Below are positions 1 through 56,346 of a DNA stretch of 56,346 nt, piece after piece. Below the pieces are notes generated by a model that was given only the letters and a program-made list of their open reading frames with translations, had not been told where the DNA came from and did not search any database. The DNA comes from an uncultured Pelagibacteraceae bacterium (GTDB taxonomy: Bacteria > Pseudomonadota > Alphaproteobacteria > Pelagibacterales > Pelagibacteraceae): contig CABXYF010000005.1 of NCBI GenBank assembly GCA_902516435.1, positions 1-56,346 on the forward strand, in the 5' to 3' direction. The translations under genes and the position numbers were made by a program. The first letter of the stretch is position 1, and each line of letters begins with the position of its first letter.

Positions 1-748
1 AGAATTTGGGGCTGAAATTGCAAAATCATTGGGCGAACTTGTTAATAATAGTGATGTAATTATAACGATGTTGACTGATGATAAAGCTGTGGACGAGGTG
101 ATGAATAATCAAAATTTTGTTGAAAATTTAAAATCTGGAAAAATTTTAATAGATATGAGTTCAGTAAAACCAATAACAGCAAAAAAGCATGCAAATAGTC
201 TCAAGTTGAAAGATATTAATTATTTGGATGCACCTGTATCAGGAGGAACAATTGGTGCTGAAGAAGCCACTCTTGCAATTATGATAGGAGGAGATCAAAA
301 TGTATTTAATGAAGTCAAAGATCTTCTTAAAACTATGGGAAATCCGACTTTAGTCGGACCTGTTGGAAGTGGACAGGTTTCCAAGCTAGCAAATCAAATT
401 ATAGTTGGTTTAACAATAGGTGCTGTAGCTGAAGCGGTTACATTATGCGAAAAAGCTGGAGCTGACCCTATCAAAATGATCAGTGCTTTATCAGGGGGTT
501 GGGCAGATAGTAAAGTTTTACAAACACATGGAAAAAGAATGATAAATAAAGATTTCACTCCTAAAGGAAAAACTTCTACACACTTAAAAGATATGAATAA
601 TATTCTAGAATGTGCAAATAATTTTAATACTCATTTACCTATTTCAAATTTAGTTAAAGAAATGTATAAAAACTTAGTTGAAAATGGTAGTGGAAATGAT
701 GACCATAGTTCGTTGTATAAAGAAATTGAAAGGATGAACGAAAAATGA
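1..748 (+). CDS. 3-hydroxyisobutyrate dehydrogenase family protein, 5' partial
   Basis: NAD(P)-dependent beta-hydroxyacid dehydrogenase (3-HIBADH / tartronate-semialdehyde reductase family). The frame is open to the window edge, so the Rossmann GxGxxG start lies upstream; about 248 residues are visible of a usual ~290. Two family signatures are seen: the substrate-binding stretch DAPVSGG followed by a glycine-rich MIGG, and the catalytic-lysine motif GQVSKLANQ. The stop overlaps the next start as ATGA (745-748), so it is co-transcribed with the SDR and FAH genes downstream. The exact substrate cannot be told; context suggests a sugar-acid or hydroxyacid intermediate. A second family member is encoded at 47190-48059 on the other strand. 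Confidence 0.85.
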   Translation, partial: EFGAEIAKSLGELVNNSDVIITMLTDDKAVDEVMNNQNFVENLKSGKILIDMSSVKPITAKKHANSLKLKDINYLDAPVSGGTIGAEEATLAIMIGGDQNVFNEVKDLLKTMGNPTLVGPVGSGQVSKLANQIIVGLTIGAVAEAVTLCEKAGADPIKMISALSGGWADSKVLQTHGKRMINKDFTPKGKTSTHLKDMNNILECANNFNTHLPISNLVKEMYKNLVENGSGNDDHSSLYKEIERMNEK

Positions 749-1488
749 GTGGAAGATTGGCAAATAAAAATATTATTGTAACAGCCGCGGGACAAGGAAT
801 TGGAAAAGCAACAGCAATTGCATTTCATAATGAAGGTGCAAATGTCATAGCGACAGATATAAATGATAAAACTTTAGCTGATTTAAACAAAGAGTATCCA
901 GATATTGAAGTTAAGAAATTAGATTCAACTGACAACAATTCAATTTTAGAATTTGTAAAAAATTTAGATCAAGTCGATGTATTATTTAATGCAGTTGGTT
1001 TTGTTCATCATGGTACAATACTTGAGTGTGAAGAAAAAGATTGGGATTTTTCTAATATTGTTAATGTAAAATCTATGTATTTTATGTCTAAAGCGATTTT
1101 ACCTATTATGATTAAACAAAATAAAGGAAGTATAGTTAATGTTTCATCATGTGCGTCAAGCTTAAAAGGCTTTCCAAATAGATTTGTTTATGGAACAACA
1201 AAAGGAGCAGTGATTGGTTTAACAAAGTCAATCGCATCTGATTTTGTTAAAAATAATATTAGATGTAACTCGATTGCGCCTGGCACAGTTTTTTCACCTT
1301 CTTGGCAAGAAAGAGTTAATCAAAGCCCAGACCCCATTCAAGCTAAGAAAGATTTTATAGCAAGACAACCAATGGGAAGATTAGGTACTGCAGAAGAAAT
1401 AGCTGCAATTGCTATTTATTTAGCAAGTGATGAGTCAACTTTTACAACGGGTACAACGTTTTCTGTTGATGGTGGAATTTCAATTTAA
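745..1488 (+). CDS. SDR oxidoreductase, 2-keto-3-deoxy-L-fuconate dehydrogenase-like
   Basis: Short-chain dehydrogenase of 247 residues, full family length. Visible elements: cofactor loop TAAGQGIG near the N-terminus, an acidic ATD after beta-2 (NAD preference), NAVG in place of NNAG, catalytic Ser in VNVSS, and YGTTK as the YxxxK pair. The segment GFVHHGT..CEEKDWDFS is shared with the DHRS6/BDH2 group, whose bacterial members oxidise 2-keto-3-deoxy-L-fuconate. The next gene is a FAH hydrolase of the type that cleaves the resulting 2,4-diketo acid, which supports this role. The start overlaps the preceding stop (ATGA). The substrate assignment is inference from similarity and neighbours. Confidence 0.85.
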   Translation: MSGRLANKNIIVTAAGQGIGKATAIAFHNEGANVIATDINDKTLADLNKEYPDIEVKKLDSTDNNSILEFVKNLDQVDVLFNAVGFVHHGTILECEEKDWDFSNIVNVKSMYFMSKAILPIMIKQNKGSIVNVSSCASSLKGFPNRFVYGTTKGAVIGLTKSIASDFVKNNIRCNSIAPGTVFSPSWQERVNQSPDPIQAKKDFIARQPMGRLGTAEEIAAIAIYLASDESTFTTGTTFSVDGGISI

Positions 1489-1503
1489 TATTTAAGGAGG
1501 ATT

Positions 1504-2346
1504 ATGAAATTATTAAGAGTAGGACAAAGAGGAAATGAAAAACCAGCAGCATTAGATGCTGAGGGTAAAATTAGAGATTTAAGCACACATATCAAGGATT
1601 TAAATCCAGAACATTTAAACTTTGAGATAATTTCAAAACTTAAAGATATTAATTTGACCTCACTACCAGAAATAAATTCCAAAGAAAGAATTGGTTCTTG
1701 CATAAGTAAACCGGGTAAATTTATAGCCATAGGTCTTAATTTCTCAGATCATGCAGCAGAAACAGGCGCCAAACCACCATCGGAACCAATAACTTTTATG
1801 AAAGCAACAAGTTCAATAAATGGTCCAAATGACGATATTCAAATAGTATCAGGATCAAAAAAATTAGACTGGGAAGTGGAGCTTGGTTTAGTAATAGGAA
1901 AAGAAGCTAAGCATATATCAGAAGATCAGTCTCAAGATCATATATTAGGATATTGTTTAGTGAATGATATTAGTGAAAGAGAATGGCAAATTGAAAAAAT
2001 GGGCCAATGGGTTAAGGGTAAATCACACGATACTTACGGGCCAATAGGACCTTATTTAGTAACTGCAGATGAAATACAAGATGTTAATAATTTAAAAATG
2101 AGTTTAGATGTTAACGGTAAAAGGATGCAAACTGGAAATACAAATACAATGATTTTTAACGTAAATGTAATTGTTTCTTATCTAAGTAAGTTTATGTCAT
2201 TACAGCCAGGGGATATAATTACCACAGGAACTCCTCCTGGAGTCGGTATGGGTATGAAGCCACAACAGTTTTTAAAAGCTGGTGACACTCTTAGGTTATC
2301 AATAGAAAGTTTGGGAGAACAAAATTCAAAAGTTGTTGCACTATAA
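1504..2346 (+). CDS. FAH-family hydrolase, 2,4-diketo-3-deoxy-L-fuconate hydrolase-like
   Basis: Fumarylacetoacetate-hydrolase-fold enzyme of 280 residues. The N-terminus (MKLLRVGQRGNEKPAALD) is typical of the group often mislabelled ureidoglycolate lyase but shown in sugar-acid routes to split 2,4-diketo-3-deoxy acids into pyruvate and a hydroxyacid such as lactate. The metal and catalytic region shows DWEVELGLVIG, and the C-terminal part GDIITTGTPPGVGMG is the classic FAH signature. A near-consensus AAGGAGG lies just upstream of the ATG. It follows the SDR by 15 bases and very probably acts on that enzyme's product. The substrate is inferred, not proven. Confidence 0.85.
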   Translation: MKLLRVGQRGNEKPAALDAEGKIRDLSTHIKDLNPEHLNFEIISKLKDINLTSLPEINSKERIGSCISKPGKFIAIGLNFSDHAAETGAKPPSEPITFMKATSSINGPNDDIQIVSGSKKLDWEVELGLVIGKEAKHISEDQSQDHILGYCLVNDISEREWQIEKMGQWVKGKSHDTYGPIGPYLVTADEIQDVNNLKMSLDVNGKRMQTGNTNTMIFNVNVIVSYLSKFMSLQPGDIITTGTPPGVGMGMKPQQFLKAGDTLRLSIESLGEQNSKVVAL

Positions 2347-2352
2347 TTTTTT

Positions 2353-3261
2353 GTGAAAATAAAAACCTCTAAACCAATAGTTCTTTGGGATTTACAATGT
2401 ACTTTAGGTGAGGGGACTCTGTGGGTAAAAGAACAAAATACAATCTATTTTGTCGACATTAAAAAAAAAAAAATTTTTTCTTTAAATATTAAAACGAAAA
2501 AAAAAAAAATAATTAAAGTTAATAAAGAAATTGGTTTTGTAGCACATGTTAAAAAAGATATATTTATTTTGGGATTACAAGGAGAAATTAGAATTCAAAG
2601 TCTTAAAACAAAAAAAATTATAAAATCAATTTCAATTGAATCAAATATAAAACTGAATAGAATTAATGATGGCAAAACAGATCCGGCTGGAAATTTATGG
2701 TTTGGCACAATGGACAACTTAGAGAGAAAGATTGAAAAAGGCTCTTTATATAAATTAGATAAAAAATTGTTATTAACCAAAATTGATACAAATTACCAAA
2801 TTACAAATGGACCAGCTTTTATAGATCAATATAATTTTTATCACACAGATAGTTCCAAAAAAAAAATTTATAAAATTGCAATAAATAAAAATAATAAAAT
2901 AAAAACAAAAAAAATTTTTAAATCATTTTCTAACAAAGAAGGTGTGCCAGATGGCATGACCTTAGATAGAAACAAAAATCTGTGGGTAGCCCATTATCAC
3001 GGAGCTTGTATCTCGGTATTTAATAATAAAGCAAAGCTAATTCACAAGATAAAATTTCCTGCTAAAAATATTACAAACTGCACATTTGGTGGACTAAATA
3101 ACAACGAACTTTTTGTAACAAGTGCTACCAAAGGTATTAACAGTGCAGAAATGCGAAAATTTAGATACTCAGGATCTTTATTTAGTGTAAAAACTAATTG
3201 TAAAGGGTTTTTACAAAAAAAATTTAATTTTATAAATGAAAAAAAGAGATCTTTATTATGA
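2353..3261 (+). CDS. SMP-30/gluconolactonase-family lactonase
   Basis: Six-bladed beta-propeller sugar lactonase of 302 residues, GTG start six bases after the previous stop. Family metal-site elements are present: Glu in LGEGTLW near the N-terminus, NDGKTDPAGNLWFGTMD, NGPAF with a following HTDSS, and GVPDGMTLD..NLWVAH. It would hydrolyse an aldonolactone to the acid upstream of the keto-deoxy steps served by its neighbours. Unusually lysine- and asparagine-rich, with two 13-base A runs inside the coding sequence (2461-2473 and 2497-2509) encoding lysine clusters; the frame is nevertheless intact. The 3' end overlaps the ppc start by 26 bases. Confidence 0.85.
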   Translation: MKIKTSKPIVLWDLQCTLGEGTLWVKEQNTIYFVDIKKKKIFSLNIKTKKKKIIKVNKEIGFVAHVKKDIFILGLQGEIRIQSLKTKKIIKSISIESNIKLNRINDGKTDPAGNLWFGTMDNLERKIEKGSLYKLDKKLLLTKIDTNYQITNGPAFIDQYNFYHTDSSKKKIYKIAINKNNKIKTKKIFKSFSNKEGVPDGMTLDRNKNLWVAHYHGACISVFNNKAKLIHKIKFPAKNITNCTFGGLNNNELFVTSATKGINSAEMRKFRYSGSLFSVKTNCKGFLQKKFNFINEKKRSLL

Positions 3262-5920
3262 TAGAATTCCTACAAAATTACTCAGAGAAGATGTTAGTCA
3301 TCTTGGAAATATTCTTGGCAACGTAATTAAAGAGCAAGAAGGAATAAAGTTTTTTAATTTAGTTGAAAAAGTAAGAAAACTCTCAAAAGCTAATAAAATA
3401 AATCTCAAAAACAAAAATTCATTCAATAAATTAATAAAAACAGTAGAAAACACTAATCCAGAAGATACTTTAAGGTTAACAAGAGCATTCACTCATTTTA
3501 TAAATTTCATTAATTTAGCAGAGTCGATTGATACTTCTAGAAATCTAGACGAGTATGAAACAACGAAAAAAAACATAAAACACAACATATTCATCGAAGA
3601 GATTTTTGAACAACTTTTTAAAAATAAAAAAATTTCAAATAATAAAATATATAACCTAGCAAAAAGTTTAGATATTGGAATTGTTTTAACTGCTCATCCA
3701 ACAGAAGTAAAAAGACGAACTTTGATACAAAAATATCATAAAATAATTGAAATTTTAGAACAAAGAGATCTTTTCAAATCACATCCATCAAAGTTATTGA
3801 GACTTAACAAACAACTAAGTGATGAATTTACAATTATTTGGAACACAGATGATCTAAAAAGAACAAAGCCTTCCCCTTACGATGAGGCGAGGTGGGGGTT
3901 AGCAATTATAGAAGATAGTTTATGGGATACTATTCCCAAAGTTTACAGAAGACTAAATTCTATATTTTTAAAAAATATGAATAAAGCATTACCAAAAAAT
4001 TTTAATCCAATTCAATTTGGATCATGGATGGGTGGAGATAGAGATGGAAATCCAAATGTAACATCAAAAGTCACTAAAGAAGTAATTTTACTATCAAGAT
4101 GGGAAGCTGCAAAACTTTACGAAAAATCTTTAACAAAAATTATAAGATCTTATTCAATGAAAAAATGTTCAAAAAAAATACGTTACAAAGTAGGAAATTC
4201 TTTTGAGCCCTATAGAGTTTTTTTAAGACCCTTAAGAGATAAAATGAGATTAACTCATAGATCTATAGAACAGTATTTGATTAATAAAAAACATTTAAAT
4301 AAAAATAACCTTTTAAGTTCAAAAGAAGAAATTTTAAAACCTTTAAGGGTTGTAAGAGAATCATTAGAACAAAATGAAAATGAAAATATTGCTAGTGGTG
4401 AACTTCTGGATTTAATGAGAAGAGCAAAATGTTTTGGAGTGAATTTAGCAAGGTTAGATATTAGACAAGAGTCTTCCAGACACAAACAAGTAATAGCTGA
4501 ACTTATTAAAAAGAAATACAGGAAAGATTATTACAGATTTACAGAAAATCAAAAAATAGATTTTCTAAAATCTAAATTAGTCTCAAATAAAAATATTATA
4601 AATAAATTCAAGTTTTCTAATAAAGAAAATAATGAAGTTTGGTCAACTTTTAAAATATTAGCCGACGAACCTCCAGAGTGTTTAGGCGCATATGTGATTT
4701 CAATGACAACTTCTGCATCTGATATTTTGACAGTTTCATTTTTACAAAAAGAGGCAAGGATAAAAGATAAATTGAGAGTTGTTCCTTTATTTGAAACATT
4801 GGATGATTTGATTAATGCAAAACCAATAATGCTAAATTTATTTTCGCAAAAATGGTATAGAAAATTAATTCAAAACAACCAGGAGGTAATGATAGGTTAT
4901 TCAGATTCAAGCAAAGATGCTGGAAAAATTTGTGCTAGTTGGCATCAATATAAGGCACAAGAAGAAATAGTTAAGTTAGGTAGAAAATTTGGAGTAAACG
5001 TTACTTTCTTTCATGGCAGAGGAGGCTCACCAGGAAGAGGAGGAGGTCCAATCCAAGCTACATTGAGATCTCAACCTCCAAATTCAGTAAATGGAAAAAT
5101 TAGAATTACGGACCAAGGTGAAGTTATACAACAAAAATATGGATATGAGCCAATAGCGGAATATAATCTTTGTAGTTACATAGGTGCCGTAACTGAAGCA
5201 ACTCTTAACCCACCTCCAATACCAAAAAGTGACTGGAGATCATTAATCGAAAAAATGTCTGATATTTCAAAAAGCTCTTATAGAAAAAATATTAATCAAA
5301 GTTCAGAATTTATTAAGTACTTTAAAACTGTTACTCCCCATAAAGCACTTGGAAAATTATCTATTGGTTCTAGGCCGTCAAAAAGAAAAAATGTTGATAA
5401 TATTAATAGTTTAAGAGCTATACCCTGGGTATTTGCATGGACACAAATTCGATTGATGTTACCGGCTTGGCTAGGTAGTGCTGAAGCATTAAGATATTCT
5501 TATATAAAAAAATTTAGAAAAACACTTTTTGACATGGAAAAAAATTGGCCCTTTTTTAATTCAATGCTAGATATATTAGACATGGTCATAGCTAAAGCTG
5601 ACCCTGAAATTTCAAAAATTTATGAAGAATATTTAGCTGATGAAAAATTAAAAAGAGTTGGTAAAAAGTTAAGGTTTCAATTTGATGCAATAAAAAAACT
5701 TAATAAAAAAATTACCTCAAAAGAAATAATTTTATCACGTAAGCAATTTAGAACATTAGTAGTTGTTAGAAGTATTTATTCAGAAGTATTAAATATTATT
5801 CAACCAATTGTAATATATAAACTTAGAAAGAATAAAAAGTTAGATGAAAAAAAATATTTAAATGATGCTCTTTTAACTTCAATAGCTGGTATATCAGCTG
5901 CAATGAAAAATACAGGTTAA
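3236..5920 (+). CDS. ppc: phosphoenolpyruvate carboxylase
   Basis: PEP + bicarbonate to oxaloacetate, the anaplerotic feed of the TCA cycle. 894 residues, normal bacterial length. Catalytic features: VLTAHPTEVKRRT with the essential His at residue 154, GSWMGGDRDGNPNVT, MTTSASDIL, GYSDSSKDAG, the PEP-binding loop FFHGRGGSPGRGGGP, ITDQGEVIQQKYG, and a C-terminus ending MKNTG as in nearly all PEPC proteins. The ATG at 3236 lies inside the end of the lactonase gene and puts the conserved LREDV..LG..LG segment at the usual distance from the N-terminus. Translational coupling to the sugar-acid genes is likely. Confidence 0.97.
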   Translation: MKKRDLYYDRIPTKLLREDVSHLGNILGNVIKEQEGIKFFNLVEKVRKLSKANKINLKNKNSFNKLIKTVENTNPEDTLRLTRAFTHFINFINLAESIDTSRNLDEYETTKKNIKHNIFIEEIFEQLFKNKKISNNKIYNLAKSLDIGIVLTAHPTEVKRRTLIQKYHKIIEILEQRDLFKSHPSKLLRLNKQLSDEFTIIWNTDDLKRTKPSPYDEARWGLAIIEDSLWDTIPKVYRRLNSIFLKNMNKALPKNFNPIQFGSWMGGDRDGNPNVTSKVTKEVILLSRWEAAKLYEKSLTKIIRSYSMKKCSKKIRYKVGNSFEPYRVFLRPLRDKMRLTHRSIEQYLINKKHLNKNNLLSSKEEILKPLRVVRESLEQNENENIASGELLDLMRRAKCFGVNLARLDIRQESSRHKQVIAELIKKKYRKDYYRFTENQKIDFLKSKLVSNKNIINKFKFSNKENNEVWSTFKILADEPPECLGAYVISMTTSASDILTVSFLQKEARIKDKLRVVPLFETLDDLINAKPIMLNLFSQKWYRKLIQNNQEVMIGYSDSSKDAGKICASWHQYKAQEEIVKLGRKFGVNVTFFHGRGGSPGRGGGPIQATLRSQPPNSVNGKIRITDQGEVIQQKYGYEPIAEYNLCSYIGAVTEATLNPPPIPKSDWRSLIEKMSDISKSSYRKNINQSSEFIKYFKTVTPHKALGKLSIGSRPSKRKNVDNINSLRAIPWVFAWTQIRLMLPAWLGSAEALRYSYIKKFRKTLFDMEKNWPFFNSMLDILDMVIAKADPEISKIYEEYLADEKLKRVGKKLRFQFDAIKKLNKKITSKEIILSRKQFRTLVVVRSIYSEVLNIIQPIVIYKLRKNKKLDEKKYLNDALLTSIAGISAAMKNTG

Positions 5921-6628
5921 ATGTTTGAGTATTTGATTGCTTTTGGCGCAGGTCTTATAAGTTTCTTATCCCCATGTGTACTACCTTTGATACCAGGATA
6001 TGTCTCTTATATATCAGGACAATCACTGCAAGAAATATTAGAGTCAAAAAAAACAAATTTTTTTCCTTTAGTTTTATTTTGTTTGGGGTTTTCAACTGTC
6101 TTTGTGATATTGGGTGCATCTGCTTCCTTTTTGGGCCAAGCACTTTTACAAAATTCTGAAATTTTAAGAATTATTGCTGGAATAATAATTATAATATTTT
6201 CATTTCAATTACTTGGAATAATAAACATTTCATATTTAAATTTTGAAAAAAGATTTGATGCTAAAGAGTCTAGAAATATTTTATTTCCTTATATAATTGG
6301 CCTTGCTTTTGGTTTTGGCTGGACACCTTGTATTGGACCTATTTTAGGCTCTATACTAGCAATAGCTTCAATTGAGGAAACTTTGACAAGAGCAATAATA
6401 TTATTAATATTTTATTCATTAGGTCTTGCTATTCCTTTTGTTTTATCTGGTTATTTAATTCAGAAGTTTCTATTATTTTCTAAAAATTTTAGAAAAAACA
6501 TTAATTTAATCTCAAAAATTGGCGGAATAACTCTTTTAGTTACTGGTATTTTAATTTTAACTAATCAATTACAAGCGATTGGCTTTTATATAATTAAAGT
6601 TTTTCCTTTTATGCAAAATTTCGGTTAA
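5921..6628 (+). CDS. ccdA: cytochrome c biogenesis protein CcdA
   Basis: Inner-membrane thiol-disulfide transporter that passes electrons from cytoplasmic thioredoxin to periplasmic apocytochrome c partners. 235 residues, about six membrane helices. The two redox cysteines sit in the family motifs LSPCVLPLIPGY (first helix) and GWTPCIGPILG (fourth helix), which form the symmetric CcdA repeat. The ATG follows the ppc stop directly (TAAATG), so it is likely translated from the same message, although no functional link to PEPC is known. Confidence 0.93.
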   Translation: MFEYLIAFGAGLISFLSPCVLPLIPGYVSYISGQSLQEILESKKTNFFPLVLFCLGFSTVFVILGASASFLGQALLQNSEILRIIAGIIIIIFSFQLLGIINISYLNFEKRFDAKESRNILFPYIIGLAFGFGWTPCIGPILGSILAIASIEETLTRAIILLIFYSLGLAIPFVLSGYLIQKFLLFSKNFRKNINLISKIGGITLLVTGILILTNQLQAIGFYIIKVFPFMQNFG

Positions 6629-6637
6629 AAAGGTTAG

Positions 6638-7225
6638 ATGAAAATCTACCAGATAGACTCAAGCGCTCGAAAAAAGGGATCAACTTCAAGGGCGTTAGCA
6701 AAAAAACTTTTAGATAAAATTAAAAAGCCTGGAGACGAGGTTATTTACAGAGATTTAGATAAAGAAATGCTTTTTGTAAGTGGACTTACAGAGTCAGGAA
6801 TGAAAATTGAGGAGAAAGATCAAACAGAACACCATAAAAAAATGTTTCAGCTGTCTGATCAACTAGTCAAAGAACTTAAAGATAGTGATATTATTATTAT
6901 TTCAGCTCCAATTTATAATTATGGTCCACCAGCAACTTTAAAAGCTTGGTCAGATTTGGCTGCCAGAATTGGAGAGACTTTTAAATTTAAACCTAACGGA
7001 AGAAGAGAGGGTTTATTAAAAAACAAACAAGCCTATTTAGTTATTACATCAGGAGGTACTAAACTAAATAGTTCTGAGGATTTTTTGACACCTTGGTTGA
7101 AATTTATATTAAACTTTTTTGGCATAGAAAAAGTAGATGTTATTAGTGCCGATCAAATGGCTCTAGATTATGAGAAATCTATTAAAGATGCCGAAGCACA
7201 AATCGAAAATTTATTTAAAGATTAA
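6638..7225 (+). CDS. FMN-dependent NAD(P)H quinone oxidoreductase / azoreductase family
   Basis: Flavodoxin-fold reductase of 195 residues that transfers two electrons from NAD(P)H to quinones or azo compounds through FMN. The N-terminal phosphate-binding loop DSSARKKGSTSRALAKKLL, the FMN contact PIYNYGPPATLKAWSDLAARIGETF and a TSGGT loop match AzoR proteins (about 200 residues). It lies 9 bases after ccdA. The 3' end overlaps the convergent oxygenase gene by 11 bases. The physiological substrate is unknown. Confidence 0.85.
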   Translation: MKIYQIDSSARKKGSTSRALAKKLLDKIKKPGDEVIYRDLDKEMLFVSGLTESGMKIEEKDQTEHHKKMFQLSDQLVKELKDSDIIIISAPIYNYGPPATLKAWSDLAARIGETFKFKPNGRREGLLKNKQAYLVITSGGTKLNSSEDFLTPWLKFILNFFGIEKVDVISADQMALDYEKSIKDAEAQIENLFKD

Positions 7226-8318
7226 ATTTTCTTTTTAAATGTCTAAGTTTACCTTCTGTACTATCGTAATCAATATAACAACCTTGTAAAAATCTTTCTC
7301 CCTCATTTACCTCATAAGCAGTTCTTCCATGAAGTAGTCTATAGTTATCCATCATTATTAAATCCTGATTGTTTAGTTTAAACTCAATTCTATATTTTTC
7401 AGAGTTATACATTTCTGATAATTTTTTACGGGCTTTGTAATATAAATCTAATTTATTTTTATCTATTATAGGTACATAATCTAATCGAGGACTAAATCTG
7501 ACTTGTTTAAAACTTTTATCAGGGTTCAGTTCTATTAATGGAGACCAGTTTTCTAAAACTACATCTTTATCTATAAATTTAAATTTAACATTTACTTTTG
7601 TTAATATTTCATAAAATTCTGGTCTTTCTTTTTTTAAATCTTCTGTAACTGTATACCCGTCAACTAAAGTTGATAAACCACCACTGACATTACTTTCGAT
7701 ACAATGTAAAAGTTGAATACAGGGAACAGGGTTTCTATAAGGATTGTCAGTATGAGGTGATAGAGCAAGGGAAGTATAGGCTAGATCGTTTGGGTTTGGT
7801 TTTGATTTAACATTAAAACATTCACCAAAATTAGTCCTTCTAACACTACCGATTGAATTAGCAAATTTTATAATAAAATCCTCTGTATTTGGAACTTCTT
7901 TTATAATGACAAATCCATATTCATAAAAAGAAATAAGTAAATCATACATTTCTTTACTGCCAAAAATATTATTATGATATTTGAAATTCTTTAATTTTGT
8001 TAAAGAGTTATCCCATTTAATTTTGTTAATTGATTTTATGACTTTGTCATCATTATAGAATTCTAAGGCAAGATTTTTGATATCTAATTTTGTAGATACA
8101 CCATCATTAAAATCTAACTCTAAATAATTATTGTTTATTATTGCTTTATCTATGCTGATTTCATCATTTAAAAAAGTTGGATCGAATAGTCTTTGTTGAG
8201 TTCCTTTATCTAAAAATTTTTCACCAACTACTCTTTCTCTTAACCAAAAAGGATGAATTTCTTTTCTTTCCTCGCCATTATTGAAAAAAACTTTATTTTG
8301 ATTGAGTTCTAATTTCAT
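7215..8318 (-). CDS. gamma-butyrobetaine hydroxylase-like Fe(II)/2-oxoglutarate dioxygenase
   Basis: 367 residues with the two-domain plan of gamma-butyrobetaine dioxygenase: an N-terminal GBBH-like domain (about 1-90, ending QRLFDPT) and a C-terminal TauD domain. The iron ligands are visible as H189-x-D191 in SPHTDNPYRNP and distal H330 in LLHGR, with R342 for 2-oxoglutarate. The N-terminal domain lacks the cysteines that usually bind zinc (WLRERVVGEKFLDKGTQQ where relatives have WLRD-C-x-C). Such enzymes hydroxylate gamma-butyrobetaine to carnitine or a related trimethylated amino acid. A carnitine-type catabolic group lies near 53.7-55.8 kb, but the true substrate is unproven. Confidence 0.8.
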   Translation of the reverse strand: MKLELNQNKVFFNNGEERKEIHPFWLRERVVGEKFLDKGTQQRLFDPTFLNDEISIDKAIINNNYLELDFNDGVSTKLDIKNLALEFYNDDKVIKSINKIKWDNSLTKLKNFKYHNNIFGSKEMYDLLISFYEYGFVIIKEVPNTEDFIIKFANSIGSVRRTNFGECFNVKSKPNPNDLAYTSLALSPHTDNPYRNPVPCIQLLHCIESNVSGGLSTLVDGYTVTEDLKKERPEFYEILTKVNVKFKFIDKDVVLENWSPLIELNPDKSFKQVRFSPRLDYVPIIDKNKLDLYYKARKKLSEMYNSEKYRIEFKLNNQDLIMMDNYRLLHGRTAYEVNEGERFLQGCYIDYDSTEGKLRHLKRKFNL

Positions 8319-8386
8319 AATTTAAGCTATAAGAATTATTAAAAAATTTGCTTTAATCAACATAAATTAAATAGTAAGAGTTCTTT

Positions 8387-9193
8387 GTGAATAGTTTTAA
8401 CACAAAAAAATATCCAATATATGCTAAGTTTTTAAACCAACTAGCGAAAGATCTTACTAATTTTTACTATTTAAAATTAAATAAGACTTTCAAAGTATCA
8501 AATAAACTTAAGGGTAAGGGGTACGATCCAGTAACAACATCTGACAGAGCCTTCGAAAAATTTATAAGAGCTAAGATTAAGAATAAATTTCCGAAACACC
8601 AAATAGTAGGAGAAGAGTTCGGTCATAAGAAATCAAACAGTGATTTTGCATGGATTATTGACCCAATAGATGGCACAAGATCTTTTGTTATAGGCAATCC
8701 AACTTGGAGTAATTTAATTTCATTAAATTATAAAGGCTCTCCAGTTTTAGGGTTAGCAAATTTTCCTGTTTTAAAAAAATATTATTTAAATTATTCTGAT
8801 AAAGCAGCTTTCGTAGTCGAAAATGGTAAAAAAAGAAAAATAACTGTAAATCAGAGTATAACTTTTAAAAATGTCAAAGTTTGCGCAGCTTTTCACGGCT
8901 GGTTATCTTTGAATAAACAAAAAAAAATCCCTCAAATTTTAAAATTAATGCAATTTCCATGTAGTGATGCATTGAGTTACGCTCATTTAGCTGAGGGAAG
9001 AGTTGATGTAGTTATTCAATGTTCAAATAAAATTTGGGATATCCATCCATTAATTCCAATTATTAAAGCTGCGGGAGGCTATCTTAGTACATGGGATAAT
9101 AAAGATGCAATTGAAGCTGGAAATATTTTAGTTTCATCAAATAAATCTATTCATTCAAAATTTTTAAAATTATTAAAGCCAGTAAGTAAATAA
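8387..9193 (+). CDS. inositol-monophosphatase-family phosphatase, histidinol-phosphatase (HisN) type
   Basis: Mg-dependent phosphatase of 268 residues, GTG start. Metal-binding motifs: GEEFG (residues 75-79), DPIDGT (92-97) and a C-terminal WDIHPLIPIIKAAGG. The DPIDGTRSF form and the overall length match the HisN subgroup that dephosphorylates histidinol phosphate in alphaproteobacteria, rather than SuhB or CysQ. It is separated from the divergent dioxygenase by 68 bases of A/T-rich DNA, and no other his gene is adjacent. Inositol-1-phosphate or another sugar phosphate remains possible. Confidence 0.8.
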   Translation: MNSFNTKKYPIYAKFLNQLAKDLTNFYYLKLNKTFKVSNKLKGKGYDPVTTSDRAFEKFIRAKIKNKFPKHQIVGEEFGHKKSNSDFAWIIDPIDGTRSFVIGNPTWSNLISLNYKGSPVLGLANFPVLKKYYLNYSDKAAFVVENGKKRKITVNQSITFKNVKVCAAFHGWLSLNKQKKIPQILKLMQFPCSDALSYAHLAEGRVDVVIQCSNKIWDIHPLIPIIKAAGGYLSTWDNKDAIEAGNILVSSNKSIHSKFLKLLKPVSK

Positions 9194-9196
9194 TTA

Positions 9197-9541
9197 ATGA
9201 ATTTAGAGTTTGTTTATAAAATTCTTGATGAAAAAGAATGGAAGGAAGCAAAAAAAAATGGTGTTTATTCTGGTACTTCTAAAGATATAGAAGATGGCTA
9301 TATTCATTTTTCGGAACAACAGCAAATACAGGAGACATTAAAGTTGTTTTATCCAAATCAAGAAAATTTAGTTTTGCTAAAAGTTCATACATTAAAGTTA
9401 GAACATTTGCTTTGGGAGCAAGCTTCTAATGGAGATATGTATCCTCATTTATACTCAACACTTGATGTTAAAAAGGTTATAGATGAATTTGAATTAATAT
9501 TAGATGAGAATGGTATTCATCAATTACCAGATATTTCATAA
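9197..9541 (+). CDS. DUF952 family protein
   Basis: 114-residue cytosolic protein of the DUF952 family. The opening VYKILDEKEWKEAKKNGVYSG, the motif DGYIHFSEQQQIQETL and the later LLWEQASNGDMYPHLYS are the family's conserved parts. The start lies four bases after the phosphatase stop, so the two are probably translated together. Family function is unknown; the fold has been compared with ADP-ribosyl-transferase-like or glutathione-transferase-associated proteins, but nothing in the sequence decides this. Confidence 0.8.
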   Translation: MNLEFVYKILDEKEWKEAKKNGVYSGTSKDIEDGYIHFSEQQQIQETLKLFYPNQENLVLLKVHTLKLEHLLWEQASNGDMYPHLYSTLDVKKVIDEFELILDENGIHQLPDIS

Positions 9542-9556
9542 ATTAATTATCAATAT

Positions 9557-9892
9557 TTAATTTAGCCGACCTAAATAGTTAACCATTATCACTCCAATAA
9601 TAATTAAGATGATCCCTACTATTCCATAAATATTAGGTACCTGATTAAATTTTAATACAGCAAAAAGCACAACACCGGTAACTGTTAAACCGCTATATGT
9701 TGCATAAGCAAAACCAACTGGCAGAGTATGCATAGCTTTAGCAATTGAGAACATTGTAATACACATAAACAAAATACATAAAATTGAAGGAGTTAGTTTA
9801 GTAAATCCCTCAGAAATTTTTGCTAAACTATTAGATGCAATTCCAAAAGAAATTCCAATAGCTAAAAATAAATACCCCAATAATGGTTTCAT
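9557..9892 (-). CDS. SMR-family membrane protein lacking the catalytic Glu (second of pair)
   Basis: 111 residues, four membrane helices, clearly small-multidrug-resistance family (AKISEGFTKLTPS after helix 1; GFAYATYSGL in helix 3; VNYLGRLN end). Aligned on K-x-SEGF, the position of EmrE Glu14 is residue 17, which here is Gly (SFGIASNSLAK). The position of EmrE Trp63 is Tyr (ATYSG). Both residues are needed for proton-coupled drug export in known SMRs, so this is unlikely to be a conventional exporter. It starts two bases after the stop of its paralogue, suggesting a heterodimer. Substrate unknown. Confidence 0.85.
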   Translation of the reverse strand: MKPLLGYLFLAIGISFGIASNSLAKISEGFTKLTPSILCILFMCITMFSIAKAMHTLPVGFAYATYSGLTVTGVVLFAVLKFNQVPNIYGIVGIILIIIGVIMVNYLGRLN

Positions 9893-9894
9893 GA

Positions 9895-10227
9895 TTATTG
9901 TTTTCCTAGTAAATTAACCAATAAAACACCTATAATTATAAAAGCCAAACCTATCATTGAATATAAATTCGGAACTTGATTATATTTGATGATTCCAACT
10001 ATAACGGTCGCAATAATTGTTAGTCCCGCAAATGAGGCATAGGTAATTCCCATAGGAATATTCTTCATCACTAATGAGAGAGCATACATACAAAGCACAA
10101 TTGTAATAGCTGTAATTATGCTAGGAACTAAAAGTGTAAATCCCTCAGCAGTTTTCGCGAAACTGTTTGAGGTGACTCCTAAAAAAACTGCAATTCCTAA
10201 AAATAAATAAGAAGTAGCAAGACTCAT
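9895..10227 (-). CDS. SMR-family membrane protein lacking the catalytic Glu (first of pair)
   Basis: 110 residues, four predicted membrane helices, same family and layout as the adjacent 9557-9892 product (FAKTAEGFTLLVPS; GITYASFAGL). The EmrE Glu14 position is again Gly (residue 17 in VFLGVTSNS) and the Trp63 position is Phe (ASFAG). The pair therefore shares the same double substitution. By contrast the single SMR at 53331-53663 keeps both Glu and Trp. It lies 40 bases downstream of the isomerase gene at the end of a long minus-strand series. Paired SMR genes usually make heterodimers; a transport role for a small metabolite is possible but not shown. Confidence 0.85.
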   Translation of the reverse strand: MSLATSYLFLGIAVFLGVTSNSFAKTAEGFTLLVPSIITAITIVLCMYALSLVMKNIPMGITYASFAGLTIIATVIVGIIKYNQVPNLYSMIGLAFIIIGVLLVNLLGKQ

Positions 10228-10267
10228 TTAAAAATATCTTAAATCAATTTAAATTGAATTTATATAA

Positions 10268-10858
10268 TTATTTAAGTGACCAACTAATAGCATCTTCCAT
10301 TCTATCATCACCCCAAAAGAGTTCATTTTTAACGATAAAAGATGGACTACCAAAAATTTTATTTGCTCGAGCTGAATTTGTATTTTCAATATATTTTTCT
10401 TTTATTATTGCCGAGTTTGCTTCAGAGATAATTTCATCTTTTTTTAAATTTAATTCTGTACAAACTTCAGAAATACTAGGTTCAATTGCAGGTTCTTTGC
10501 CCTCTTGAAACCATTTTTTATAAGTAAGAATAACAAATTTTTCTCCCCAACCTTTTTCAAATCCAAGAATTGCTATTTGATTAGCTAAATCAAACTCTGA
10601 TAATGGATAGGGGACTGGTGTTTTAGCAAAAAAACTATAACTTTCTGCTCTTCTTTCAATATCTCTCCACATGTAATTGACTTTATTAATTTTTTCTTTT
10701 GGAAATGGAATATTATTCATTTCCTTCATAATTGCTCTAACTGAAAATGGTTTCCAATTAAATTTTACTTGATGTTGTTTTTCAACATCAAGTATTCTTG
10801 TGACAGATAGATAGGTGTAAGTACTTCCTATCGAAAAATAAAAATCAATATTACTCAC
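10268..10858 (-). CDS. 2-hydroxychromene-2-carboxylate isomerase family (DsbA-fold, kappa-GST-like)
   Basis: 196 residues with a thioredoxin/DsbA-like fold. The N-terminus IDFYFSIGSTYTYLSVTRI has the family's active-site Ser where DsbA has CxxC. SPSFIVKNELFWGDDRMEDA near the C-terminus holds the conserved cis-Pro loop and the typical W-G-x-DR motif. Members isomerise aromatic-ring cleavage products with glutathione, or act as kappa-class GSTs. No aromatic degradation genes adjoin it; it follows the NTF2-like gene with no gap. The substrate here is unknown. Confidence 0.85.
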   Translation of the reverse strand: MSNIDFYFSIGSTYTYLSVTRILDVEKQHQVKFNWKPFSVRAIMKEMNNIPFPKEKINKVNYMWRDIERRAESYSFFAKTPVPYPLSEFDLANQIAILGFEKGWGEKFVILTYKKWFQEGKEPAIEPSISEVCTELNLKKDEIISEANSAIIKEKYIENTNSARANKIFGSPSFIVKNELFWGDDRMEDAISWSLK

Positions 10859-11179
10859 TTACTTTGGCATTGGTGTTGCACCAGTTTCTAGACTTGCTAT
10901 TTTTCCATCCTTATATTTATAAACTGCCATCACTGCTTCAACATTCCCATCATCAAATGTTACAAAAGCATGGTGAATACCTACTTCATCATTTTCATAA
11001 ACGATTCTCGTGTCTCTTTGGTTAATGTCACCGCTCATCGCCCATTTCATTACATCGGATTTACCTAATGTATTACCAGATTTATGCATGGTGAATTTAA
11101 AATCATCATGTAACAGTTCATTCATTGTAGCTTCATCTTTATTTTTTAATGCAGCTTCATATTTTTCTAATATCGACAT
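10859..11179 (-). CDS. SnoaL/NTF2-like small protein
   Basis: 106 residues from the ATG at 11179. This start is chosen over an upstream in-frame ATG at 11203 because AAGGAG stands five bases before it. The pattern ILEKYEAALKNKDEATMNELLHDDFKFTMHKSG, with later VMKWAMSGD and YKYKDGKIASLETG, is that of the NTF2-like/SnoaL cone fold, a common scaffold for small isomerases and cyclases or ligand-binding proteins. It belongs to the run of small minus-strand genes and has a distant fold-relative in the first gene of that run (14106-14489). No catalytic residues can be assigned. Confidence 0.75.
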   Translation of the reverse strand: MSILEKYEAALKNKDEATMNELLHDDFKFTMHKSGNTLGKSDVMKWAMSGDINQRDTRIVYENDEVGIHHAFVTFDDGNVEAVMAVYKYKDGKIASLETGATPMPK

Positions 11180-11189
11180 TTTTTCTCCT

Positions 11190-11477
11190 TTATATTCCTT
11201 CAATTATCATCCCATTAGAATCTGCGTTATCTAATCGAATGTTTTTTATTGGTTTGTATTCCTCAGAGTTATACCACTCCATGGCCTTATCATAAGAGGG
11301 AAATTTTATCACAACTGTTCTTGGATGTTGCCATGATCCCTCTACAATTACATTTTTACCACCTCTCACAAGATATTCTCCACCAAATCTTTCAGCAGTT
11401 GGCTTAACTTTTTCGACGTATTCTTTATAGTTTTCAGGATTATTTACATTGATGTTAAAGATTGCGTATCCTGGCAT
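11190..11477 (-). CDS. DUF1330 family protein
   Basis: 95 residues. GYAIFNINVNNPENYKEYVEKV, GGEYLVRGG, VIVEGSW and VVIKFPSYDKAMEWYNSEEYKPI are the DUF1330 signature, a dimeric alpha/beta-barrel (ferredoxin-like) fold. The start is two bases after the preceding stop, with no good ribosome-binding site, so coupling is likely. Biochemical function is unknown; the fold is shared with ABM monooxygenases and EthD-like proteins, several of which also occur in this gene run. Confidence 0.85.
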   Translation of the reverse strand: MPGYAIFNINVNNPENYKEYVEKVKPTAERFGGEYLVRGGKNVIVEGSWQHPRTVVIKFPSYDKAMEWYNSEEYKPIKNIRLDNADSNGMIIEGI

Positions 11478-11479
11478 AA

Positions 11480-11803
11480 TTATTCTGCAGGTTTAACAAC
11501 GCTTCCTGATGCTTCAGCAGCTTTTCTAAATGCTTTGTTATAATCTATAACTTCATGTATCATTAAATCATCCATCAAACCTGAATTTATAAATGCTACT
11601 TTCATTCCAACAACAGTTTCAGCATCTCCTTCAATACAGCAAATAACATCAAATCTACCACGGACCCACTCATAACTAATCATTTTACCACCAATTGCTT
11701 CAATAACTTTTTGTGTTGATGCAAATCTATCAGCCGAGGGATCTTTTTGCATTCTATGTAAAAGTTCTTTACTTACTTTTCCAATTACATAATATTTTGC
11801 CAT
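11480..11803 (-). CDS. GYD-domain protein
   Basis: 107-residue cytosolic protein. The core YEWVRGRFDVICCIEGDAETVVGMKVAF is the GYD domain (PF08734-type), another ferredoxin-like dimeric barrel. AAGGTGG lies upstream of the start, overlapping the end of the previous gene. It sits between a DUF1330 gene and another small barrel-like protein, with 1-2 base gaps on both sides. No active site can be named. Confidence 0.7.
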   Translation of the reverse strand: MAKYYVIGKVSKELLHRMQKDPSADRFASTQKVIEAIGGKMISYEWVRGRFDVICCIEGDAETVVGMKVAFINSGLMDDLMIHEVIDYNKAFRKAAEASGSVVKPAE

Positions 11804-11804
11804 A

Positions 11805-12095
11805 TTACATATCCACCTTTTTTAATTCCCAAGCAGTCATTTTATTTACACAATCATCATAAATCTCCTTACCAACTGGATGTGTACCAGAAACTAATTC
11901 TTTCATTTTTTCCTCATTATGAACAAACACTTTAAACATGACACCACTTTTATCAGGTTTTACTGCTCCAATAGTTTTTTCTGGATAAGCTGCTGATTTT
12001 CTTACACTCATTCCTTCATCTGATTGCATCCATCCCATAAATTTTTCTAATTTACCTTCTTTTAAGTCTGCGATTACTAACATTTCTTTTTCCAT
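11805..12095 (-). CDS. small uncharacterised protein, probable dimeric alpha/beta-barrel fold
   Basis: 96 residues, no signal peptide. I do not recognise a named family. The beta-alpha pattern (EMLVIADLKEGKLEKFMGWMQSD..., GVMFKVFVHNEEKMKELVSG) resembles ABM/DUF1330-type ferredoxin-like barrels. AAGGAG precedes the ATG at good spacing. The C-terminal ELKKVDM overlaps the ribosome-binding region of the next gene. Its place among structurally similar small proteins suggests a shared, unknown pathway. Confidence 0.65.
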   Translation of the reverse strand: MEKEMLVIADLKEGKLEKFMGWMQSDEGMSVRKSAAYPEKTIGAVKPDKSGVMFKVFVHNEEKMKELVSGTHPVGKEIYDDCVNKMTAWELKKVDM

Positions 12096-12151
12096 TTTTT
12101 CTCCTTTTTTAATTAATATATCCCTGATTTTATTAACTTGTCTATTTCTTT

Positions 12152-12550
12152 TTATTGAAGTGTACCCCGTAATTTTTCAATATCCTCTTCAGATCCAGGA
12201 ATAAGTTTGTAGATAAATGAGTTACACTCATCATTTCTTGCTGTATTAAAAGGTTGACCAATTAATTTATCTAATTCCTCAATAGTCCCTTTATTAATTT
12301 CGTCCTCTTTCACTTTTTCACTCAAAAGATAAGCTTTAACTATTTTAAATGAGGCCAAGGCGTATTCATTTTGGATAGCTTCAACTTCATTAGCAGGAAT
12401 AAAAGTTATTGCTGTATAGTGGCCCAAACATTTTATAGCCTCTTTTTTATCCTCATTTGTGATGTGTCCACCTGCAAAAGTAAGAGTTGGACTAACTAGT
12501 AATAAAATAGATATTACTAAATTTCTGGTGTTAATATAACGTTTGGACAA
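12152..12550 (-). CDS. secreted two-cysteine protein (paralogue B)
   Basis: 132 residues if read from the TTG at 12550, which overlaps the upstream gene by 20 bases; no ATG is available before the signal peptide, so the start is uncertain. A signal peptide is clear (hydrophobic SILLLVSP, then TFA before GGH). The mature ~105 residues hold two cysteines, in IKCLGHY and NDECNSF. They align with the neighbouring 12531-12905 product along the whole length, including a conserved Pro, an A..K..KAY helix and an IP(G)..EE..K...TL ending. Periplasmic, probably helical with one disulfide. Function unknown. Confidence 0.75.
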   Translation of the reverse strand: MSKRYINTRNLVISILLLVSPTLTFAGGHITNEDKKEAIKCLGHYTAITFIPANEVEAIQNEYALASFKIVKAYLLSEKVKEDEINKGTIEELDKLIGQPFNTARNDECNSFIYKLIPGSEEDIEKLRGTLQ

Positions 12551-12905
12551 CTTTTTTTACTCTTTCCTCTCCATCTGGGATAGTTGAATTAACGAAATTA
12601 TGACATGCTTCCGTTTTTTCTTTGTCGTATTTTGAACCATAATGTTTATCTACTGCTTTATTTACTCCTTCATCCCATTCACTCTCCGGAATACCAACTT
12701 CTAAAGCATAAGATTTAAGAACTTTTACTGTAGCCATAGACTTTTCCTTCATACTATATTCAAAAGTTTCTCCTGATGGCAAAAAGTAATTAGCCATATA
12801 TATACCACTACAATCCCAAGCTTTAGCCTTATTGTTGTCTGACATACCTGCGTATGCTGAGGTAGAAAGAAATAAAGCGCTTATTAATATAATTATTTTT
12901 TTCAT
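12531..12905 (-). CDS. secreted two-cysteine protein (paralogue A)
   Basis: 124 residues with a textbook signal peptide (MKKIIILISALFLSTSAYA, cleavage after AYA). The two cysteines of the mature part lie in WDCSGIY and EACHNF, at the same places as in the adjacent paralogue B, so the pair arose by duplication. AGGAGA precedes the ATG. Not recognised as a named family. The conserved Cys pair, acidic charge and small size suggest a stable periplasmic helical protein, perhaps ligand binding, but nothing in the sequence proves this. Confidence 0.8.
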   Translation of the reverse strand: MKKIIILISALFLSTSAYAGMSDNNKAKAWDCSGIYMANYFLPSGETFEYSMKEKSMATVKVLKSYALEVGIPESEWDEGVNKAVDKHYGSKYDKEKTEACHNFVNSTIPDGEERVKKVVQTLY

Positions 12906-12914
12906 ATTATTCTC

Positions 12915-13403
12915 CTATTTTTTTAATGTATAAGTTCCCCTGTAATAATTCGTTGCATGAATTCTACCTTCCTGAGCAGACTTAATTTGTGTGTAACCTG
13001 TAGTTCCACTGCATTCGATACCTTCATATCTACCTGTACCACTGATACATTTAAAAGTACCATCCATTGAGTAACCTAATTTTATTTCATAATAAATTAT
13101 TGCTGTATCACCATTTATAAACATTACTTTGCAGTGACCCATTTCAAAACCTTTACCTGGAATTGACCCTGCACCTATACAATAATGTGATGAATTATCA
13201 CCAAATGAAGTACCTTCGATTGCATTAAATCCACTTTGACCTTCGTATGTAAAAGTCATGACGTTTCCTTTTTCATCTACGATAGCTTTAGCATCGCCAA
13301 CAAAAAAACCAGCAAGACTAATTTTTCCACTATGACCATCTGCAAATGATACTGAAGACATTGACATTAATGTAAAAATTAATGCTAATATTATTTTTTT
13401 CAT
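12915..13403 (-). CDS. secreted beta-rich protein of unknown function
   Basis: 162 residues from the ATG at 13403, preferred over an in-frame GTG nine bases upstream because AAGGTG is correctly placed before it. Signal peptide MKKIILALIFTLMSMSSVSFA, then a glycine- and threonine-rich chain (GEKISL-like strands, YEGQSGFNAIEGTS, CISGTGRYEG) ending YYRGTYTLKK. This suggests a small periplasmic beta-barrel with up to four cysteines (YCIG, GHCKV, KCIS, ECSG). The strand pattern recalls lipocalin or allene-oxide-cyclase-like barrels, but I do not recognise the family. It is followed by the two-cysteine secreted pair. Confidence 0.75.
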   Translation of the reverse strand: MKKIILALIFTLMSMSSVSFADGHSGKISLAGFFVGDAKAIVDEKGNVMTFTYEGQSGFNAIEGTSFGDNSSHYCIGAGSIPGKGFEMGHCKVMFINGDTAIIYYEIKLGYSMDGTFKCISGTGRYEGIECSGTTGYTQIKSAQEGRIHATNYYRGTYTLKK

Positions 13404-13424
13404 TTTTATCACCTTTTTTTCTGT

Positions 13425-13694
13425 TTAATCTGAGCAAACGCTCATTACTGTTGTTTCTTGTTTATGTCCAGATTGTTCAATTATTTTAGCATTTTCAGGA
13501 CTCTGCATAAATTTCTGCATTGTATCTGCTGCAGGAGTTTCCATCACAAAATGTACCTTGTTAGGGTTTTCTACCTCATTCCCTAAATATATTGTTTTAA
13601 TGCCAGCTGCTTCTCTAGGCTCAGAATGCTCGTCAAACATTTTTTTCCAATGAGCCCAATCATTTACTTCAAAGCTCCCAACTATTTTTACCAT
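13425..13694 (-). CDS. small dimeric alpha/beta-barrel-like protein (DUF3764-like)
   Basis: 89 residues from the ATG at 13694, chosen because GGGGAGA lies just upstream; a longer frame reading back into the cupin gene is unlikely. IVGSFEVNDWAHWKKMFDEHSEPREAAGIKTIYLG and VHFVMETPAADTMQKFM show the repeated beta-alpha pattern of ABM-like proteins and resemble the DUF3764 group. Its start is one base past the cupin stop (TAAAATG arrangement), so it is surely translated with it. Function unknown. Confidence 0.7.
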   Translation of the reverse strand: MVKIVGSFEVNDWAHWKKMFDEHSEPREAAGIKTIYLGNEVENPNKVHFVMETPAADTMQKFMQSPENAKIIEQSGHKQETTVMSVCSD

Positions 13695-13695
13695 T

Positions 13696-14046
13696 TTATT
13701 CTCCCCATACCCCAGCAAACTCATATGCTTCAACAGGTTCACTACCAACTACCCAAGCATCATGCCCCGGTGTTACAGAGTAAGAGTCTCCTGCTTTATA
13801 TGTAACTTCTGTTCCATCATCGTGTTTTGCACAAACAGTACCTTTTGTGATGATGCCAATATGGTTAGCCTGACAACTATCAGTTCCAACATGAGGTTTG
13901 ACATCTGCAGACCATTTCCATCCTGGTTTTAAATGTAACCTTACTACTCTTTGACCGCCTACTTTAACTGCTTCAATTTTAGCATTATTAAATTTATCAA
14001 CTATTTCATCTGCTTCATCAAAAGATTTAACTTCAATACTACTCAT
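13696..14046 (-). CDS. cupin-domain protein
   Basis: 116-residue single-domain cupin. The first motif region VKPHVGTDSCQANHIGIITKGTV and the second GDSYSVTPGHDAWVVGSEPVEAYEF give a jelly-roll with candidate metal ligands His in KPHVG, His in ANHIG and His in PGHDA. AGGGGG before the ATG is strong. Cupins of this size act as isomerases, dioxygenases or sensors; no substrate can be deduced. It is the second gene of the small-protein run. Confidence 0.8.
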   Translation of the reverse strand: MSSIEVKSFDEADEIVDKFNNAKIEAVKVGGQRVVRLHLKPGWKWSADVKPHVGTDSCQANHIGIITKGTVCAKHDDGTEVTYKAGDSYSVTPGHDAWVVGSEPVEAYEFAGVWGE

Positions 14047-14105
14047 ATTAACCCCCTCTGTTAGTTAATAATTATTTAGTTTATCCAGAATTGACATATT
14101 GTTCC

Positions 14106-14489
14106 TTAATTTTTCATTGCATTGAACATGCTAAGGGTGTCATCAAATGTCATCATGGTTACAGTTTTTCCTTGATCATTCATTTCAAAATAATGTCCAA
14201 ACATAGTATCCATGTTATCAGCTTTGGCATGAACTCTTACAAAAATCTTATTTCCTTCACTGATCATATCCATAATTTTTAAATTAAAATTTGGCCATGT
14301 TCCTGGAATTTTAGACATTGTTGCTATCATAGCTTGTTTTCCTTTATGAACTCCTGATAAAGGATGAACACCTTCCTTACCTGGAAATGTCCAAACTATA
14401 TTGTCATCAATCATATCATTAAAAAATGTTTCCATATCTCCCGTGTTAAAAAGTTCATATGCTTTTTTCATTTGTTCTTTTATGTCCAT
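14106..14489 (-). CDS. SnoaL/NTF2-like protein, first gene of the small-protein run
   Basis: 127 residues. IKEQMKKAYELFNTGDMETFFNDMIDDNIVWTFPGKEGVHPLSGVHKGKQAMIATM is the typical ketosteroid-isomerase/SnoaL-like opening, with the family's W-x-FPG and H-x-G-K-x-A parts. VRVHAKADNMD forms the later strands. Consensus AGGAGG lies before the ATG. A sigma-70-like promoter (TTGACG-N17-CATAAC at 14548-14576) points to this gene. Probably binds a small hydrophobic molecule or is a small isomerase; the actual role is unknown. Confidence 0.8.
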   Translation of the reverse strand: MDIKEQMKKAYELFNTGDMETFFNDMIDDNIVWTFPGKEGVHPLSGVHKGKQAMIATMSKIPGTWPNFNLKIMDMISEGNKIFVRVHAKADNMDTMFGHYFEMNDQGKTVTMMTFDDTLSMFNAMKN

Positions 14490-14547
14490 GTTTCCTCCTA
14501 TGTTTATTAAGGTTAATTTTAAACTAACTAAGAATTGTTAAAGTAAT

Positions 14548-14576
14548 GTTATGATTGCAACTTTGATATGCGTCAA
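14548..14576 (-). promoter_or_regulatory. candidate sigma-70 promoter of the small-protein gene run
   Basis: On the minus strand, TTGACG (14576-14571) is followed after 17 bases by CATAAC (14553-14548). This gives a 5/6 and a 4/6 match to the -35 and -10 consensus, with a predicted start about 50 bases before the ATG of the NTF2-like gene at 14489. AT-rich DNA yields chance matches, so this is moderate evidence only. Confidence 0.4.
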
Positions 14577-14734
14577 AAGGGAACTATTAAATTGTTACTA
14601 TTATATTTGAAAATTACATCTCTATATTGTTTTAAAAATATATGTATTTGACGCTTGTAATATTATTTTCAACTATTTGGGGAAAACTTTAAATTTTTTT
14701 TTATTTATATCTAAATTTTTGCTAAAAGTATTTT

Positions 14735-15148
14735 ATGATTGATAAGTTTAATGGAATTTTTTATTTAATCATTTTTTTAATCCACTTCATTGGTATTGGC
14801 GCATATTCATATCAAATGATAATTGGAAATCAAAAATTTAGAGAAAAATTTGAAATAGACAAAACTGCAGCTACGATCATGAGAATGACTGGAGCTTTAT
14901 TCCTTGGATCATTTTTAATGGCTATTTATATAATGTTTGTAAGACCTAATGGTGTTGAAGGAACATGGGCATTCTTTAATTTGGTGTTTGTTCAAAATCT
15001 TTGCATTTTTATAATTAATACTTACTCAATAAAAATAGATAAAACTGGTATAATGAATGATTCTAATGAAGGTGTAATTGCGCCATTAGTATTTACAATA
15101 TTAAGTGCAGTTCTTATCTATGGATTATCAGATAAAATTTATATCTAA
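14735..15148 (+). CDS. small four-helix membrane protein, unknown
   Basis: 137 residues with about four membrane helices (6-28, 47-69, 80-100, 114-131) and short loops (EKFEIDKTAATIMRMTG, KIDKTGIMNDSNEG). I do not recognise the family. It stands alone on the plus strand after a 245-base A/T-rich gap that separates it from the divergent small-protein run; that gap contains the minus-strand promoter noted above and no other coding signal. The 3' end overlaps cysK convergently by 4 bases. Confidence 0.7.
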   Translation: MIDKFNGIFYLIIFLIHFIGIGAYSYQMIIGNQKFREKFEIDKTAATIMRMTGALFLGSFLMAIYIMFVRPNGVEGTWAFFNLVFVQNLCIFIINTYSIKIDKTGIMNDSNEGVIAPLVFTILSAVLIYGLSDKIYI

Positions 15149-16146
15149 AGCCAACTGGGATAGGGTAAACCTTTTTCTTCAAGGAATTTTTTATTAAACA
15201 TTTTAGTAGAATATTTATCACTTCTATCACAAAGAATTGTTACAATTGTTTTTCCAGGGCCTAATTCTTTACCCATTCTTATAGCTCCTGCAATATTAAT
15301 TCCACAGCTAGTACCTAAACTTAATCCTTCGTTTTGAATTAGATCATAGAGAATTGGTAATGCTTCATGATCATCTATTGAATAGGCATCATCGATTTTA
15401 GCCTCTTTAAAATTTGCAGTAATTCTACTAGATCCAATTCCCTCAGTTATTGAACCTCCTTCAGATTTTAATTCGCCAGTTTTAATAAAATTATAAAGAC
15501 TTGAACCTTTAGGATCAGAGAGAAAAATTTTTATATCTTTATTTTTTTCTTTAAGAGCATTACTAATTCCTGAAATTGTCCCACCGGTTCCTGAGGAACA
15601 GACAAATCCATCAACTTTTCCGTTAGTTTGATCCCATATTTCTTTACCAGTTCCTTCGTAGTGACCCTTTGCATTTGCTGTATTATCAAATTGGTTAGCC
15701 CAAATTACTCCATTGTTATTTGAAGGTCTGAGTTCATCAGCTAATCGGGCAGCAACTTTAACAAAGTTGTTATCATCCGTATAAGGTTTAGCTGGAACTA
15801 GTTTTAATTCAGCTCCAAGATTTCTTAAAATATCTTTTTTTTCTTGAGTTTGATTATCATTCATAACTATGATTGTTTTATATCCTAAGGAATTTCCTAT
15901 AAAACCCAAACCAATTCCTGTATTACCAGCTGTACCTTCAACGATTGTTCCACCTTTTGTGATTAATTTTTTATCTTGTGCATCTTTAATTAATGCAAGT
16001 GCTGCCCTGTCTTTAACAGAACCACCAGGATTTAAAAATTCGGCTTTACCATAAATATTGCAACCAGTAATTTCTGATGCAGCTCTTAATTTTATTAAAG
16101 GAGTATTTCCAATACCTGAAATAAAATCATTTTGTAAATCATTCAT
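15145..16146 (-). CDS. cysK: cysteine synthase (O-acetylserine sulfhydrylase family)
   Basis: PLP-dependent beta-synthase of 333 residues joining O-acetylserine with sulfide to give cysteine. GNTPLIKL, GGSVKDRAAL with PLP Lys45, EGTAGNTGIGLG and SSGTGGTISG are the fold-type II signatures. The longer ~330-residue form ending KGLPYPSWL resembles the alphaproteobacterial CysK/CBS-like branch. The start shares one base with the cysE stop (TAATG), so substrate-producing and substrate-using enzymes are co-expressed. A cystathionine beta-synthase activity is a less likely alternative, given the cysE partner. Confidence 0.9.
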   Translation of the reverse strand: MNDLQNDFISGIGNTPLIKLRAASEITGCNIYGKAEFLNPGGSVKDRAALALIKDAQDKKLITKGGTIVEGTAGNTGIGLGFIGNSLGYKTIIVMNDNQTQEKKDILRNLGAELKLVPAKPYTDDNNFVKVAARLADELRPSNNNGVIWANQFDNTANAKGHYEGTGKEIWDQTNGKVDGFVCSSGTGGTISGISNALKEKNKDIKIFLSDPKGSSLYNFIKTGELKSEGGSITEGIGSSRITANFKEAKIDDAYSIDDHEALPILYDLIQNEGLSLGTSCGINIAGAIRMGKELGPGKTIVTILCDRSDKYSTKMFNKKFLEEKGLPYPSWL

Positions 16147-16724
16147 TATTCTGATTTTTTATCACTATCAGGGGTAATTCCATAAGGTTTAAATTCACTG
16201 TCTGCCATTCCAACATTTTTTGCTGGAATTCCAACCATTACTGCTTTTTCTGGAACATCTTTTGTTATTACAGCGTTAGCTCCTATTTTTGCACAACATC
16301 CTACTGTAACTGGACCTAAAACTTGTGCACCAGAACCAATAACAACCTCATCTTCAATTGTTGGATGACGTTTAACGTTTCTCTGATCATTTGAATTAAT
16401 ACTAGGTGCTATTCCTCCTAAAGTAACCATATGATAGATGGTAACATTATTACCAATTTTAGAAGTTTCGCCTATTACAACACCCATGCCATGATCGATA
16501 AATAAATTTTTTCCTATTTTTGCTTTAGGATGAATTTCAATACCCGTTAAAAACCTTGAAAACTGTGAAATAATTCTTGCAATTAAATCAAACTTTGCGG
16601 TACTAAAAAAATTTGCCAATCTATGGAAAAAAACTGCCTTTACACCTGGATATGTTAAAATTAAACTTAATTTTGATTTTGCAGCAGGATCCCTGTCGAT
16701 TATTGATTGTAAAAAGTCATTCAT
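16146..16724 (-). CDS. cysE: serine O-acetyltransferase
   Basis: 192 residues, the short (EpsC-type) form of CysE, which acetylates serine with acetyl-CoA as the first step of cysteine synthesis. [28 protein letters not shown] is the conserved N-terminal region. It is followed by left-handed beta-helix hexapeptide repeats with the catalytic His in [11 protein letters not shown] and [18 protein letters not shown]. It lies immediately upstream of cysK with a one-base overlap. The C-terminus ends in a charged tail, not the usual Ile that binds CysK. Confidence 0.93.
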
Positions 16725-16847
16725 AATTTAATAGCGTTTGATAATAAAAGTACAGCTTATATAGTGATTTTATTCTGTAATTAAAGAATAATTTATGCAT
16801 TAAAATACTAATTATTTTAACTTAGTAATTCCAGAATAAGTCTTTTT

Positions 16848-17318
16848 ATGAAAAAAAATTTGGACTCATATAGTGAAACTTTATTTCATTTAATAAATTT
16901 TAGAAACAATCAATACAAAGACTCAAGATCCATGATTGGAATTGATTATGACTCTTTTATAATTATTTCGACGATAGGTGCGCATTTTTTAACTCATAAT
17001 ACAAAAAATGGAAGCGATTGGGACAGCGTGTGGGAGCAGACAAGGTCAAAAAAAGTTGGAGATATTTACAATAAAAAAAAACTAACTATTTTTGCAGTTT
17101 CTAACTTACTAGATATACCTAAAGAAACCGTTCGTAGAAAAATTGAACTTTTAAAAAAAAAAAAATTAATTACTCATTCATCTAAAAATGGTTTATTGCC
17201 TACAGAAAAAATTGAAGAAATCATGAAACCTTTTGCCTCAAAAGAATTAAAAACACTTGCAACTTTTTTACAGTCATTAAAGAAACATAAAATTCTAGAC
17301 CAATTGTTGAGTTTATAA
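16848..17318 (+). CDS. winged-helix regulator, single-domain member of a local family
   Basis: 156 residues, cytosolic. The helix-turn-helix is readable as FAVSNLLDIPKETVRRKIELLKKKKLI, about residues 84-110, and is almost the same as the first HTH of the regulator at 21118-22128 (IPKESVRRKI). The N-terminal half (a helical domain with WDSVWEQTR) corresponds to the regions before each HTH there. A 13-base A run (17153-17165) lies within the recognition-helix coding region. It precedes the LysE-type exporter by 14 bases and may control it. An imperfect dyad upstream (16772-16782 / 16827-16837) could be its operator. Confidence 0.7.
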   Translation: MKKNLDSYSETLFHLINFRNNQYKDSRSMIGIDYDSFIIISTIGAHFLTHNTKNGSDWDSVWEQTRSKKVGDIYNKKKLTIFAVSNLLDIPKETVRRKIELLKKKKLITHSSKNGLLPTEKIEEIMKPFASKELKTLATFLQSLKKHKILDQLLSL

Positions 17319-17332
17319 AAACGGAAATTTCA

Positions 17333-17938
17333 ATGGAGGTCATTTTCTTAGGTTTTTTTACTGGTTTAAGTTTGATTTTAGCTATTGGTCCTCAAAATAT
17401 ATTTGTTATTGAGCAAGGTTTAAAAAAACAACACGTTTTCTTAGTATGTATTATATGCTCTTCCTCTGATTGTTTTCTTATATTTCTTGGAATATTTCTT
17501 TTTAATTATTTTAATCAATTTTTTAATTCAACAATAGAATTTATCTTAAATACTGCTCTTATTCTTTTTTTAATTAATTTTATTTATTCAAAATTTAAAA
17601 ATTTTAATAAAGAAATAAATTTAAAAACTAGAAAAAATGAAACTAAATATGGTATTTTATTAAAAACATTAGGATTTACTTTTCTTAATCCTCACGTCTA
17701 TTCAGATACAGTTTTTATTTTAGGAAATTTTTCAAAAAACTATTTATTAAAAGAAAAAATAATATTTGGAATTGGAGCATCGATAGCATCGTTTTTATTT
17801 TTTTTCTTAATAGGGTATCTATCAAATTTTTGTTCTAATTATGCTCAAAATAGGAAAGTTTGGAAAATAATTAATTTATTTATAATAACGTTTATGAGTT
17901 TTTTAACTTTTTTAGTTTTTTTACAAATTATTAATTAG
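17333..17938 (+). CDS. LysE/ArgO-family amino acid exporter
   Basis: 201 residues with about six membrane helices. GFFTGLSLILAIGPQNIFVIEQGLK is the hallmark N-terminal segment of the lysine/arginine exporter branch, and TLGFTFLNPHVYSDTVFILG is the matching second-half motif with the conserved Asn-Pro. It exports basic amino acids when they accumulate. It is directly downstream of a winged-helix regulator, as ArgO/LysE exporters often are, although that regulator is not LysR-type. The 3' end overlaps the convergent HisD-family gene by 8 bases. Confidence 0.87.
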   Translation: MEVIFLGFFTGLSLILAIGPQNIFVIEQGLKKQHVFLVCIICSSSDCFLIFLGIFLFNYFNQFFNSTIEFILNTALILFLINFIYSKFKNFNKEINLKTRKNETKYGILLKTLGFTFLNPHVYSDTVFILGNFSKNYLLKEKIIFGIGASIASFLFFFLIGYLSNFCSNYAQNRKVWKIINLFIITFMSFLTFLVFLQIIN

Positions 17939-19217
17939 AATAACCGTATTTTTTAAGCCTTACATCTCCAGTTCTAGCATGAGCTTCCATACCTTCATAT
18001 CTAGAAATTCTTGCAGCAGCTGCCCCAACTAATTCAGTAGACTCTTTTGTCATTCTTTGAAAACTTAAAGTCTTAATAAATTTTCCAACAAATAAACCAC
18101 CCGTATATCTGCCCGCACCTTTGGTAGGTAAAATATGATTTGTACCTGAGCATTTGTCTCCGTAAGCAACAGTAGTTTCCTCACCAACAAATAATGATCC
18201 ATAATTTGTTAGTCTTTCATGAAACCATTTTAAATTTTCTGTTTGAACTTCTAGGTGCTCTGGTGCATATTCATCACTAATTTTCACCATTTCTTCATCA
18301 GTATCACATAAAATTACTTCACCATAATCTCTCCAAGCAGCTTCTGCACTTTGCCTTGGAACTTCAGGAAGTTCTGAAATTAATTCTGGAACTCTTTTCA
18401 TTACTTTTTCTGCTAGTTCTTTACTTGTTGTATACAACCAACATGGTGAATTATAACCATGCTCAGCTTGACCAACTAAATCCACAGCAACAATTTCTGG
18501 ATCTGCTTTTTGATCAGCAATAATTCCAATTTCTGTTGGTCCTGCAAACAAATCAATACCCACTTTTCCAAATAAAATTCTTTTTGCCTCAGCAACAAAT
18601 TGATTTCCTGGTCCAACAATAATATCAGCAGGTGGGTTATTGAATAATCCATTTGTCATTGCTGCAATAGCCGGCACTCCACCAAGGTTCAAAATTACAT
18701 CTGCTCCACATAAATCAGCAGTATAAACAATAGTTGGATGAGCACCCACGTTCTCTTTTGGTGGGCTGCATGCAACAATATTTTTTACTCCAGCAACTTT
18801 AGCTGTGGTAACACTCATCACAGCAGAGGCTATATGAGCATATCTTCCACCTGGAATGTAACAACCGGCAGTATTTACAGGCACTAGTTTTTGTCCAGCA
18901 AACAAACCATCTGATAATTCAACTTCAAAATTCTGACCATAATTTTTTAATTGAGCTTCAGCAAATTTTCGAACTCGATCGAATGAAAATTGAATATCAT
19001 CTTTAGTTTTTTGATCCAATGATTTTTTAATTTCTTCAATTCTTTCTTTTGAAACAATTATTTCTCCATCATATTTGTCAAATTTTTTGGTTAGATCAAT
19101 ACATCCTTGTTCTTTAGTATTATCTAAATCTTTTAAAAGATCCTGAACAATACCAGTAGTTTTGGTATCATCTGTTGAGGAGGTTTTTGGAGATTTCTTC
19201 AGATATTGAATTGCCAT
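17931..19217 (-). CDS. HisD-family dehydrogenase, sulfopropanediol 3-dehydrogenase (HpsN)-like
   Basis: 428 residues of the zinc-dependent histidinol-dehydrogenase fold. All active residues can be placed: zinc ligands Q250, H253, D354 and H413, and catalytic E320-H321 in YAPEHLEV. The N-terminus IQYLKKSPKT and the C-terminus GMEAHARTGDVRLKKY match HpsN, which oxidises R-2,3-dihydroxypropane-1-sulfonate (DHPS) to sulfolactate, rather than true HisD. Neighbours agree: a Pta-family enzyme just upstream and taurine genes within 8 kb. AAGGGGA precedes the ATG. Genuine histidinol dehydrogenase activity cannot be excluded without testing. Confidence 0.8.
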   Translation of the reverse strand: MAIQYLKKSPKTSSTDDTKTTGIVQDLLKDLDNTKEQGCIDLTKKFDKYDGEIIVSKERIEEIKKSLDQKTKDDIQFSFDRVRKFAEAQLKNYGQNFEVELSDGLFAGQKLVPVNTAGCYIPGGRYAHIASAVMSVTTAKVAGVKNIVACSPPKENVGAHPTIVYTADLCGADVILNLGGVPAIAAMTNGLFNNPPADIIVGPGNQFVAEAKRILFGKVGIDLFAGPTEIGIIADQKADPEIVAVDLVGQAEHGYNSPCWLYTTSKELAEKVMKRVPELISELPEVPRQSAEAAWRDYGEVILCDTDEEMVKISDEYAPEHLEVQTENLKWFHERLTNYGSLFVGEETTVAYGDKCSGTNHILPTKGAGRYTGGLFVGKFIKTLSFQRMTKESTELVGAAAARISRYEGMEAHARTGDVRLKKYGYSN

Positions 19218-19273
19218 TTTTTTCCCCTTTTTTTAAATAGCTTTTAATTTATAAGATCCTTTAATTCAATCAA

Positions 19274-20185
19274 TTAATCTAATGCTACAATAGCAGCAGC
19301 AATTGAAGCTAATCTTGCTTGAGCTTCGTCCGATCTACTTGTGATCACAACTGGAACTTTACCCCCAATTACAACACCAGCTGCACATGCACCCATAAAG
19401 TAAATCATCATTTTTACTAAAGCATTTCCAGCTTCAACATTAGGAACTAATAATACATCTGCTTCACCTGCTACTGCATTTTTTATTCCCTTAATACCTG
19501 CAGATTTTTTTGAAATACTGTTATCAAAAGCTAATGGACCAAATATATCAGCATTTAAATTTTCTTTTTCTGACAATTTTGTGAGTTCTGCTGCCTCTAA
19601 TGAAGTAGGTACACTCTCAATTACTTCTTCTGTTGCTGATAATATAGATACTTTAGGTCGAGAAATGCCAATTCTGTGTGAGAAGTCTACGACATTCTTA
19701 AGAATGTGCATTTTTGTTTTAATATTAGGCAATACATTTAAGGCGCCATCAGTAATAATTAATGGCTTATCCTCTTTATCAATAGTCATATGCCATATAT
19801 GACTTAATCGAGTTTTACCCATTAAATTATATTCACGCTTTAGCACTTCTTTCATTAAAATGTCAGTATGAATATGACCTTTAATAATAATCTTTACTTT
19901 ATCTTCACTTGCTAGCTTAGCTGCTATAGGGGCTGTATTGTTTTCTACAGCTTCATCAATAATTTCATATTGAGAAATATCCCATTTTAAATCTTCAGCA
20001 CATTTTTGAATTTCTTTTTTGTCTCCAATAAAAATTGGCTCAATTAAATTTTCTTTAACTGCATCTTGAACAGATAGCATTGGCAAGGGCATTCCTGCAT
20101 TTACAACTGCTGCTTTAACACCTTTTTTCTTATGTGCAACATCAAGCAGATTATTGGGACAAATAATTTCTTTATTTGAGAGCAT
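19274..20185 (-). CDS. phosphate acetyl/butyryltransferase family (Pta-domain) enzyme
   Basis: 303 residues from the ATG at 20185; an in-frame ATG at 20221 would add an odd hydrophobic leader, so the shorter form is chosen. IKGHIHTDILMKEVLKREYNL, LIITDGALNVLPNI and the C-terminal GKVPVVITSRSDEAQARLASIAAA are signatures of the stand-alone phosphotransacylases that interconvert acyl-phosphate and acyl-CoA. In sulfonate catabolism Pta converts the acetyl phosphate released by Xsc to acetyl-CoA. This gene lies upstream of the HpsN-like gene and near the taurine set, which fits that role. Butyryl transfer is possible. Confidence 0.85.
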   Translation of the reverse strand: MLSNKEIICPNNLLDVAHKKKGVKAAVVNAGMPLPMLSVQDAVKENLIEPIFIGDKKEIQKCAEDLKWDISQYEIIDEAVENNTAPIAAKLASEDKVKIIIKGHIHTDILMKEVLKREYNLMGKTRLSHIWHMTIDKEDKPLIITDGALNVLPNIKTKMHILKNVVDFSHRIGISRPKVSILSATEEVIESVPTSLEAAELTKLSEKENLNADIFGPLAFDNSISKKSAGIKGIKNAVAGEADVLLVPNVEAGNALVKMMIYFMGACAAGVVIGGKVPVVITSRSDEAQARLASIAAAIVALD

Positions 20186-20271
20186 TTGGTACAAATATGT
20201 GAAAATAATCTCCATGTACATAGAAAAATATTTTAATATCTTTAAGGTACAATCTTGTATGTTGAATAAAA

Positions 20272-21117
20272 ATGGAAATAGTAACTAAAATTGCACCGAT
20301 AGTTTTAGCTCTAATCATGTTAGGATTGGGTCTTGGTCTTTCAATTAAAGATTTCACAAGAATATTAAAAACACCGAGAGATTTTATTGTAGGTTTTTTA
20401 TCTCAATTAATTTTGTTACCAGTTGTAGCTTTAATCATTGCACTAAGTCTCGATCTTCCCTCTGCTATAGCAGTAGGTCTAATGATAATTGCCGCTGCAC
20501 CTGGTGGTGTCACTTCAAATGTTTTAACCAAATTTGCTAATGGAGACGTAGCTTTATCCATTTCTTTAACTGCGGTAACTAGTTTAATTTGTATAATTAG
20601 CATCCCAATAATTGTAATTAGCTCTGCAGACATCTTAGGGGTCACCATTGCAAAAGAAATTTCAGTAATTGGTATTGCTTTGAAAATGGCATTAGTGGTT
20701 ACGGTTCCTGTAATTATTGGAATGATTATAAGAGGTTTTGCTGAAAATTTTATTTTATCTAAAATCAATTTAATTAATAAATTAACAGGGTGGTTATTTG
20801 TAATAGTATTTATTGCAATATGGATTGAAGAAAAAGATAATATTTTTACTTACCTTGCTCAGGCAGGTTTAGCAGTTTTAATTTTAAATGTTGTGATGAT
20901 GGCCTTAGCATACTTTATTGCTAAAAAGTTTGTATCAGGAGCAGCACAACAAAAATGTATTGCATTAGAGTGCGGTCTGCAGAATGGTACTTTAGCTGTG
21001 TTTGTTGCAACATTAATATTTGATGATGTAGCTTATATAGTGCCAACTGGTGCCTATGCATTACTGATGTATATAACAGGATTTATATTTATTTATATTT
21101 TAAGAAAAAATAATTAA
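20272..21117 (+). CDS. bile acid:sodium symporter (BASS) family transporter
   Basis: 281 residues, nine or ten membrane helices. LIMLGLGLGLSIKDFTRILKTPRDFIVGFLSQLILLPVVAL and IAAAPGGVTSNVLTKFANGDVALSI (sodium-site region with GGVTSN), and later ECGLQNGTLAVFVA, are clear BASS signatures. These proteins take up organic anions with Na+ (bile acids, pyruvate, pantothenate, 2-keto acids). It is divergent from the Pta-family gene with an 86-base gap, so a sulfonate or carboxylate substrate is plausible but only inferred. Confidence 0.88.
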   Translation: MEIVTKIAPIVLALIMLGLGLGLSIKDFTRILKTPRDFIVGFLSQLILLPVVALIIALSLDLPSAIAVGLMIIAAAPGGVTSNVLTKFANGDVALSISLTAVTSLICIISIPIIVISSADILGVTIAKEISVIGIALKMALVVTVPVIIGMIIRGFAENFILSKINLINKLTGWLFVIVFIAIWIEEKDNIFTYLAQAGLAVLILNVVMMALAYFIAKKFVSGAAQQKCIALECGLQNGTLAVFVATLIFDDVAYIVPTGAYALLMYITGFIFIYILRKNN

Positions 21118-22128
21118 TTATCTCAAGTAACTAGGAATAAAGTCGTCGTCTTTATTTTTACTCGAGTCTATAATTTTAATTTGATTAAATACTTTGTAAA
21201 TAAAATCACTTAAGGTTTTAATATTTGCATCTTGTAATTCACTACTTCGTTTTAAATTTGTACCTTGAATATTTATAAAAAGCAGTTTTTTTTCGTTAAT
21301 TGTTATGTAATTATTTTTAATTAAATATTTTAATTTTCTAACAACAGTTGGCCTTGGAATTCCGGTGATATCGGATAAAGACATCGCATTCATACCTCTT
21401 TCATCAGAACCCATAACTTTTTTTTGATATGTTTTTAAATTTAAGTCTTTAACTTTGAAGCTCTTATTGTGAGATGCATTAAGCATTACCAAAATTCCAA
21501 TACACATAGTTTCCAGATCCTTTACTTCTTCTCGCCACCTATTGGTATAAATAAATATAAATTTATAAAACTGGTACCAGCAAAAAGAAAAATTTTCTTT
21601 CATAGAAGATGAAATCTCATCAACAGTAAAAGTTTTTTCATTTTTTAATAATTTATTAAATTCGAATAATAAATTACTCATATCTTTCAGGGTGTCTATA
21701 GCTTGGGTAGCAACAAGTGTACCCCTATTAACAAACATTTTTTTTCCAGATTTTTTAATCACCCCTTCTTTTTCTAATTCTAAAATTTTCCTTCTTACGC
21801 TTTCTTTTGGTATTTCTAGGTCTTTTGAAATATCGGTTAAATTTATTTTCTCAATCTCTATTGATCTATCTTTATAAAAAGTATCGTAATCAACTACCAA
21901 CCCGTTTCTTCTAAAAACAATCAAATCTTTGTTAATCAGATAAATAATAATTATATATTTATCTATATCTTTATGAACATTATATGCTCGTATTAACCAA
22001 TTACTGATCAAGTAATAATAAGCTGGAGCTAATTTGCTAAAATTATTACTAATAACTTTGAAAATTACTTTCTCATCAATTTGAGCTGAAACGCTAGGTA
22101 TAATTGTCATTGTTATCTCTTTACCCAT
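21118..22128 (-). CDS. tandem winged-helix regulator-like protein
   Basis: 336 residues built from two copies of one domain. The first HTH reads LTDISKDLEIPKESVRRKILELEKEGVI (about residues 96-123) and the second SLSDITGIPRPTVVRKLKYLIKNNYI (about 253-278). Each is preceded by a helical, aromatic-rich segment (ISNWLIRAY; FIYTNRWREEV) like the N-terminal half of the 16848-17318 protein. No receiver, cyclic-nucleotide or sugar-binding domain is seen. Two DNA-binding units in one chain suggest that it binds a repeated operator as a monomer. It is not a family I can name. Location between the BASS transporter and sulfonate genes hints at local control. Confidence 0.7.
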   Translation of the reverse strand: MGKEITMTIIPSVSAQIDEKVIFKVISNNFSKLAPAYYYLISNWLIRAYNVHKDIDKYIIIIYLINKDLIVFRRNGLVVDYDTFYKDRSIEIEKINLTDISKDLEIPKESVRRKILELEKEGVIKKSGKKMFVNRGTLVATQAIDTLKDMSNLLFEFNKLLKNEKTFTVDEISSSMKENFSFCWYQFYKFIFIYTNRWREEVKDLETMCIGILVMLNASHNKSFKVKDLNLKTYQKKVMGSDERGMNAMSLSDITGIPRPTVVRKLKYLIKNNYITINEKKLLFINIQGTNLKRSSELQDANIKTLSDFIYKVFNQIKIIDSSKNKDDDFIPSYLR

Positions 22129-22212
22129 TTTGAACTATTACATAATGAATATCAACCCAAATTGGACTCTCCGAATATATCTAATTTTATTGTCACGTGG
22201 TTTAATAAGTTA

Positions 22213-22410
22213 ATGAATAATGAAGGCTTAAATAGAACATCTCACGTTGTTGAAGACCCCACTCAAGAAACTGAGACTCCTCTTAGAGTGAACGTAGATG
22301 TTCTTAAGCAAAGATTAATTGAACAAAAAAGAAAAGATAAAGTAAAAAGAACAATTATTTTGTCTTCAGTAGTATTATCTTTGGGTGCTTTGACTATGTT
22401 AACTTATTAA
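22213..22410 (+). CDS. small single-pass membrane protein (paralogue of 32370-32570)
   Basis: 65 residues from the ATG at 22213. An upstream TTG at 22162 is open, but the ATG gives the same length as the related protein at 32370-32570 (66 residues). An acidic/Thr-rich N-terminal half is followed by VNVDVLKQRLIEQKRKDKVKRT and one membrane helix (IILSSVVLSLGALTMLTY). The shared pattern VN-x-LL-x-R followed by a K-rich stretch and a C-terminal helix marks both as one family. Tail-anchored with the charged part probably cytoplasmic. Unknown function; the 3' end overlaps the convergent dehydrogenase gene by 12 bases. Confidence 0.6.
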   Translation: MNNEGLNRTSHVVEDPTQETETPLRVNVDVLKQRLIEQKRKDKVKRTIILSSVVLSLGALTMLTY

Positions 22411-23418
22411 GGTTTCTAAGTCTTTTTTAATTATATCTGAAATAGTAATTTCTTTTTTTAAATTATTTTTATATCTGTAAAACTTATTTTGTCCTGGATA
22501 CATTATTTCTTTTACTCCCTTAATTTTTGGAAGTTTTTTAATTGTTTTAATATTATCTTTTATTCTCTCTTTATAATTTTTTTGAAATAAATTTGCTTTA
22601 AAGGTGATGAATAAATGTCCAATATTTTGTGGTCCAGAAAAATCATCGAATGGATCTTTTACTCGTCCTGCATGGTTTCCACCTGTAATTACTCCACTTA
22701 AAATATCTACCATCCATGCAAGACCTGATCCTCTAAATCCTGCAATTGGTAGCTGAACACCTTCTAATGCTTTCTTTGCATCATTAGTTGGTTTACCAAA
22801 CTTATCTAAAGCAACACCTTCAGGAATTTTTTGATTATTTCTTGCAGCAACTCTTATTTTACCTCTATTAATTATAGAGATTGAGGTATCCAATATAAAA
22901 GGAATTTTTGTTCCAGTTGGAGTTCCAAAACATATAGGGTTTGTTCCAAACAAACTTTTTAATGCACCATGTGGCGCAACTGCAGGTGGGGCATTAGTAT
23001 AAATCATAGTAATTAAATTTTTTTTAACGGCTTGTTCAGCGTAATAACCTGATAATCCATAGTGTCCACTTCCTTTTATGGCAACCATTCCTATACCAGT
23101 TTTTTGCGCATGTTTAATGACAGTCTTTATTCCAAGATCAGCAGCAACAAAACCAATACTATTATTTGCATCAATATGAGATACAGACTCAGAAATTTTT
23201 TTTACTTTAAATTTTGGCTTAGGATTAATTACTTTTTTGGAAATTCTATCACAATACATCTTAAGTCTTGATAACCCATGCCCATAGGCGCCAACTAGTT
23301 CAGCGTTAATTAATGCATTTGTTGAGATTGTTGCATGATCTCTACTTAAGCCAAATTTTTGAAATATTTTTATAACTTGTTTTTTTAAGATTGAGGTTTT
23401 CACTTTAACCTTTTCCAC
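22399..23418 (-). CDS. LDH2/MDG2-family malate/L-lactate/L-sulfolactate dehydrogenase
   Basis: 339-residue NAD(P)-dependent oxidoreductase of the second malate/lactate dehydrogenase family, unrelated to Rossmann LDH. AELVGAYGHGLSRLKMYCDRI, GSGHYGLSGYYAEQAVKKNLI, PPAVAPHGALKSLFGTNPICFGTPT and FRGSGLAWMVDILSGVITGG are the family's conserved blocks. Members oxidise malate, ureidoglycolate, L-sulfolactate (ComC/SlcC) or imines. It follows the taurine-type permease with a 14-base overlap, so it may be co-transcribed with the transporter. A sulfonate-linked 2-hydroxyacid is the best guess from context. Confidence 0.83.
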   Translation of the reverse strand: MEKVKVKTSILKKQVIKIFQKFGLSRDHATISTNALINAELVGAYGHGLSRLKMYCDRISKKVINPKPKFKVKKISESVSHIDANNSIGFVAADLGIKTVIKHAQKTGIGMVAIKGSGHYGLSGYYAEQAVKKNLITMIYTNAPPAVAPHGALKSLFGTNPICFGTPTGTKIPFILDTSISIINRGKIRVAARNNQKIPEGVALDKFGKPTNDAKKALEGVQLPIAGFRGSGLAWMVDILSGVITGGNHAGRVKDPFDDFSGPQNIGHLFITFKANLFQKNYKERIKDNIKTIKKLPKIKGVKEIMYPGQNKFYRYKNNLKKEITISDIIKKDLETLIS

Positions 23419-25330
23419 GCCATGGGATCGTTTTATCGATAATTTTTCTTAAAGTAATATCAAATAATAAACCTAACATTCCCATGATAAAAATAGTGAT
23501 CCAAATAACTTCATATTGAAAGTATTTTTTAGCTACATTTTCCACAAATCCAATACCTGTAGTTCCAGCTAAAAATTCTGCAGCGACTAATGTTCCCCAA
23601 CACATTCCAACCGCAACTCTAATTCCAGTTAAAATTTCCGGAAGTGAGTTTGGAAAAATTACATACCTTAGAATTTGTTTCTTTGAAGCACCTAAAGAGT
23701 GAGCTGCGTGAATTTTCGAGAGCTGAGTTCCTGAGGCACCAGCTCTTGCTGAAATTATCATAATAGATAATGACACCATAAATAATAAAAATACTTTACC
23801 TGTGTTATCAATTCCTAAAACAGAGATAATTAAAGGTGCCCAAGCCAGAGGTGGAACCGGTCTATATAATTCTATTAAAGGATCGAAAAATCCTTTTGCA
23901 AATCTGTTAAGCCCCATAAATAAACCTAAAGGCACACCAATTAAAATTCCAAAAACCAGGCCCAAAAATACTCTTAAAAAAGAGTCCCATATATGTCCGT
24001 AGGGCACAGGAATTTTGAATAATTTAAAGTCACCTGTAACAACTTTTAAAACGTTACCCTTAAAGTTTTCTTTAACAACTCCATCTTTAGTGTGAACAGG
24101 GTAATCACCTGGCAAAATATCAGCTATCCAATCAGGTAAAATGAAACCAACAATTGATGATACATCAATCATTTCTATCCATAGTAATGGAATATTTTTG
24201 TAACCAACGCTTGGCTTAGACATTAGAATGAATTTATTTAAGGTATCAGAAGGTTTAGGTAGCCATCTTCCTGAACCTTGCTCTGAACAACTTGGTCCGC
24301 TAGCAACTATTGTACCTGCTGGAAATAAAAGAATATCAATTAATCGCAGACCACCTTGTTCAGATTTTTGTATATTATCAAACTCAATGATTGCTTTCTG
24401 CATTTCATTAAGAGCATTAGGCGGGTAGATACTTGCAAATTCAATACGTCTTGCAATTTTAACAATATTTTTTGCATAATCTGATGCAATTTCTTGATTT
24501 TCATCTAAACCTTTTCTATAATTTTTAATTTCATCTTTTAACTGCTTAATTGAAGTTTTGAATTGGGGGTTGTGGTTTCTTAATTTAAAAAATTTATCAC
24601 TTATAATTTTAAGCTCTCCAGCTGCAGCATGGAATTTAAGACCTTTACTTGTTTCAGGAACCACGGGAACCTCTATTGTATTTTCTATAGATCCTGTACC
24701 TGATTGAACTTTTATAATTCCCCATCCACCTTGTTCTGATACTGCATTTTGTCTTTTGTTTTTTTGCTCTTGAGTTTCAAAAGGGTAATCTTTTTGTTTA
24801 AAGTTTGAGCTTAAGAGTTTTATCTCTTCAGTCATTTCGTTTATTTGTTTTTTTGTATCTCTCTCAATTAAATCTTCATTGGTTAATAAAGGAATTAACT
24901 GATTAGTTTTACTTATGAAGCTTACCAAGATAGCTTTTTGTTGATTATTTAAGTCAGAAGAATTTTGTATCTCATTTGTAATTTTTCGAAGATTTTTATT
25001 TTCAATTTTTATTATAGAAGTACTCTTGAATTCTCTTTCTTCAATTGGAAATTGGTATTTTAATCCCATCAAAGAGTCATTTACTTTAGCAACCTGGCAT
25101 AATTCATTTGCTGATTTTGGATAAAAACCTTTAGCTATATCCCAAGAGTAATAAAGCCAAACCAATAGTATTGCAGCACTTCCAACAATAACCCAGTGCG
25201 CACCGCCTTTTGCTCTTTCAGGATTTCCAAATACTGCGTCTACTTTTTCAGTTCTAATTAATCTTCGACCGTAAAGAATACTGCCAATGATCGCTACAAA
25301 TATTAATAAGGTTACTATTTGAATTAACAT
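23405..25330 (-). CDS. tauC: taurine-type ABC transporter permease with large N-terminal insertion
   Basis: 641 residues against ~275 for ordinary TauC/SsuC. The last ~200 residues (445-636) are a standard BPD permease with ~6 helices, RPVPPLAWAPL and the ATPase-coupling EAA loop HAAHSLGASKKQIL. N-terminal to it are two helices (3-20, 45-63), then a soluble lysine/glutamate-rich helical region (about 70-325) absent from usual permeases. A segment like the usual N-terminus (WLPKPSDTLNKF) reappears near 356. The gene overlaps tauB by one base (TAATG). It is clearly the membrane partner of the TauAB proteins here; the role of the insertion is unknown. Confidence 0.85.
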   Translation of the reverse strand: MLIQIVTLLIFVAIIGSILYGRRLIRTEKVDAVFGNPERAKGGAHWVIVGSAAILLVWLYYSWDIAKGFYPKSANELCQVAKVNDSLMGLKYQFPIEEREFKSTSIIKIENKNLRKITNEIQNSSDLNNQQKAILVSFISKTNQLIPLLTNEDLIERDTKKQINEMTEEIKLLSSNFKQKDYPFETQEQKNKRQNAVSEQGGWGIIKVQSGTGSIENTIEVPVVPETSKGLKFHAAAGELKIISDKFFKLRNHNPQFKTSIKQLKDEIKNYRKGLDENQEIASDYAKNIVKIARRIEFASIYPPNALNEMQKAIIEFDNIQKSEQGGLRLIDILLFPAGTIVASGPSCSEQGSGRWLPKPSDTLNKFILMSKPSVGYKNIPLLWIEMIDVSSIVGFILPDWIADILPGDYPVHTKDGVVKENFKGNVLKVVTGDFKLFKIPVPYGHIWDSFLRVFLGLVFGILIGVPLGLFMGLNRFAKGFFDPLIELYRPVPPLAWAPLIISVLGIDNTGKVFLLFMVSLSIMIISARAGASGTQLSKIHAAHSLGASKKQILRYVIFPNSLPEILTGIRVAVGMCWGTLVAAEFLAGTTGIGFVENVAKKYFQYEVIWITIFIMGMLGLLFDITLRKIIDKTIPWRGKG

Positions 25331-26127
25331 TAATTATCTTTACCCATTATTTCTTCTTCCATATTCCAGATCATTGATAAAATCTCTTCTCTCTTTGATG
25401 AAAATTCTTTGTTCTTCTTAATCTCTCTTAAATCTTCTTTAAGACCCATTTCTGCAAAAGGAAGCTTATATTCTTTATGTATTCTTCCCGGTCTTGGCGC
25501 CATTACATACAATCTTTCTCCAAGTAACAATGCTTCTTCAACTGAGTGAGTAATTAGGATGATAGTTTTTCCTGTTTCTTTCCAAATTTTTAATACTAAA
25601 GACTGCATTTTCTCTCTAGTTAAGGCATCTAATGCACCCAATGGTTCATCCATTAAAATTAAATCAGGATCATTAATTAGACATCTTGCAAGCGCTACTC
25701 TTTGCTGCATCCCTCCAGATAATTGGTAAGTAGGTGTATTACCAAAACCTTTAAGACCAACAATTTCTAGCCATTCTTCTACTTTTTCTTCTGTAAATTT
25801 TGCATCTTCCTTTTTCATACGTAATCCAAAATTCACGTTTTCAGCAACCGTTAACCATTCAAATAATGCACCTTGTTGAAATACCATTCCTCTTTCAACT
25901 CCAGGACCATCTATCTCTTTATTATTAAGAGTGATTACTCCAGAAGTTGGTCTTAAAAACCCAGCAGTAATATTTAATAAAGTTGTCTTTCCACAACCAG
26001 AAGGCCCAAGAACAGTAAGTAGCTCACCTTTTTTAAGAGTAAAACTTACATCTTTTAATGCGTGAACTGTTTCTCCTTTAGGAGTTTTAAAAATCATGTT
26101 TAGATTTTCAGAAATAAGATCACTCAT
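25330..26127 (-). CDS. tauB: taurine-type ABC transporter ATP-binding protein
   Basis: 265 residues, cytoplasmic ATPase of the nitrate/sulfonate/taurine class. Walker A GPSGCGKTT, Q-loop VFQQGALFEWLTVAENV, signature LSGGMQQRVALARCL, Walker B LILMDEPLGALDALTR and the switch ITHSVEEALLL are all intact. FEWLTVAEN and VMAPRPGRI are characteristic of TauB/SsuB. It starts 85 bases downstream of tauA; the intervening DNA holds a strong terminator-type hairpin, so its transcript is likely a read-through minority. Confidence 0.93.
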   Translation of the reverse strand: MSDLISENLNMIFKTPKGETVHALKDVSFTLKKGELLTVLGPSGCGKTTLLNITAGFLRPTSGVITLNNKEIDGPGVERGMVFQQGALFEWLTVAENVNFGLRMKKEDAKFTEEKVEEWLEIVGLKGFGNTPTYQLSGGMQQRVALARCLINDPDLILMDEPLGALDALTREKMQSLVLKIWKETGKTIILITHSVEEALLLGERLYVMAPRPGRIHKEYKLPFAEMGLKEDLREIKKNKEFSSKREEILSMIWNMEEEIMGKDN

Positions 26128-26151
26128 TAACTACCTTATATTAGAAATTTT

Positions 26152-26193
26152 ATAAAAAAAATAGGCACCAATCATTATAATTGGTGCCTATTT
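26152..26193 (-). terminator. intercistronic Rho-independent terminator/attenuator between tauA and tauB
   Basis: Perfect inverted repeat: 26159-26172 pairs with 26180-26193 (14 bp, core ATAGGCACCAAT, GC-richer than its surroundings) with a 7-base loop. In the minus-strand direction it is followed by a run of seven T (complement of 26154-26160). This is a complete intrinsic terminator placed just after the binding-protein gene, expected to let only part of the transcripts reach tauB and tauC. Confidence 0.85.
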
Positions 26194-26212
26194 AAATTTT
26201 AAACCTTTAAAA

Positions 26213-27154
26213 TTATAAAGGTAGGAAACTTGTATCTACAGCTCCATCTGGTGTTCCCATTCCTTTTAGGAAACCATCAAGATTACCACTTTCCATAGAT
26301 TGCTTAGTTTCTGATGGAGTTAAGAATTTAAATCCATCTAAAGTTTCTTTCATATCAGCAACTTTCATTTCAGAAGCTTTTGACATTGAGTTCATATCGC
26401 TTTTTCCAGCTCTATATCTGTCATTTGCCTCGTGAGTTACTTCTATAAAAGTTCTTAGCATTCCTGGATTTTCTTTCATAAACTTATCTGTTACAGAAGT
26501 AATATCTATTCCCAAGATACCAGCATCTCTAGCTTCTTGAACTGTTAGTAATCTTGAACCAACAGCAACTGCAGCTTTGATAGAGTTACCACCAAATAAA
26601 CATGCCATTACAACATCACCACTAACTAATGCAGCAGCACCTTCTTCAGGATCCATTTGAATTATATCCATTTTACTTCTGTCAGCTCCAACAACTTTCA
26701 TACTTTCATCAAAAACGTACTCAGCCATTGTTCCAAGAGGCACAGCAACCTTTTTGCCCTCTAATTCAGAACCGTTTGCTTTTGTAATTCCAGAAGCATT
26801 TGAAGTAACACAAGTAGTTCCTCCCATTCCGTATTCCATAGCAATATCTACTAATTTGAGAGGTGCTTTAGATTTTACAGCATTGATAAAAGGTACCAAA
26901 CCTTGTGAGTAAGAAATATCAATATCTCCTGCTAACATTGCATCAGTCATTGCTCCACCATTTGTGAAGTTTGTCCATTTAACTGGAACACCAAGAGCTT
27001 TTGCAAAATTTTTCTTTTGCATGTCCTCTAAATTTGGACTTGGCCATTCTAGAAAATATGCAACTCTGACCTCATTTGCCGCTGAATTAGCAACTGAAAT
27101 TGATAGGTTAAGCGCAAATATAGATCCTAGAATAAAACTTAATATTTTTTTCAT
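26213..27154 (-). CDS. tauA: taurine-type ABC transporter periplasmic binding protein
   Basis: 313 residues with a signal peptide (basic MKK, hydrophobic FILGSIFALNLSISVA, cleavage near NSA-ANE). The NMT1/SsuA-like mature part has the opening VRVAYFLEWPSPN, DAMLAGDIDISYSQGLVPF and GKKVAVPLGTMAEYVFDESM, as in TauA proteins. It captures taurine or a related sulfonate in the periplasm. It is divergent from the taurine:pyruvate aminotransferase gene, supporting a taurine role. AGGGGA stands before the ATG; the terminator after the gene suggests that it is the most abundant product of the operon. Confidence 0.9.
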   Translation of the reverse strand: MKKILSFILGSIFALNLSISVANSAANEVRVAYFLEWPSPNLEDMQKKNFAKALGVPVKWTNFTNGGAMTDAMLAGDIDISYSQGLVPFINAVKSKAPLKLVDIAMEYGMGGTTCVTSNASGITKANGSELEGKKVAVPLGTMAEYVFDESMKVVGADRSKMDIIQMDPEEGAAALVSGDVVMACLFGGNSIKAAVAVGSRLLTVQEARDAGILGIDITSVTDKFMKENPGMLRTFIEVTHEANDRYRAGKSDMNSMSKASEMKVADMKETLDGFKFLTPSETKQSMESGNLDGFLKGMGTPDGAVDTSFLPL

Positions 27155-27364
27155 TTATTCCCCTATGTTTAATTAATTAAATTAACCATATTTAAATTCA
27201 ATTTTAGATAGAAGTAAAACACTTTATAATGAAGATCTGGATTGCAAATAAATCAATTGTGCAATTTAAAGTTGTATATTAGTATTGTCCAAAGTAGGTC
27301 AAAATAAATGTAGTAAACAAAACATTTTAGTCTACATATTTTGTTATAACTAAAATTTAAAATT
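27155..27364. promoter_or_regulatory. divergent control region between tauA and tpa
   Basis: A 210-base A/T-rich gap between two divergent taurine genes, so it must hold promoters for both. One dyad stands out near the tpa side: AACAAAA (27316-27322) and TTTTGTT (27339-27345) with a 16-base spacer. No convincing spaced -35/-10 pair was found, and no regulator gene of the MocR/TauR type is adjacent. Confidence 0.4.
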
Positions 27365-28711
27365 ATGAGCTCAGAAACCAGAACTTCAGTTCCAAATTCT
27401 TTAAATGAACATTGGATGCCGTTTACTTCCAATAAAGATTTTAAATCAAATCCAAGATTAATTACCGAAGCAAAAGGAGTTTATTTAAAAACTCATCATG
27501 GAAAAACCCAAATTGATGCAAGCTCTGGACTGTTTTGTAATCCATTAGGTCATGGTAGAAAAGAAATTACCGAAGCTGTAACTAAACAACTAGAAACTTT
27601 AGATTATGCTCAACCGTTTCAACAAGGATTTGGTGGATCATTTGAGTTAGCTACAAGAATCTCAAAGCATACTCCAGGAAATTTAAACAAAATGTTTTAC
27701 ACTATTTGTGGATCAACTGCAGTTGAGACAGCAATTAAGATTGCAGTTGCTTATCACAGAGCAAAAGGTAACGCCCATAGGTTTAGATTTGTAGGGCGTG
27801 AGCGTGGATATCATGGCATGAATATAGGCTGTGTTTCTGTTGGCGGAATGATTAATAACGTTAAAACTTTTGCAAGTATTTTAATGCCAGGTGTTCAACA
27901 CATGAGACATACACATTTGCCTGAGCATAAATTTGTAAGTGGTCAACCAGAAACTGGAGCAGATCTAGCAGATGACTTAGAGAGAATAGCAACTAACTTT
28001 GGCCCTGAGAATATTGCAGCATGTATTGTTGAACCAATTGCTGGATCAACTGGAACTTTAGTGCCACCAAAAGGTTATTTACAAAAGTTAAGAGACACAT
28101 GTGATAAACATGGAATACTTTTAATTTTTGATGAAGTGATTACAGGATGGGGAAGAACAGGATCTGTGTTTGCTAGTCAGGAGTTTGGGGTAACACCAGA
28201 TATAATGACGATGGCTAAAGCAACAACCAATGGCGTAGTTCCAATGGGTGTAGTTGCATGTAAAGATGAAATTTATGATTCAGTGATGGACGCTTCTCCA
28301 ATGGGTTCAGTAGAATTATTTCACGGTTATACTTATTCAGGAATACCAGTTGCAGTCGCTGCAGCTTTAGCAGTTCAAGATATTTTTGAAAAAGAAGATA
28401 TATTTGAAAGAGCAAAAAACTTAGCTCCATATTTTCAAAAAGGATTATTTTCACTCCAAGATTTAGAGGCTGTAGACAATATTAGAGGATATGGAATGAT
28501 GGGTGGAATTGATATGAAATTAAACACTAAGCCAGGTAAAGCAGGTTATGAAACTTTTAAAGCTTGTTATGAAGCAGGAGTAAATTTTAAAGCAACTGGA
28601 GACTGTTTAATTATAGCACCACAATTTATATGTGAAAAAAAACATATAGATGAAATTATCGACAAACTTAGAACTGGTATAACTAATTATCAAAAAAACC
28701 AAAAAAATTAG
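27365..28711 (+). CDS. tpa: class III aminotransferase, taurine:pyruvate aminotransferase
   Basis: 448-residue PLP enzyme. IFDEVITGWGRTG contains the pyridine-N-binding D256 and MAKATTNGVVPMG contains the PLP lysine K285; YHGMNIGCVSVGG and ELFHGYTYSGIPVA are typical of the Tpa/omega-amino-acid branch. It moves the amino group of taurine to pyruvate, giving sulfoacetaldehyde and alanine. The context is exact: a taurine ABC transporter diverges from it and alanine dehydrogenase follows after 28 bases to regenerate pyruvate. Beta-alanine or GABA could be alternative substrates. Confidence 0.9.
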   Translation: MSSETRTSVPNSLNEHWMPFTSNKDFKSNPRLITEAKGVYLKTHHGKTQIDASSGLFCNPLGHGRKEITEAVTKQLETLDYAQPFQQGFGGSFELATRISKHTPGNLNKMFYTICGSTAVETAIKIAVAYHRAKGNAHRFRFVGRERGYHGMNIGCVSVGGMINNVKTFASILMPGVQHMRHTHLPEHKFVSGQPETGADLADDLERIATNFGPENIAACIVEPIAGSTGTLVPPKGYLQKLRDTCDKHGILLIFDEVITGWGRTGSVFASQEFGVTPDIMTMAKATTNGVVPMGVVACKDEIYDSVMDASPMGSVELFHGYTYSGIPVAVAAALAVQDIFEKEDIFERAKNLAPYFQKGLFSLQDLEAVDNIRGYGMMGGIDMKLNTKPGKAGYETFKACYEAGVNFKATGDCLIIAPQFICEKKHIDEIIDKLRTGITNYQKNQKN

Positions 28712-28739
28712 TTAATTTTAACTTTAATAAAGAAAGCTT

Positions 28740-29858
28740 ATGAAGATAGGCGTGCCCAAAGAGATAAAACCTCAAGAAAATAGGATAGGACTAACCCCTG
28801 AAAGTGTAAAAACTTTAGTTTTAGAAGGTCATGAAGTTGTTATAGAAAATAATGGAGGTTTTGAAGCTGGTTTTGAAAATGACCAATATATAAATGCTGG
28901 AGCTAAAATAGCAAACACTGCCGCAGATATTTTTGATGATGCTGAAATAATTGTTAAGGTTAAAGAACCACAAAAAGTTGAAGTAGAAATGATAAGAGAA
29001 AATCAAATTGTTTATACTTACTTACACCTTGCAGCAGCTAAAGAATTAACTGAGGGTTTAATTAAATCAAAAAGTATAAATATCGCTTATGAAACTGTAA
29101 CCGATAATAATGGGAGATTGCCATTGCTTGCACCAATGAGTGCAGTAGCAGGAAGAATGTCAGTACAAGCTGGAGCACATTGTTTGGAGAAAAACCAAAA
29201 TGGTAGAGGTTTATTATTGGGAGGCGCACCAGGAGTTGCTGGAGCTACTGTTGTAATTTTAGGAGGAGGAGTTGTAGGTGAAAACGCTGCAGTTATTGCT
29301 ACTGGCATGCAAGCTAAAGTACACATAGTTGATAAATCAGAATTCAGATTAAAAGAACTTAAAAAAATATTTGGAGATAAAATTATTCCTGAACAAAGTG
29401 ATAAAATTGATTTAACTAAATTGGTCTCAGAAGCAGATCTCTTAGTTGGTGGCGTTTTAATACCTGGAGCTGAAGCACCTAAATTGATAACTAAAGAGAT
29501 GATTAAGAAGATGAAGCGAGGCTCAGTTATAGTTGATGTAGCCATAGATCAAGGAGGTTGTGTTGAAACAAGTAAACCTACAACACATGGTGATCCAACT
29601 TATATAGTTGATGATGTAGTACATTATTGTGTTGCCAATATGCCTGGTGGAGTACCAAGAACTTCAACAATTGCATTGAATAACGCGACTTTACCTTTCT
29701 TAGCAAAACTTGCAAATAAAGGTTATGAAAAAGCTTTAAGCGAAGATAAAAACTTTTTAGCAGGTTTAAATGTTTATAAAGGTCATGTGACCTATAAAGC
29801 TGTTGCAGATATATTTGGACACACATATGTTGATCCAGGAGAAGCAATTAAAAATTAA
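28740..29858 (+). CDS. ald: alanine dehydrogenase
   Basis: 372 residues, NAD-dependent: alanine + NAD to pyruvate + ammonium + NADH. MKIGVPKEIKPQENRIGLTP (substrate Arg), VKVKEPQ (substrate Lys), YLHLAAAKELT (catalytic His), the Rossmann VILGGGVVGENAA and VDVAIDQGG (catalytic Asp) are all present. Length and motifs are normal for the hexameric family. Placed after tpa, it recycles the alanine made by taurine transamination and releases its nitrogen. The downstream dimethylglycine-dehydrogenase-like gene starts three bases after its stop. Confidence 0.96.
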   Translation: MKIGVPKEIKPQENRIGLTPESVKTLVLEGHEVVIENNGGFEAGFENDQYINAGAKIANTAADIFDDAEIIVKVKEPQKVEVEMIRENQIVYTYLHLAAAKELTEGLIKSKSINIAYETVTDNNGRLPLLAPMSAVAGRMSVQAGAHCLEKNQNGRGLLLGGAPGVAGATVVILGGGVVGENAAVIATGMQAKVHIVDKSEFRLKELKKIFGDKIIPEQSDKIDLTKLVSEADLLVGGVLIPGAEAPKLITKEMIKKMKRGSVIVDVAIDQGGCVETSKPTTHGDPTYIVDDVVHYCVANMPGGVPRTSTIALNNATLPFLAKLANKGYEKALSEDKNFLAGLNVYKGHVTYKAVADIFGHTYVDPGEAIKN

Positions 29859-29861
29859 TAA

Positions 29862-32306
29862 ATGGAAAAAAAACTACCAACCAGCACAAAAGTAGTTGTT
29901 GTTGGTGGAGGGGTAGTTGGTTGCTCAGTTGCTTATCATCTAGCCAAATTTGGATGGAAAGATACAATTCTTTTGGAAAGAGATCAATTAACATCAGGTA
30001 CAACATGGCATGCTGCAGGTCTTGTAAGTCAGTTAGGACCATCAGCAGCAATTACCAAAATAAGAAAGTATACTCTAGATCTTTATAAAGAACTTGAAAA
30101 AAAAGTAGATCATTCTGCAGGACTAAGGTTGAACGGAGCACTTTCAATTGCCCAACACAAAGGTAGGTGGCAAGAACTTTTAAGACAAGCTACAACCGCT
30201 CAACTTTATGACGTTGATGTAAGAATTTTAAATAAAGAACAAATTAAAAACGAGTATCCAATTGTTAATACTGATGAGGTTTTAGGTGGAATTTTGATGC
30301 CCGGAGATGGAGCAGCTGATCCATCTGGTGTTACACATATGTTAGCAAAGGCAGCAAGATTCGAAGGAGCTAGGATTTTTGAAAAATCCCCAGTAGAGGA
30401 AATTCTGACGAAAAATGGAAAAATTTCAGGTGTTAAAGTTAAAGGTCAAGAGATTGAATGTGAGTATATTGTTTTAGCATCTGGAATGTGGTCTAGACAG
30501 ATTGGCCAAAAAGCTGGAGTAAGTATTCCGCTTTATCCTGCAGAACATTTTTATGTAATTACAGAGCCTATAAAAAACCTTTCTAAAACATTACCAGTAA
30601 TTAGAGATTTTGATAACAGGACGTACATAAAAGAGGATGCAGGAAAAATATTAGTTGGAATTTTTGAGGGAAAATCGATACCGGCTTTTAACAAAACCAA
30701 TAAAGTTCCAGAAAACTTTTCTTTTGGAGAATTTACAGAAAATTTTGAGCATTTTGAACCTTATTTAAATTCGGCTTTAAAAAGATTTCCAATTTTAGAA
30801 ACCGCAGGAATAAGAAAATTTTTTTCAGGACCTGAGTCTTTTACACCAGATACAAATACATTGTTGGGAGAAGTGCCAGAGGTTAAAAATTTTTTTGTTT
30901 GTTGTGGATTAAACAGTATTGGTATTGGAAGTGGAGGAGGAGTTGGAAAAGTAACTGCTGAATGGTTGATTAATGGCCATATTAATGAAGATATTTTTTG
31001 TTATGACATAAAGAGATTTCAAAAGTTCCACTCAGGTTTAGAATTTATAAAAACTAGAATTACTGAGTCGTTAGGAGATTTATATGGAATGCATTGGCCA
31101 TACAAACAACATAGAACATCTAGAAATATTAAAACCTTACCACACCATCATTTATTAAAAGGTTTTGGTGCATGTTTTGGTGTTTCCTCAGGATACGAGA
31201 GACCTATGTGGTTCGCGCTAGATGGTGAAAAAGCAGATTATGAATACAGTTATAATTATCAAAATTGGTATCCGTCTGTTGAATACGAAACAAACAATAC
31301 AATAAAAAATGTTGGTTTATACGACTTAACACCATTTTCGAAATTTGAAATAAAATCAGATAAAGCTCATGAAAATTTACAGAAAATTTGCACTGCCAAT
31401 ATTAAAAATGAAATTGGAAAATGTACATATACTCATATGTTGAATGAAGATGGTGGAATAGAAACTGATTTGACAGTTGTGTGTATTAATAAAGATTATT
31501 TCAGAATTATTAGTTCAGCTGCAACAAGAGAAAGAGATAAATTTCATATTAAAAAACATTTATCAGATGAGATTGACCTTAAAGATGTAACAGATGAATA
31601 TTGTGTTTTTGGTATTTTTGGTCCTAAGTCTAGATTTTTAATGGAAGAAATAAGTAATGAAGATTTTTCAAATAAAAATTTTAAGTTTGGTTATGCAAAA
31701 CATATTCAAGTCGACAACACAAAAATTTGGACTCAGCGATTGTCTTATGTTGGAGAGTTAGGTTATGAATTGTATATAAAAATTTCTGAGGCAAAAAAAA
31801 TTTATGAAATAATCATCGACAAAGGCAAAAAATTTAATATTTCTAATTGTGGAATGCACGCATTAGATACTATGAGAATGGAAAGTGGTTTTTTGCATTG
31901 GGGACACGATATTTCTCCAGAAGAAAATCAATATCAATCAGGACTTACGTTTACCATTAGCAATAAAAAAGAGATAGATTTTATTGGTAAAGAAGCCCTT
32001 CAAAAAATTAAAAGTAAAACAATTGATAGAAGATTAATTATGCTTACACTGAAAGATAATAAACCAGGATCACCATTATTACTTCATGATGAACCTATTT
32101 ATTTTAAAGATAAAATTATTGGAAGAACAACGTCAGGTAACTACTCTTTTAATTTTAAAAAGAATTTAGCTTTTGGATACATAACCAATAATTATTCAAC
32201 TGAGGAGTTGTTAAGTAATAATATTTTTATAGAAGTTGAGAAACAACAATATCAGGCATACTTACTAGAAAAACCATTAAAACAAAGCAATTTTAAAAAA
32301 ATATAA
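29862..32306 (+). CDS. dimethylglycine/sarcosine dehydrogenase-like FAD-folate enzyme
   Basis: 814 residues with two parts: an N-terminal FAD-dependent DAO domain (VVVVGGGVVGCSVAYHLAKFGW at the start) and a C-terminal folate-binding GcvT/aminomethyltransferase region (about 420-810, with RLSYVGELGYELYI and GMHALDTMRMESGFLHWGHD). The motif TSGTTWHAAGL holds the His that carries covalent FAD in DMGDH and SarDH. These enzymes demethylate dimethylglycine or sarcosine and pass formaldehyde equivalents to tetrahydrofolate. It lies three bases after ald, so it is co-transcribed with taurine-nitrogen genes. The exact N-methyl substrate is not certain. Confidence 0.88.
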   Translation: MEKKLPTSTKVVVVGGGVVGCSVAYHLAKFGWKDTILLERDQLTSGTTWHAAGLVSQLGPSAAITKIRKYTLDLYKELEKKVDHSAGLRLNGALSIAQHKGRWQELLRQATTAQLYDVDVRILNKEQIKNEYPIVNTDEVLGGILMPGDGAADPSGVTHMLAKAARFEGARIFEKSPVEEILTKNGKISGVKVKGQEIECEYIVLASGMWSRQIGQKAGVSIPLYPAEHFYVITEPIKNLSKTLPVIRDFDNRTYIKEDAGKILVGIFEGKSIPAFNKTNKVPENFSFGEFTENFEHFEPYLNSALKRFPILETAGIRKFFSGPESFTPDTNTLLGEVPEVKNFFVCCGLNSIGIGSGGGVGKVTAEWLINGHINEDIFCYDIKRFQKFHSGLEFIKTRITESLGDLYGMHWPYKQHRTSRNIKTLPHHHLLKGFGACFGVSSGYERPMWFALDGEKADYEYSYNYQNWYPSVEYETNNTIKNVGLYDLTPFSKFEIKSDKAHENLQKICTANIKNEIGKCTYTHMLNEDGGIETDLTVVCINKDYFRIISSAATRERDKFHIKKHLSDEIDLKDVTDEYCVFGIFGPKSRFLMEEISNEDFSNKNFKFGYAKHIQVDNTKIWTQRLSYVGELGYELYIKISEAKKIYEIIIDKGKKFNISNCGMHALDTMRMESGFLHWGHDISPEENQYQSGLTFTISNKKEIDFIGKEALQKIKSKTIDRRLIMLTLKDNKPGSPLLLHDEPIYFKDKIIGRTTSGNYSFNFKKNLAFGYITNNYSTEELLSNNIFIEVEKQQYQAYLLEKPLKQSNFKKI

Positions 32307-32369
32307 TTTAAAATTAATAAAATATTAATTGTATTATTTTTTGTTAAGTGCTTAAATTTGAATTTAAAA

Positions 32370-32570
32370 ATGTCACGAAACTATACAGATTTAAGTAAAG
32401 ATATTCCTCAAGATAAAGACACATCTAGCAATCAACCTAAAACTACTGATGTAAATATTTTGCTTAATAGAGTTAGATTAGATAAAAAAAAAACCTTTAA
32501 AAAAAATATATTAGTTTCTCTTTTGGTAGTCAGTTTAGTCTGTTCGATAACCATTTTTTTGATTATATAG
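32370..32570 (+). CDS. small single-pass membrane protein (paralogue of 22213-22410)
   Basis: 66 residues from the ATG at 32370; a TTG twelve bases upstream is a weaker start. A polar N-terminal half (SKDIPQDKDTSSNQPKT), then DVNILLNRVRLDKKKTFKKN, then a C-terminal membrane helix (ILVSLLVVSLVCSITIFLII). It shares length, the VN-x-LL-x-R motif, the basic stretch and the tail helix with the product at 22213-22410. Probably tail-anchored; no function is recognised. It stands between the FAD enzyme and the tRNA gene. Confidence 0.6.
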   Translation: MSRNYTDLSKDIPQDKDTSSNQPKTTDVNILLNRVRLDKKKTFKKNILVSLLVVSLVCSITIFLII

Positions 32571-32595
32571 AGTATAAACCGTATTTAAAAGTATA

Positions 32596-32623
32596 TTGAA
32601 ACAATAAAGATTTATATTATAAG
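32596..32623 (+). promoter_or_regulatory. sigma-70 promoter of the tRNA gene
   Basis: TTGAAA (32596-32601) and TATAAG (32618-32623), 16 bases apart, each 5/6 to consensus. The predicted transcript start is about 8 bases before the mature tRNA 5' end at 32638. It is the best promoter match seen in the window, as expected for a stable RNA. Confidence 0.6.
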
Positions 32624-32637
32624 ACTCCAATAGTTAT

Positions 32638-32714
32638 GGCGGGGTAGCTCAGTTGGTTAGAGCGCAGGACTCATAAGCCTGAGGTCAGTGGTTCGATCCC
32701 ACTTCCCGCTACCA
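32638..32714 (+). tRNA. tRNA-Met (CAT), elongator type
   Basis: 77 bases including an encoded CCA. Cloverleaf: 7-bp acceptor (G1-U72 and G7-U66 wobbles), D stem GCTC/GAGC, anticodon loop CTCATAA with CAT, variable loop AGGTC, and T loop TTCGATC. The acceptor sequence GGCGGGG is that of alphaproteobacterial elongator tRNA-Met. Position 31-39 is an A-G mismatch, shortening the anticodon stem to four pairs. A lysidine-modified tRNA-Ile (CAT) is the alternative. The CCA ends one base before the convergent apt stop codon. Confidence 0.9.
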
Positions 32715-32715
32715 A

Positions 32716-33243
32716 TTAATGACCTGGAAAATTAATTAAATTTTCTACTTTATAATTTTTTTTTATTAAGTTTTCTGAACCACCCAAATCAAATAAATTA
32801 ATTACAAATATAAATCCAGCTACTTCTCCATTCGAAATTTCAATTAGTTTAGCTGCAGCCTCTGCCGTTCCACCAGTTGCGATCAAATCATCTACAATTA
32901 AAACAGAATCATTTTTTTCTATAGAATCTTTATGTACTTCTATTGTCGCTTTTCCGTATTCAAGTTCAAAATCAACTGAATGAACTTCTGCTGGTAGTTT
33001 ATTTTTTTTTCGCAGCATGATTAAGGGTTTTTTTAAAAGATACGAAACTGCAGATGCAAACACAAATCCCCTAGATTCTATAGCTGCTATTTTGTTAAAA
33101 TTAATTTTTTTAGAACGTTCTAAAATTTGATTAATTGTTTCCCTAAAAGCATTTTCATCTTTAATAAGAGTTGTAATATCTCTAAAAAGAATTCCTTTTT
33201 TTGGATAATCTGGTATGGATCTAATAAAATTTTTTAAATTCAT
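32716..33243 (-). CDS. apt: adenine phosphoribosyltransferase
   Basis: 175 residues, normal Apt length: adenine + PRPP to AMP. The PRPP loop is VLIVDDLIATGGTA (114-127), with FRDITTL near the N-terminus and ESRGFVFASAVSYLLKKP in the middle, all Apt signatures. Its start is only five bases from the divergent nucleosidase gene, whose reaction yields adenine; together with the SpeD-SpeE fusion downstream they form an MTA-to-AMP salvage set. The stop codon lies one base from the tRNA 3' end, so the two transcripts run into each other. Confidence 0.95.
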   Translation of the reverse strand: MNLKNFIRSIPDYPKKGILFRDITTLIKDENAFRETINQILERSKKINFNKIAAIESRGFVFASAVSYLLKKPLIMLRKKNKLPAEVHSVDFELEYGKATIEVHKDSIEKNDSVLIVDDLIATGGTAEAAAKLIEISNGEVAGFIFVINLFDLGGSENLIKKNYKVENLINFPGH

Positions 33244-33248
33244 ATGTC

Positions 33249-33776
33249 ATGAATAAATTATTTGTTGCAGCTTTAAAAGAAGAAACTCCGGGTTTAGATT
33301 ATTTTCATCATATTGGTGTTGGAAAAATTAATGCCACATATAATGTTTTAAAATTAATCAATAAATTTAAACCTGATCAAATAATTAATTATGGGAGTGC
33401 TGGCGCAATTAAAAAAGGCCTGTCTGGTATAGTTGAGTGTACAAGTTTTTATCAAAGAGATATGGATGCAAGGGGACTACTTGACTTGAAATTAGGCCAA
33501 ACACCCTTTGACAACATTAATGAGATAATAATGTCTAATAAAGGCTTCTCCTGTGGAAGCGGTGATAATTTTGTAAAAAATAAAATTGAAATGGATATAG
33601 ATCTCGTAGATATGGAAGCTTATGCTTTAGCAAAGGTATGTAAATTAGAAAATATTAAATTTAGATGTTTTAAATACATATCTGATAATGCAGATGAGAA
33701 AGCTACAAACGACTGGATAGAAAATTGTAAAAAAGGTGCAAAACTCTTTCAAAACAAATTAAAAGAATTTGAATAA
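33249..33776 (+). CDS. short MTA/SAH nucleosidase-like protein
   Basis: 175 residues, PNP/UDP phosphorylase fold, shorter than the usual ~230. Key residues line up with E. coli MTA/SAH nucleosidase: E11 (KEE), GSAG at 49-52, M122-E123 in DMEAYALAKVC, and the catalytic D146 in ISDNAD. It would cleave methylthioadenosine or S-adenosylhomocysteine to adenine plus the thioribose. The missing residues come from the middle of the fold, yet all catalytic parts remain. Divergent from apt (5-base gap) and upstream of speD-speE, so MTA from aminopropyl transfer is the likely substrate. Confidence 0.8.
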   Translation: MNKLFVAALKEETPGLDYFHHIGVGKINATYNVLKLINKFKPDQIINYGSAGAIKKGLSGIVECTSFYQRDMDARGLLDLKLGQTPFDNINEIIMSNKGFSCGSGDNFVKNKIEMDIDLVDMEAYALAKVCKLENIKFRCFKYISDNADEKATNDWIENCKKGAKLFQNKLKEFE

Positions 33777-33837
33777 TTATTTTTTAATTGAAAATAAAGG
33801 CAATATCTATATCAAGGAATTTAAATTTAGAAGATAA

Positions 33838-34878
33838 ATGACTAAAGTTGGCGAACATATAACTCTAGATATTATAGGAACTACAGAAGAGTATGAACCC
33901 TCTTTTTTTGAAAAAGTAATATACGACATAGCAAAAGCTGCTGAAGTTACTATACTTAATATTTCTAAATATAAATTTGAACCACAAGGTTTTACAATTT
34001 TAGCCTTATTAGCAGAGAGCCATATTAGTTTTCATACATTTCCTGAAAAAGGAATAATTAGCTTTGATTTTTTTACGTGTGGAAAAGTAAATCCATCTAT
34101 CGCTATTGATATAATTAAAAAGAATTTTGAACATAAAAGAATTGTTAAAAAAGAGTTCAATAGAGACACAAAATCTCTTTATCATGACATTTATAGCTCA
34201 CCGGGACTTCAAAAATCGTATGTAGTAAATGATGTTTTGGAAGACTTTAAATCAAAAGTTGGTCAACATATTGAAATTCTAGAGTTAGAGCAATTTGGAA
34301 AATCTCTATTTATTGATAGTGAAATCCAAGTAGCAAACACAGATGAACATTTGTATAGTTCAACATTTGTGGGCGCAGGTTTAAGTTTAAACAAAAACAA
34401 TGAAAGAGCTGCCATCATTGGTGGAGGCGATGGAGGGGTTGCAAGAGAATGTATCTCTAAAGATTTTAATTTTGTAGATTGGTTTGAGTTGGATTCAGAA
34501 GTTGTAGATGTTTGTAATAAACATCTTGGAGATATAGGAAAAAAAGCTACTGAAAAAAATTCTGTAAAATGTGTTTGGGGAGATGCTTTTGAAAGTATTA
34601 AATCAGTTGATGATGATACTTATGATCATATTTTTGTTGACCTTAATGATGATCAATTTTGCATAGATCTTGCAGCTAAAAATATGGACTCTATGATTAG
34701 AATTTTAAAACCAAAAGGCGTGATTACTGCCCAAGTTGGTAGTCAAGATAAGAAACCCAAACAAGTTGATAATTGGCTTAATGTATTTAACCATCACTTT
34801 GGAAATACTAAATTATCTAGAGTTTATATCCCAAGTTTCGATTGTTCTTGGAATTTTTCTTCCTCAATAAATCATTAA
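33838..34878 (+). CDS. fused S-adenosylmethionine decarboxylase-aminopropyltransferase (SpeD-SpeE)
   Basis: 346 residues carrying two enzymes. Residues 1-120 are a class-1b SpeD proenzyme: LLAESHISFHTFPE gives the E60/S61 self-cleavage site forming the pyruvoyl group, with H66 and C81 (FTCG) conserved. Residues 145-346 are a compact spermidine-synthase-like domain with GGGDGG (195-200), E218-L-D, GDA (248-250) and D268. Expected reaction: AdoMet to decarboxylated AdoMet, then aminopropyl transfer to a diamine. The usual YHE is YSS (173-175) and SSDP after D268 is LNDD, so the amine substrate may be unusual. Confidence 0.88.
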   Translation: MTKVGEHITLDIIGTTEEYEPSFFEKVIYDIAKAAEVTILNISKYKFEPQGFTILALLAESHISFHTFPEKGIISFDFFTCGKVNPSIAIDIIKKNFEHKRIVKKEFNRDTKSLYHDIYSSPGLQKSYVVNDVLEDFKSKVGQHIEILELEQFGKSLFIDSEIQVANTDEHLYSSTFVGAGLSLNKNNERAAIIGGGDGGVARECISKDFNFVDWFELDSEVVDVCNKHLGDIGKKATEKNSVKCVWGDAFESIKSVDDDTYDHIFVDLNDDQFCIDLAAKNMDSMIRILKPKGVITAQVGSQDKKPKQVDNWLNVFNHHFGNTKLSRVYIPSFDCSWNFSSSINH

Positions 34879-34937
34879 TTTTTCTTTTTAATTACTTAAA
34901 TTTATGAAATAATTATCTCTAAATTAAGGAGAAAATA

Positions 34938-35789
34938 ATGAATATATTTAAAAAGACTATTTTAACAGTTCTTGCTTCTCTTTTTGTTATCGGAAATGTT
35001 TACGCTGACAAAATTAAAATAGGGACTGAAGGAGCTTATCCTCCATGGAACTCTAAAGATGCCTCAGGAAATCTTATAGGTTTTGAGGTTGAGTTAGCTC
35101 AAGAACTTTGTGCAATCATGAAACATGAGTGTACTATAGTTGAACAAGATTGGGATGGAATGATTCCAGCTTTATTAATGAGAAAGTTTGATGCGATCAT
35201 GGCTGGAATGTCCATTACAGCCGAAAGACAAAAAACTATTACTTTTTCTCAAGGTTATGCCGACGAAGTAGCATCACTTGCAGTAATGAAAGGTTCAAGT
35301 TTAGAGGGCATGGATACTCCAGAAGGTGTTAATTTAACTTTAGGTGGATCGGATGTTAAAAAAGCTCTTAAAACTTTAACAGGTGCACTTGCTGGAAAAA
35401 CTGTTTGTACTCAAACAGGAACAATTCATCAAAACTTTTTAGAGTCTGGTGATGTTGGAAGTGTAAATGTTAGAACTTATAAAACTCAAGATGAAGTCAA
35501 TCTTGATCTAACTTCTGGTAGATGTGATGTTGCTTTAGCCGCAGCAGTGGCGTTTACAGACTATGCTGATAAATCAGGTGAAGCAGTTACTCTTGTTGGA
35601 CCAACCTTCTCAGGTGGTGCATTTGGTAATGGAGTTGGGGTTGGAATTAGACAAGGTGGAGATGATGCAATCGGAAAACGAGATGCAAAACTTCTCAAAG
35701 ACTTCAATAAAGCTATAGATAAGGCTAGAAAAAAAGGAATTATTAGCGAACTAGCTATTAAACACTTTGGTTTCGACGCATCTATGTAA
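34938..35789 (+). CDS. ABC transporter binding protein, lysine/arginine/ornithine-octopine type
   Basis: 283 residues with a signal peptide (ILTVLASLFVIGNVYA). The mature SBP_bac_3 domain begins KIKIGTEGAYPPWN and contains GFEVELAQELC, DWDGMIPALLMRKFDAIMAGMSITAERQK and a conserved hinge, matching HisJ/ArgT/OccT proteins. It binds a polar amino acid or opine in the periplasm. AAGGAG lies before the ATG. Two permease genes follow after a hairpin. The adjacent SpeD-SpeE gene makes a basic amino acid or diamine substrate attractive, but this is inference only. Confidence 0.88.
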   Translation: MNIFKKTILTVLASLFVIGNVYADKIKIGTEGAYPPWNSKDASGNLIGFEVELAQELCAIMKHECTIVEQDWDGMIPALLMRKFDAIMAGMSITAERQKTITFSQGYADEVASLAVMKGSSLEGMDTPEGVNLTLGGSDVKKALKTLTGALAGKTVCTQTGTIHQNFLESGDVGSVNVRTYKTQDEVNLDLTSGRCDVALAAAVAFTDYADKSGEAVTLVGPTFSGGAFGNGVGVGIRQGGDDAIGKRDAKLLKDFNKAIDKARKKGIISELAIKHFGFDASM

Positions 35790-35802
35790 TTTACTTAAGA
35801 TA

Positions 35803-35827
35803 TGGCGACTATAATATATAGTCGCCA
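35803..35827 (+). repeat. intercistronic hairpin after the binding-protein gene
   Basis: Perfect 10-bp inverted repeat (TGGCGACTAT, 35803-35812, with 35818-35827) around a 5-base A/T loop, in the 44 bases between the binding protein and the first permease. No T-run follows, so it is more likely an RNA-stabilising or partial pausing element than a full terminator. It stands where tauA-tauB and tctC-tctB also carry hairpins. Confidence 0.75.
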
Positions 35828-35833
35828 ATCTAT

Positions 35834-36526
35834 ATGGAACTTCTCGTATTTGGTAAAACAGGTTGGGGTGACGAATTATTTTACGCTACTCTGATGACGA
35901 TTGCTGTCTCAGTTACAGCAATGCTTATTGGTTTTATATTTGCAGTAATATTTACCCCACTAAAATTATCTAAATATAAGTCATTAAATTTAATTGGTAA
36001 CTTTTACACAACAGTAATTCGTGGTGTTCCAGAGTTATTAGTTATTTATCTCTTCTTTTTTGGTGGAAGTGGAGCAATTATGTACGTTGCCTCTATATTT
36101 GGTTATTATGAGTATATTGAAATTAACGCTTTTGTTACTGGATCAATGGCAATTGGAATAATTTCAGGTGCATATTCTACAGAAGTTTTTCGAGGCTCAA
36201 TTCAATCTATAGATAAAGGTCAGTTCGAAGCTGCAAAGGTTTTAGGAATAAGTAAATTTGCTCAGTTCTATAAGATAATTTTACCTCAAATGTTAAGACT
36301 AGCTATTCCAAACTTAAGTAATGTTTGGCAAATTACACTAAAAGATACATCGTTAATTTCTGTAACTGGACTTGTTGAAATTATGAGACAATCTTATATT
36401 GCAGCTGGCTCAACAAGAGACCCTTTATTCTTCTATTCTTTTGCAGCAGTCTTATATCTGTTACTTACTTACGTGAGTATGAAATTAATTAACAAGTTAG
36501 AAGTTAAGTATAGCAGGGGGTATTAA
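35834..36526 (+). CDS. ABC transporter permease, HisQ/OccQ-like
   Basis: 230 residues, about five membrane helices, polar-amino-acid permease family. YTTVIRGVPELLVIYLFFFGG and the ATPase-coupling loop EAAKVLGISKFAQFYKIILPQMLRLAIPNLSN are typical of HisQ/OccQ. It forms the channel with the HisM-like product encoded next. The last base of its stop is the first base of the next start (TAATG). No ABC ATPase gene follows; the complex must borrow one encoded elsewhere. Confidence 0.88.
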   Translation: MELLVFGKTGWGDELFYATLMTIAVSVTAMLIGFIFAVIFTPLKLSKYKSLNLIGNFYTTVIRGVPELLVIYLFFFGGSGAIMYVASIFGYYEYIEINAFVTGSMAIGIISGAYSTEVFRGSIQSIDKGQFEAAKVLGISKFAQFYKIILPQMLRLAIPNLSNVWQITLKDTSLISVTGLVEIMRQSYIAAGSTRDPLFFYSFAAVLYLLLTYVSMKLINKLEVKYSRGY

Positions 36527-37203
36527 TGGATTTTGATTTAATGATAACTAGTTTCCCCAAACTCTTGGGAGCAACAGTAGTTACTTTAAAATTATTATCT
36601 GCATCATTATTTTTTGGATTATTCCTAGGTCTTTTATTTGCAATTTTAAGATTAAATAAAAATATATTTATTAATAAATTTGCTTATGGGTATTCTTATG
36701 TTTTTAGAGGAACACCACTATTGGTTCAAATTTTCATAATTTATTTTGGATTAGGCCAAATTGAATATTTAAGATCAACTTTTTTATGGATAATTTTAAA
36801 AGAACCTTATTGGTGTGCAATTATAGCATTTACTTTAAATACAGGCGCTTATACATCTGAGATATTAAGATCTGCCTTTCAAACAATTAAACCTGGAATT
36901 ATCGAAGCAGGTAAAAGCTTAGGAATATCAAATAAAATAATTTTTTATAAAATACAAATTCCAATAGCTATTAGACAATCACTGCCAGCCTATGGAAATG
37001 AAATCATATTAATGATGAAGGGAACGTCATTAGCTAGTACGGTAACATTAATGGACTTAACAGGTGTTGCTAAATATATTATTTCAACAACATTTAAACC
37101 AATAGAAGTATTTATCGTTGCTGGCGGAATTTATTTATTCATGACTTTTATCATTCATAACGTTGTTAAATACTTAGAAAAAAAATACAGTTTTCAACAA
37201 TAA
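36526..37203 (+). CDS. ABC transporter permease, HisM/OccM-like
   Basis: 225 residues with about five membrane helices. YSYVFRGTPLLVQIFIIYFGLGQIEYL, TGAYTSEILRSAFQTIKPGIIEAGKSLGISNKIIFYKIQIPIAIRQSLPAYGNE and MKGTSLASTVTLMDLTG are the conserved HisM/OccM parts, including the coupling loop. Heterodimer partner of the preceding permease. The next gene, a PhyH-type dioxygenase, begins two bases after the stop, where an ATPase gene would be expected. Confidence 0.88.
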   Translation: MDFDLMITSFPKLLGATVVTLKLLSASLFFGLFLGLLFAILRLNKNIFINKFAYGYSYVFRGTPLLVQIFIIYFGLGQIEYLRSTFLWIILKEPYWCAIIAFTLNTGAYTSEILRSAFQTIKPGIIEAGKSLGISNKIIFYKIQIPIAIRQSLPAYGNEIILMMKGTSLASTVTLMDLTGVAKYIISTTFKPIEVFIVAGGIYLFMTFIIHNVVKYLEKKYSFQQ

Positions 37204-37205
37204 AT

Positions 37206-37994
37206 ATGTTTTTATCTAACAAACAAATCAAAGATTATCAAAGAGATGGTGTGATAATTGTTAAAGATATATTTAAAGATTGGATTAAGCCTTTGAGAAA
37301 AGGATTTGAAAAAGTATTAAATAACCCAAGCAAACATGGAAGAGAAAACGTAAATGATAATACTGGAAGATTTTTCGAAGATTATTGTAACTGGGAAAGA
37401 ATTAAAGAGTTTAAAGATTGTATTTTTAATTCACCTGCAGCAAAGATTTTTAGTGAAGCAACTAATTCTAAATTAGCTCAAATTTTTCATGAACATATTT
37501 TTATTAAGGATCCAGGCACCAATAAAGAAACACCGTGGCATCAAGATATGCCTTATTATTGTGTTGATGGTAATGATACAGGAAGTTTTTGGATACCATT
37601 AGATGAAGTTGATAAGGAAAATAATCTTAAATTAATTTTAGGCTCTCATAAATGGTCAAAGTTAATTAGACCCACAAAATGGTCAAATAACCAATCTTGG
37701 TATGATGATGATAGTTCTTTTATGGATTTACCATCATCAAAAGAATTTAAAAAAAATATTTTAATTCCAGAATTATGTTTGGGAGATGCTGTTTTGTTTA
37801 ATTTTAAAATTGTACATGGTTCAACTGGAAACAATTCCTCTAAATCTCGAAGAGCTTTTTCAATAAGATTTATAGGTGATGATGTTAAATATATTGATAG
37901 AGGAGGACCAACTTCACCTCCATTTGATGGAATCAATTTAAAAACTGGAGACTTAATGAGAGATGATTGGTTTCCTAAAGTTTTTAGTAGCTAG
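37206..37994 (+). CDS. phytanoyl-CoA dioxygenase (PhyH) family oxygenase
   Basis: 262 residues, Fe(II)/2-oxoglutarate-dependent. The iron triad is H112-x-D114 in TPWHQDMPYY and H204 in VHGSTGNNS, with an arginine at 215/216 for 2-oxoglutarate (SRRAFSIRF). The family includes ectoine hydroxylase and many small-molecule hydroxylases. Close packing with an amino-acid-type importer suggests that it hydroxylates the imported compound; this is inference. The 3' end overlaps the convergent DUF6165 gene by 11 bases. Confidence 0.85.
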   Translation: MFLSNKQIKDYQRDGVIIVKDIFKDWIKPLRKGFEKVLNNPSKHGRENVNDNTGRFFEDYCNWERIKEFKDCIFNSPAAKIFSEATNSKLAQIFHEHIFIKDPGTNKETPWHQDMPYYCVDGNDTGSFWIPLDEVDKENNLKLILGSHKWSKLIRPTKWSNNQSWYDDDSSFMDLPSSKEFKKNILIPELCLGDAVLFNFKIVHGSTGNNSSKSRRAFSIRFIGDDVKYIDRGGPTSPPFDGINLKTGDLMRDDWFPKVFSS

Positions 37995-38373
37995 TATATT
38001 CTTTAATTTCTTTTATACTTGATCCAGTGTGATTATTAATTTCTAATTTAATCTTCGCTCGATCATCGTTTAAAAAATGAACATCCCTAGATAATTTTAT
38101 AAATTTTTCACCAAAGTCCTTATTTTTTTCACAATCTCTTTTATCGTCCTCTATAATCCAAAGTTTGGCATTAATTTCTTTTAAATCTTGGAATAGTTTA
38201 TTTAGTTTGTCGTCAGATTTAACATTTTTTTCTAACTGATCTTTAAGAATCGAATGTTCATTTGATATAAATTTTAGTTTTTCAGGATCTTTAATTTTTT
38301 CTTGTTTAATTTCTAAGATTGAAATTTTGTCTAAAAGTTCACCCACTGATACTTCTATTATAATTTTATTCAT
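37984..38373 (-). CDS. DUF6165-like coiled-coil protein
   Basis: 129 residues. The opening IIIEVSVGELLDKISILEIKQEKIKDPEKL is characteristic of the DUF6165 group, proteins often found near glycosyltransferases. The rest is highly charged and helical (DKLNKLFQDLKEINAKLWIIEDDKRDCE), likely a coiled coil. It is divergent from a GT9 heptosyltransferase-like gene 32 bases away, which fits a cell-surface polysaccharide connection. No catalytic residues are visible. Confidence 0.7.
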   Translation of the reverse strand: MNKIIIEVSVGELLDKISILEIKQEKIKDPEKLKFISNEHSILKDQLEKNVKSDDKLNKLFQDLKEINAKLWIIEDDKRDCEKNKDFGEKFIKLSRDVHFLNDDRAKIKLEINNHTGSSIKEIKEYTSY

Positions 38374-38405
38374 TAAATTTCATACTATGTTAAATTGTTA
38401 TAAAT

Positions 38406-39347
38406 ATGTCTAATATTTTAATCATTAAGCATGGTTCTTTGGGAGATATAGCTCAAGCATGTGGAGCAATTCAAGATATTTCTGAAAATCACAAAGATGA
38501 TGAAGTTCATTTGTTAACAACCAAACCATATTTTGATTTATTTAAAAAAAATCCACACATTACCAATGTTATTTTGGATAAAAGACTACCAAGATTCAAT
38601 CTTATTTATTTATATTCATTGATGAAAAATATTAAAAAATACAAATTCTCTAAAGTTTATGATTTACAAAACTCAAGCAGAACATCATTTTACAAAAAAA
38701 TATTATTCCCTAAAGCAACAAAATTTACATGGTCATCTACTGAAACCACATTACCCGAAGGAACTACTAAAGAAGATTTTGATAAAGACTCGGTTTTATC
38801 TAGATTAGATCATCAACTAAAAAGTTCCGGTATTAATACCAATCATACTTTAAGCCCTGATTTTTCATGGTGTTCAACAGATATAACTCAAATAAAAAAT
38901 TATCATCAATTGAACAAATATATTATTCTTTTTCCTTTTTGTTCGCCTCACTTAACGTCTAAGAAGTGGCCTTACTATAATGATTTAATTTCTATAATTA
39001 ATGAAAAATTTGAAAATAAATTTAAAGTAGTTATAGCCCCTGGACCTGGTGAAATTGAAGATGTATCAAGTATTAATGCGCTTTGTGTTTTAGATAATGA
39101 TAAATCATTAGATATTTCTCAGCTAGCGGCATTGATTAAAGATAGCTCATTTGTAGTTGCCAATGATACTGGACCTGCTCATATGACAGCTCATCTAGGA
39201 TCAAAAGGAATTGCTTTATTTGGATCTCACACAACTCCTTTTAAAGTTAGTATTGAAAGAGAAAACTTCAAACCAATACAAGTAGCAGAGTTATCCAAAC
39301 TCTCACCAGAAAAAGTTTTTGAAAGATTGTCTGAGATTATTTCTTAA
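38406..39347 (+). CDS. glycosyltransferase family 9 (heptosyltransferase-like)
   Basis: 313 residues, GT-B fold. The N-terminus ILIIKHGSLGDIAQACGAIQDI and the C-terminal nucleotide-sugar region VVANDTGPAHMTAHLGSKGIALFGSHTTP are the GT9/WaaF signatures. It would add a heptose or similar sugar to the lipopolysaccharide core on the inner face of the inner membrane. It is smaller than typical WaaF and without other lps genes nearby, so the precise sugar is not known. The 3' end overlaps the convergent AbrB-family gene by 11 bases. Confidence 0.83.
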   Translation: MSNILIIKHGSLGDIAQACGAIQDISENHKDDEVHLLTTKPYFDLFKKNPHITNVILDKRLPRFNLIYLYSLMKNIKKYKFSKVYDLQNSSRTSFYKKILFPKATKFTWSSTETTLPEGTTKEDFDKDSVLSRLDHQLKSSGINTNHTLSPDFSWCSTDITQIKNYHQLNKYIILFPFCSPHLTSKKWPYYNDLISIINEKFENKFKVVIAPGPGEIEDVSSINALCVLDNDKSLDISQLAALIKDSSFVVANDTGPAHMTAHLGSKGIALFGSHTTPFKVSIERENFKPIQVAELSKLSPEKVFERLSEIIS

Positions 39348-40434
39348 TTTTTTCTAATATTCTTAAAAATATAGGAACAGTGAAAAGTATAAAAAGTAAT
39401 CTTATAATATGATGAAATGCCACGAAGTCTGGATCTAAATCAAAAGCTATTGCAATAACTGCTACTTCATAAATTCCACCAGGACTAAAAGATAATATTA
39501 AGGTTAAAATATTAGTATCAACAAAGAATGTTGCAACATATGCAGCAAGCAAACCTAGCAAGACCAATATAGTTGTAGCAACTATACTATGTAGTGAATT
39601 ATTGGCAATTTCTTTAACAGTTTTTTCAGCAAATCTACATCCGACAGAAGCACCAAGTATTAAAAGACAAAAGTTAATAGATGCATCAGGCAATTTATAT
39701 GAGGCAACATCTGTAATTTGTAATAATCCACTGGCAAATAGCGTTCCTGATAATAAAGCTGCTGGAACTCTAATTTTATCAAAAACAAAAATAAAAAATA
39801 ATGATGCGATGATAAGTAAAATTAGATTTAGATGATTTTGATCCATGTAATCAAAGTTATCTAATATCAATGTTTCTGAACCAGTATTATTAACAATAAT
39901 AAATGGAATAACTGTAATGATTATAATTAATCTTATTAAATGCGATGTAGCTACTTGAGATAAATCAGTTTTTTCATTTTCTGCTAAAATTATTAATGGA
40001 CCTAAAGCTCCTGGTGCTGAAGAAAATATTGAGGCTTTTTCACCATAACCTGAAAATTTTTGAAGATATTTGGATACAATTAAAATACAGACAATTATAT
40101 AGATAAGCATTATTACTGAAGTCCAGATCCAATTGATCATTTGATTAAATAGGTTCTGATCTATGTAGTTACCTATATGAAGTCCAAGGATAATTAAAAT
40201 TGAACTTAGAGCTATTTTAGGAATTTCAACTTTCAAGCTAGCTAATGCAGCAATAGATGTAATAATCATTGGACCCAGCATCCAAGCCAAAGGAATATTG
40301 AAATAGTCAGCAACTATCGCACTAGGAATTGAAATTAAGATTACTGTAATAAAATTTTTAGAGAAAAGTTTTTTAAAACTTGAATAATAAAAAGTAATCT
40401 TAGTTTCGTTCACAATCAGTTCTTCTATCACCAC
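39337..40434 (-). CDS. AbrB-family (PF05145) polytopic membrane protein
   Basis: 365 residues with about ten membrane helices arranged as two repeats (IPLAWMLGPMIITSIAALASL in the first; VPAALLSGTLFASGLLQIT in the second; FSAPGALG and FSPGGIYEVAVIAIAFDLDP as paired PGG motifs). These mark the family named after AbrB but unrelated to the DNA-binding protein. In some bacteria members affect ammonium or organic-acid transport; the mechanism is unclear. It is divergent from the TctCBA operon, and a link to that tripartite transporter is possible. Confidence 0.78.
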   Translation of the reverse strand: MVIEELIVNETKITFYYSSFKKLFSKNFITVILISIPSAIVADYFNIPLAWMLGPMIITSIAALASLKVEIPKIALSSILIILGLHIGNYIDQNLFNQMINWIWTSVIMLIYIIVCILIVSKYLQKFSGYGEKASIFSSAPGALGPLIILAENEKTDLSQVATSHLIRLIIIITVIPFIIVNNTGSETLILDNFDYMDQNHLNLILLIIASLFFIFVFDKIRVPAALLSGTLFASGLLQITDVASYKLPDASINFCLLILGASVGCRFAEKTVKEIANNSLHSIVATTILVLLGLLAAYVATFFVDTNILTLILSFSPGGIYEVAVIAIAFDLDPDFVAFHHIIRLLFILFTVPIFLRILEKIKK

Positions 40435-40627
40435 TTTAAAAAAAAATACCAGAAAAGAAATAAAAGAAAAAAAGTGAACTTTAATTTTTCAATTAAAATT
40501 TATTTATAATTAATACGTAGTTTTTATGTTAATAATTAAAATCAACCTTTAGTTGAATGATAATATTATAAGTTGCATAATTTAGTTCAATGTAATCTAA
40601 TTTGTTTTTAAATAAGAGAGGAAAATA

Positions 40628-41608
40628 ATGACAAAAATAAAAAAATTAGTTTCAGTATTATTCTCAGCAATCTTATTATTTTCAGCAACTACAACAAGTT
40701 CAATTGCGATAGATAAAATTCATTTCGTAATTGGTGGTGGTGCTGGAGGTGGTTGGGATGGAACTGCTAGAGGTACTGGAGAAGCTTTAACAAAAGCTGG
40801 AATGTTAAAAAGTGCATCATTTGAAAATATGTCAGGTGGTGGTGGTGGTAAAGCATTAGCGTTCATGATTAATACTAAACCTGCAAATACAGTTTTAGTT
40901 CAATCTACACCATTAGTTTTAAGATCAATCACTAGACACAAAGGTTATGTAAGTGGAAGTGGTACTTTATCTTATAAAGATGTTGTGCCGATCGCTGGTG
41001 TTATAGGTGATTATGGTGCTATTGCAGTTGCAAAAAACTCACCTTACAAAAACTTTAAAGACGTAGTTGATGCCTATAAGAAGGATCCAAGCTCAATCAA
41101 AATGGCTGGAGGATCAGTAAGAGGAAGCATGGACCATTTAATTGGTGCTTTAGCTTTCCAAGCTGCTGGTGCTAATCCAAACGATGTAGCTTATATTCCA
41201 TATGATGCAGGTGGAAAAGCATTAGCTGGACTTTTATCTGGAGAGACTCAAATTATCTCTACAGGTTTAGGTGAACTTATGGGTGCAAGAGATCAAGTAA
41301 CAATTATTGGTATCACTGCTCCTTCAAGAGTTTCTGATGCCCCAGATGCACCAACCCTTAAAGAACAAGGATACGATGTACAATTTGTTAACTGGAGAGG
41401 TTTCTTTGGTCCTCCAGGTATGAGTGATGCTGATAAATCAGCTATTGCAAAAATGCTTGGTGATGTACAAAAAACTCCTGAATGGGAAACTGTTAGAGCA
41501 AGAAATGCTTGGGTAAACATTTACAATCCAGAGGGAAAATTTGTTTCTTTTTTAGAAAAACAAACAGAGGAAATGACAGCTCTTATGAAAAAACTAGGAG
41601 TTATATAA
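40628..41608 (+). CDS. tctC: tripartite tricarboxylate transporter binding protein (TctC family)
   Basis: 326 residues with a signal peptide (VSVLFSAILLFSATTTSSIA). The mature Bug/TctC domain contains GGGAGGGWDGTARGTGEALTKAG, NMSGGGGGKALAFM and VNWRGFFGPPGMSDADKSA. It captures a carboxylate in the periplasm for the TctAB membrane unit. AGAGAGG precedes the ATG. The 193-base A/T-rich gap upstream, shared with the divergent AbrB-family gene, shows no clear promoter pair. A hairpin with T-run begins 22 bases after the stop. Confidence 0.92.
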   Translation: MTKIKKLVSVLFSAILLFSATTTSSIAIDKIHFVIGGGAGGGWDGTARGTGEALTKAGMLKSASFENMSGGGGGKALAFMINTKPANTVLVQSTPLVLRSITRHKGYVSGSGTLSYKDVVPIAGVIGDYGAIAVAKNSPYKNFKDVVDAYKKDPSSIKMAGGSVRGSMDHLIGALAFQAAGANPNDVAYIPYDAGGKALAGLLSGETQIISTGLGELMGARDQVTIIGITAPSRVSDAPDAPTLKEQGYDVQFVNWRGFFGPPGMSDADKSAIAKMLGDVQKTPEWETVRARNAWVNIYNPEGKFVSFLEKQTEEMTALMKKLGVI

Positions 41609-41630
41609 TCTTTAGGATTATTTAAAAATT

Positions 41631-41678
41631 AGAGCAGTGAATATAAACACTACAAAAATTATATCACTGCTCTTTTTT
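41631..41678 (+). terminator. terminator-like hairpin spanning the tctB start codon
   Basis: AGAGCAGTGA (41631-41640) pairs perfectly with 41664-41673, followed by T-rich DNA (41674-41678). The loop is 23 bases and can pair further in part. The GTG start of tctB (41637) lies inside the left arm. The element can act as an intrinsic attenuator after tctC and can also hide the tctB start, so both transcription and translation of tctB and tctA may be lowered relative to tctC. Confidence 0.65.
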
Positions 41679-42107
41679 ATATTCTCAGCATTTTATTTAT
41701 ATACCGCTTACCAAATTCAAGTTTTTGCATTTGATGAAAATGCACCATTTAATGCTAGAACATTTCCAATTTATTTAGGTTATGCTGGTTTGTTTTTTTC
41801 AGGATTAAAACTTATTTTGCCAGATACAAATACTATTAAAGTCGATCACAAAAATTTAGAGTACAAAAAAACTGGTATACTTATACTTATTGCAATTATT
41901 TATGGAGCTACAATTTTAAAAGTTGGTTATTTCCTTACAACATCTTTATTTTTATTTGCTTCTTATTATTTCTTAGGGGAAAGAAGATGGATATTAATGT
42001 TCATACTATCTTTCCCTTTTGTGGCAGCTTTCATGTATCTACTTCATGGAGTTCTTAACATTTATTTAAGAGATCCATTATTACAATTAATCGGAGTTAT
42101 GGGATGA
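41637..42107 (+). CDS. tctB: tripartite tricarboxylate transporter small membrane subunit (TctB family)
   Basis: 156 residues with four membrane helices (SLLFFIFSAFYLYTAY; TFPIYLGYAGLFFSGLKLI; TGILILIAIIYGATIL; LTTSLFLFASYYFLG with MFILSFPFVAAFMYLLHGVL), the TctB plan. A GTG start is used, since no other start codon exists before the first helix; it lies in a hairpin arm. The stop overlaps tctA as ATGA. It works with TctA as the membrane part of a sodium- or proton-driven carboxylate importer. Confidence 0.85.
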   Translation: MNINTTKIISLLFFIFSAFYLYTAYQIQVFAFDENAPFNARTFPIYLGYAGLFFSGLKLILPDTNTIKVDHKNLEYKKTGILILIAIIYGATILKVGYFLTTSLFLFASYYFLGERRWILMFILSFPFVAAFMYLLHGVLNIYLRDPLLQLIGVMG

Positions 42108-43603
42108 TTGAAGGAATATTAATTGGATTAACTACAGCTCTTACAATTCAAAATATATTAATGGTTATTGTCGGTTGTTTCTTTGGAACAATTATTGGAA
42201 TGCTACCCGGTCTCGGTCCAATGACTGCTATCGCTTTAATGATACCCATTACTTATGGGTTTGATCCTGCAACAGGATTAATTTTAATGGCCGGTGTTTA
42301 CTATGGAGCAGTCTTTGGTGGATCAACTTCTTCCATATTATTGAATGCACCAGGTGTTCCTGGAACTGTTGCAACTTCATTTGATGGTTATCCAATGGCT
42401 CAACAAGGTAAAGCAGGGAAAGCCTTAGCTATTGCAGCGTGGAGTTCTTTTGCCGGTGGTACACTGTCCGCAATTTATTTATTATTTATGGCACCAAGTT
42501 TATCAAAAGTAAGTTTATCTTTTCGTTCACCAGATTATTTTGCTTTGATGATTTTAGGATTAACAGCTATAGCTGCTTTTTCATCTAAAGGACAATTTCT
42601 AAAAGCAATGATGATGGTAGTTCTTGGATTAATGTTAGCATCTGTTGGTCAAGATAGTTTGTCAGATATTACAAGATTTACATTTAATAACATGAATTTA
42701 ACAGATGGGATTAGTTTTGTACTTGTTGTCATGGCAACATTTGCAATGAGTGAAGCTTTGACAATTATTTTAAAAAGAAATGACCCAACAAGTGCTGCTA
42801 AACAAGTTTCACTAACAGAACTTGGTTCAATTAGAATTAACAAAGAAGAACGTACAAAAATGTATAAAACAATACCAAGATCATCCATAATTGGTTTTTT
42901 AATAGGTGTTCTTCCTGGGGCTGGTGCAACTATAGCATCTTTCTTAGCGTACGGAATGGAGAGAAACGTTGTTAGTGATGAGGAAAAAGAAAAATTTGGC
43001 AAAGGAAGTGTAAATGGTTTATCTGCACCAGAGACTGCAAACAATGCTGCTTGCTCCGGATCTTTTGTTCCAATGCTTACTTTAGGAATACCGGGAAGTG
43101 GAACAACAGCTGTAATGCTTGGAGCACTCCTTGGGTTTGGGGTTCAACCAGGACCAAGGCTTTACATGACGAACCCAGAAATATTCTGGTCAATAATAAT
43201 GTCTATGTATATTGGAATGGTTATTCTTCTTATATTAAATTTACCTCTCATTCCATATATCGCTAGAATTCTTGCAGTTCCTAAAAATTATTTAATTCCT
43301 TTAATCTTATTTTTTTCTGTCACAGGTATTTATGTAATGTCATTTAATAATTTTGATATCTATTTAATGATTGGGATAGCTGTGGTTGCAACTTATTTAA
43401 GACTGTATGATTTTCCCATGCCACCTCTTATTTTAGCTTTTGTCCTAGGAGGATTAATGGAAGAAAATTTAAGAAGATCTTTATTATTAAGCAACGGTTC
43501 GTGGGAGTTCTTGTGGGACAGAACTTTAACAGCTTGTATACTTGCTACGACAATTTTAATTGTATTTTGGCATATTTATAAAACTTTTAAGAAAAAAAAT
43601 TAA
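42104..43603 (+). CDS. tctA: tripartite tricarboxylate transporter large permease (TctA family)
   Basis: 499 residues, about twelve membrane helices. The two conserved glycine-rich loops are clear: GMLPGLGPMTAIALMIPITYG with GGSTSSILLNAPGVPG, and the second-half GVLPGAGATIASFLAYGMER with GSFVPMLTLGIPGSGTTAVMLGALLGFG. It is the transport channel of the TctCBA system encoded here in the order tctC-tctB-tctA. The substrate may be citrate or another di/tricarboxylate. The end overlaps the convergent glycosyltransferase by 4 bases. Confidence 0.94.
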   Translation: MIEGILIGLTTALTIQNILMVIVGCFFGTIIGMLPGLGPMTAIALMIPITYGFDPATGLILMAGVYYGAVFGGSTSSILLNAPGVPGTVATSFDGYPMAQQGKAGKALAIAAWSSFAGGTLSAIYLLFMAPSLSKVSLSFRSPDYFALMILGLTAIAAFSSKGQFLKAMMMVVLGLMLASVGQDSLSDITRFTFNNMNLTDGISFVLVVMATFAMSEALTIILKRNDPTSAAKQVSLTELGSIRINKEERTKMYKTIPRSSIIGFLIGVLPGAGATIASFLAYGMERNVVSDEEKEKFGKGSVNGLSAPETANNAACSGSFVPMLTLGIPGSGTTAVMLGALLGFGVQPGPRLYMTNPEIFWSIIMSMYIGMVILLILNLPLIPYIARILAVPKNYLIPLILFFSVTGIYVMSFNNFDIYLMIGIAVVATYLRLYDFPMPPLILAFVLGGLMEENLRRSLLLSNGSWEFLWDRTLTACILATTILIVFWHIYKTFKKKN

Positions 43604-44682
43604 TTTAGAATTTTTTTATAATCTTCAATAATTTTTGACCATTGGAATTTATGAACAAATTCTTTGGCTTTTTTGCCATAATCTAGGTATCTTTTATTTT
43701 CTAACATCGAATTAATAGAAGAATAAATTTCATCAAGATTATTACCATCACATATTAAGCCAGTTTTTTCATGATCAATGGCATCTGATGCGCCCCCATC
43801 TTTTCCACCAAGAGAAGGTATTCCGTATTGGGCAGCTTCTACATAGGCAATACCAAAACCTTCAACAGATTTTTTATGAATTATTGACGGCATTACAAAA
43901 ATATCTGATTTAGCAATTAGCGCATTTTTTAAATCATCACTTATATCTTTAAAAAACATTACCTGAGCCTCTAAATCTAACTCTTTAACTAGTTTTTTTA
44001 TGTTTTCTTCCTCCTCTCCATAGCCAACGCAAATGTAGACAATACTAGGATAAATTTGTTTTAAATTTCTAAGCGCCATAATTACTTTTTCATGATTTTT
44101 TCTCTTATCAAATCTTGAAACAGTAATTAATCTTGGGGTTTTAACTTTAAGCAAACTCTCAACTTTTTCTAAAGTTTTTTTATTAATTTCTTTAACCGGA
44201 TCTACACCTGGATTAATTACAATAATTTTGGTTTCATTTACTCCATTTTCTATTGCTAACTTTTTTGTATATTCAGAATTAGCTATGACTTTTTCAACAT
44301 TATTTAATACATTTATAATTCTCTTATTTTGGCTTGAAGCTTTTGGATGATTAATTTCTTTACTATGAATTAAACAATATTTTTTTTTTGATGATTTAAT
44401 AAGTTCTAAACTTTTCCAGTGATCAGCTATTATTCCATTTATTTTATTATCTTTAATGTATTCATCTATTAATTGTGCTTTTCTATATTTTCTCAATAGC
44501 TTAATTCCTCCAACTCTTTCAATTGAAAAGGATGCATTTTCATCAAAATCTTTATGACCATCAATATAATTCGCAAAGACTTTAATCATATAATTTTTAG
44601 ATAATTCTCTAGAAAGACCCCACATTAAGCTTTGCATTCCACCAACTTCAGGTGGAAAAGATCTAGTAACGATTAAATACAT
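43600..44682 (-). CDS. glycosyltransferase family 4 (GT-B)
   Basis: 360 residues. The N-terminal MYLIVTRSFPPEVGGMQSLMWGLSREL and the C-terminal KSVEGFGIAYVEAAQYGIPSLGGKDGGASDAI (E-x7-E nucleotide-sugar motif) are GT4 hallmarks, with ITVSRFDKRKNHEKV at the domain junction. It transfers a sugar from a nucleotide donor to a lipid or glycan acceptor; donor and acceptor are unknown. The start shares one base with the stop of the thioredoxin-like gene (TAATG). Confidence 0.88.
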   Translation of the reverse strand: MYLIVTRSFPPEVGGMQSLMWGLSRELSKNYMIKVFANYIDGHKDFDENASFSIERVGGIKLLRKYRKAQLIDEYIKDNKINGIIADHWKSLELIKSSKKKYCLIHSKEINHPKASSQNKRIINVLNNVEKVIANSEYTKKLAIENGVNETKIIVINPGVDPVKEINKKTLEKVESLLKVKTPRLITVSRFDKRKNHEKVIMALRNLKQIYPSIVYICVGYGEEEENIKKLVKELDLEAQVMFFKDISDDLKNALIAKSDIFVMPSIIHKKSVEGFGIAYVEAAQYGIPSLGGKDGGASDAIDHEKTGLICDGNNLDEIYSSINSMLENKRYLDYGKKAKEFVHKFQWSKIIEDYKKILN

Positions 44683-45236
44683 TAATCATGTTTCCATTTA
44701 ATGCCACAACCAGCACTTGGAATTTGTTCCATTGGACCTTTACCTGTTTCAGCTATTTGTTTCATTGCTTGAAATAGATCACTTTCACCACTTCTAACAG
44801 GAATAAGTTTTTTTAATTCTCTCATCCGACCTCGATACTGAAGTTCTAAATTTTTATTGTATCCAAAAAAATCTGGTGTACACACAGCGTCATAAGCTTT
44901 AGCAACTTCTTGTGTTTCATCTGTTAAATATGGAAAACCAAAATTATTTCCTTTTGCAAATTTTACCATATTTTCAAAAGAGTCCTCTGGATAGTTAACA
45001 GAATCATTTGAACAAATCGCAATCGAACTAATTCCAAAATTTTCTAAGTTTTTGCAGTCCCCAACAATATCTTTTGTGACTGCTTTAACGTAAGGACAAT
45101 GATTACAAATGAACATTATTAAAGTTCCATTTTTGCCGGCAATATCCTCTAATTTAAGAATTTTATCATCAGTTGATTTCAGCTCAAATGGAATAGCTTT
45201 TTTCCCAAAATCACATATTGGAGTTTGTATTGGCAT
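44682..45236 (-). CDS. thioredoxin-fold (AhpC/TSA-like) redoxin
   Basis: 184 residues. MFICNHCPYVKAVTKDI holds the CxxC active site (CNHC) of a subgroup that mixes thioredoxin and peroxiredoxin features; YDAVCTPDFFGYNKNLELQYRGRMRE carries the conserved cis-Pro region. It has no signal peptide, so it is cytosolic, and likely reduces disulfides or peroxides. It is followed with a one-base overlap by a GT4 gene, without a clear functional link, and is divergent from the gamma carbonic anhydrase. Confidence 0.85.
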   Translation of the reverse strand: MPIQTPICDFGKKAIPFELKSTDDKILKLEDIAGKNGTLIMFICNHCPYVKAVTKDIVGDCKNLENFGISSIAICSNDSVNYPEDSFENMVKFAKGNNFGFPYLTDETQEVAKAYDAVCTPDFFGYNKNLELQYRGRMRELKKLIPVRSGESDLFQAMKQIAETGKGPMEQIPSAGCGIKWKHD

Positions 45237-45256
45237 AATGCTATAATATATAAATT

Positions 45257-45769
45257 ATGTTTTATGATTTAAAAGATAAAAAACCAAAAAACTCTGGCGA
45301 AAATTGGGTAGCACCTAATGCCACAATAATTGGAGATGTTACATTAGAAAAAAATACAAGTATTTGGTTTAATGCAGTTTTAAGGGGGGATGTTGAAAAT
45401 ATTTTAATTGGAGAAGGCTCCAATGTTCAAGATGGAAGTGTTTTACATACTGACCCAGGTTATCCATTAAAAGTAGGCAAAAACGTAACTATAGGACATA
45501 TGGTTATGTTGCACGGTTGCACCATAGGAAACAACAGTCTCATTGGAATTGGAGCAGTTATTCTTAATAATGCCAAAATAGGAAACAATTGTATAATTGG
45601 TGCCAAAGCATTAATTACTGAAAATAAAGATATACCTGACAACTCTTTAGTTGTTGGCTCACCAGGTAAAATTATTAGACAAGTGTCTGAAGAAGAAAAA
45701 AAAGATATATTGGAAAATACTAAGCACTATCAAGAAAATTGGAAAAAATATTCTAAATCTATCTTTTAG
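45257..45769 (+). CDS. gamma-carbonic-anhydrase-family protein (YrdA/PaaY type)
   Basis: 170 residues, left-handed beta-helix trimer with hexapeptide repeats (VENILIGEGSNVQDGSVLH...; IGNNCIIGAKALI). The three zinc histidines are present: VLHTDPG and IGHMVMLHG. Members are bicarbonate dehydratases or, in PaaY-type clusters, CoA-ester thioesterases. It sits 35 bases upstream of a hydratase/FAH-type gene. The start is 20 bases from the divergent redoxin gene. Confidence 0.88.
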   Translation: MFYDLKDKKPKNSGENWVAPNATIIGDVTLEKNTSIWFNAVLRGDVENILIGEGSNVQDGSVLHTDPGYPLKVGKNVTIGHMVMLHGCTIGNNSLIGIGAVILNNAKIGNNCIIGAKALITENKDIPDNSLVVGSPGKIIRQVSEEEKKDILENTKHYQENWKKYSKSIF

Positions 45770-45804
45770 TTTTTTTAAAAAATTATTTAAGAGAAAATAA
45801 AATT

Positions 45805-46587
45805 ATGAGCAATTTATCTAGGAAAGAAATTGAAAAATTTTCAAATAAAATTTTAGATGATTATGACAATAAAAATCCAGGATCTATTTTTAAAGAAACT
45901 GAAAGAATTAGTAACGCGGATGCTCTTCTTATTCAATCAAATGTTGCAAAATTAAGACTTAGTAGGGGAGAAGAGATTATTGGCTATAAAATTGGATGTA
46001 TTTCAAAAGATACTCAAAAAAAAATGGGATTTAACCAACCTGCTTCTGGCTATCTTTGGAAGAGCGAATTACATAATACTGATGTAACATTGGATAAAAA
46101 AGACTTTACAAATCCAGCAATGGAAGCTGAATTTGGAGTTCTTTTAAACCGTGATATTAATCCTGAATTTGCTTCATTTGAATATATTTTAGAATCTATA
46201 GAAAGTATTTACCCACTAATTGAAATTCATAATCTAATTTTTTATGGAGATGAGCCTCATGGTGCTGAATTACTTGCAAATAACGCAATACATGCTGGTG
46301 TTATTTTGGGGCCCAAAAATAAAGCTCCTGTTAATAAAATAGAGACTGATCTTAAGCTAATTTACGACCAAGAAATTATTGATACATGGAATGACAAGAG
46401 TTGGCCTTCTGATATATTATCTCAAGTTCAATGGCTAATAAAAGAAAAGGGTAAAAATAATAATATTTTGAGAAAAGGAAATTTAATTTTGACAGGTGCT
46501 TATGGATTTCCAGTGCCAATAAATGAAAAAAAAATAATAGAAGTCACATCCTCAGCCTTTGGTGGCGTTAAAGCAACATTTAATTAA
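45805..46587 (+). CDS. 2-keto-4-pentenoate hydratase family (MhpD/FAH-like)
   Basis: 260 residues with the FAH fold of hydratases and decarboxylases acting on 2-hydroxydienoates. EIIGYKIGCISKDTQKKMGFNQPASGYLW, the metal-ligand region MEAEFGVLLNRDI, and LTGAYGFPVPI near the end are conserved. It would add water to a 2-oxopent-4-enoate-type intermediate. No meta-cleavage genes are near, so it may act on another keto acid. The end overlaps the convergent FMN-binding protein gene by 4 bases. Confidence 0.8.
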   Translation: MSNLSRKEIEKFSNKILDDYDNKNPGSIFKETERISNADALLIQSNVAKLRLSRGEEIIGYKIGCISKDTQKKMGFNQPASGYLWKSELHNTDVTLDKKDFTNPAMEAEFGVLLNRDINPEFASFEYILESIESIYPLIEIHNLIFYGDEPHGAELLANNAIHAGVILGPKNKAPVNKIETDLKLIYDQEIIDTWNDKSWPSDILSQVQWLIKEKGKNNNILRKGNLILTGAYGFPVPINEKKIIEVTSSAFGGVKATFN

Positions 46588-47183
46588 GGTATTAGCCAGG
46601 TATTCTTATTATCTTCTAAATTAAATCTTGCTCTTCGATGGCCTTTAGCAGCCAAATAAAGCCATTCAATAAATTTCACTTCACATTGAATAACTGTAAA
46701 ATTTCTATAACCTTCTTCACTTTGCTCCTTAGTATAATCAAAATTATCAAGTTCAGGTTTTAACCCAGAAGTTGGAATTTCAGTTTCCGACCCCGGACCA
46801 TTATCAACTAAATAACATTTTCTACTTATATGCTGTGTTTTGGACCATGAGTCTTTTGCAACATCATTTTCATGATTAATAGTACAATCAACTTTTAACC
46901 TTACTTGTATTTTTTCTTCTTTATCGTAAAAAAGCATAGCTGCTTTAGAATTTTTTTTTAGTTTTTCAATTTTATCAGATCTAATATCACTATGAAATTG
47001 TAATAAGTTATTTTTTTGATCAGATTTTCGAAGAACTATAATTCTTCCATCAAAATCTAATTGATCTCCACATATAAATGTAGGTGTTCTGAATTGTGAA
47101 CTTCTATTAGTTATTGCATCATCTAGCATTGACCATATCTTTTTAATAATTTCGCTAAAGTCTTCGTAGTATGCTGGCTGCAT
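46584..47183 (-). CDS. pyridoxamine-5'-phosphate-oxidase-related FMN-binding protein
   Basis: 199 residues of the split-barrel flavin family (Alr4036/PPOX type). RTPTFICGDQLDFDGRIIVLRKSDQKNNLLQFHSDIRSDKIEKLKKNSKAAMLFYDKEEKIQVRLK is the FMN-binding half. It ends in a W-L-x-L-A-x-x-G-H-R-R-A-R-F segment like the PdxH C-terminus. It may be an FMN-dependent oxidoreductase rather than true PdxH. The start is six bases downstream of the stop of a hydroxyacid dehydrogenase gene on the same strand, so they are probably co-transcribed. Confidence 0.8.
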   Translation of the reverse strand: MQPAYYEDFSEIIKKIWSMLDDAITNRSSQFRTPTFICGDQLDFDGRIIVLRKSDQKNNLLQFHSDIRSDKIEKLKKNSKAAMLFYDKEEKIQVRLKVDCTINHENDVAKDSWSKTQHISRKCYLVDNGPGSETEIPTSGLKPELDNFDYTKEQSEEGYRNFTVIQCEVKFIEWLYLAAKGHRRARFNLEDNKNTWLIP

Positions 47184-47189
47184 ACGTAT

Positions 47190-48059
47190 CTACTTTCTAA
47201 ATCTTTTGATTAAGCTTGAGGTATCCCATCTTTTTCCACCCATTTCTTGAACATCACCATAATATTTATCTACTAGTTCAGTAATTGGCAAAAGCGAGCC
47301 ATTATTTTTTGCTTCTTCCATGGCAATTTTAAGATCTTTTCTCATCCAATCTACAGCGAAACCAAAATCAAATTTATCGTCTATCATTGTTTTATATCTA
47401 TTTTCCATCTGCCATGATTGTGCAGCACCTTTTGAAATTACCTCAATAACGTCTTCCATGTTTAACCCAGCTTTCATTCCAAAATTTATACCCTCAGACA
47501 ATCCTTGAACTAGACCTGCGATACAAATTTGGTTAACCATTTTAGCTAACTGTCCATTGCCTGGACCACCAAGTAGTTTCATTTTTTTGCTGTAACATTC
47601 AACTTTGTCTTTAGCCTTATCAAAATCTTCTCGATCACCACCAATCATTACTGTTAAGGCACCATTTTCTGCTCCAGCTTGACCTCCTGATACAGGTGCG
47701 TCTAAGGATCCAAAATCATTTTTCTTTGCAAACTCATAAATTTCTCTTGCAATTGTTGCTGAAGCTGTAGTGTTATCAATATAAACAGAACCCTTTTTAA
47801 TTGTTTTAAAAATACCGTTGTCACCAAATGTAACTTCTCTTAAATCATTATCATTTCCAACACAGGTAAATATATATTCAGCATCTTTTGCTGCTTCAGC
47901 TGGAGTTCCAGCCATTTTACCCTTGTATTCACTTACCCACTTTTCAGCTTTAGATTTTGTTCGATTAAAAACAGTTACATTGTGCCCAGCTTTTGATATA
48001 TAACCAGCCATTGGGTAGCCCATAACCCCAAGACCTATGAAAGCAACATTACAAGTCAT
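47190..48059 (-). CDS. NAD-binding 3-hydroxyisobutyrate/tartronate-semialdehyde reductase family enzyme
   Basis: 289 residues, complete member of the family whose partial copy opens the window. Rossmann FIGLGVMGYPMAGYISKAGHNVTVFNRT, substrate motif LDAPVSGGQAGAENGALTVMIGG and the catalytic lysine in GNGQLAKMVNQIC are all visible. It reduces or oxidises a short beta-hydroxyacid. The C-terminus DTSSLIKRFRK is usual. It leads a two-gene minus-strand unit with the FMN-binding protein and is divergent from an MFS gene 11 bases away. Confidence 0.9.
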   Translation of the reverse strand: MTCNVAFIGLGVMGYPMAGYISKAGHNVTVFNRTKSKAEKWVSEYKGKMAGTPAEAAKDAEYIFTCVGNDNDLREVTFGDNGIFKTIKKGSVYIDNTTASATIAREIYEFAKKNDFGSLDAPVSGGQAGAENGALTVMIGGDREDFDKAKDKVECYSKKMKLLGGPGNGQLAKMVNQICIAGLVQGLSEGINFGMKAGLNMEDVIEVISKGAAQSWQMENRYKTMIDDKFDFGFAVDWMRKDLKIAMEEAKNNGSLLPITELVDKYYGDVQEMGGKRWDTSSLIKRFRK

Positions 48060-48070
48060 AAATTTTTTAT

Positions 48071-49276
48071 ATGTTTAAGAGTTTAAGTTTAAAAGTACTT
48101 TTGTTTGGCTTTATTTTTACATTTTTTTCAAGTTTTGGACAGAGTTTTTTTTTAGGCCTGTTTAATTCCAGTATAAGAGATGCTTTATCTATCACCCATG
48201 GACAATTTGGCTCAATTTATGCTTCAGCAACTTTGCTTAGTAGTTTAATTTTAGTTTGGATAGGTAAAAAAATAGATGATGTAAATATTTTAAAATTTGC
48301 ATCATATGTAATAATATTTTTATCAGCCTCATGTTTTATTTTTTCTAAAATTTCTTCAGTTATATTTTTATTTATTGGAATTTTTTTAATGCGATTAGCA
48401 GGCCAAGGCTTATCTAGTCATACAGCCACAACAACTATTTCACGTTTTTTTGAAAAAAATAGGGGTAGAGCATTAAGTACTTGCTGGCTAGGTTTATCTT
48501 TAGCTGAATTTACTTTACCAGTTTTAATTGTTTTTTTATTAACCTTTATTGAATGGAGAGATATTTGGCTTTCCATATCAATTTTGGTAATAATTGTTTT
48601 ACCCATTGTATCTTATTTTCTTGTTAAAGACGTGAAGTTAGAAACAAGAGAAAAATCCAATAGTATTGAAGATCCTAAAGAAATAAGACAATGGAAAAGG
48701 ATTGAAGTTTTAAAAGACTATAGATTTTATATAATATCTATGTCCATGCTAGCTATGCCTTGGATAGCAACAGGTTCATTTGTTTATCAATCTTTTATAA
48801 CTACTTCAAAAGAATGGGGCCCTTATATAATCGCACAATCATTTATGGCGTATTCAATATTTTCAGTCATTACACTATTTATTTCAGGATTTATTATAGA
48901 CAAATTCTCTAGCAGAAGATTATTAATTTATATGAACATTCCATTATTATTTTCAACTATTGTACTTTTTTCTTTTAATGCTCAAATTTCATCATTTTTT
49001 TTCTTTGGTTTATTGGGTATCACAAATGGTCTTGCTAATGTTTTAGGATCTTCCACTTGGGCTGAAATATATGGAGTTAAATATATAGGATCAATTAAGG
49101 CCTTAACTACAGCATTAATGGTTTTTGCTACAGCTTTTGGGACCGCTCTATTTGGAATTCTGATTGATTTTGGTTTTACTATTGAGCAGATTGCTGTTGT
49201 TTCCGGGCTATATATTTTGACCTCATTAATTCTTCTTTATCTGGTTAAGAATAAGCTTAATCCTGAATATTTATAA
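48071..49276 (+). CDS. MFS transporter
   Basis: 401 residues with twelve predicted membrane helices and the MFS half-repeat pattern: RDALSITHGQFGSIYASATLLSSLILVWIGKKIDD (motif A region), then RLAGQGLSSHTATTTISRFFEKNRGRALS, and a second half starting after the charged loop near 195-215 (EDPKEIRQWKR). It resembles oxalate/formate-antiporter-like and monocarboxylate MFS groups. The substrate is unknown; the adjacent hydroxyacid dehydrogenase suggests a small organic acid. Confidence 0.87.
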   Translation: MFKSLSLKVLLFGFIFTFFSSFGQSFFLGLFNSSIRDALSITHGQFGSIYASATLLSSLILVWIGKKIDDVNILKFASYVIIFLSASCFIFSKISSVIFLFIGIFLMRLAGQGLSSHTATTTISRFFEKNRGRALSTCWLGLSLAEFTLPVLIVFLLTFIEWRDIWLSISILVIIVLPIVSYFLVKDVKLETREKSNSIEDPKEIRQWKRIEVLKDYRFYIISMSMLAMPWIATGSFVYQSFITTSKEWGPYIIAQSFMAYSIFSVITLFISGFIIDKFSSRRLLIYMNIPLLFSTIVLFSFNAQISSFFFFGLLGITNGLANVLGSSTWAEIYGVKYIGSIKALTTALMVFATAFGTALFGILIDFGFTIEQIAVVSGLYILTSLILLYLVKNKLNPEYL

Positions 49277-49283
49277 ATTATCC

Positions 49284-49310
49284 TTGATTTTTTAGGGCTC
49301 ACTGTATAGA
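49284..49310 (+). promoter_or_regulatory. candidate rpoZ promoter, near-leaderless
   Basis: TTGATT (49284-49289) and TATAGA (49305-49310), preceded by TG, are 15 bases apart. The predicted start would be within a few bases of the rpoZ ATG at 49319, giving an almost leaderless message; no Shine-Dalgarno is seen. The spacing is short, so confidence is low. Confidence 0.3.
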
Positions 49311-49318
49311 TACTCCGC

Positions 49319-49846
49319 ATGGCAAGAGTTACAGTAGAAGATTGTATCGATAAAGTAGATAGTCCTTATGAATTAGTATTAGTTGCAAAAGAGAGAGCAA
49401 CGCAACTTAACGCTGGTATTGAACCAACAATTGATAGAGATAATGATAAAAACACGGTTATTTCCTTAAGAGAAATTGCAGACGAAAAGATAAAGGTTTC
49501 AGATTTAACTGAAAGCGCAGTCTATAAATTGAGAAAACATGTTGAACAAGTAGACGACACTGCTGAAGACGATGAAGACATAGGTGATGATTTTGAAAAC
49601 ATGTACAAAGGTGAAATATCAAAAAGTGGCACTCCTATTTTACCTTCAAAGAGAGCAAGAAAAACTCCAGAAAAAATTCAAGTTACAAAAGAGGACTTAG
49701 CTGAATTATCTGAAACAGCGAAACCAGATATAGATGAAACAGTTAGTGCAGAGACAGTAAATGAACAAGGTGAAGTTTCATTAGACGAAGTATCAGATAC
49801 GGAAAATCAAGAAGCAGAAGTAAATTCTGAAGAACAAGATTCTTAA
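49319..49846 (+). CDS. rpoZ: DNA-directed RNA polymerase omega subunit with long acidic tail
   Basis: 175 residues. The first ~80 are the omega core: [33 protein letters not shown], then [18 protein letters not shown], which wraps the beta-prime C-terminus and aids assembly. The remaining ~95 residues are low-complexity and acidic ([20 protein letters not shown], later many Glu/Asp/Ser), much longer than in E. coli (91 residues total) and longer than most alphaproteobacterial omegas. Usual neighbours such as spoT/relA are absent in the window. Confidence 0.93.
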
Positions 49847-49870
49847 ATTTTAATATATACTTTAAATTAC

Positions 49871-50821
49871 CTATCTAATTGGGTTTTCGCTTACAATTAG
49901 CTGGTCCCTAATTTTTTCTCTTAAATAGATATATACTCCCGCACTTATTATAATTGATACACCAATCAAAGTTTTAAAAGTAGGAACACTATCAAACAAC
50001 ACATAACCAGTAAGTATTGCCCAAACTATTAAAGAATATTCGTACAAAGAAACCACTGATGGAGAAGCAATACTGTAAGCATTTAAAATAAAGTAAAATG
50101 CCAAAACACTAATAAATCCCATGGCTATAATAAAAGGCCAAGAATATCCTGGATTAGAAAACCATTCTCTAAATATAAATTGAAATGTAGGATCACTAAA
50201 AGTATTAAATTGACCCTTGCCTGTAAAAATAAAAAATAAAATACTTATTATTATTGCCCCAAGGTACAAATGTAACATTTGAGTATAAACATTATCTTTA
50301 TCAGAGGTTATTTTGGTAATTGTCATTGATATAGCATAACAAAGAGCACAAGCGATTGGAGCAAGTTTCATATAATCGAAATTACTAAAATCTGGATCCA
50401 ATACAATAAATACACCAAGAAAGCCTGTTGCAATAGCTAACCATCTTCTTATACCAACTTTTTCTTTTAGAAATATAACTGCCAATATCGATACAAAGAA
50501 AGGACAACAAAAAAATAATGCATTTGCCATTGCTAAAGACATATAAGTTAATGAAATATAAAAAAAACTAAATCCAAAAAAAAAACATATAACTCTTATA
50601 GAGGTTAAAAGAGGGTAATATGTTTTTAAATTAATTTTTTTATTGGAAAATTTTAAAAAACTAATTAATAAAAATAATGCAGCTATAGTTCTTCCAAAAT
50701 ATAATTCATATAAAGCTGCATCATTGTAAACAAATTTAATCAGTGCATCTTGAATTGAGAAAAAACCCATTCCGATAAGTATAAAAAGTATACCCTTTGG
50801 ATTATTTTGAGCTTTATTCAT
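49871..50821 (-). CDS. DMT-superfamily permease (EamA domains)
   Basis: 316 residues with ten membrane helices in two EamA repeats: GILFILIGMGFFSIQDALIKFVY ... YMSLAMANALFFCCPFFVSILAVIFLKEKVGIRRW, then APIACALCYAISMTITK ... ASPSVVSLYEYSLIVWAILTGYVLFDSVPTFKTLIG. It is a drug/metabolite transporter of the RhaT/EamA type, probably exporting a small metabolite. The start shares one base with the stop of the GMC oxidoreductase gene (TAATG), implying that the two act on related compounds. Confidence 0.88.
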   Translation of the reverse strand: MNKAQNNPKGILFILIGMGFFSIQDALIKFVYNDAALYELYFGRTIAALFLLISFLKFSNKKINLKTYYPLLTSIRVICFFFGFSFFYISLTYMSLAMANALFFCCPFFVSILAVIFLKEKVGIRRWLAIATGFLGVFIVLDPDFSNFDYMKLAPIACALCYAISMTITKITSDKDNVYTQMLHLYLGAIIISILFFIFTGKGQFNTFSDPTFQFIFREWFSNPGYSWPFIIAMGFISVLAFYFILNAYSIASPSVVSLYEYSLIVWAILTGYVLFDSVPTFKTLIGVSIIISAGVYIYLREKIRDQLIVSENPIR

Positions 50822-52401
50822 TAATTGAGTATAAAATCTGCTGCTCGTTCGGCTATCATTAACGTTGGTGCATTTAGATTTCCACTTGTGATTTCTGGCA
50901 TTACTGAAGCATCTGCAACTCTTAAATTTTGTAATCCATTAACTTTTAGTTTTTCATTAACTACAGCCATTTTGTCAACTCCCATCTTTAAGGTACAAGA
51001 GGGGTGATAAGCTGTTTCTGCTTTTGATCTTATATATTCTTTAATTTCCTCCTCATTTTGCGCATGGTCCCCTGGACCTATTTCTTTTCCAGCATAAGGT
51101 TTCATCGAATTTTGTTTTAAAATTTCTCTTGCAACATGAATACATTTTACAGTTTCATTAAGATCATACTCATCTTCTAAATAATTAAATTGAATTTTTG
51201 GATGATCATATGGATTAGAGGTATTTAATTCTATGTTTCCACGACTTTTGGGCTGGTTTAAACTTGCATGTAATTGATATCCATGTGCATCAGGATCAAC
51301 TTTACCGTGATCAATAACAAATGACGGAAAAAAATGAAATTGTATATTTGGATATTCTTTATCTGGAGACGATTTACAAAAACCACCAGCCTCTAAAAAA
51401 GAGGTTGAACACGGACCACTTTTATTTAAAAACCATTGAATACCTGCTTTGATCATATTAAATTTATTTATATATTTATAAAGAGTATCTGAAGTATTGC
51501 ATTCTTGCTGAATATACGTTTCAAGATGATCCTGTAAGTTTCTTCCTACTCCTGGTATATTTTTAACAACTTCTATTCCTTTTTCTTTTATATGGCTAGC
51601 TGGCCCAACTCCTGAAAGCATTAGCAATTGTGGAGAATTGATTGATCCACCACTAAGTATTATTTCTTTATTCGCAAATATTTTGTTAATTTTACCTTTT
51701 ATATTAACTTCGATACCTATTGCTTTTGTACCCTCAAATATTATCTTTTCTACAAATGAGTGAGTAAATACTTTTAAGTTAGATTTTTTTCTTGCTGGAT
51801 TTAAATAATATTTTGATGCGCTAGCTCTTTCCCCTTTATGAATAGTAACATCGTACATGCCAAATCCCTCTTGATCCTCTCCATTCATATCTTTATTAAT
51901 TTTATGACCAGCTTCTTCAGCTGAAGCTAAAAATGCTTTAAACAATGGGTTATTGTTTTGGGATTGATTAATAGGAAGTATACCATCTCCACCTCGATAT
52001 TCATTTTCTCCACCTGACCAAGTTTCAATTTTTTTAAAATAAGGTAGAACTTTTTCATAATCCCAGTCTTTTAATCCAAATGAGGCCCATCTTCTGTAAT
52101 CCTCTTTATTTCCTCTTACATAGACCATTCCATTATGAGCCGAACAACCTCCAATCATTTTTCCTCGAGGACAAAATAATCTTCTATTATTTAGATGTGG
52201 CTCAGGTTCTGAATAATACTTAAAATTATATTTTGGATCATGCATCGTATAAAGCAAGGCAAGAGGCATGTTAACTTTCCAGATATCACTATTTCCACCA
52301 GCTTCAAAAATTGCAACATCATTTTGCGGGTTTTCTGAAAGCCTATTTGCAAGGACACAACCAGCAGTTCCCGCACCAATAATCAAATAATCTAATTTCA
52401 T
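50821..52401 (-). CDS. GMC oxidoreductase, choline-dehydrogenase-like
   Basis: 526-residue flavoprotein. The FAD-binding YLIIGAGTAGCVLANRLSE with FEAGG, the GMC signature GGCSAHNGMVYVRGNKEDYRRW, AYHPSCTLKMG with the catalytic His, and the C-terminal LRVADASVMPEITSGNLNAPTLMIAERAADFI are complete. It resembles BetA and alcohol dehydrogenases of the glucose-methanol-choline family, but the substrate cannot be fixed. It is followed by a one-base-overlapping DMT permease and preceded by a TauD-type oxygenase on the same strand. Confidence 0.88.
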   Translation of the reverse strand: MKLDYLIIGAGTAGCVLANRLSENPQNDVAIFEAGGNSDIWKVNMPLALLYTMHDPKYNFKYYSEPEPHLNNRRLFCPRGKMIGGCSAHNGMVYVRGNKEDYRRWASFGLKDWDYEKVLPYFKKIETWSGGENEYRGGDGILPINQSQNNNPLFKAFLASAEEAGHKINKDMNGEDQEGFGMYDVTIHKGERASASKYYLNPARKKSNLKVFTHSFVEKIIFEGTKAIGIEVNIKGKINKIFANKEIILSGGSINSPQLLMLSGVGPASHIKEKGIEVVKNIPGVGRNLQDHLETYIQQECNTSDTLYKYINKFNMIKAGIQWFLNKSGPCSTSFLEAGGFCKSSPDKEYPNIQFHFFPSFVIDHGKVDPDAHGYQLHASLNQPKSRGNIELNTSNPYDHPKIQFNYLEDEYDLNETVKCIHVAREILKQNSMKPYAGKEIGPGDHAQNEEEIKEYIRSKAETAYHPSCTLKMGVDKMAVVNEKLKVNGLQNLRVADASVMPEITSGNLNAPTLMIAERAADFILN

Positions 52402-52445
52402 AAAAATATAAAAATTTATACTAATTTTTTTAAATAAAGTTTAAA

Positions 52446-53279
52446 TTATTGAGGATGGTCACCCTCAATTGCTATTCTGTCCATTATTCTTTCATAGCCT
52501 AATCCTCTACCAGGAAAAAAATCAGCTATAGCATAATGAATAACACTTCTATTATCCCAAATTGCAACAGCATTTTCTGTCCAACTAAATCTACAACTTA
52601 GATCTAGTCTCGCTTGATGCTCAAAGATATTTTTTAATATTTCATTACTTTCATCTTTATCTAATCCAACAATTTGCTTTGTATATGTCCAATTAACATA
52701 TAAAATTTTTTTACCTGTTTCAGGGTGAGTTCTTACTATTGGATGTTCATTGGAGTACGACTCATAATTTCGATCTTTATTTCCTTCCATATATTTATAA
52801 TCATCAATAAAAAATTCAGCACCAAGTGAGCTATGGATTGCTTTCTTATTTATTATCTTTTTTTGAATATTAGGATCTAGTGTTTCCCAGGCTAGTTCCA
52901 TGTTAGAAAAACAAGTATCACCACCTACTGGAGGAATCTTTATTGATTTTAATATTACTGCCTTTGTAGGTTTAGAATTATAGCTTACATCGCTATGCCA
53001 ATTTTCACCCCATTGATTTTTTTCTTCTTTACCTTTTATAATTCTTACAATTTCAGGGTAGTCTTTTAATCCCTTTACATAAGCATGAGTTTCTAATGGG
53101 CCAAATTTTTCTGCAAGAGCTATCTGTTGATCATTTGTTATAGGTTGATCTCTAAAAAAAATTACCTTATGTTCAAGTAGTAAATCATTTATCTTCTTAA
53201 AATTTTGATCCGAAACATCCGTTAAATCAACTCCTTTGATTTCTGCACCTAATGCACCAGATAATAATTTAATGTCCAT
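52446..53279 (-). CDS. TauD/TfdA-family Fe(II)/2-oxoglutarate dioxygenase
   Basis: 277 residues, normal TauD length. H95-x-D97 in WHSDVSY and H248 in VIHYAIADF bind iron; R264 in YERIM binds 2-oxoglutarate. VDLTDVSDQNFKKINDLLLEHKVIFFRDQPIT and FGPLETHAY are typical N-terminal elements. Known relatives release sulfite from taurine or cleave aryloxyalkanoates. A TauD role would duplicate the Tpa route at 27 kb, so another substrate is quite possible. It is upstream of the GMC oxidoreductase by 44 bases. Confidence 0.87.
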   Translation of the reverse strand: MDIKLLSGALGAEIKGVDLTDVSDQNFKKINDLLLEHKVIFFRDQPITNDQQIALAEKFGPLETHAYVKGLKDYPEIVRIIKGKEEKNQWGENWHSDVSYNSKPTKAVILKSIKIPPVGGDTCFSNMELAWETLDPNIQKKIINKKAIHSSLGAEFFIDDYKYMEGNKDRNYESYSNEHPIVRTHPETGKKILYVNWTYTKQIVGLDKDESNEILKNIFEHQARLDLSCRFSWTENAVAIWDNRSVIHYAIADFFPGRGLGYERIMDRIAIEGDHPQ

Positions 53280-53330
53280 TTAAAATAATTTATCTCTAGA
53301 ATTATTATTTGTCAAAATGTATAAAAGGTT

Positions 53331-53663
53331 ATGACTTTGACTCAAGCTTATATGTTGTTAGTAATTGCAATTGCTGGAGAAATAATTTCTACAGGCACCT
53401 TAAAAGCAACAGAGGGCTTCACGAAATGGATACCTTCTTTAATTTGTATTTTAGCCATAACCATTTGCATGTACACGATGTCTCATGTAATGAAAATTTT
53501 ACCTTTAGGCATAACTTATGCTACATGGTCAGGAGTCGGTATTATTGCCTTATCATTAATAGGGTTTTTTAAATATAAACAAATTCCAAATTTTGCAACG
53601 ACAATAGGTTTAATTTTAATAATTGTTGGTGTAGTAATAGTTAATACTATGAATGATACTTAA
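53331..53663 (+). CDS. SMR-family efflux protein with intact catalytic residues
   Basis: 110 residues, four membrane helices. It keeps the essential membrane glutamate (E17 in IAIAGEIISTGTLK, equivalent to EmrE Glu14) and the helix-3 tryptophan in TYATWSGVGI, so it can be a proton-coupled exporter of small cations or guanidinium-type compounds as a homodimer. It provides the in-window reference for the two SMR genes near 10 kb that lack both. The end is four bases from the convergent thioesterase stop. Confidence 0.9.
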   Translation: MTLTQAYMLLVIAIAGEIISTGTLKATEGFTKWIPSLICILAITICMYTMSHVMKILPLGITYATWSGVGIIALSLIGFFKYKQIPNFATTIGLILIIVGVVIVNTMNDT

Positions 53664-53667
53664 AAAT

Positions 53668-54138
53668 CTATTTTTTAAGTTTTGAAGAAAACTTCAAATT
53701 ATCTGATTTGAAATTATTATTATTTTTTAAAATATAGTCTTTCATTAAATCTACTTTTTCATTTTCAAATTCAACAACTTTTCTTTCACCTAAGTCAACA
53801 TACAAAGATAATGCTTCTAGTGTAGCAGCTAAATATTTTTTTTCGGAGTGAATCATTTCTAATTTATATTGAATTCTTTTTTTATCATGATCGCAATACA
53901 TAAGATTAATATCTACCTCATCATTTTCTTTAACTTCTTGATCATAAGTAACATGTGACTCCACAACCATAGTACTCCTTTTTGTGGTCTTGGCCGAATG
54001 TTCACCCATATTAAAATTAGTTAATAGAACTTCAGATCCAAATTGATCAAATATAAGTACATAAAATGCTACGTTCATGTGTCCATTATAATCGGTCCAA
54101 TCTTTAATAATTTTTTTCTTTGTTAGGAAAATACTCAT
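53668..54138 (-). CDS. hot-dog thioesterase, betainyl-CoA thioesterase-like
   Basis: 156 residues, 4HBT hot-dog fold. IKDWTDYNGHMNVAFYVLIFDQFGSEVL contains the D-x-N-GHMN active-site motif, and ESHVTYDQEVKENDEVDINLMYCDHDKKRIQY is typical of the thioesterases linked to carnitine breakdown, which hydrolyse betainyl-CoA to betaine. The BKACE-type enzyme encoded at 54901 would supply such a CoA ester. It starts just one base after the class II aldolase stop. A different short acyl-CoA is the alternative. Confidence 0.8.
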   Translation of the reverse strand: MSIFLTKKKIIKDWTDYNGHMNVAFYVLIFDQFGSEVLLTNFNMGEHSAKTTKRSTMVVESHVTYDQEVKENDEVDINLMYCDHDKKRIQYKLEMIHSEKKYLAATLEALSLYVDLGERKVVEFENEKVDLMKDYILKNNNNFKSDNLKFSSKLKK

Positions 54139-54139
54139 A

Positions 54140-54871
54140 TTAATCTTTATAATCAGGCTCTTGCTTATCTAAAATTAATCTAATTTGTGATAAAAATTGT
54201 TTTGCTGTATCAACAGGATAATTAGCAGCCTCCTCTGAAGTTTTTTCAGCAATCTCGTGACTTACTATGTTTAAATCTTTATTTGTTGATAGAGCTGTAA
54301 TGTAGGTTTCGGCAGCTTTTTCAAAATAATATAATGAATTAAACCCTTCGGCAATCGTTTCTCCAGTTATTAAAATACCATGATTTGCTAAAATCATGTG
54401 TTGTTTATTTCCTAAGGCATTCGCCATTTTGATTGACTCATCTTTAAATCCTAGGCCCCCATAGTCATTATAGATAGCGATTTTGTTATAAAAAATCATT
54501 GTATTTTGATCTATCGGTTTTAAGGTTGGGTCTTTTAGCGTTGACAGTGCAGTTGCATATTTAGAATGAACATGAAAAATACATTTTGCATGCGGAGCTT
54601 TTTCATGAATTGTTCCATGTATATTTAGTGCTGTAGAGTCAACTAATTCAGGTTTATTTTTCAACTCATCAATATTTTTTTTTGTTATTAATATTAAATC
54701 ACTTGCTTTTATTTGACTGAAATGAATACCTGCTTTATTTACATAAAAATCTTCAGATCCAGGAACGCAGGCACTAAAGTGGTTTGCAACTGCTTCATGC
54801 ATGTTTAGTCTTGCGGCCCATCTAAATGTTGCAGCTAAATCCTTTTGTAATTCTGTTATTTCCATTTTCAC
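54140..54871 (-). CDS. class II aldolase/adducin family protein
   Basis: 243 residues. The zinc ligands are seen in FHVHSKYATAL and LANHGILITG, with NHFSACVPG and HGTIHEKAPHAKCIF being family features. Members are fuculose-phosphate-type aldolases, decarboxylases or dehydratase-like enzymes. It lies between a thioesterase gene (one base apart, same strand) and a divergent BKACE gene, so it may be part of the same degradation route, though no aldol step is required in known carnitine cleavage. Substrate unknown. Confidence 0.83.
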   Translation of the reverse strand: MKMEITELQKDLAATFRWAARLNMHEAVANHFSACVPGSEDFYVNKAGIHFSQIKASDLILITKKNIDELKNKPELVDSTALNIHGTIHEKAPHAKCIFHVHSKYATALSTLKDPTLKPIDQNTMIFYNKIAIYNDYGGLGFKDESIKMANALGNKQHMILANHGILITGETIAEGFNSLYYFEKAAETYITALSTNKDLNIVSHEIAEKTSEEAANYPVDTAKQFLSQIRLILDKQEPDYKD

Positions 54872-54900
54872 TTTTTTAAACTATAAGTTAAATATAAATT

Positions 54901-55788
54901 ATGGACAATAAGGTTTTTATATCTTGTGCAGTAACTGGATCTGGCGATACAGCTAGTAAACATCCAGATTTGCCAAAAACTCCAGAACAAATTGCTAATG
55001 CTTCTATTGAAGCTGCTAAAGCAGGTGCTGCAATTGCTCATATTCATGTCAGAGAGGAAGATGGAACTCCTAGCAGAAGATTAGAATTGTATAAAGAAGT
55101 TGTTGATAGAATTAGGTCTAGCGGTACTGATGTAATTTTGAATTTAACTACTGGTATGGGTGGTGATTTAGATATTGGTCAAGGTAAAAATCCTTTAGAT
55201 TTTGGTCCCATGACTGATATGGCAAATGTTATGGAAAGAATTGCAAATGCTGAACAATTTTTACCTGAAATATGTACCTTAGATGCAGGAACTTTAAATT
55301 TTGGAGACAGTTCAGTGATTACAGTTAACACTCCTAATGATTTAAGAAAAGCGGCAAAAAAATTAAAAGAAATAAATGTTAAGCCAGAAATTGAAGCTTT
55401 CGATTTAGGTAATATGTGGTTTGGAGCACAACTTTATAAAGAAGGTTTGTTAAGTGACCCTCCAATGTTTCAAATGTGTTTAGGAATTCCTTGGGGAGCA
55501 CCGGCAACTACACTGGCAATGCAAGCAATGAAAGATATTATGCCAAAAGAGGGTGTTTGGTCTGGTTTTGCAATTTCAAAAAATGAAATGCCTTTTGTTG
55601 CCCAAACAATTTTAATGGGAGGAAATCCAAGGGTAGGACTTGAAGATAATTTGTATTTATCAAAAGGGAAATTAGCAACAAACGCTCAACTTGTCGAAAA
55701 AGCAATAAGAATTGCAGACGAGATTGGTTTTTCAACCATGACACCAGCTGAAACAAGAGAAAAATTAAAATTAATTAAACATAATTAA
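54901..55788 (+). CDS. beta-keto acid cleavage enzyme (BKACE, DUF849)
   Basis: 295 residues, zinc TIM barrel. FISCAVTGSGDTASKHPDLPKTPEQIANASIEAAKAGAAIAHIHVREEDG carries the zinc HxH and the family opening; LDAGTLNFG and MGGNPRVGLEDNLYLSKGKLA are further signatures. The reaction is beta-keto acid + acetyl-CoA to acetoacetate + a new acyl-CoA. In the dehydrocarnitine subgroup the product is betainyl-CoA, matching the thioesterase nearby. Carnitine dehydrogenase is not in the window. The stop overlaps the next start (TAATG). Confidence 0.88.
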   Translation: MDNKVFISCAVTGSGDTASKHPDLPKTPEQIANASIEAAKAGAAIAHIHVREEDGTPSRRLELYKEVVDRIRSSGTDVILNLTTGMGGDLDIGQGKNPLDFGPMTDMANVMERIANAEQFLPEICTLDAGTLNFGDSSVITVNTPNDLRKAAKKLKEINVKPEIEAFDLGNMWFGAQLYKEGLLSDPPMFQMCLGIPWGAPATTLAMQAMKDIMPKEGVWSGFAISKNEMPFVAQTILMGGNPRVGLEDNLYLSKGKLATNAQLVEKAIRIADEIGFSTMTPAETREKLKLIKHN

Positions 55789-56096
55789 TGTCAAAAGTAA
55801 CTGTCCTCGCAAGTTTTTATCCTAAAGAGGATAAATATAATCAGGTTAAAGAAATTTTACTATCAATGACTAACCCAACTAGATTAGAAGAAGGTAATGA
55901 GGTTTATAATTTTTATGAGGAAAAAAATCCTGAAGATACAATTAATTCTTTTCATCTTTTTGAAATATATAAAGATACTAAAGCATTAGACTTTCATAGA
56001 AATACAGCTCATTATAAAAACTATCGATCTGAAATCATTAATTTATTAAATAGACCCATAGAGGTAAAAGTTCTTAGTTCAGTTGATACTAAATAA
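55788..56096 (+). CDS. ABM-domain (antibiotic biosynthesis monooxygenase-like) protein
   Basis: 102 residues. VTVLASFYPKEDKYNQVKEILLSMTNPTRLEEGNEVYNFYEEKNPEDTINSFHLFEIYKDTKALDFHRNTAHYKNY is the ABM pattern with the conserved E-x-x-NP and W/F-x-L-x-E strands, a dimeric ferredoxin-like barrel. Its start shares one base with the BKACE stop, implying joint expression; such proteins may be cofactor-free oxygenases or simple ligand handlers. No active residue can be identified. Confidence 0.8.
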   Translation: MSKVTVLASFYPKEDKYNQVKEILLSMTNPTRLEEGNEVYNFYEEKNPEDTINSFHLFEIYKDTKALDFHRNTAHYKNYRSEIINLLNRPIEVKVLSSVDTK

Positions 56097-56102
56097 TTGT
56101 TT

Positions 56103-56346
56103 TTAATAACCTAGTTTTTTATCAATCTGGTTTAATAATTTTTTATTTTCTATAAATAACTTTAAATTTTTTACAAATATATTGAGAGTTAATCTTATAT
56201 AATCTCCGTTATCATCAGATGAAACATGAGGAGTCAAAATTAAATTTGGTGTTTCCCAAAGTTTTGAAGACTTATCAAGAGGTTCATGTGTAAAAACATC
56301 AAGTATTGCACCTGCTATTTCTTTATTTATTAGTTTTTCACACAAT
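56103..56346 (-). CDS. D-isomer-specific 2-hydroxyacid dehydrogenase, C-terminal part (5' partial)
   Basis: Only the last ~80 residues are inside the window; the frame is open to the edge, so an N-terminal part of about 220-240 residues lies beyond. INKEIAGAILDVFTHEPLDKSSKLWETPNLILTPHVSSD is the end of the NAD domain, with the catalytic Glu-adjacent DVF-x-x-EPL and the catalytic His in TPHVS, then the return helix. It resembles hydroxypyruvate/glyoxylate reductases (GhrA-like). Convergent with the ABM gene, six bases apart. Confidence 0.85.
   Translation of the reverse strand, partial: LCEKLINKEIAGAILDVFTHEPLDKSSKLWETPNLILTPHVSSDDNGDYIRLTLNIFVKNLKLFIENKKLLNQIDKKLGY

Follow-up and report, generated by a model that had tools for sequence, protein, structure and literature searches.

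The membrane glutamate of the SMR family (Glu14 in EmrE) is regarded as the engine of these small transporters, and a tryptophan (Trp63 in EmrE) has been reported to pack against aromatic substrates. The genes described here come from SAR11, the most abundant bacteria of the ocean, whose streamlined genomes keep few transporters. In EmrE, Thr18 is part of the pocket wall, a single turn away from Glu14, and forms a bond with Tyr40 (PMC9000954). Lipid SMRs often carry Asn at the Glu site itself, and it has been suggested, though not established, that those without the Glu are not proton coupled and work by facilitated diffusion (PMC9574504). In the Bacillus pair YvaE/YvaD, YvaD lacks E14 and is poorly conserved, while its partner YvaE is well conserved (PMC2716321). 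At the level of titles and abstracts, no description of a Glu-less SMR from SAR11 was found in the literature searched.

Here we describe two adjacent SMR genes, A and B, whose products share with Qac proteins (EmrE, QacC/G/H/J) their length, four helices, fold, Tyr60, Lys22 and loop motif (EmrE numbering), A being about 32% identical to EmrE. In contrast to Qac proteins, they lack the central Glu, Trp63 and an intact GxG, and have Asn in place of Thr18 and Met or Ile in place of Tyr40. Escherichia coli ArnE and ArnF likewise have no central Glu (Ser/Ala at position 14 in the MAFFT alignment), an amide at 18 (Gln) and no Trp63, and they keep Tyr60, but they are only 21 and 14% identical to A, and no glycolipid modification operon is present here; the A-based profile did not detect them, and they were aligned separately at low identity. 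Whereas lipid SMRs often have their Asn at the Glu site, that of A and B stands four residues after it. YvaD resembles A and B as a paired SMR paralogue devoid of E14; unlike in YvaE/YvaD, however, both A and B lack the Glu and both are strictly conserved. MdtI/MdtJ and EbrA/EbrB are also adjacent paralogues, and MdtI has Asn at 18 as well, but MdtI/MdtJ keep the Glu; compared with such paired SMRs, A and B show no opposite charge bias and are often found singly in genomes. We thus deal with a large SMR clade in which the fold and strong selection have been retained and the Glu has been lost, and the automatic label "multidrug efflux SMR transporter" is probably wrong for its genes.

A and B have the SMR fold and lack the membrane glutamate

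The window, i.e. the whole stretch of 56,346 nucleotides that was analysed, belongs to a 79% complete genome assembly of 1.01 Mb, in which three SMR genes were found, namely A, B and C (Table 1). B is located upstream of A, and only two bases separate them.

Table 1. Positions of the SMR genes and of the genes next to A and B
Feature	Coordinates	Strand	Description
A	9557..9892	-	Glu-less SMR, A-type, 111 aa; Gly17, Asn21, Tyr63, Tyr66, Thr70
B	9895..10227	-	Glu-less SMR, B-type, 110 aa; Gly17, Asn21, Tyr63, Phe66, Thr70
DSBA-fold protein	10268..10858	-	PF01323; HCCA-isomerase/GST-kappa-like by eye; directly upstream of B, conserved cluster
DUF4440/SnoaL-like protein	10859..11203	-	next gene upstream in the conserved cluster
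Small same-strand genes	11190..14489	-	GYD/DUF1330/DUF3764-type, cupin, SnoaL-like; upstream run
C	53331..53663	+	Glu- and Trp-bearing SMR, C-type; sister of the Glu-less clade

Both proteins are true members of the SMR fold. In profile searches they matched PF00893 with 63.4 (A) and 60.4 bits (B), at a curated Pfam cut-off of 23.7, and their best NCBIfam models were those of Qac proteins, while the ArnF model barely matched A (E 0.007). The model of B (pLDDT 86.4, built on a deeper alignment than that of A) is predicted to be a four-helix SMR protein: in structure comparison with VIA-align it reached Z 16.6 with Gdx-Clo and 14.8 with EmrE, and non-SMR matches were lower (SLC35B1, Z 10.5; ABC exporters, at most 8.6). 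The model of A was weak (pLDDT 60.6, from a 16-row alignment), and its Foldseek matches to EmrE and Gdx had E above 0.01.

The preliminary description had placed Gly at the Glu14 site of both proteins and Tyr or Phe at that of Trp63, with Glu and Trp retained in C. These assignments stand. HMMER aligned A 7-109 with EmrE 4-106 and B 6-109 with EmrE 3-106 without a gap, at an offset of 3, which puts Gly17 at the Glu14 site of A and B, and Tyr66 (A) or Phe66 (B) at the Trp63 site; C has Glu17 and Trp66 in the same register. MAFFT and the B model, in which residues 4-110 fall on EmrE 1-107, gave this register too, so that the alignment was indeed sound, and misalignment as the cause of the missing Glu is excluded. 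Three further sites are changed: EmrE Thr18 corresponds to Asn21, one helical turn from residue 17, EmrE Tyr40 to Met43 in A and Ile43 in B, and EmrE Gly67 to Thr70 in both.

No acidic residue replaces the glutamate in relatives of A and B

SMR open frames were gathered from 253 loci records, and the 373 frames gave 274 distinct aligned rows, 227 of which were Glu-less (118 A-type and 109 B-type). Every one of these 227 had both Gly17 and Asn21, just as all 47 Glu-bearing rows had Glu17, Trp66 and Gly70. The central membrane Glu of the proton-coupled Qac and Gdx proteins was therefore missing, with Gly in its place, not only from A and B but from the entire set, and the binding-site Trp was missing as well, residue 66 being Tyr in 118 rows and Phe in 109. 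The GxG fulcrum in TM3 was broken in all 227, its second Gly having become Thr, Cys, Ala or Val. Other positions hardly varied: the Tyr switch (EmrE Tyr60, here Tyr63) was present in 226 of the 227 and replaced by Phe in one, and Asn21, Tyr63 and Lys25 were invariant or nearly so.

Two observations that would speak against the loss had been named beforehand, namely an acidic residue displaced within helix 1 and Glu in close orthologues. No displaced acid was present in the 227 Glu-less relatives aligned, and none of the rows read was a close orthologue with Glu. With approximate helix ranges, TM1-TM3 contained no Asp or Glu in any A-type (0/118) or B-type (0/109) row, and a displaced acid taking over the role of Glu14 was rejected on this ground. 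The sole acid within the approximate membrane ranges was Asp87, at the edge of loop 3 and TM4, in 24 B rows; 31 of the 227 rows (26 of the 118 A-type, 5 of the 109 B-type) were acid-free throughout.

As a separate observation on Glu-type proteins, Pro replaces EmrE Lys22 in 19 of the 38 other Glu-type rows (L004, L008, L015 and similar SAR11 SMRs).

The Glu-less proteins form one clade under strong selection

A tree was built from 89 of the 274 distinct rows, thinned by identity and gaps. All Glu-less proteins (54 rows) fell into one clade with support of 100/98, the Glu-bearing C-type being its sister (joint group 99/96), and removal of the six trait columns together with three long E. coli rows left the clade at 98/88 and the joint group at 100/98. 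Gly at the Glu14 site is thus the mark of a clade, which is what the preliminary description had proposed to look for. It needs to be mentioned that the alignment is short (104-110 columns), and the inner forks are uncertain for that reason. Since the sister is Glu-bearing, loss of the Glu is the cheaper direction of change. C-type rows have Ile or Leu at the EmrE Tyr40 site and mostly Ser at that of EmrE Gly17; they are intact at Glu14, Thr18, Trp63 and Gly67, and the exchanges at these four sites are therefore placed on the branch leading to all Glu-less proteins. The proteins of another alphaproteobacterial family, f32, carry Tyr66 and group with the B side (96/78), so the split between A and B probably came after the loss of the Glu.

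Median dN/dS (Nei-Gojobori) was 0.063 for A (91 pairs), 0.051 for B (64) and 0.109 for C (7), each pair being the window gene and a relative at dS below 1.5, so that the pairs all share the window gene and are non-independent. GGA, GGT, GGC and GGG all serve as Gly17 codons in A-type and B-type genes alike, and both AAT and AAC are used for Asn21. The low ratios and the four Gly codons point to selection rather than decay, and pseudogenes were ruled out on these grounds. The idea that A and B are relics drifting after the loss of their catalytic residue, as YvaD, which lost E14 and is under very little selection according to PMC2716321, is for the same reasons, and given the invariance of Gly17 and Asn21 in 227 rows, extremely improbable.

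Glu-less SMR genes are widespread in SAR11

The 80 relatives of A listed, out of at least 560, came from Pelagibacteraceae, Pelagibacter and Pelagibacterales, and two from uncultured Alphaproteobacteria. At the order level, 221 of 297 genomes matched the alignment at E ≤1e-3; judged by score among the matches listed, about 200 of the 221 scored like Glu-less (or C-type) proteins, and the others had Glu-type scores only. At the class level, 18 of 385 genomes matched at 1e-20. Three of these were Pelagibacter; of the remaining matches, 14 keep Glu and Trp, and one (G658, a member of f32) is Glu-less. At the phylum level (28 of 398 genomes at 1e-22), Glu and Trp were present in all 19 matches checked of the 27 besides the window's genome. 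Relatives of G658 extended the Glu-less set to additional f32 genomes and to two genomes of f142; for those in f142, and for two B-type cases in f32, transfer or binning error is possible. On sequence grounds, then, the Glu-less clade is present in most SAR11 genomes and in one other alphaproteobacterial family with small genomes, f32.

A mobile or phage origin of A and B was considered and rejected: the single viral contig with a relative (L153) bears the Glu, and phage and plasmid matches were below 60% identity, those listed being named qac, abeS or ebr, or unnamed. In one f32 genome, a frame with Glu-type scores is broken by a single TAA (G718:C39:26908-27234).

A and B are found singly as well as together

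The preliminary description treated the two proteins as a heterodimer, and a tandem of SMR genes would normally suggest one. An obligate heterodimer does not agree with what we found. We compared 22 genomes with A or B and a completeness of at least 90% (a partly hand-picked, non-random set from which G080, with a Glu-type SMR only, was excluded). Of these, nine have both genes, ten have A only and three have B only, so that 13 of the 22 have a single type. The mean Arg/Lys bias, with approximate loops, was +1.0 for A (n=118) and +0.4 for B (n=109), i.e. close to zero and not opposite, unlike in known SMR pairs, for which PMC9574504 gives about +4/-4. Together with the single-type genomes, these biases suggest that A and B can probably each act as a dual-topology homodimer; an AB heterodimer is possible where both genes are present. 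In 13 of the 22 genomes a Glu-type SMR accompanies A or B. None was found in the other nine, including G190 (one contig, 100% complete) and G069 (99%), and a Glu-type partner is therefore not needed.

A conserved gene cluster and a linked DUF2798 protein

The run of small same-strand genes upstream of the DUF4440/SnoaL-like gene (Table 1) probably shares a transcription unit. Across loci distinct in their SMR content, the arrangement SnoaL-like, DSBA-fold, B, DUF2798, A was seen most often (35 loci), followed by a lone A (27 loci) and by the order of the window, which has no DUF2798 gene (21 loci). No particular substrate follows from the enzymes of this cluster, and no glycolipid biosynthesis gene was found in it.

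DUF2798 (PF11391) is a small membrane protein. It gave 24 matches in 23 of 61 whole genomes, a count independent of the SMR-based choice of loci that ignores kinship, and all 24 lie less than 5 kb from a Glu-less SMR gene, 14 of them within 150 bp. In Pelagibacter it is often located between B and A (e.g. L098:5550-5780). On the other hand, 38 of the 61 genomes lack it, it is missing from the assembled genome of the window, and its family consensus (70 sequences) holds no strongly conserved acidic residue. It is possible that DUF2798 is an accessory subunit of Glu-less SMRs.

No Rfam match was found between 8000 and 16000, and a promoter scan gave 14 promoter-like sites, which were set aside because shuffled sequences gave more (mean 32.7). 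At 10766-10794, in the first part of the DSBA-fold gene, there is a 12-bp stem with a 5-base loop.

Uncoupled transport as a plausible explanation

Compared with EmrE, the pocket of A and B would have lost its negative charge and its Trp, and gained two amides per dimer. With Met or Ile in place of Tyr40, Asn21 has no partner like that of Thr18. With no membrane carboxylate in either protein, proton antiport based on a carboxylate is not expected, in agreement with the preliminary description, which offered a facilitator, a channel or another coupling residue instead. A facilitator is what we, too, would prefer, whereas another coupling residue could not be an acidic one, TM1-TM3 being free of acids in 227 of 227 rows. 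A channel, or a role with lipids, is possible as well. To the explanation that A and B are uncoupled dual-topology facilitators or flippases with an amide-lined pocket and a non-cationic substrate, transport itself being presumed, we give about an even chance.

In this scenario, the Glu-less clade would have a single origin in streamlined marine Alphaproteobacteria, where a Qac-like protein that still bore the Glu underwent correlated replacements in pocket and hinge (Glu14 to Gly, Thr18 to Asn, Trp63 to Tyr/Phe, Gly67 to Thr/Cys/Ala/Val), and the clade would then have split into the paralogues A and B. Each protein may insert in both orientations and form antiparallel dimers (A2, B2, possibly AB) that would rock like EmrE, although rocking may be altered because the second fulcrum Gly is gone. 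The pocket would be uncharged, with the Asn21 amides of both subunits, the Tyr63 switch and Tyr/Phe66 along its walls. Its substrate might be a metabolite that is neutral, zwitterionic or has an anionic head, and would pass down its gradient with no coupling to protons, most likely outward or between leaflets, in the service of the enzymes of the same cluster. Substrate and direction are a guess on our part, and the tandem arrangement of A and B counts against this explanation.

It might be argued that A and B are still coupled, either through a site other than an acid (Tyr63, the backbone, or a sodium ion at the Asn21 amides) or through a partner such as DUF2798. The near invariance of Asn21, Tyr63 and Lys25 and the tight linkage of DUF2798 would fit this idea; however, the membrane has no titratable acid, and the partner is too often missing and itself poor in conserved acids, and we consider such coupling unlikely. 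That A and B flip lipids in the manner of ArnE/ArnF is distinctly doubtful: the small residue at 14, the amide at 18, the missing Trp63 and the conserved Tyr60 are shared, but A and B belong by sequence to the Qac branch, as sister to C, and match Qac models far better than that of ArnF, and the analogy is further weakened since the cluster holds no glycolipid gene. Somewhat less probable again is that they are non-transporting, regulatory subunits that damp Glu-bearing SMRs, or membrane scaffolds for DUF2798. A dimer of the EmrE type does tolerate one mutant subunit (there is a WT/E14Q structure entry), and Glu-type SMRs do co-occur with A or B, yet none was found in nine of the near-complete genomes, and a scaffold would not need the conserved, pocket-facing Tyr63 and Asn21.

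Neighbouring genes as leads on the substrates

In f32, an M24 gene similar to DddP is located immediately upstream of the SMR gene, on the same strand, in 17 of 17 genomes with an f32-type SMR (e.g. L167:186-1824), and 14 further f32 genomes have the enzyme without such an SMR. The best solved relatives of this enzyme are 4rzy/4rzz/4s00/4s01 and 4b28, which we take to be DMSP lyases. It scored 369 bits with the NCBIfam DddP model, below the equivalog cut-off of 600 bits, and by sequence it is to be called DddP-like only. Another DddP-like gene is found in the genome of the window, at a different place (contig C7). We regard the f32 neighbour as a lead on the SMR substrate and not as evidence for it, and the linkage may reflect a single ancestral arrangement. 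One may speculate that the Glu-less proteins are a fifth functional kind of SMR, i.e. facilitators without coupling whose two-amide pocket would accept zwitterionic or anionic metabolites of marine organosulfur or organic-osmolyte chemistry (DMSP or acrylate, for example), in which A2, B2 and AB would differ in selectivity and DUF2798 would be accessory; taken as a whole, this proposal is rather unlikely.

C is a natural control for A and B, and as this Glu-bearing sister is present in the same genome, the function of an SMR without the proton site becomes directly testable. The neighbours of C (52446-56093) are genes for a TauD-family dioxygenase, a thioesterase-like protein, a class II aldolase, BKACE and ABM proteins. 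By the kinds of genes, this set resembles the glycine-betaine/carnitine island of Arctic SAR11, for which PMC12421898 names BBOX, ACOT, class II aldolase, BKACE and an SMR. The likeness suggests, by analogy, that C may handle quaternary amines, in line with its residues.

In L167, one of the f32 loci, the SMR frame has no ATG, GTG or TTG start and probably begins at a CTG right after the stop of the enzyme gene; in L202 the probable start is GTG.
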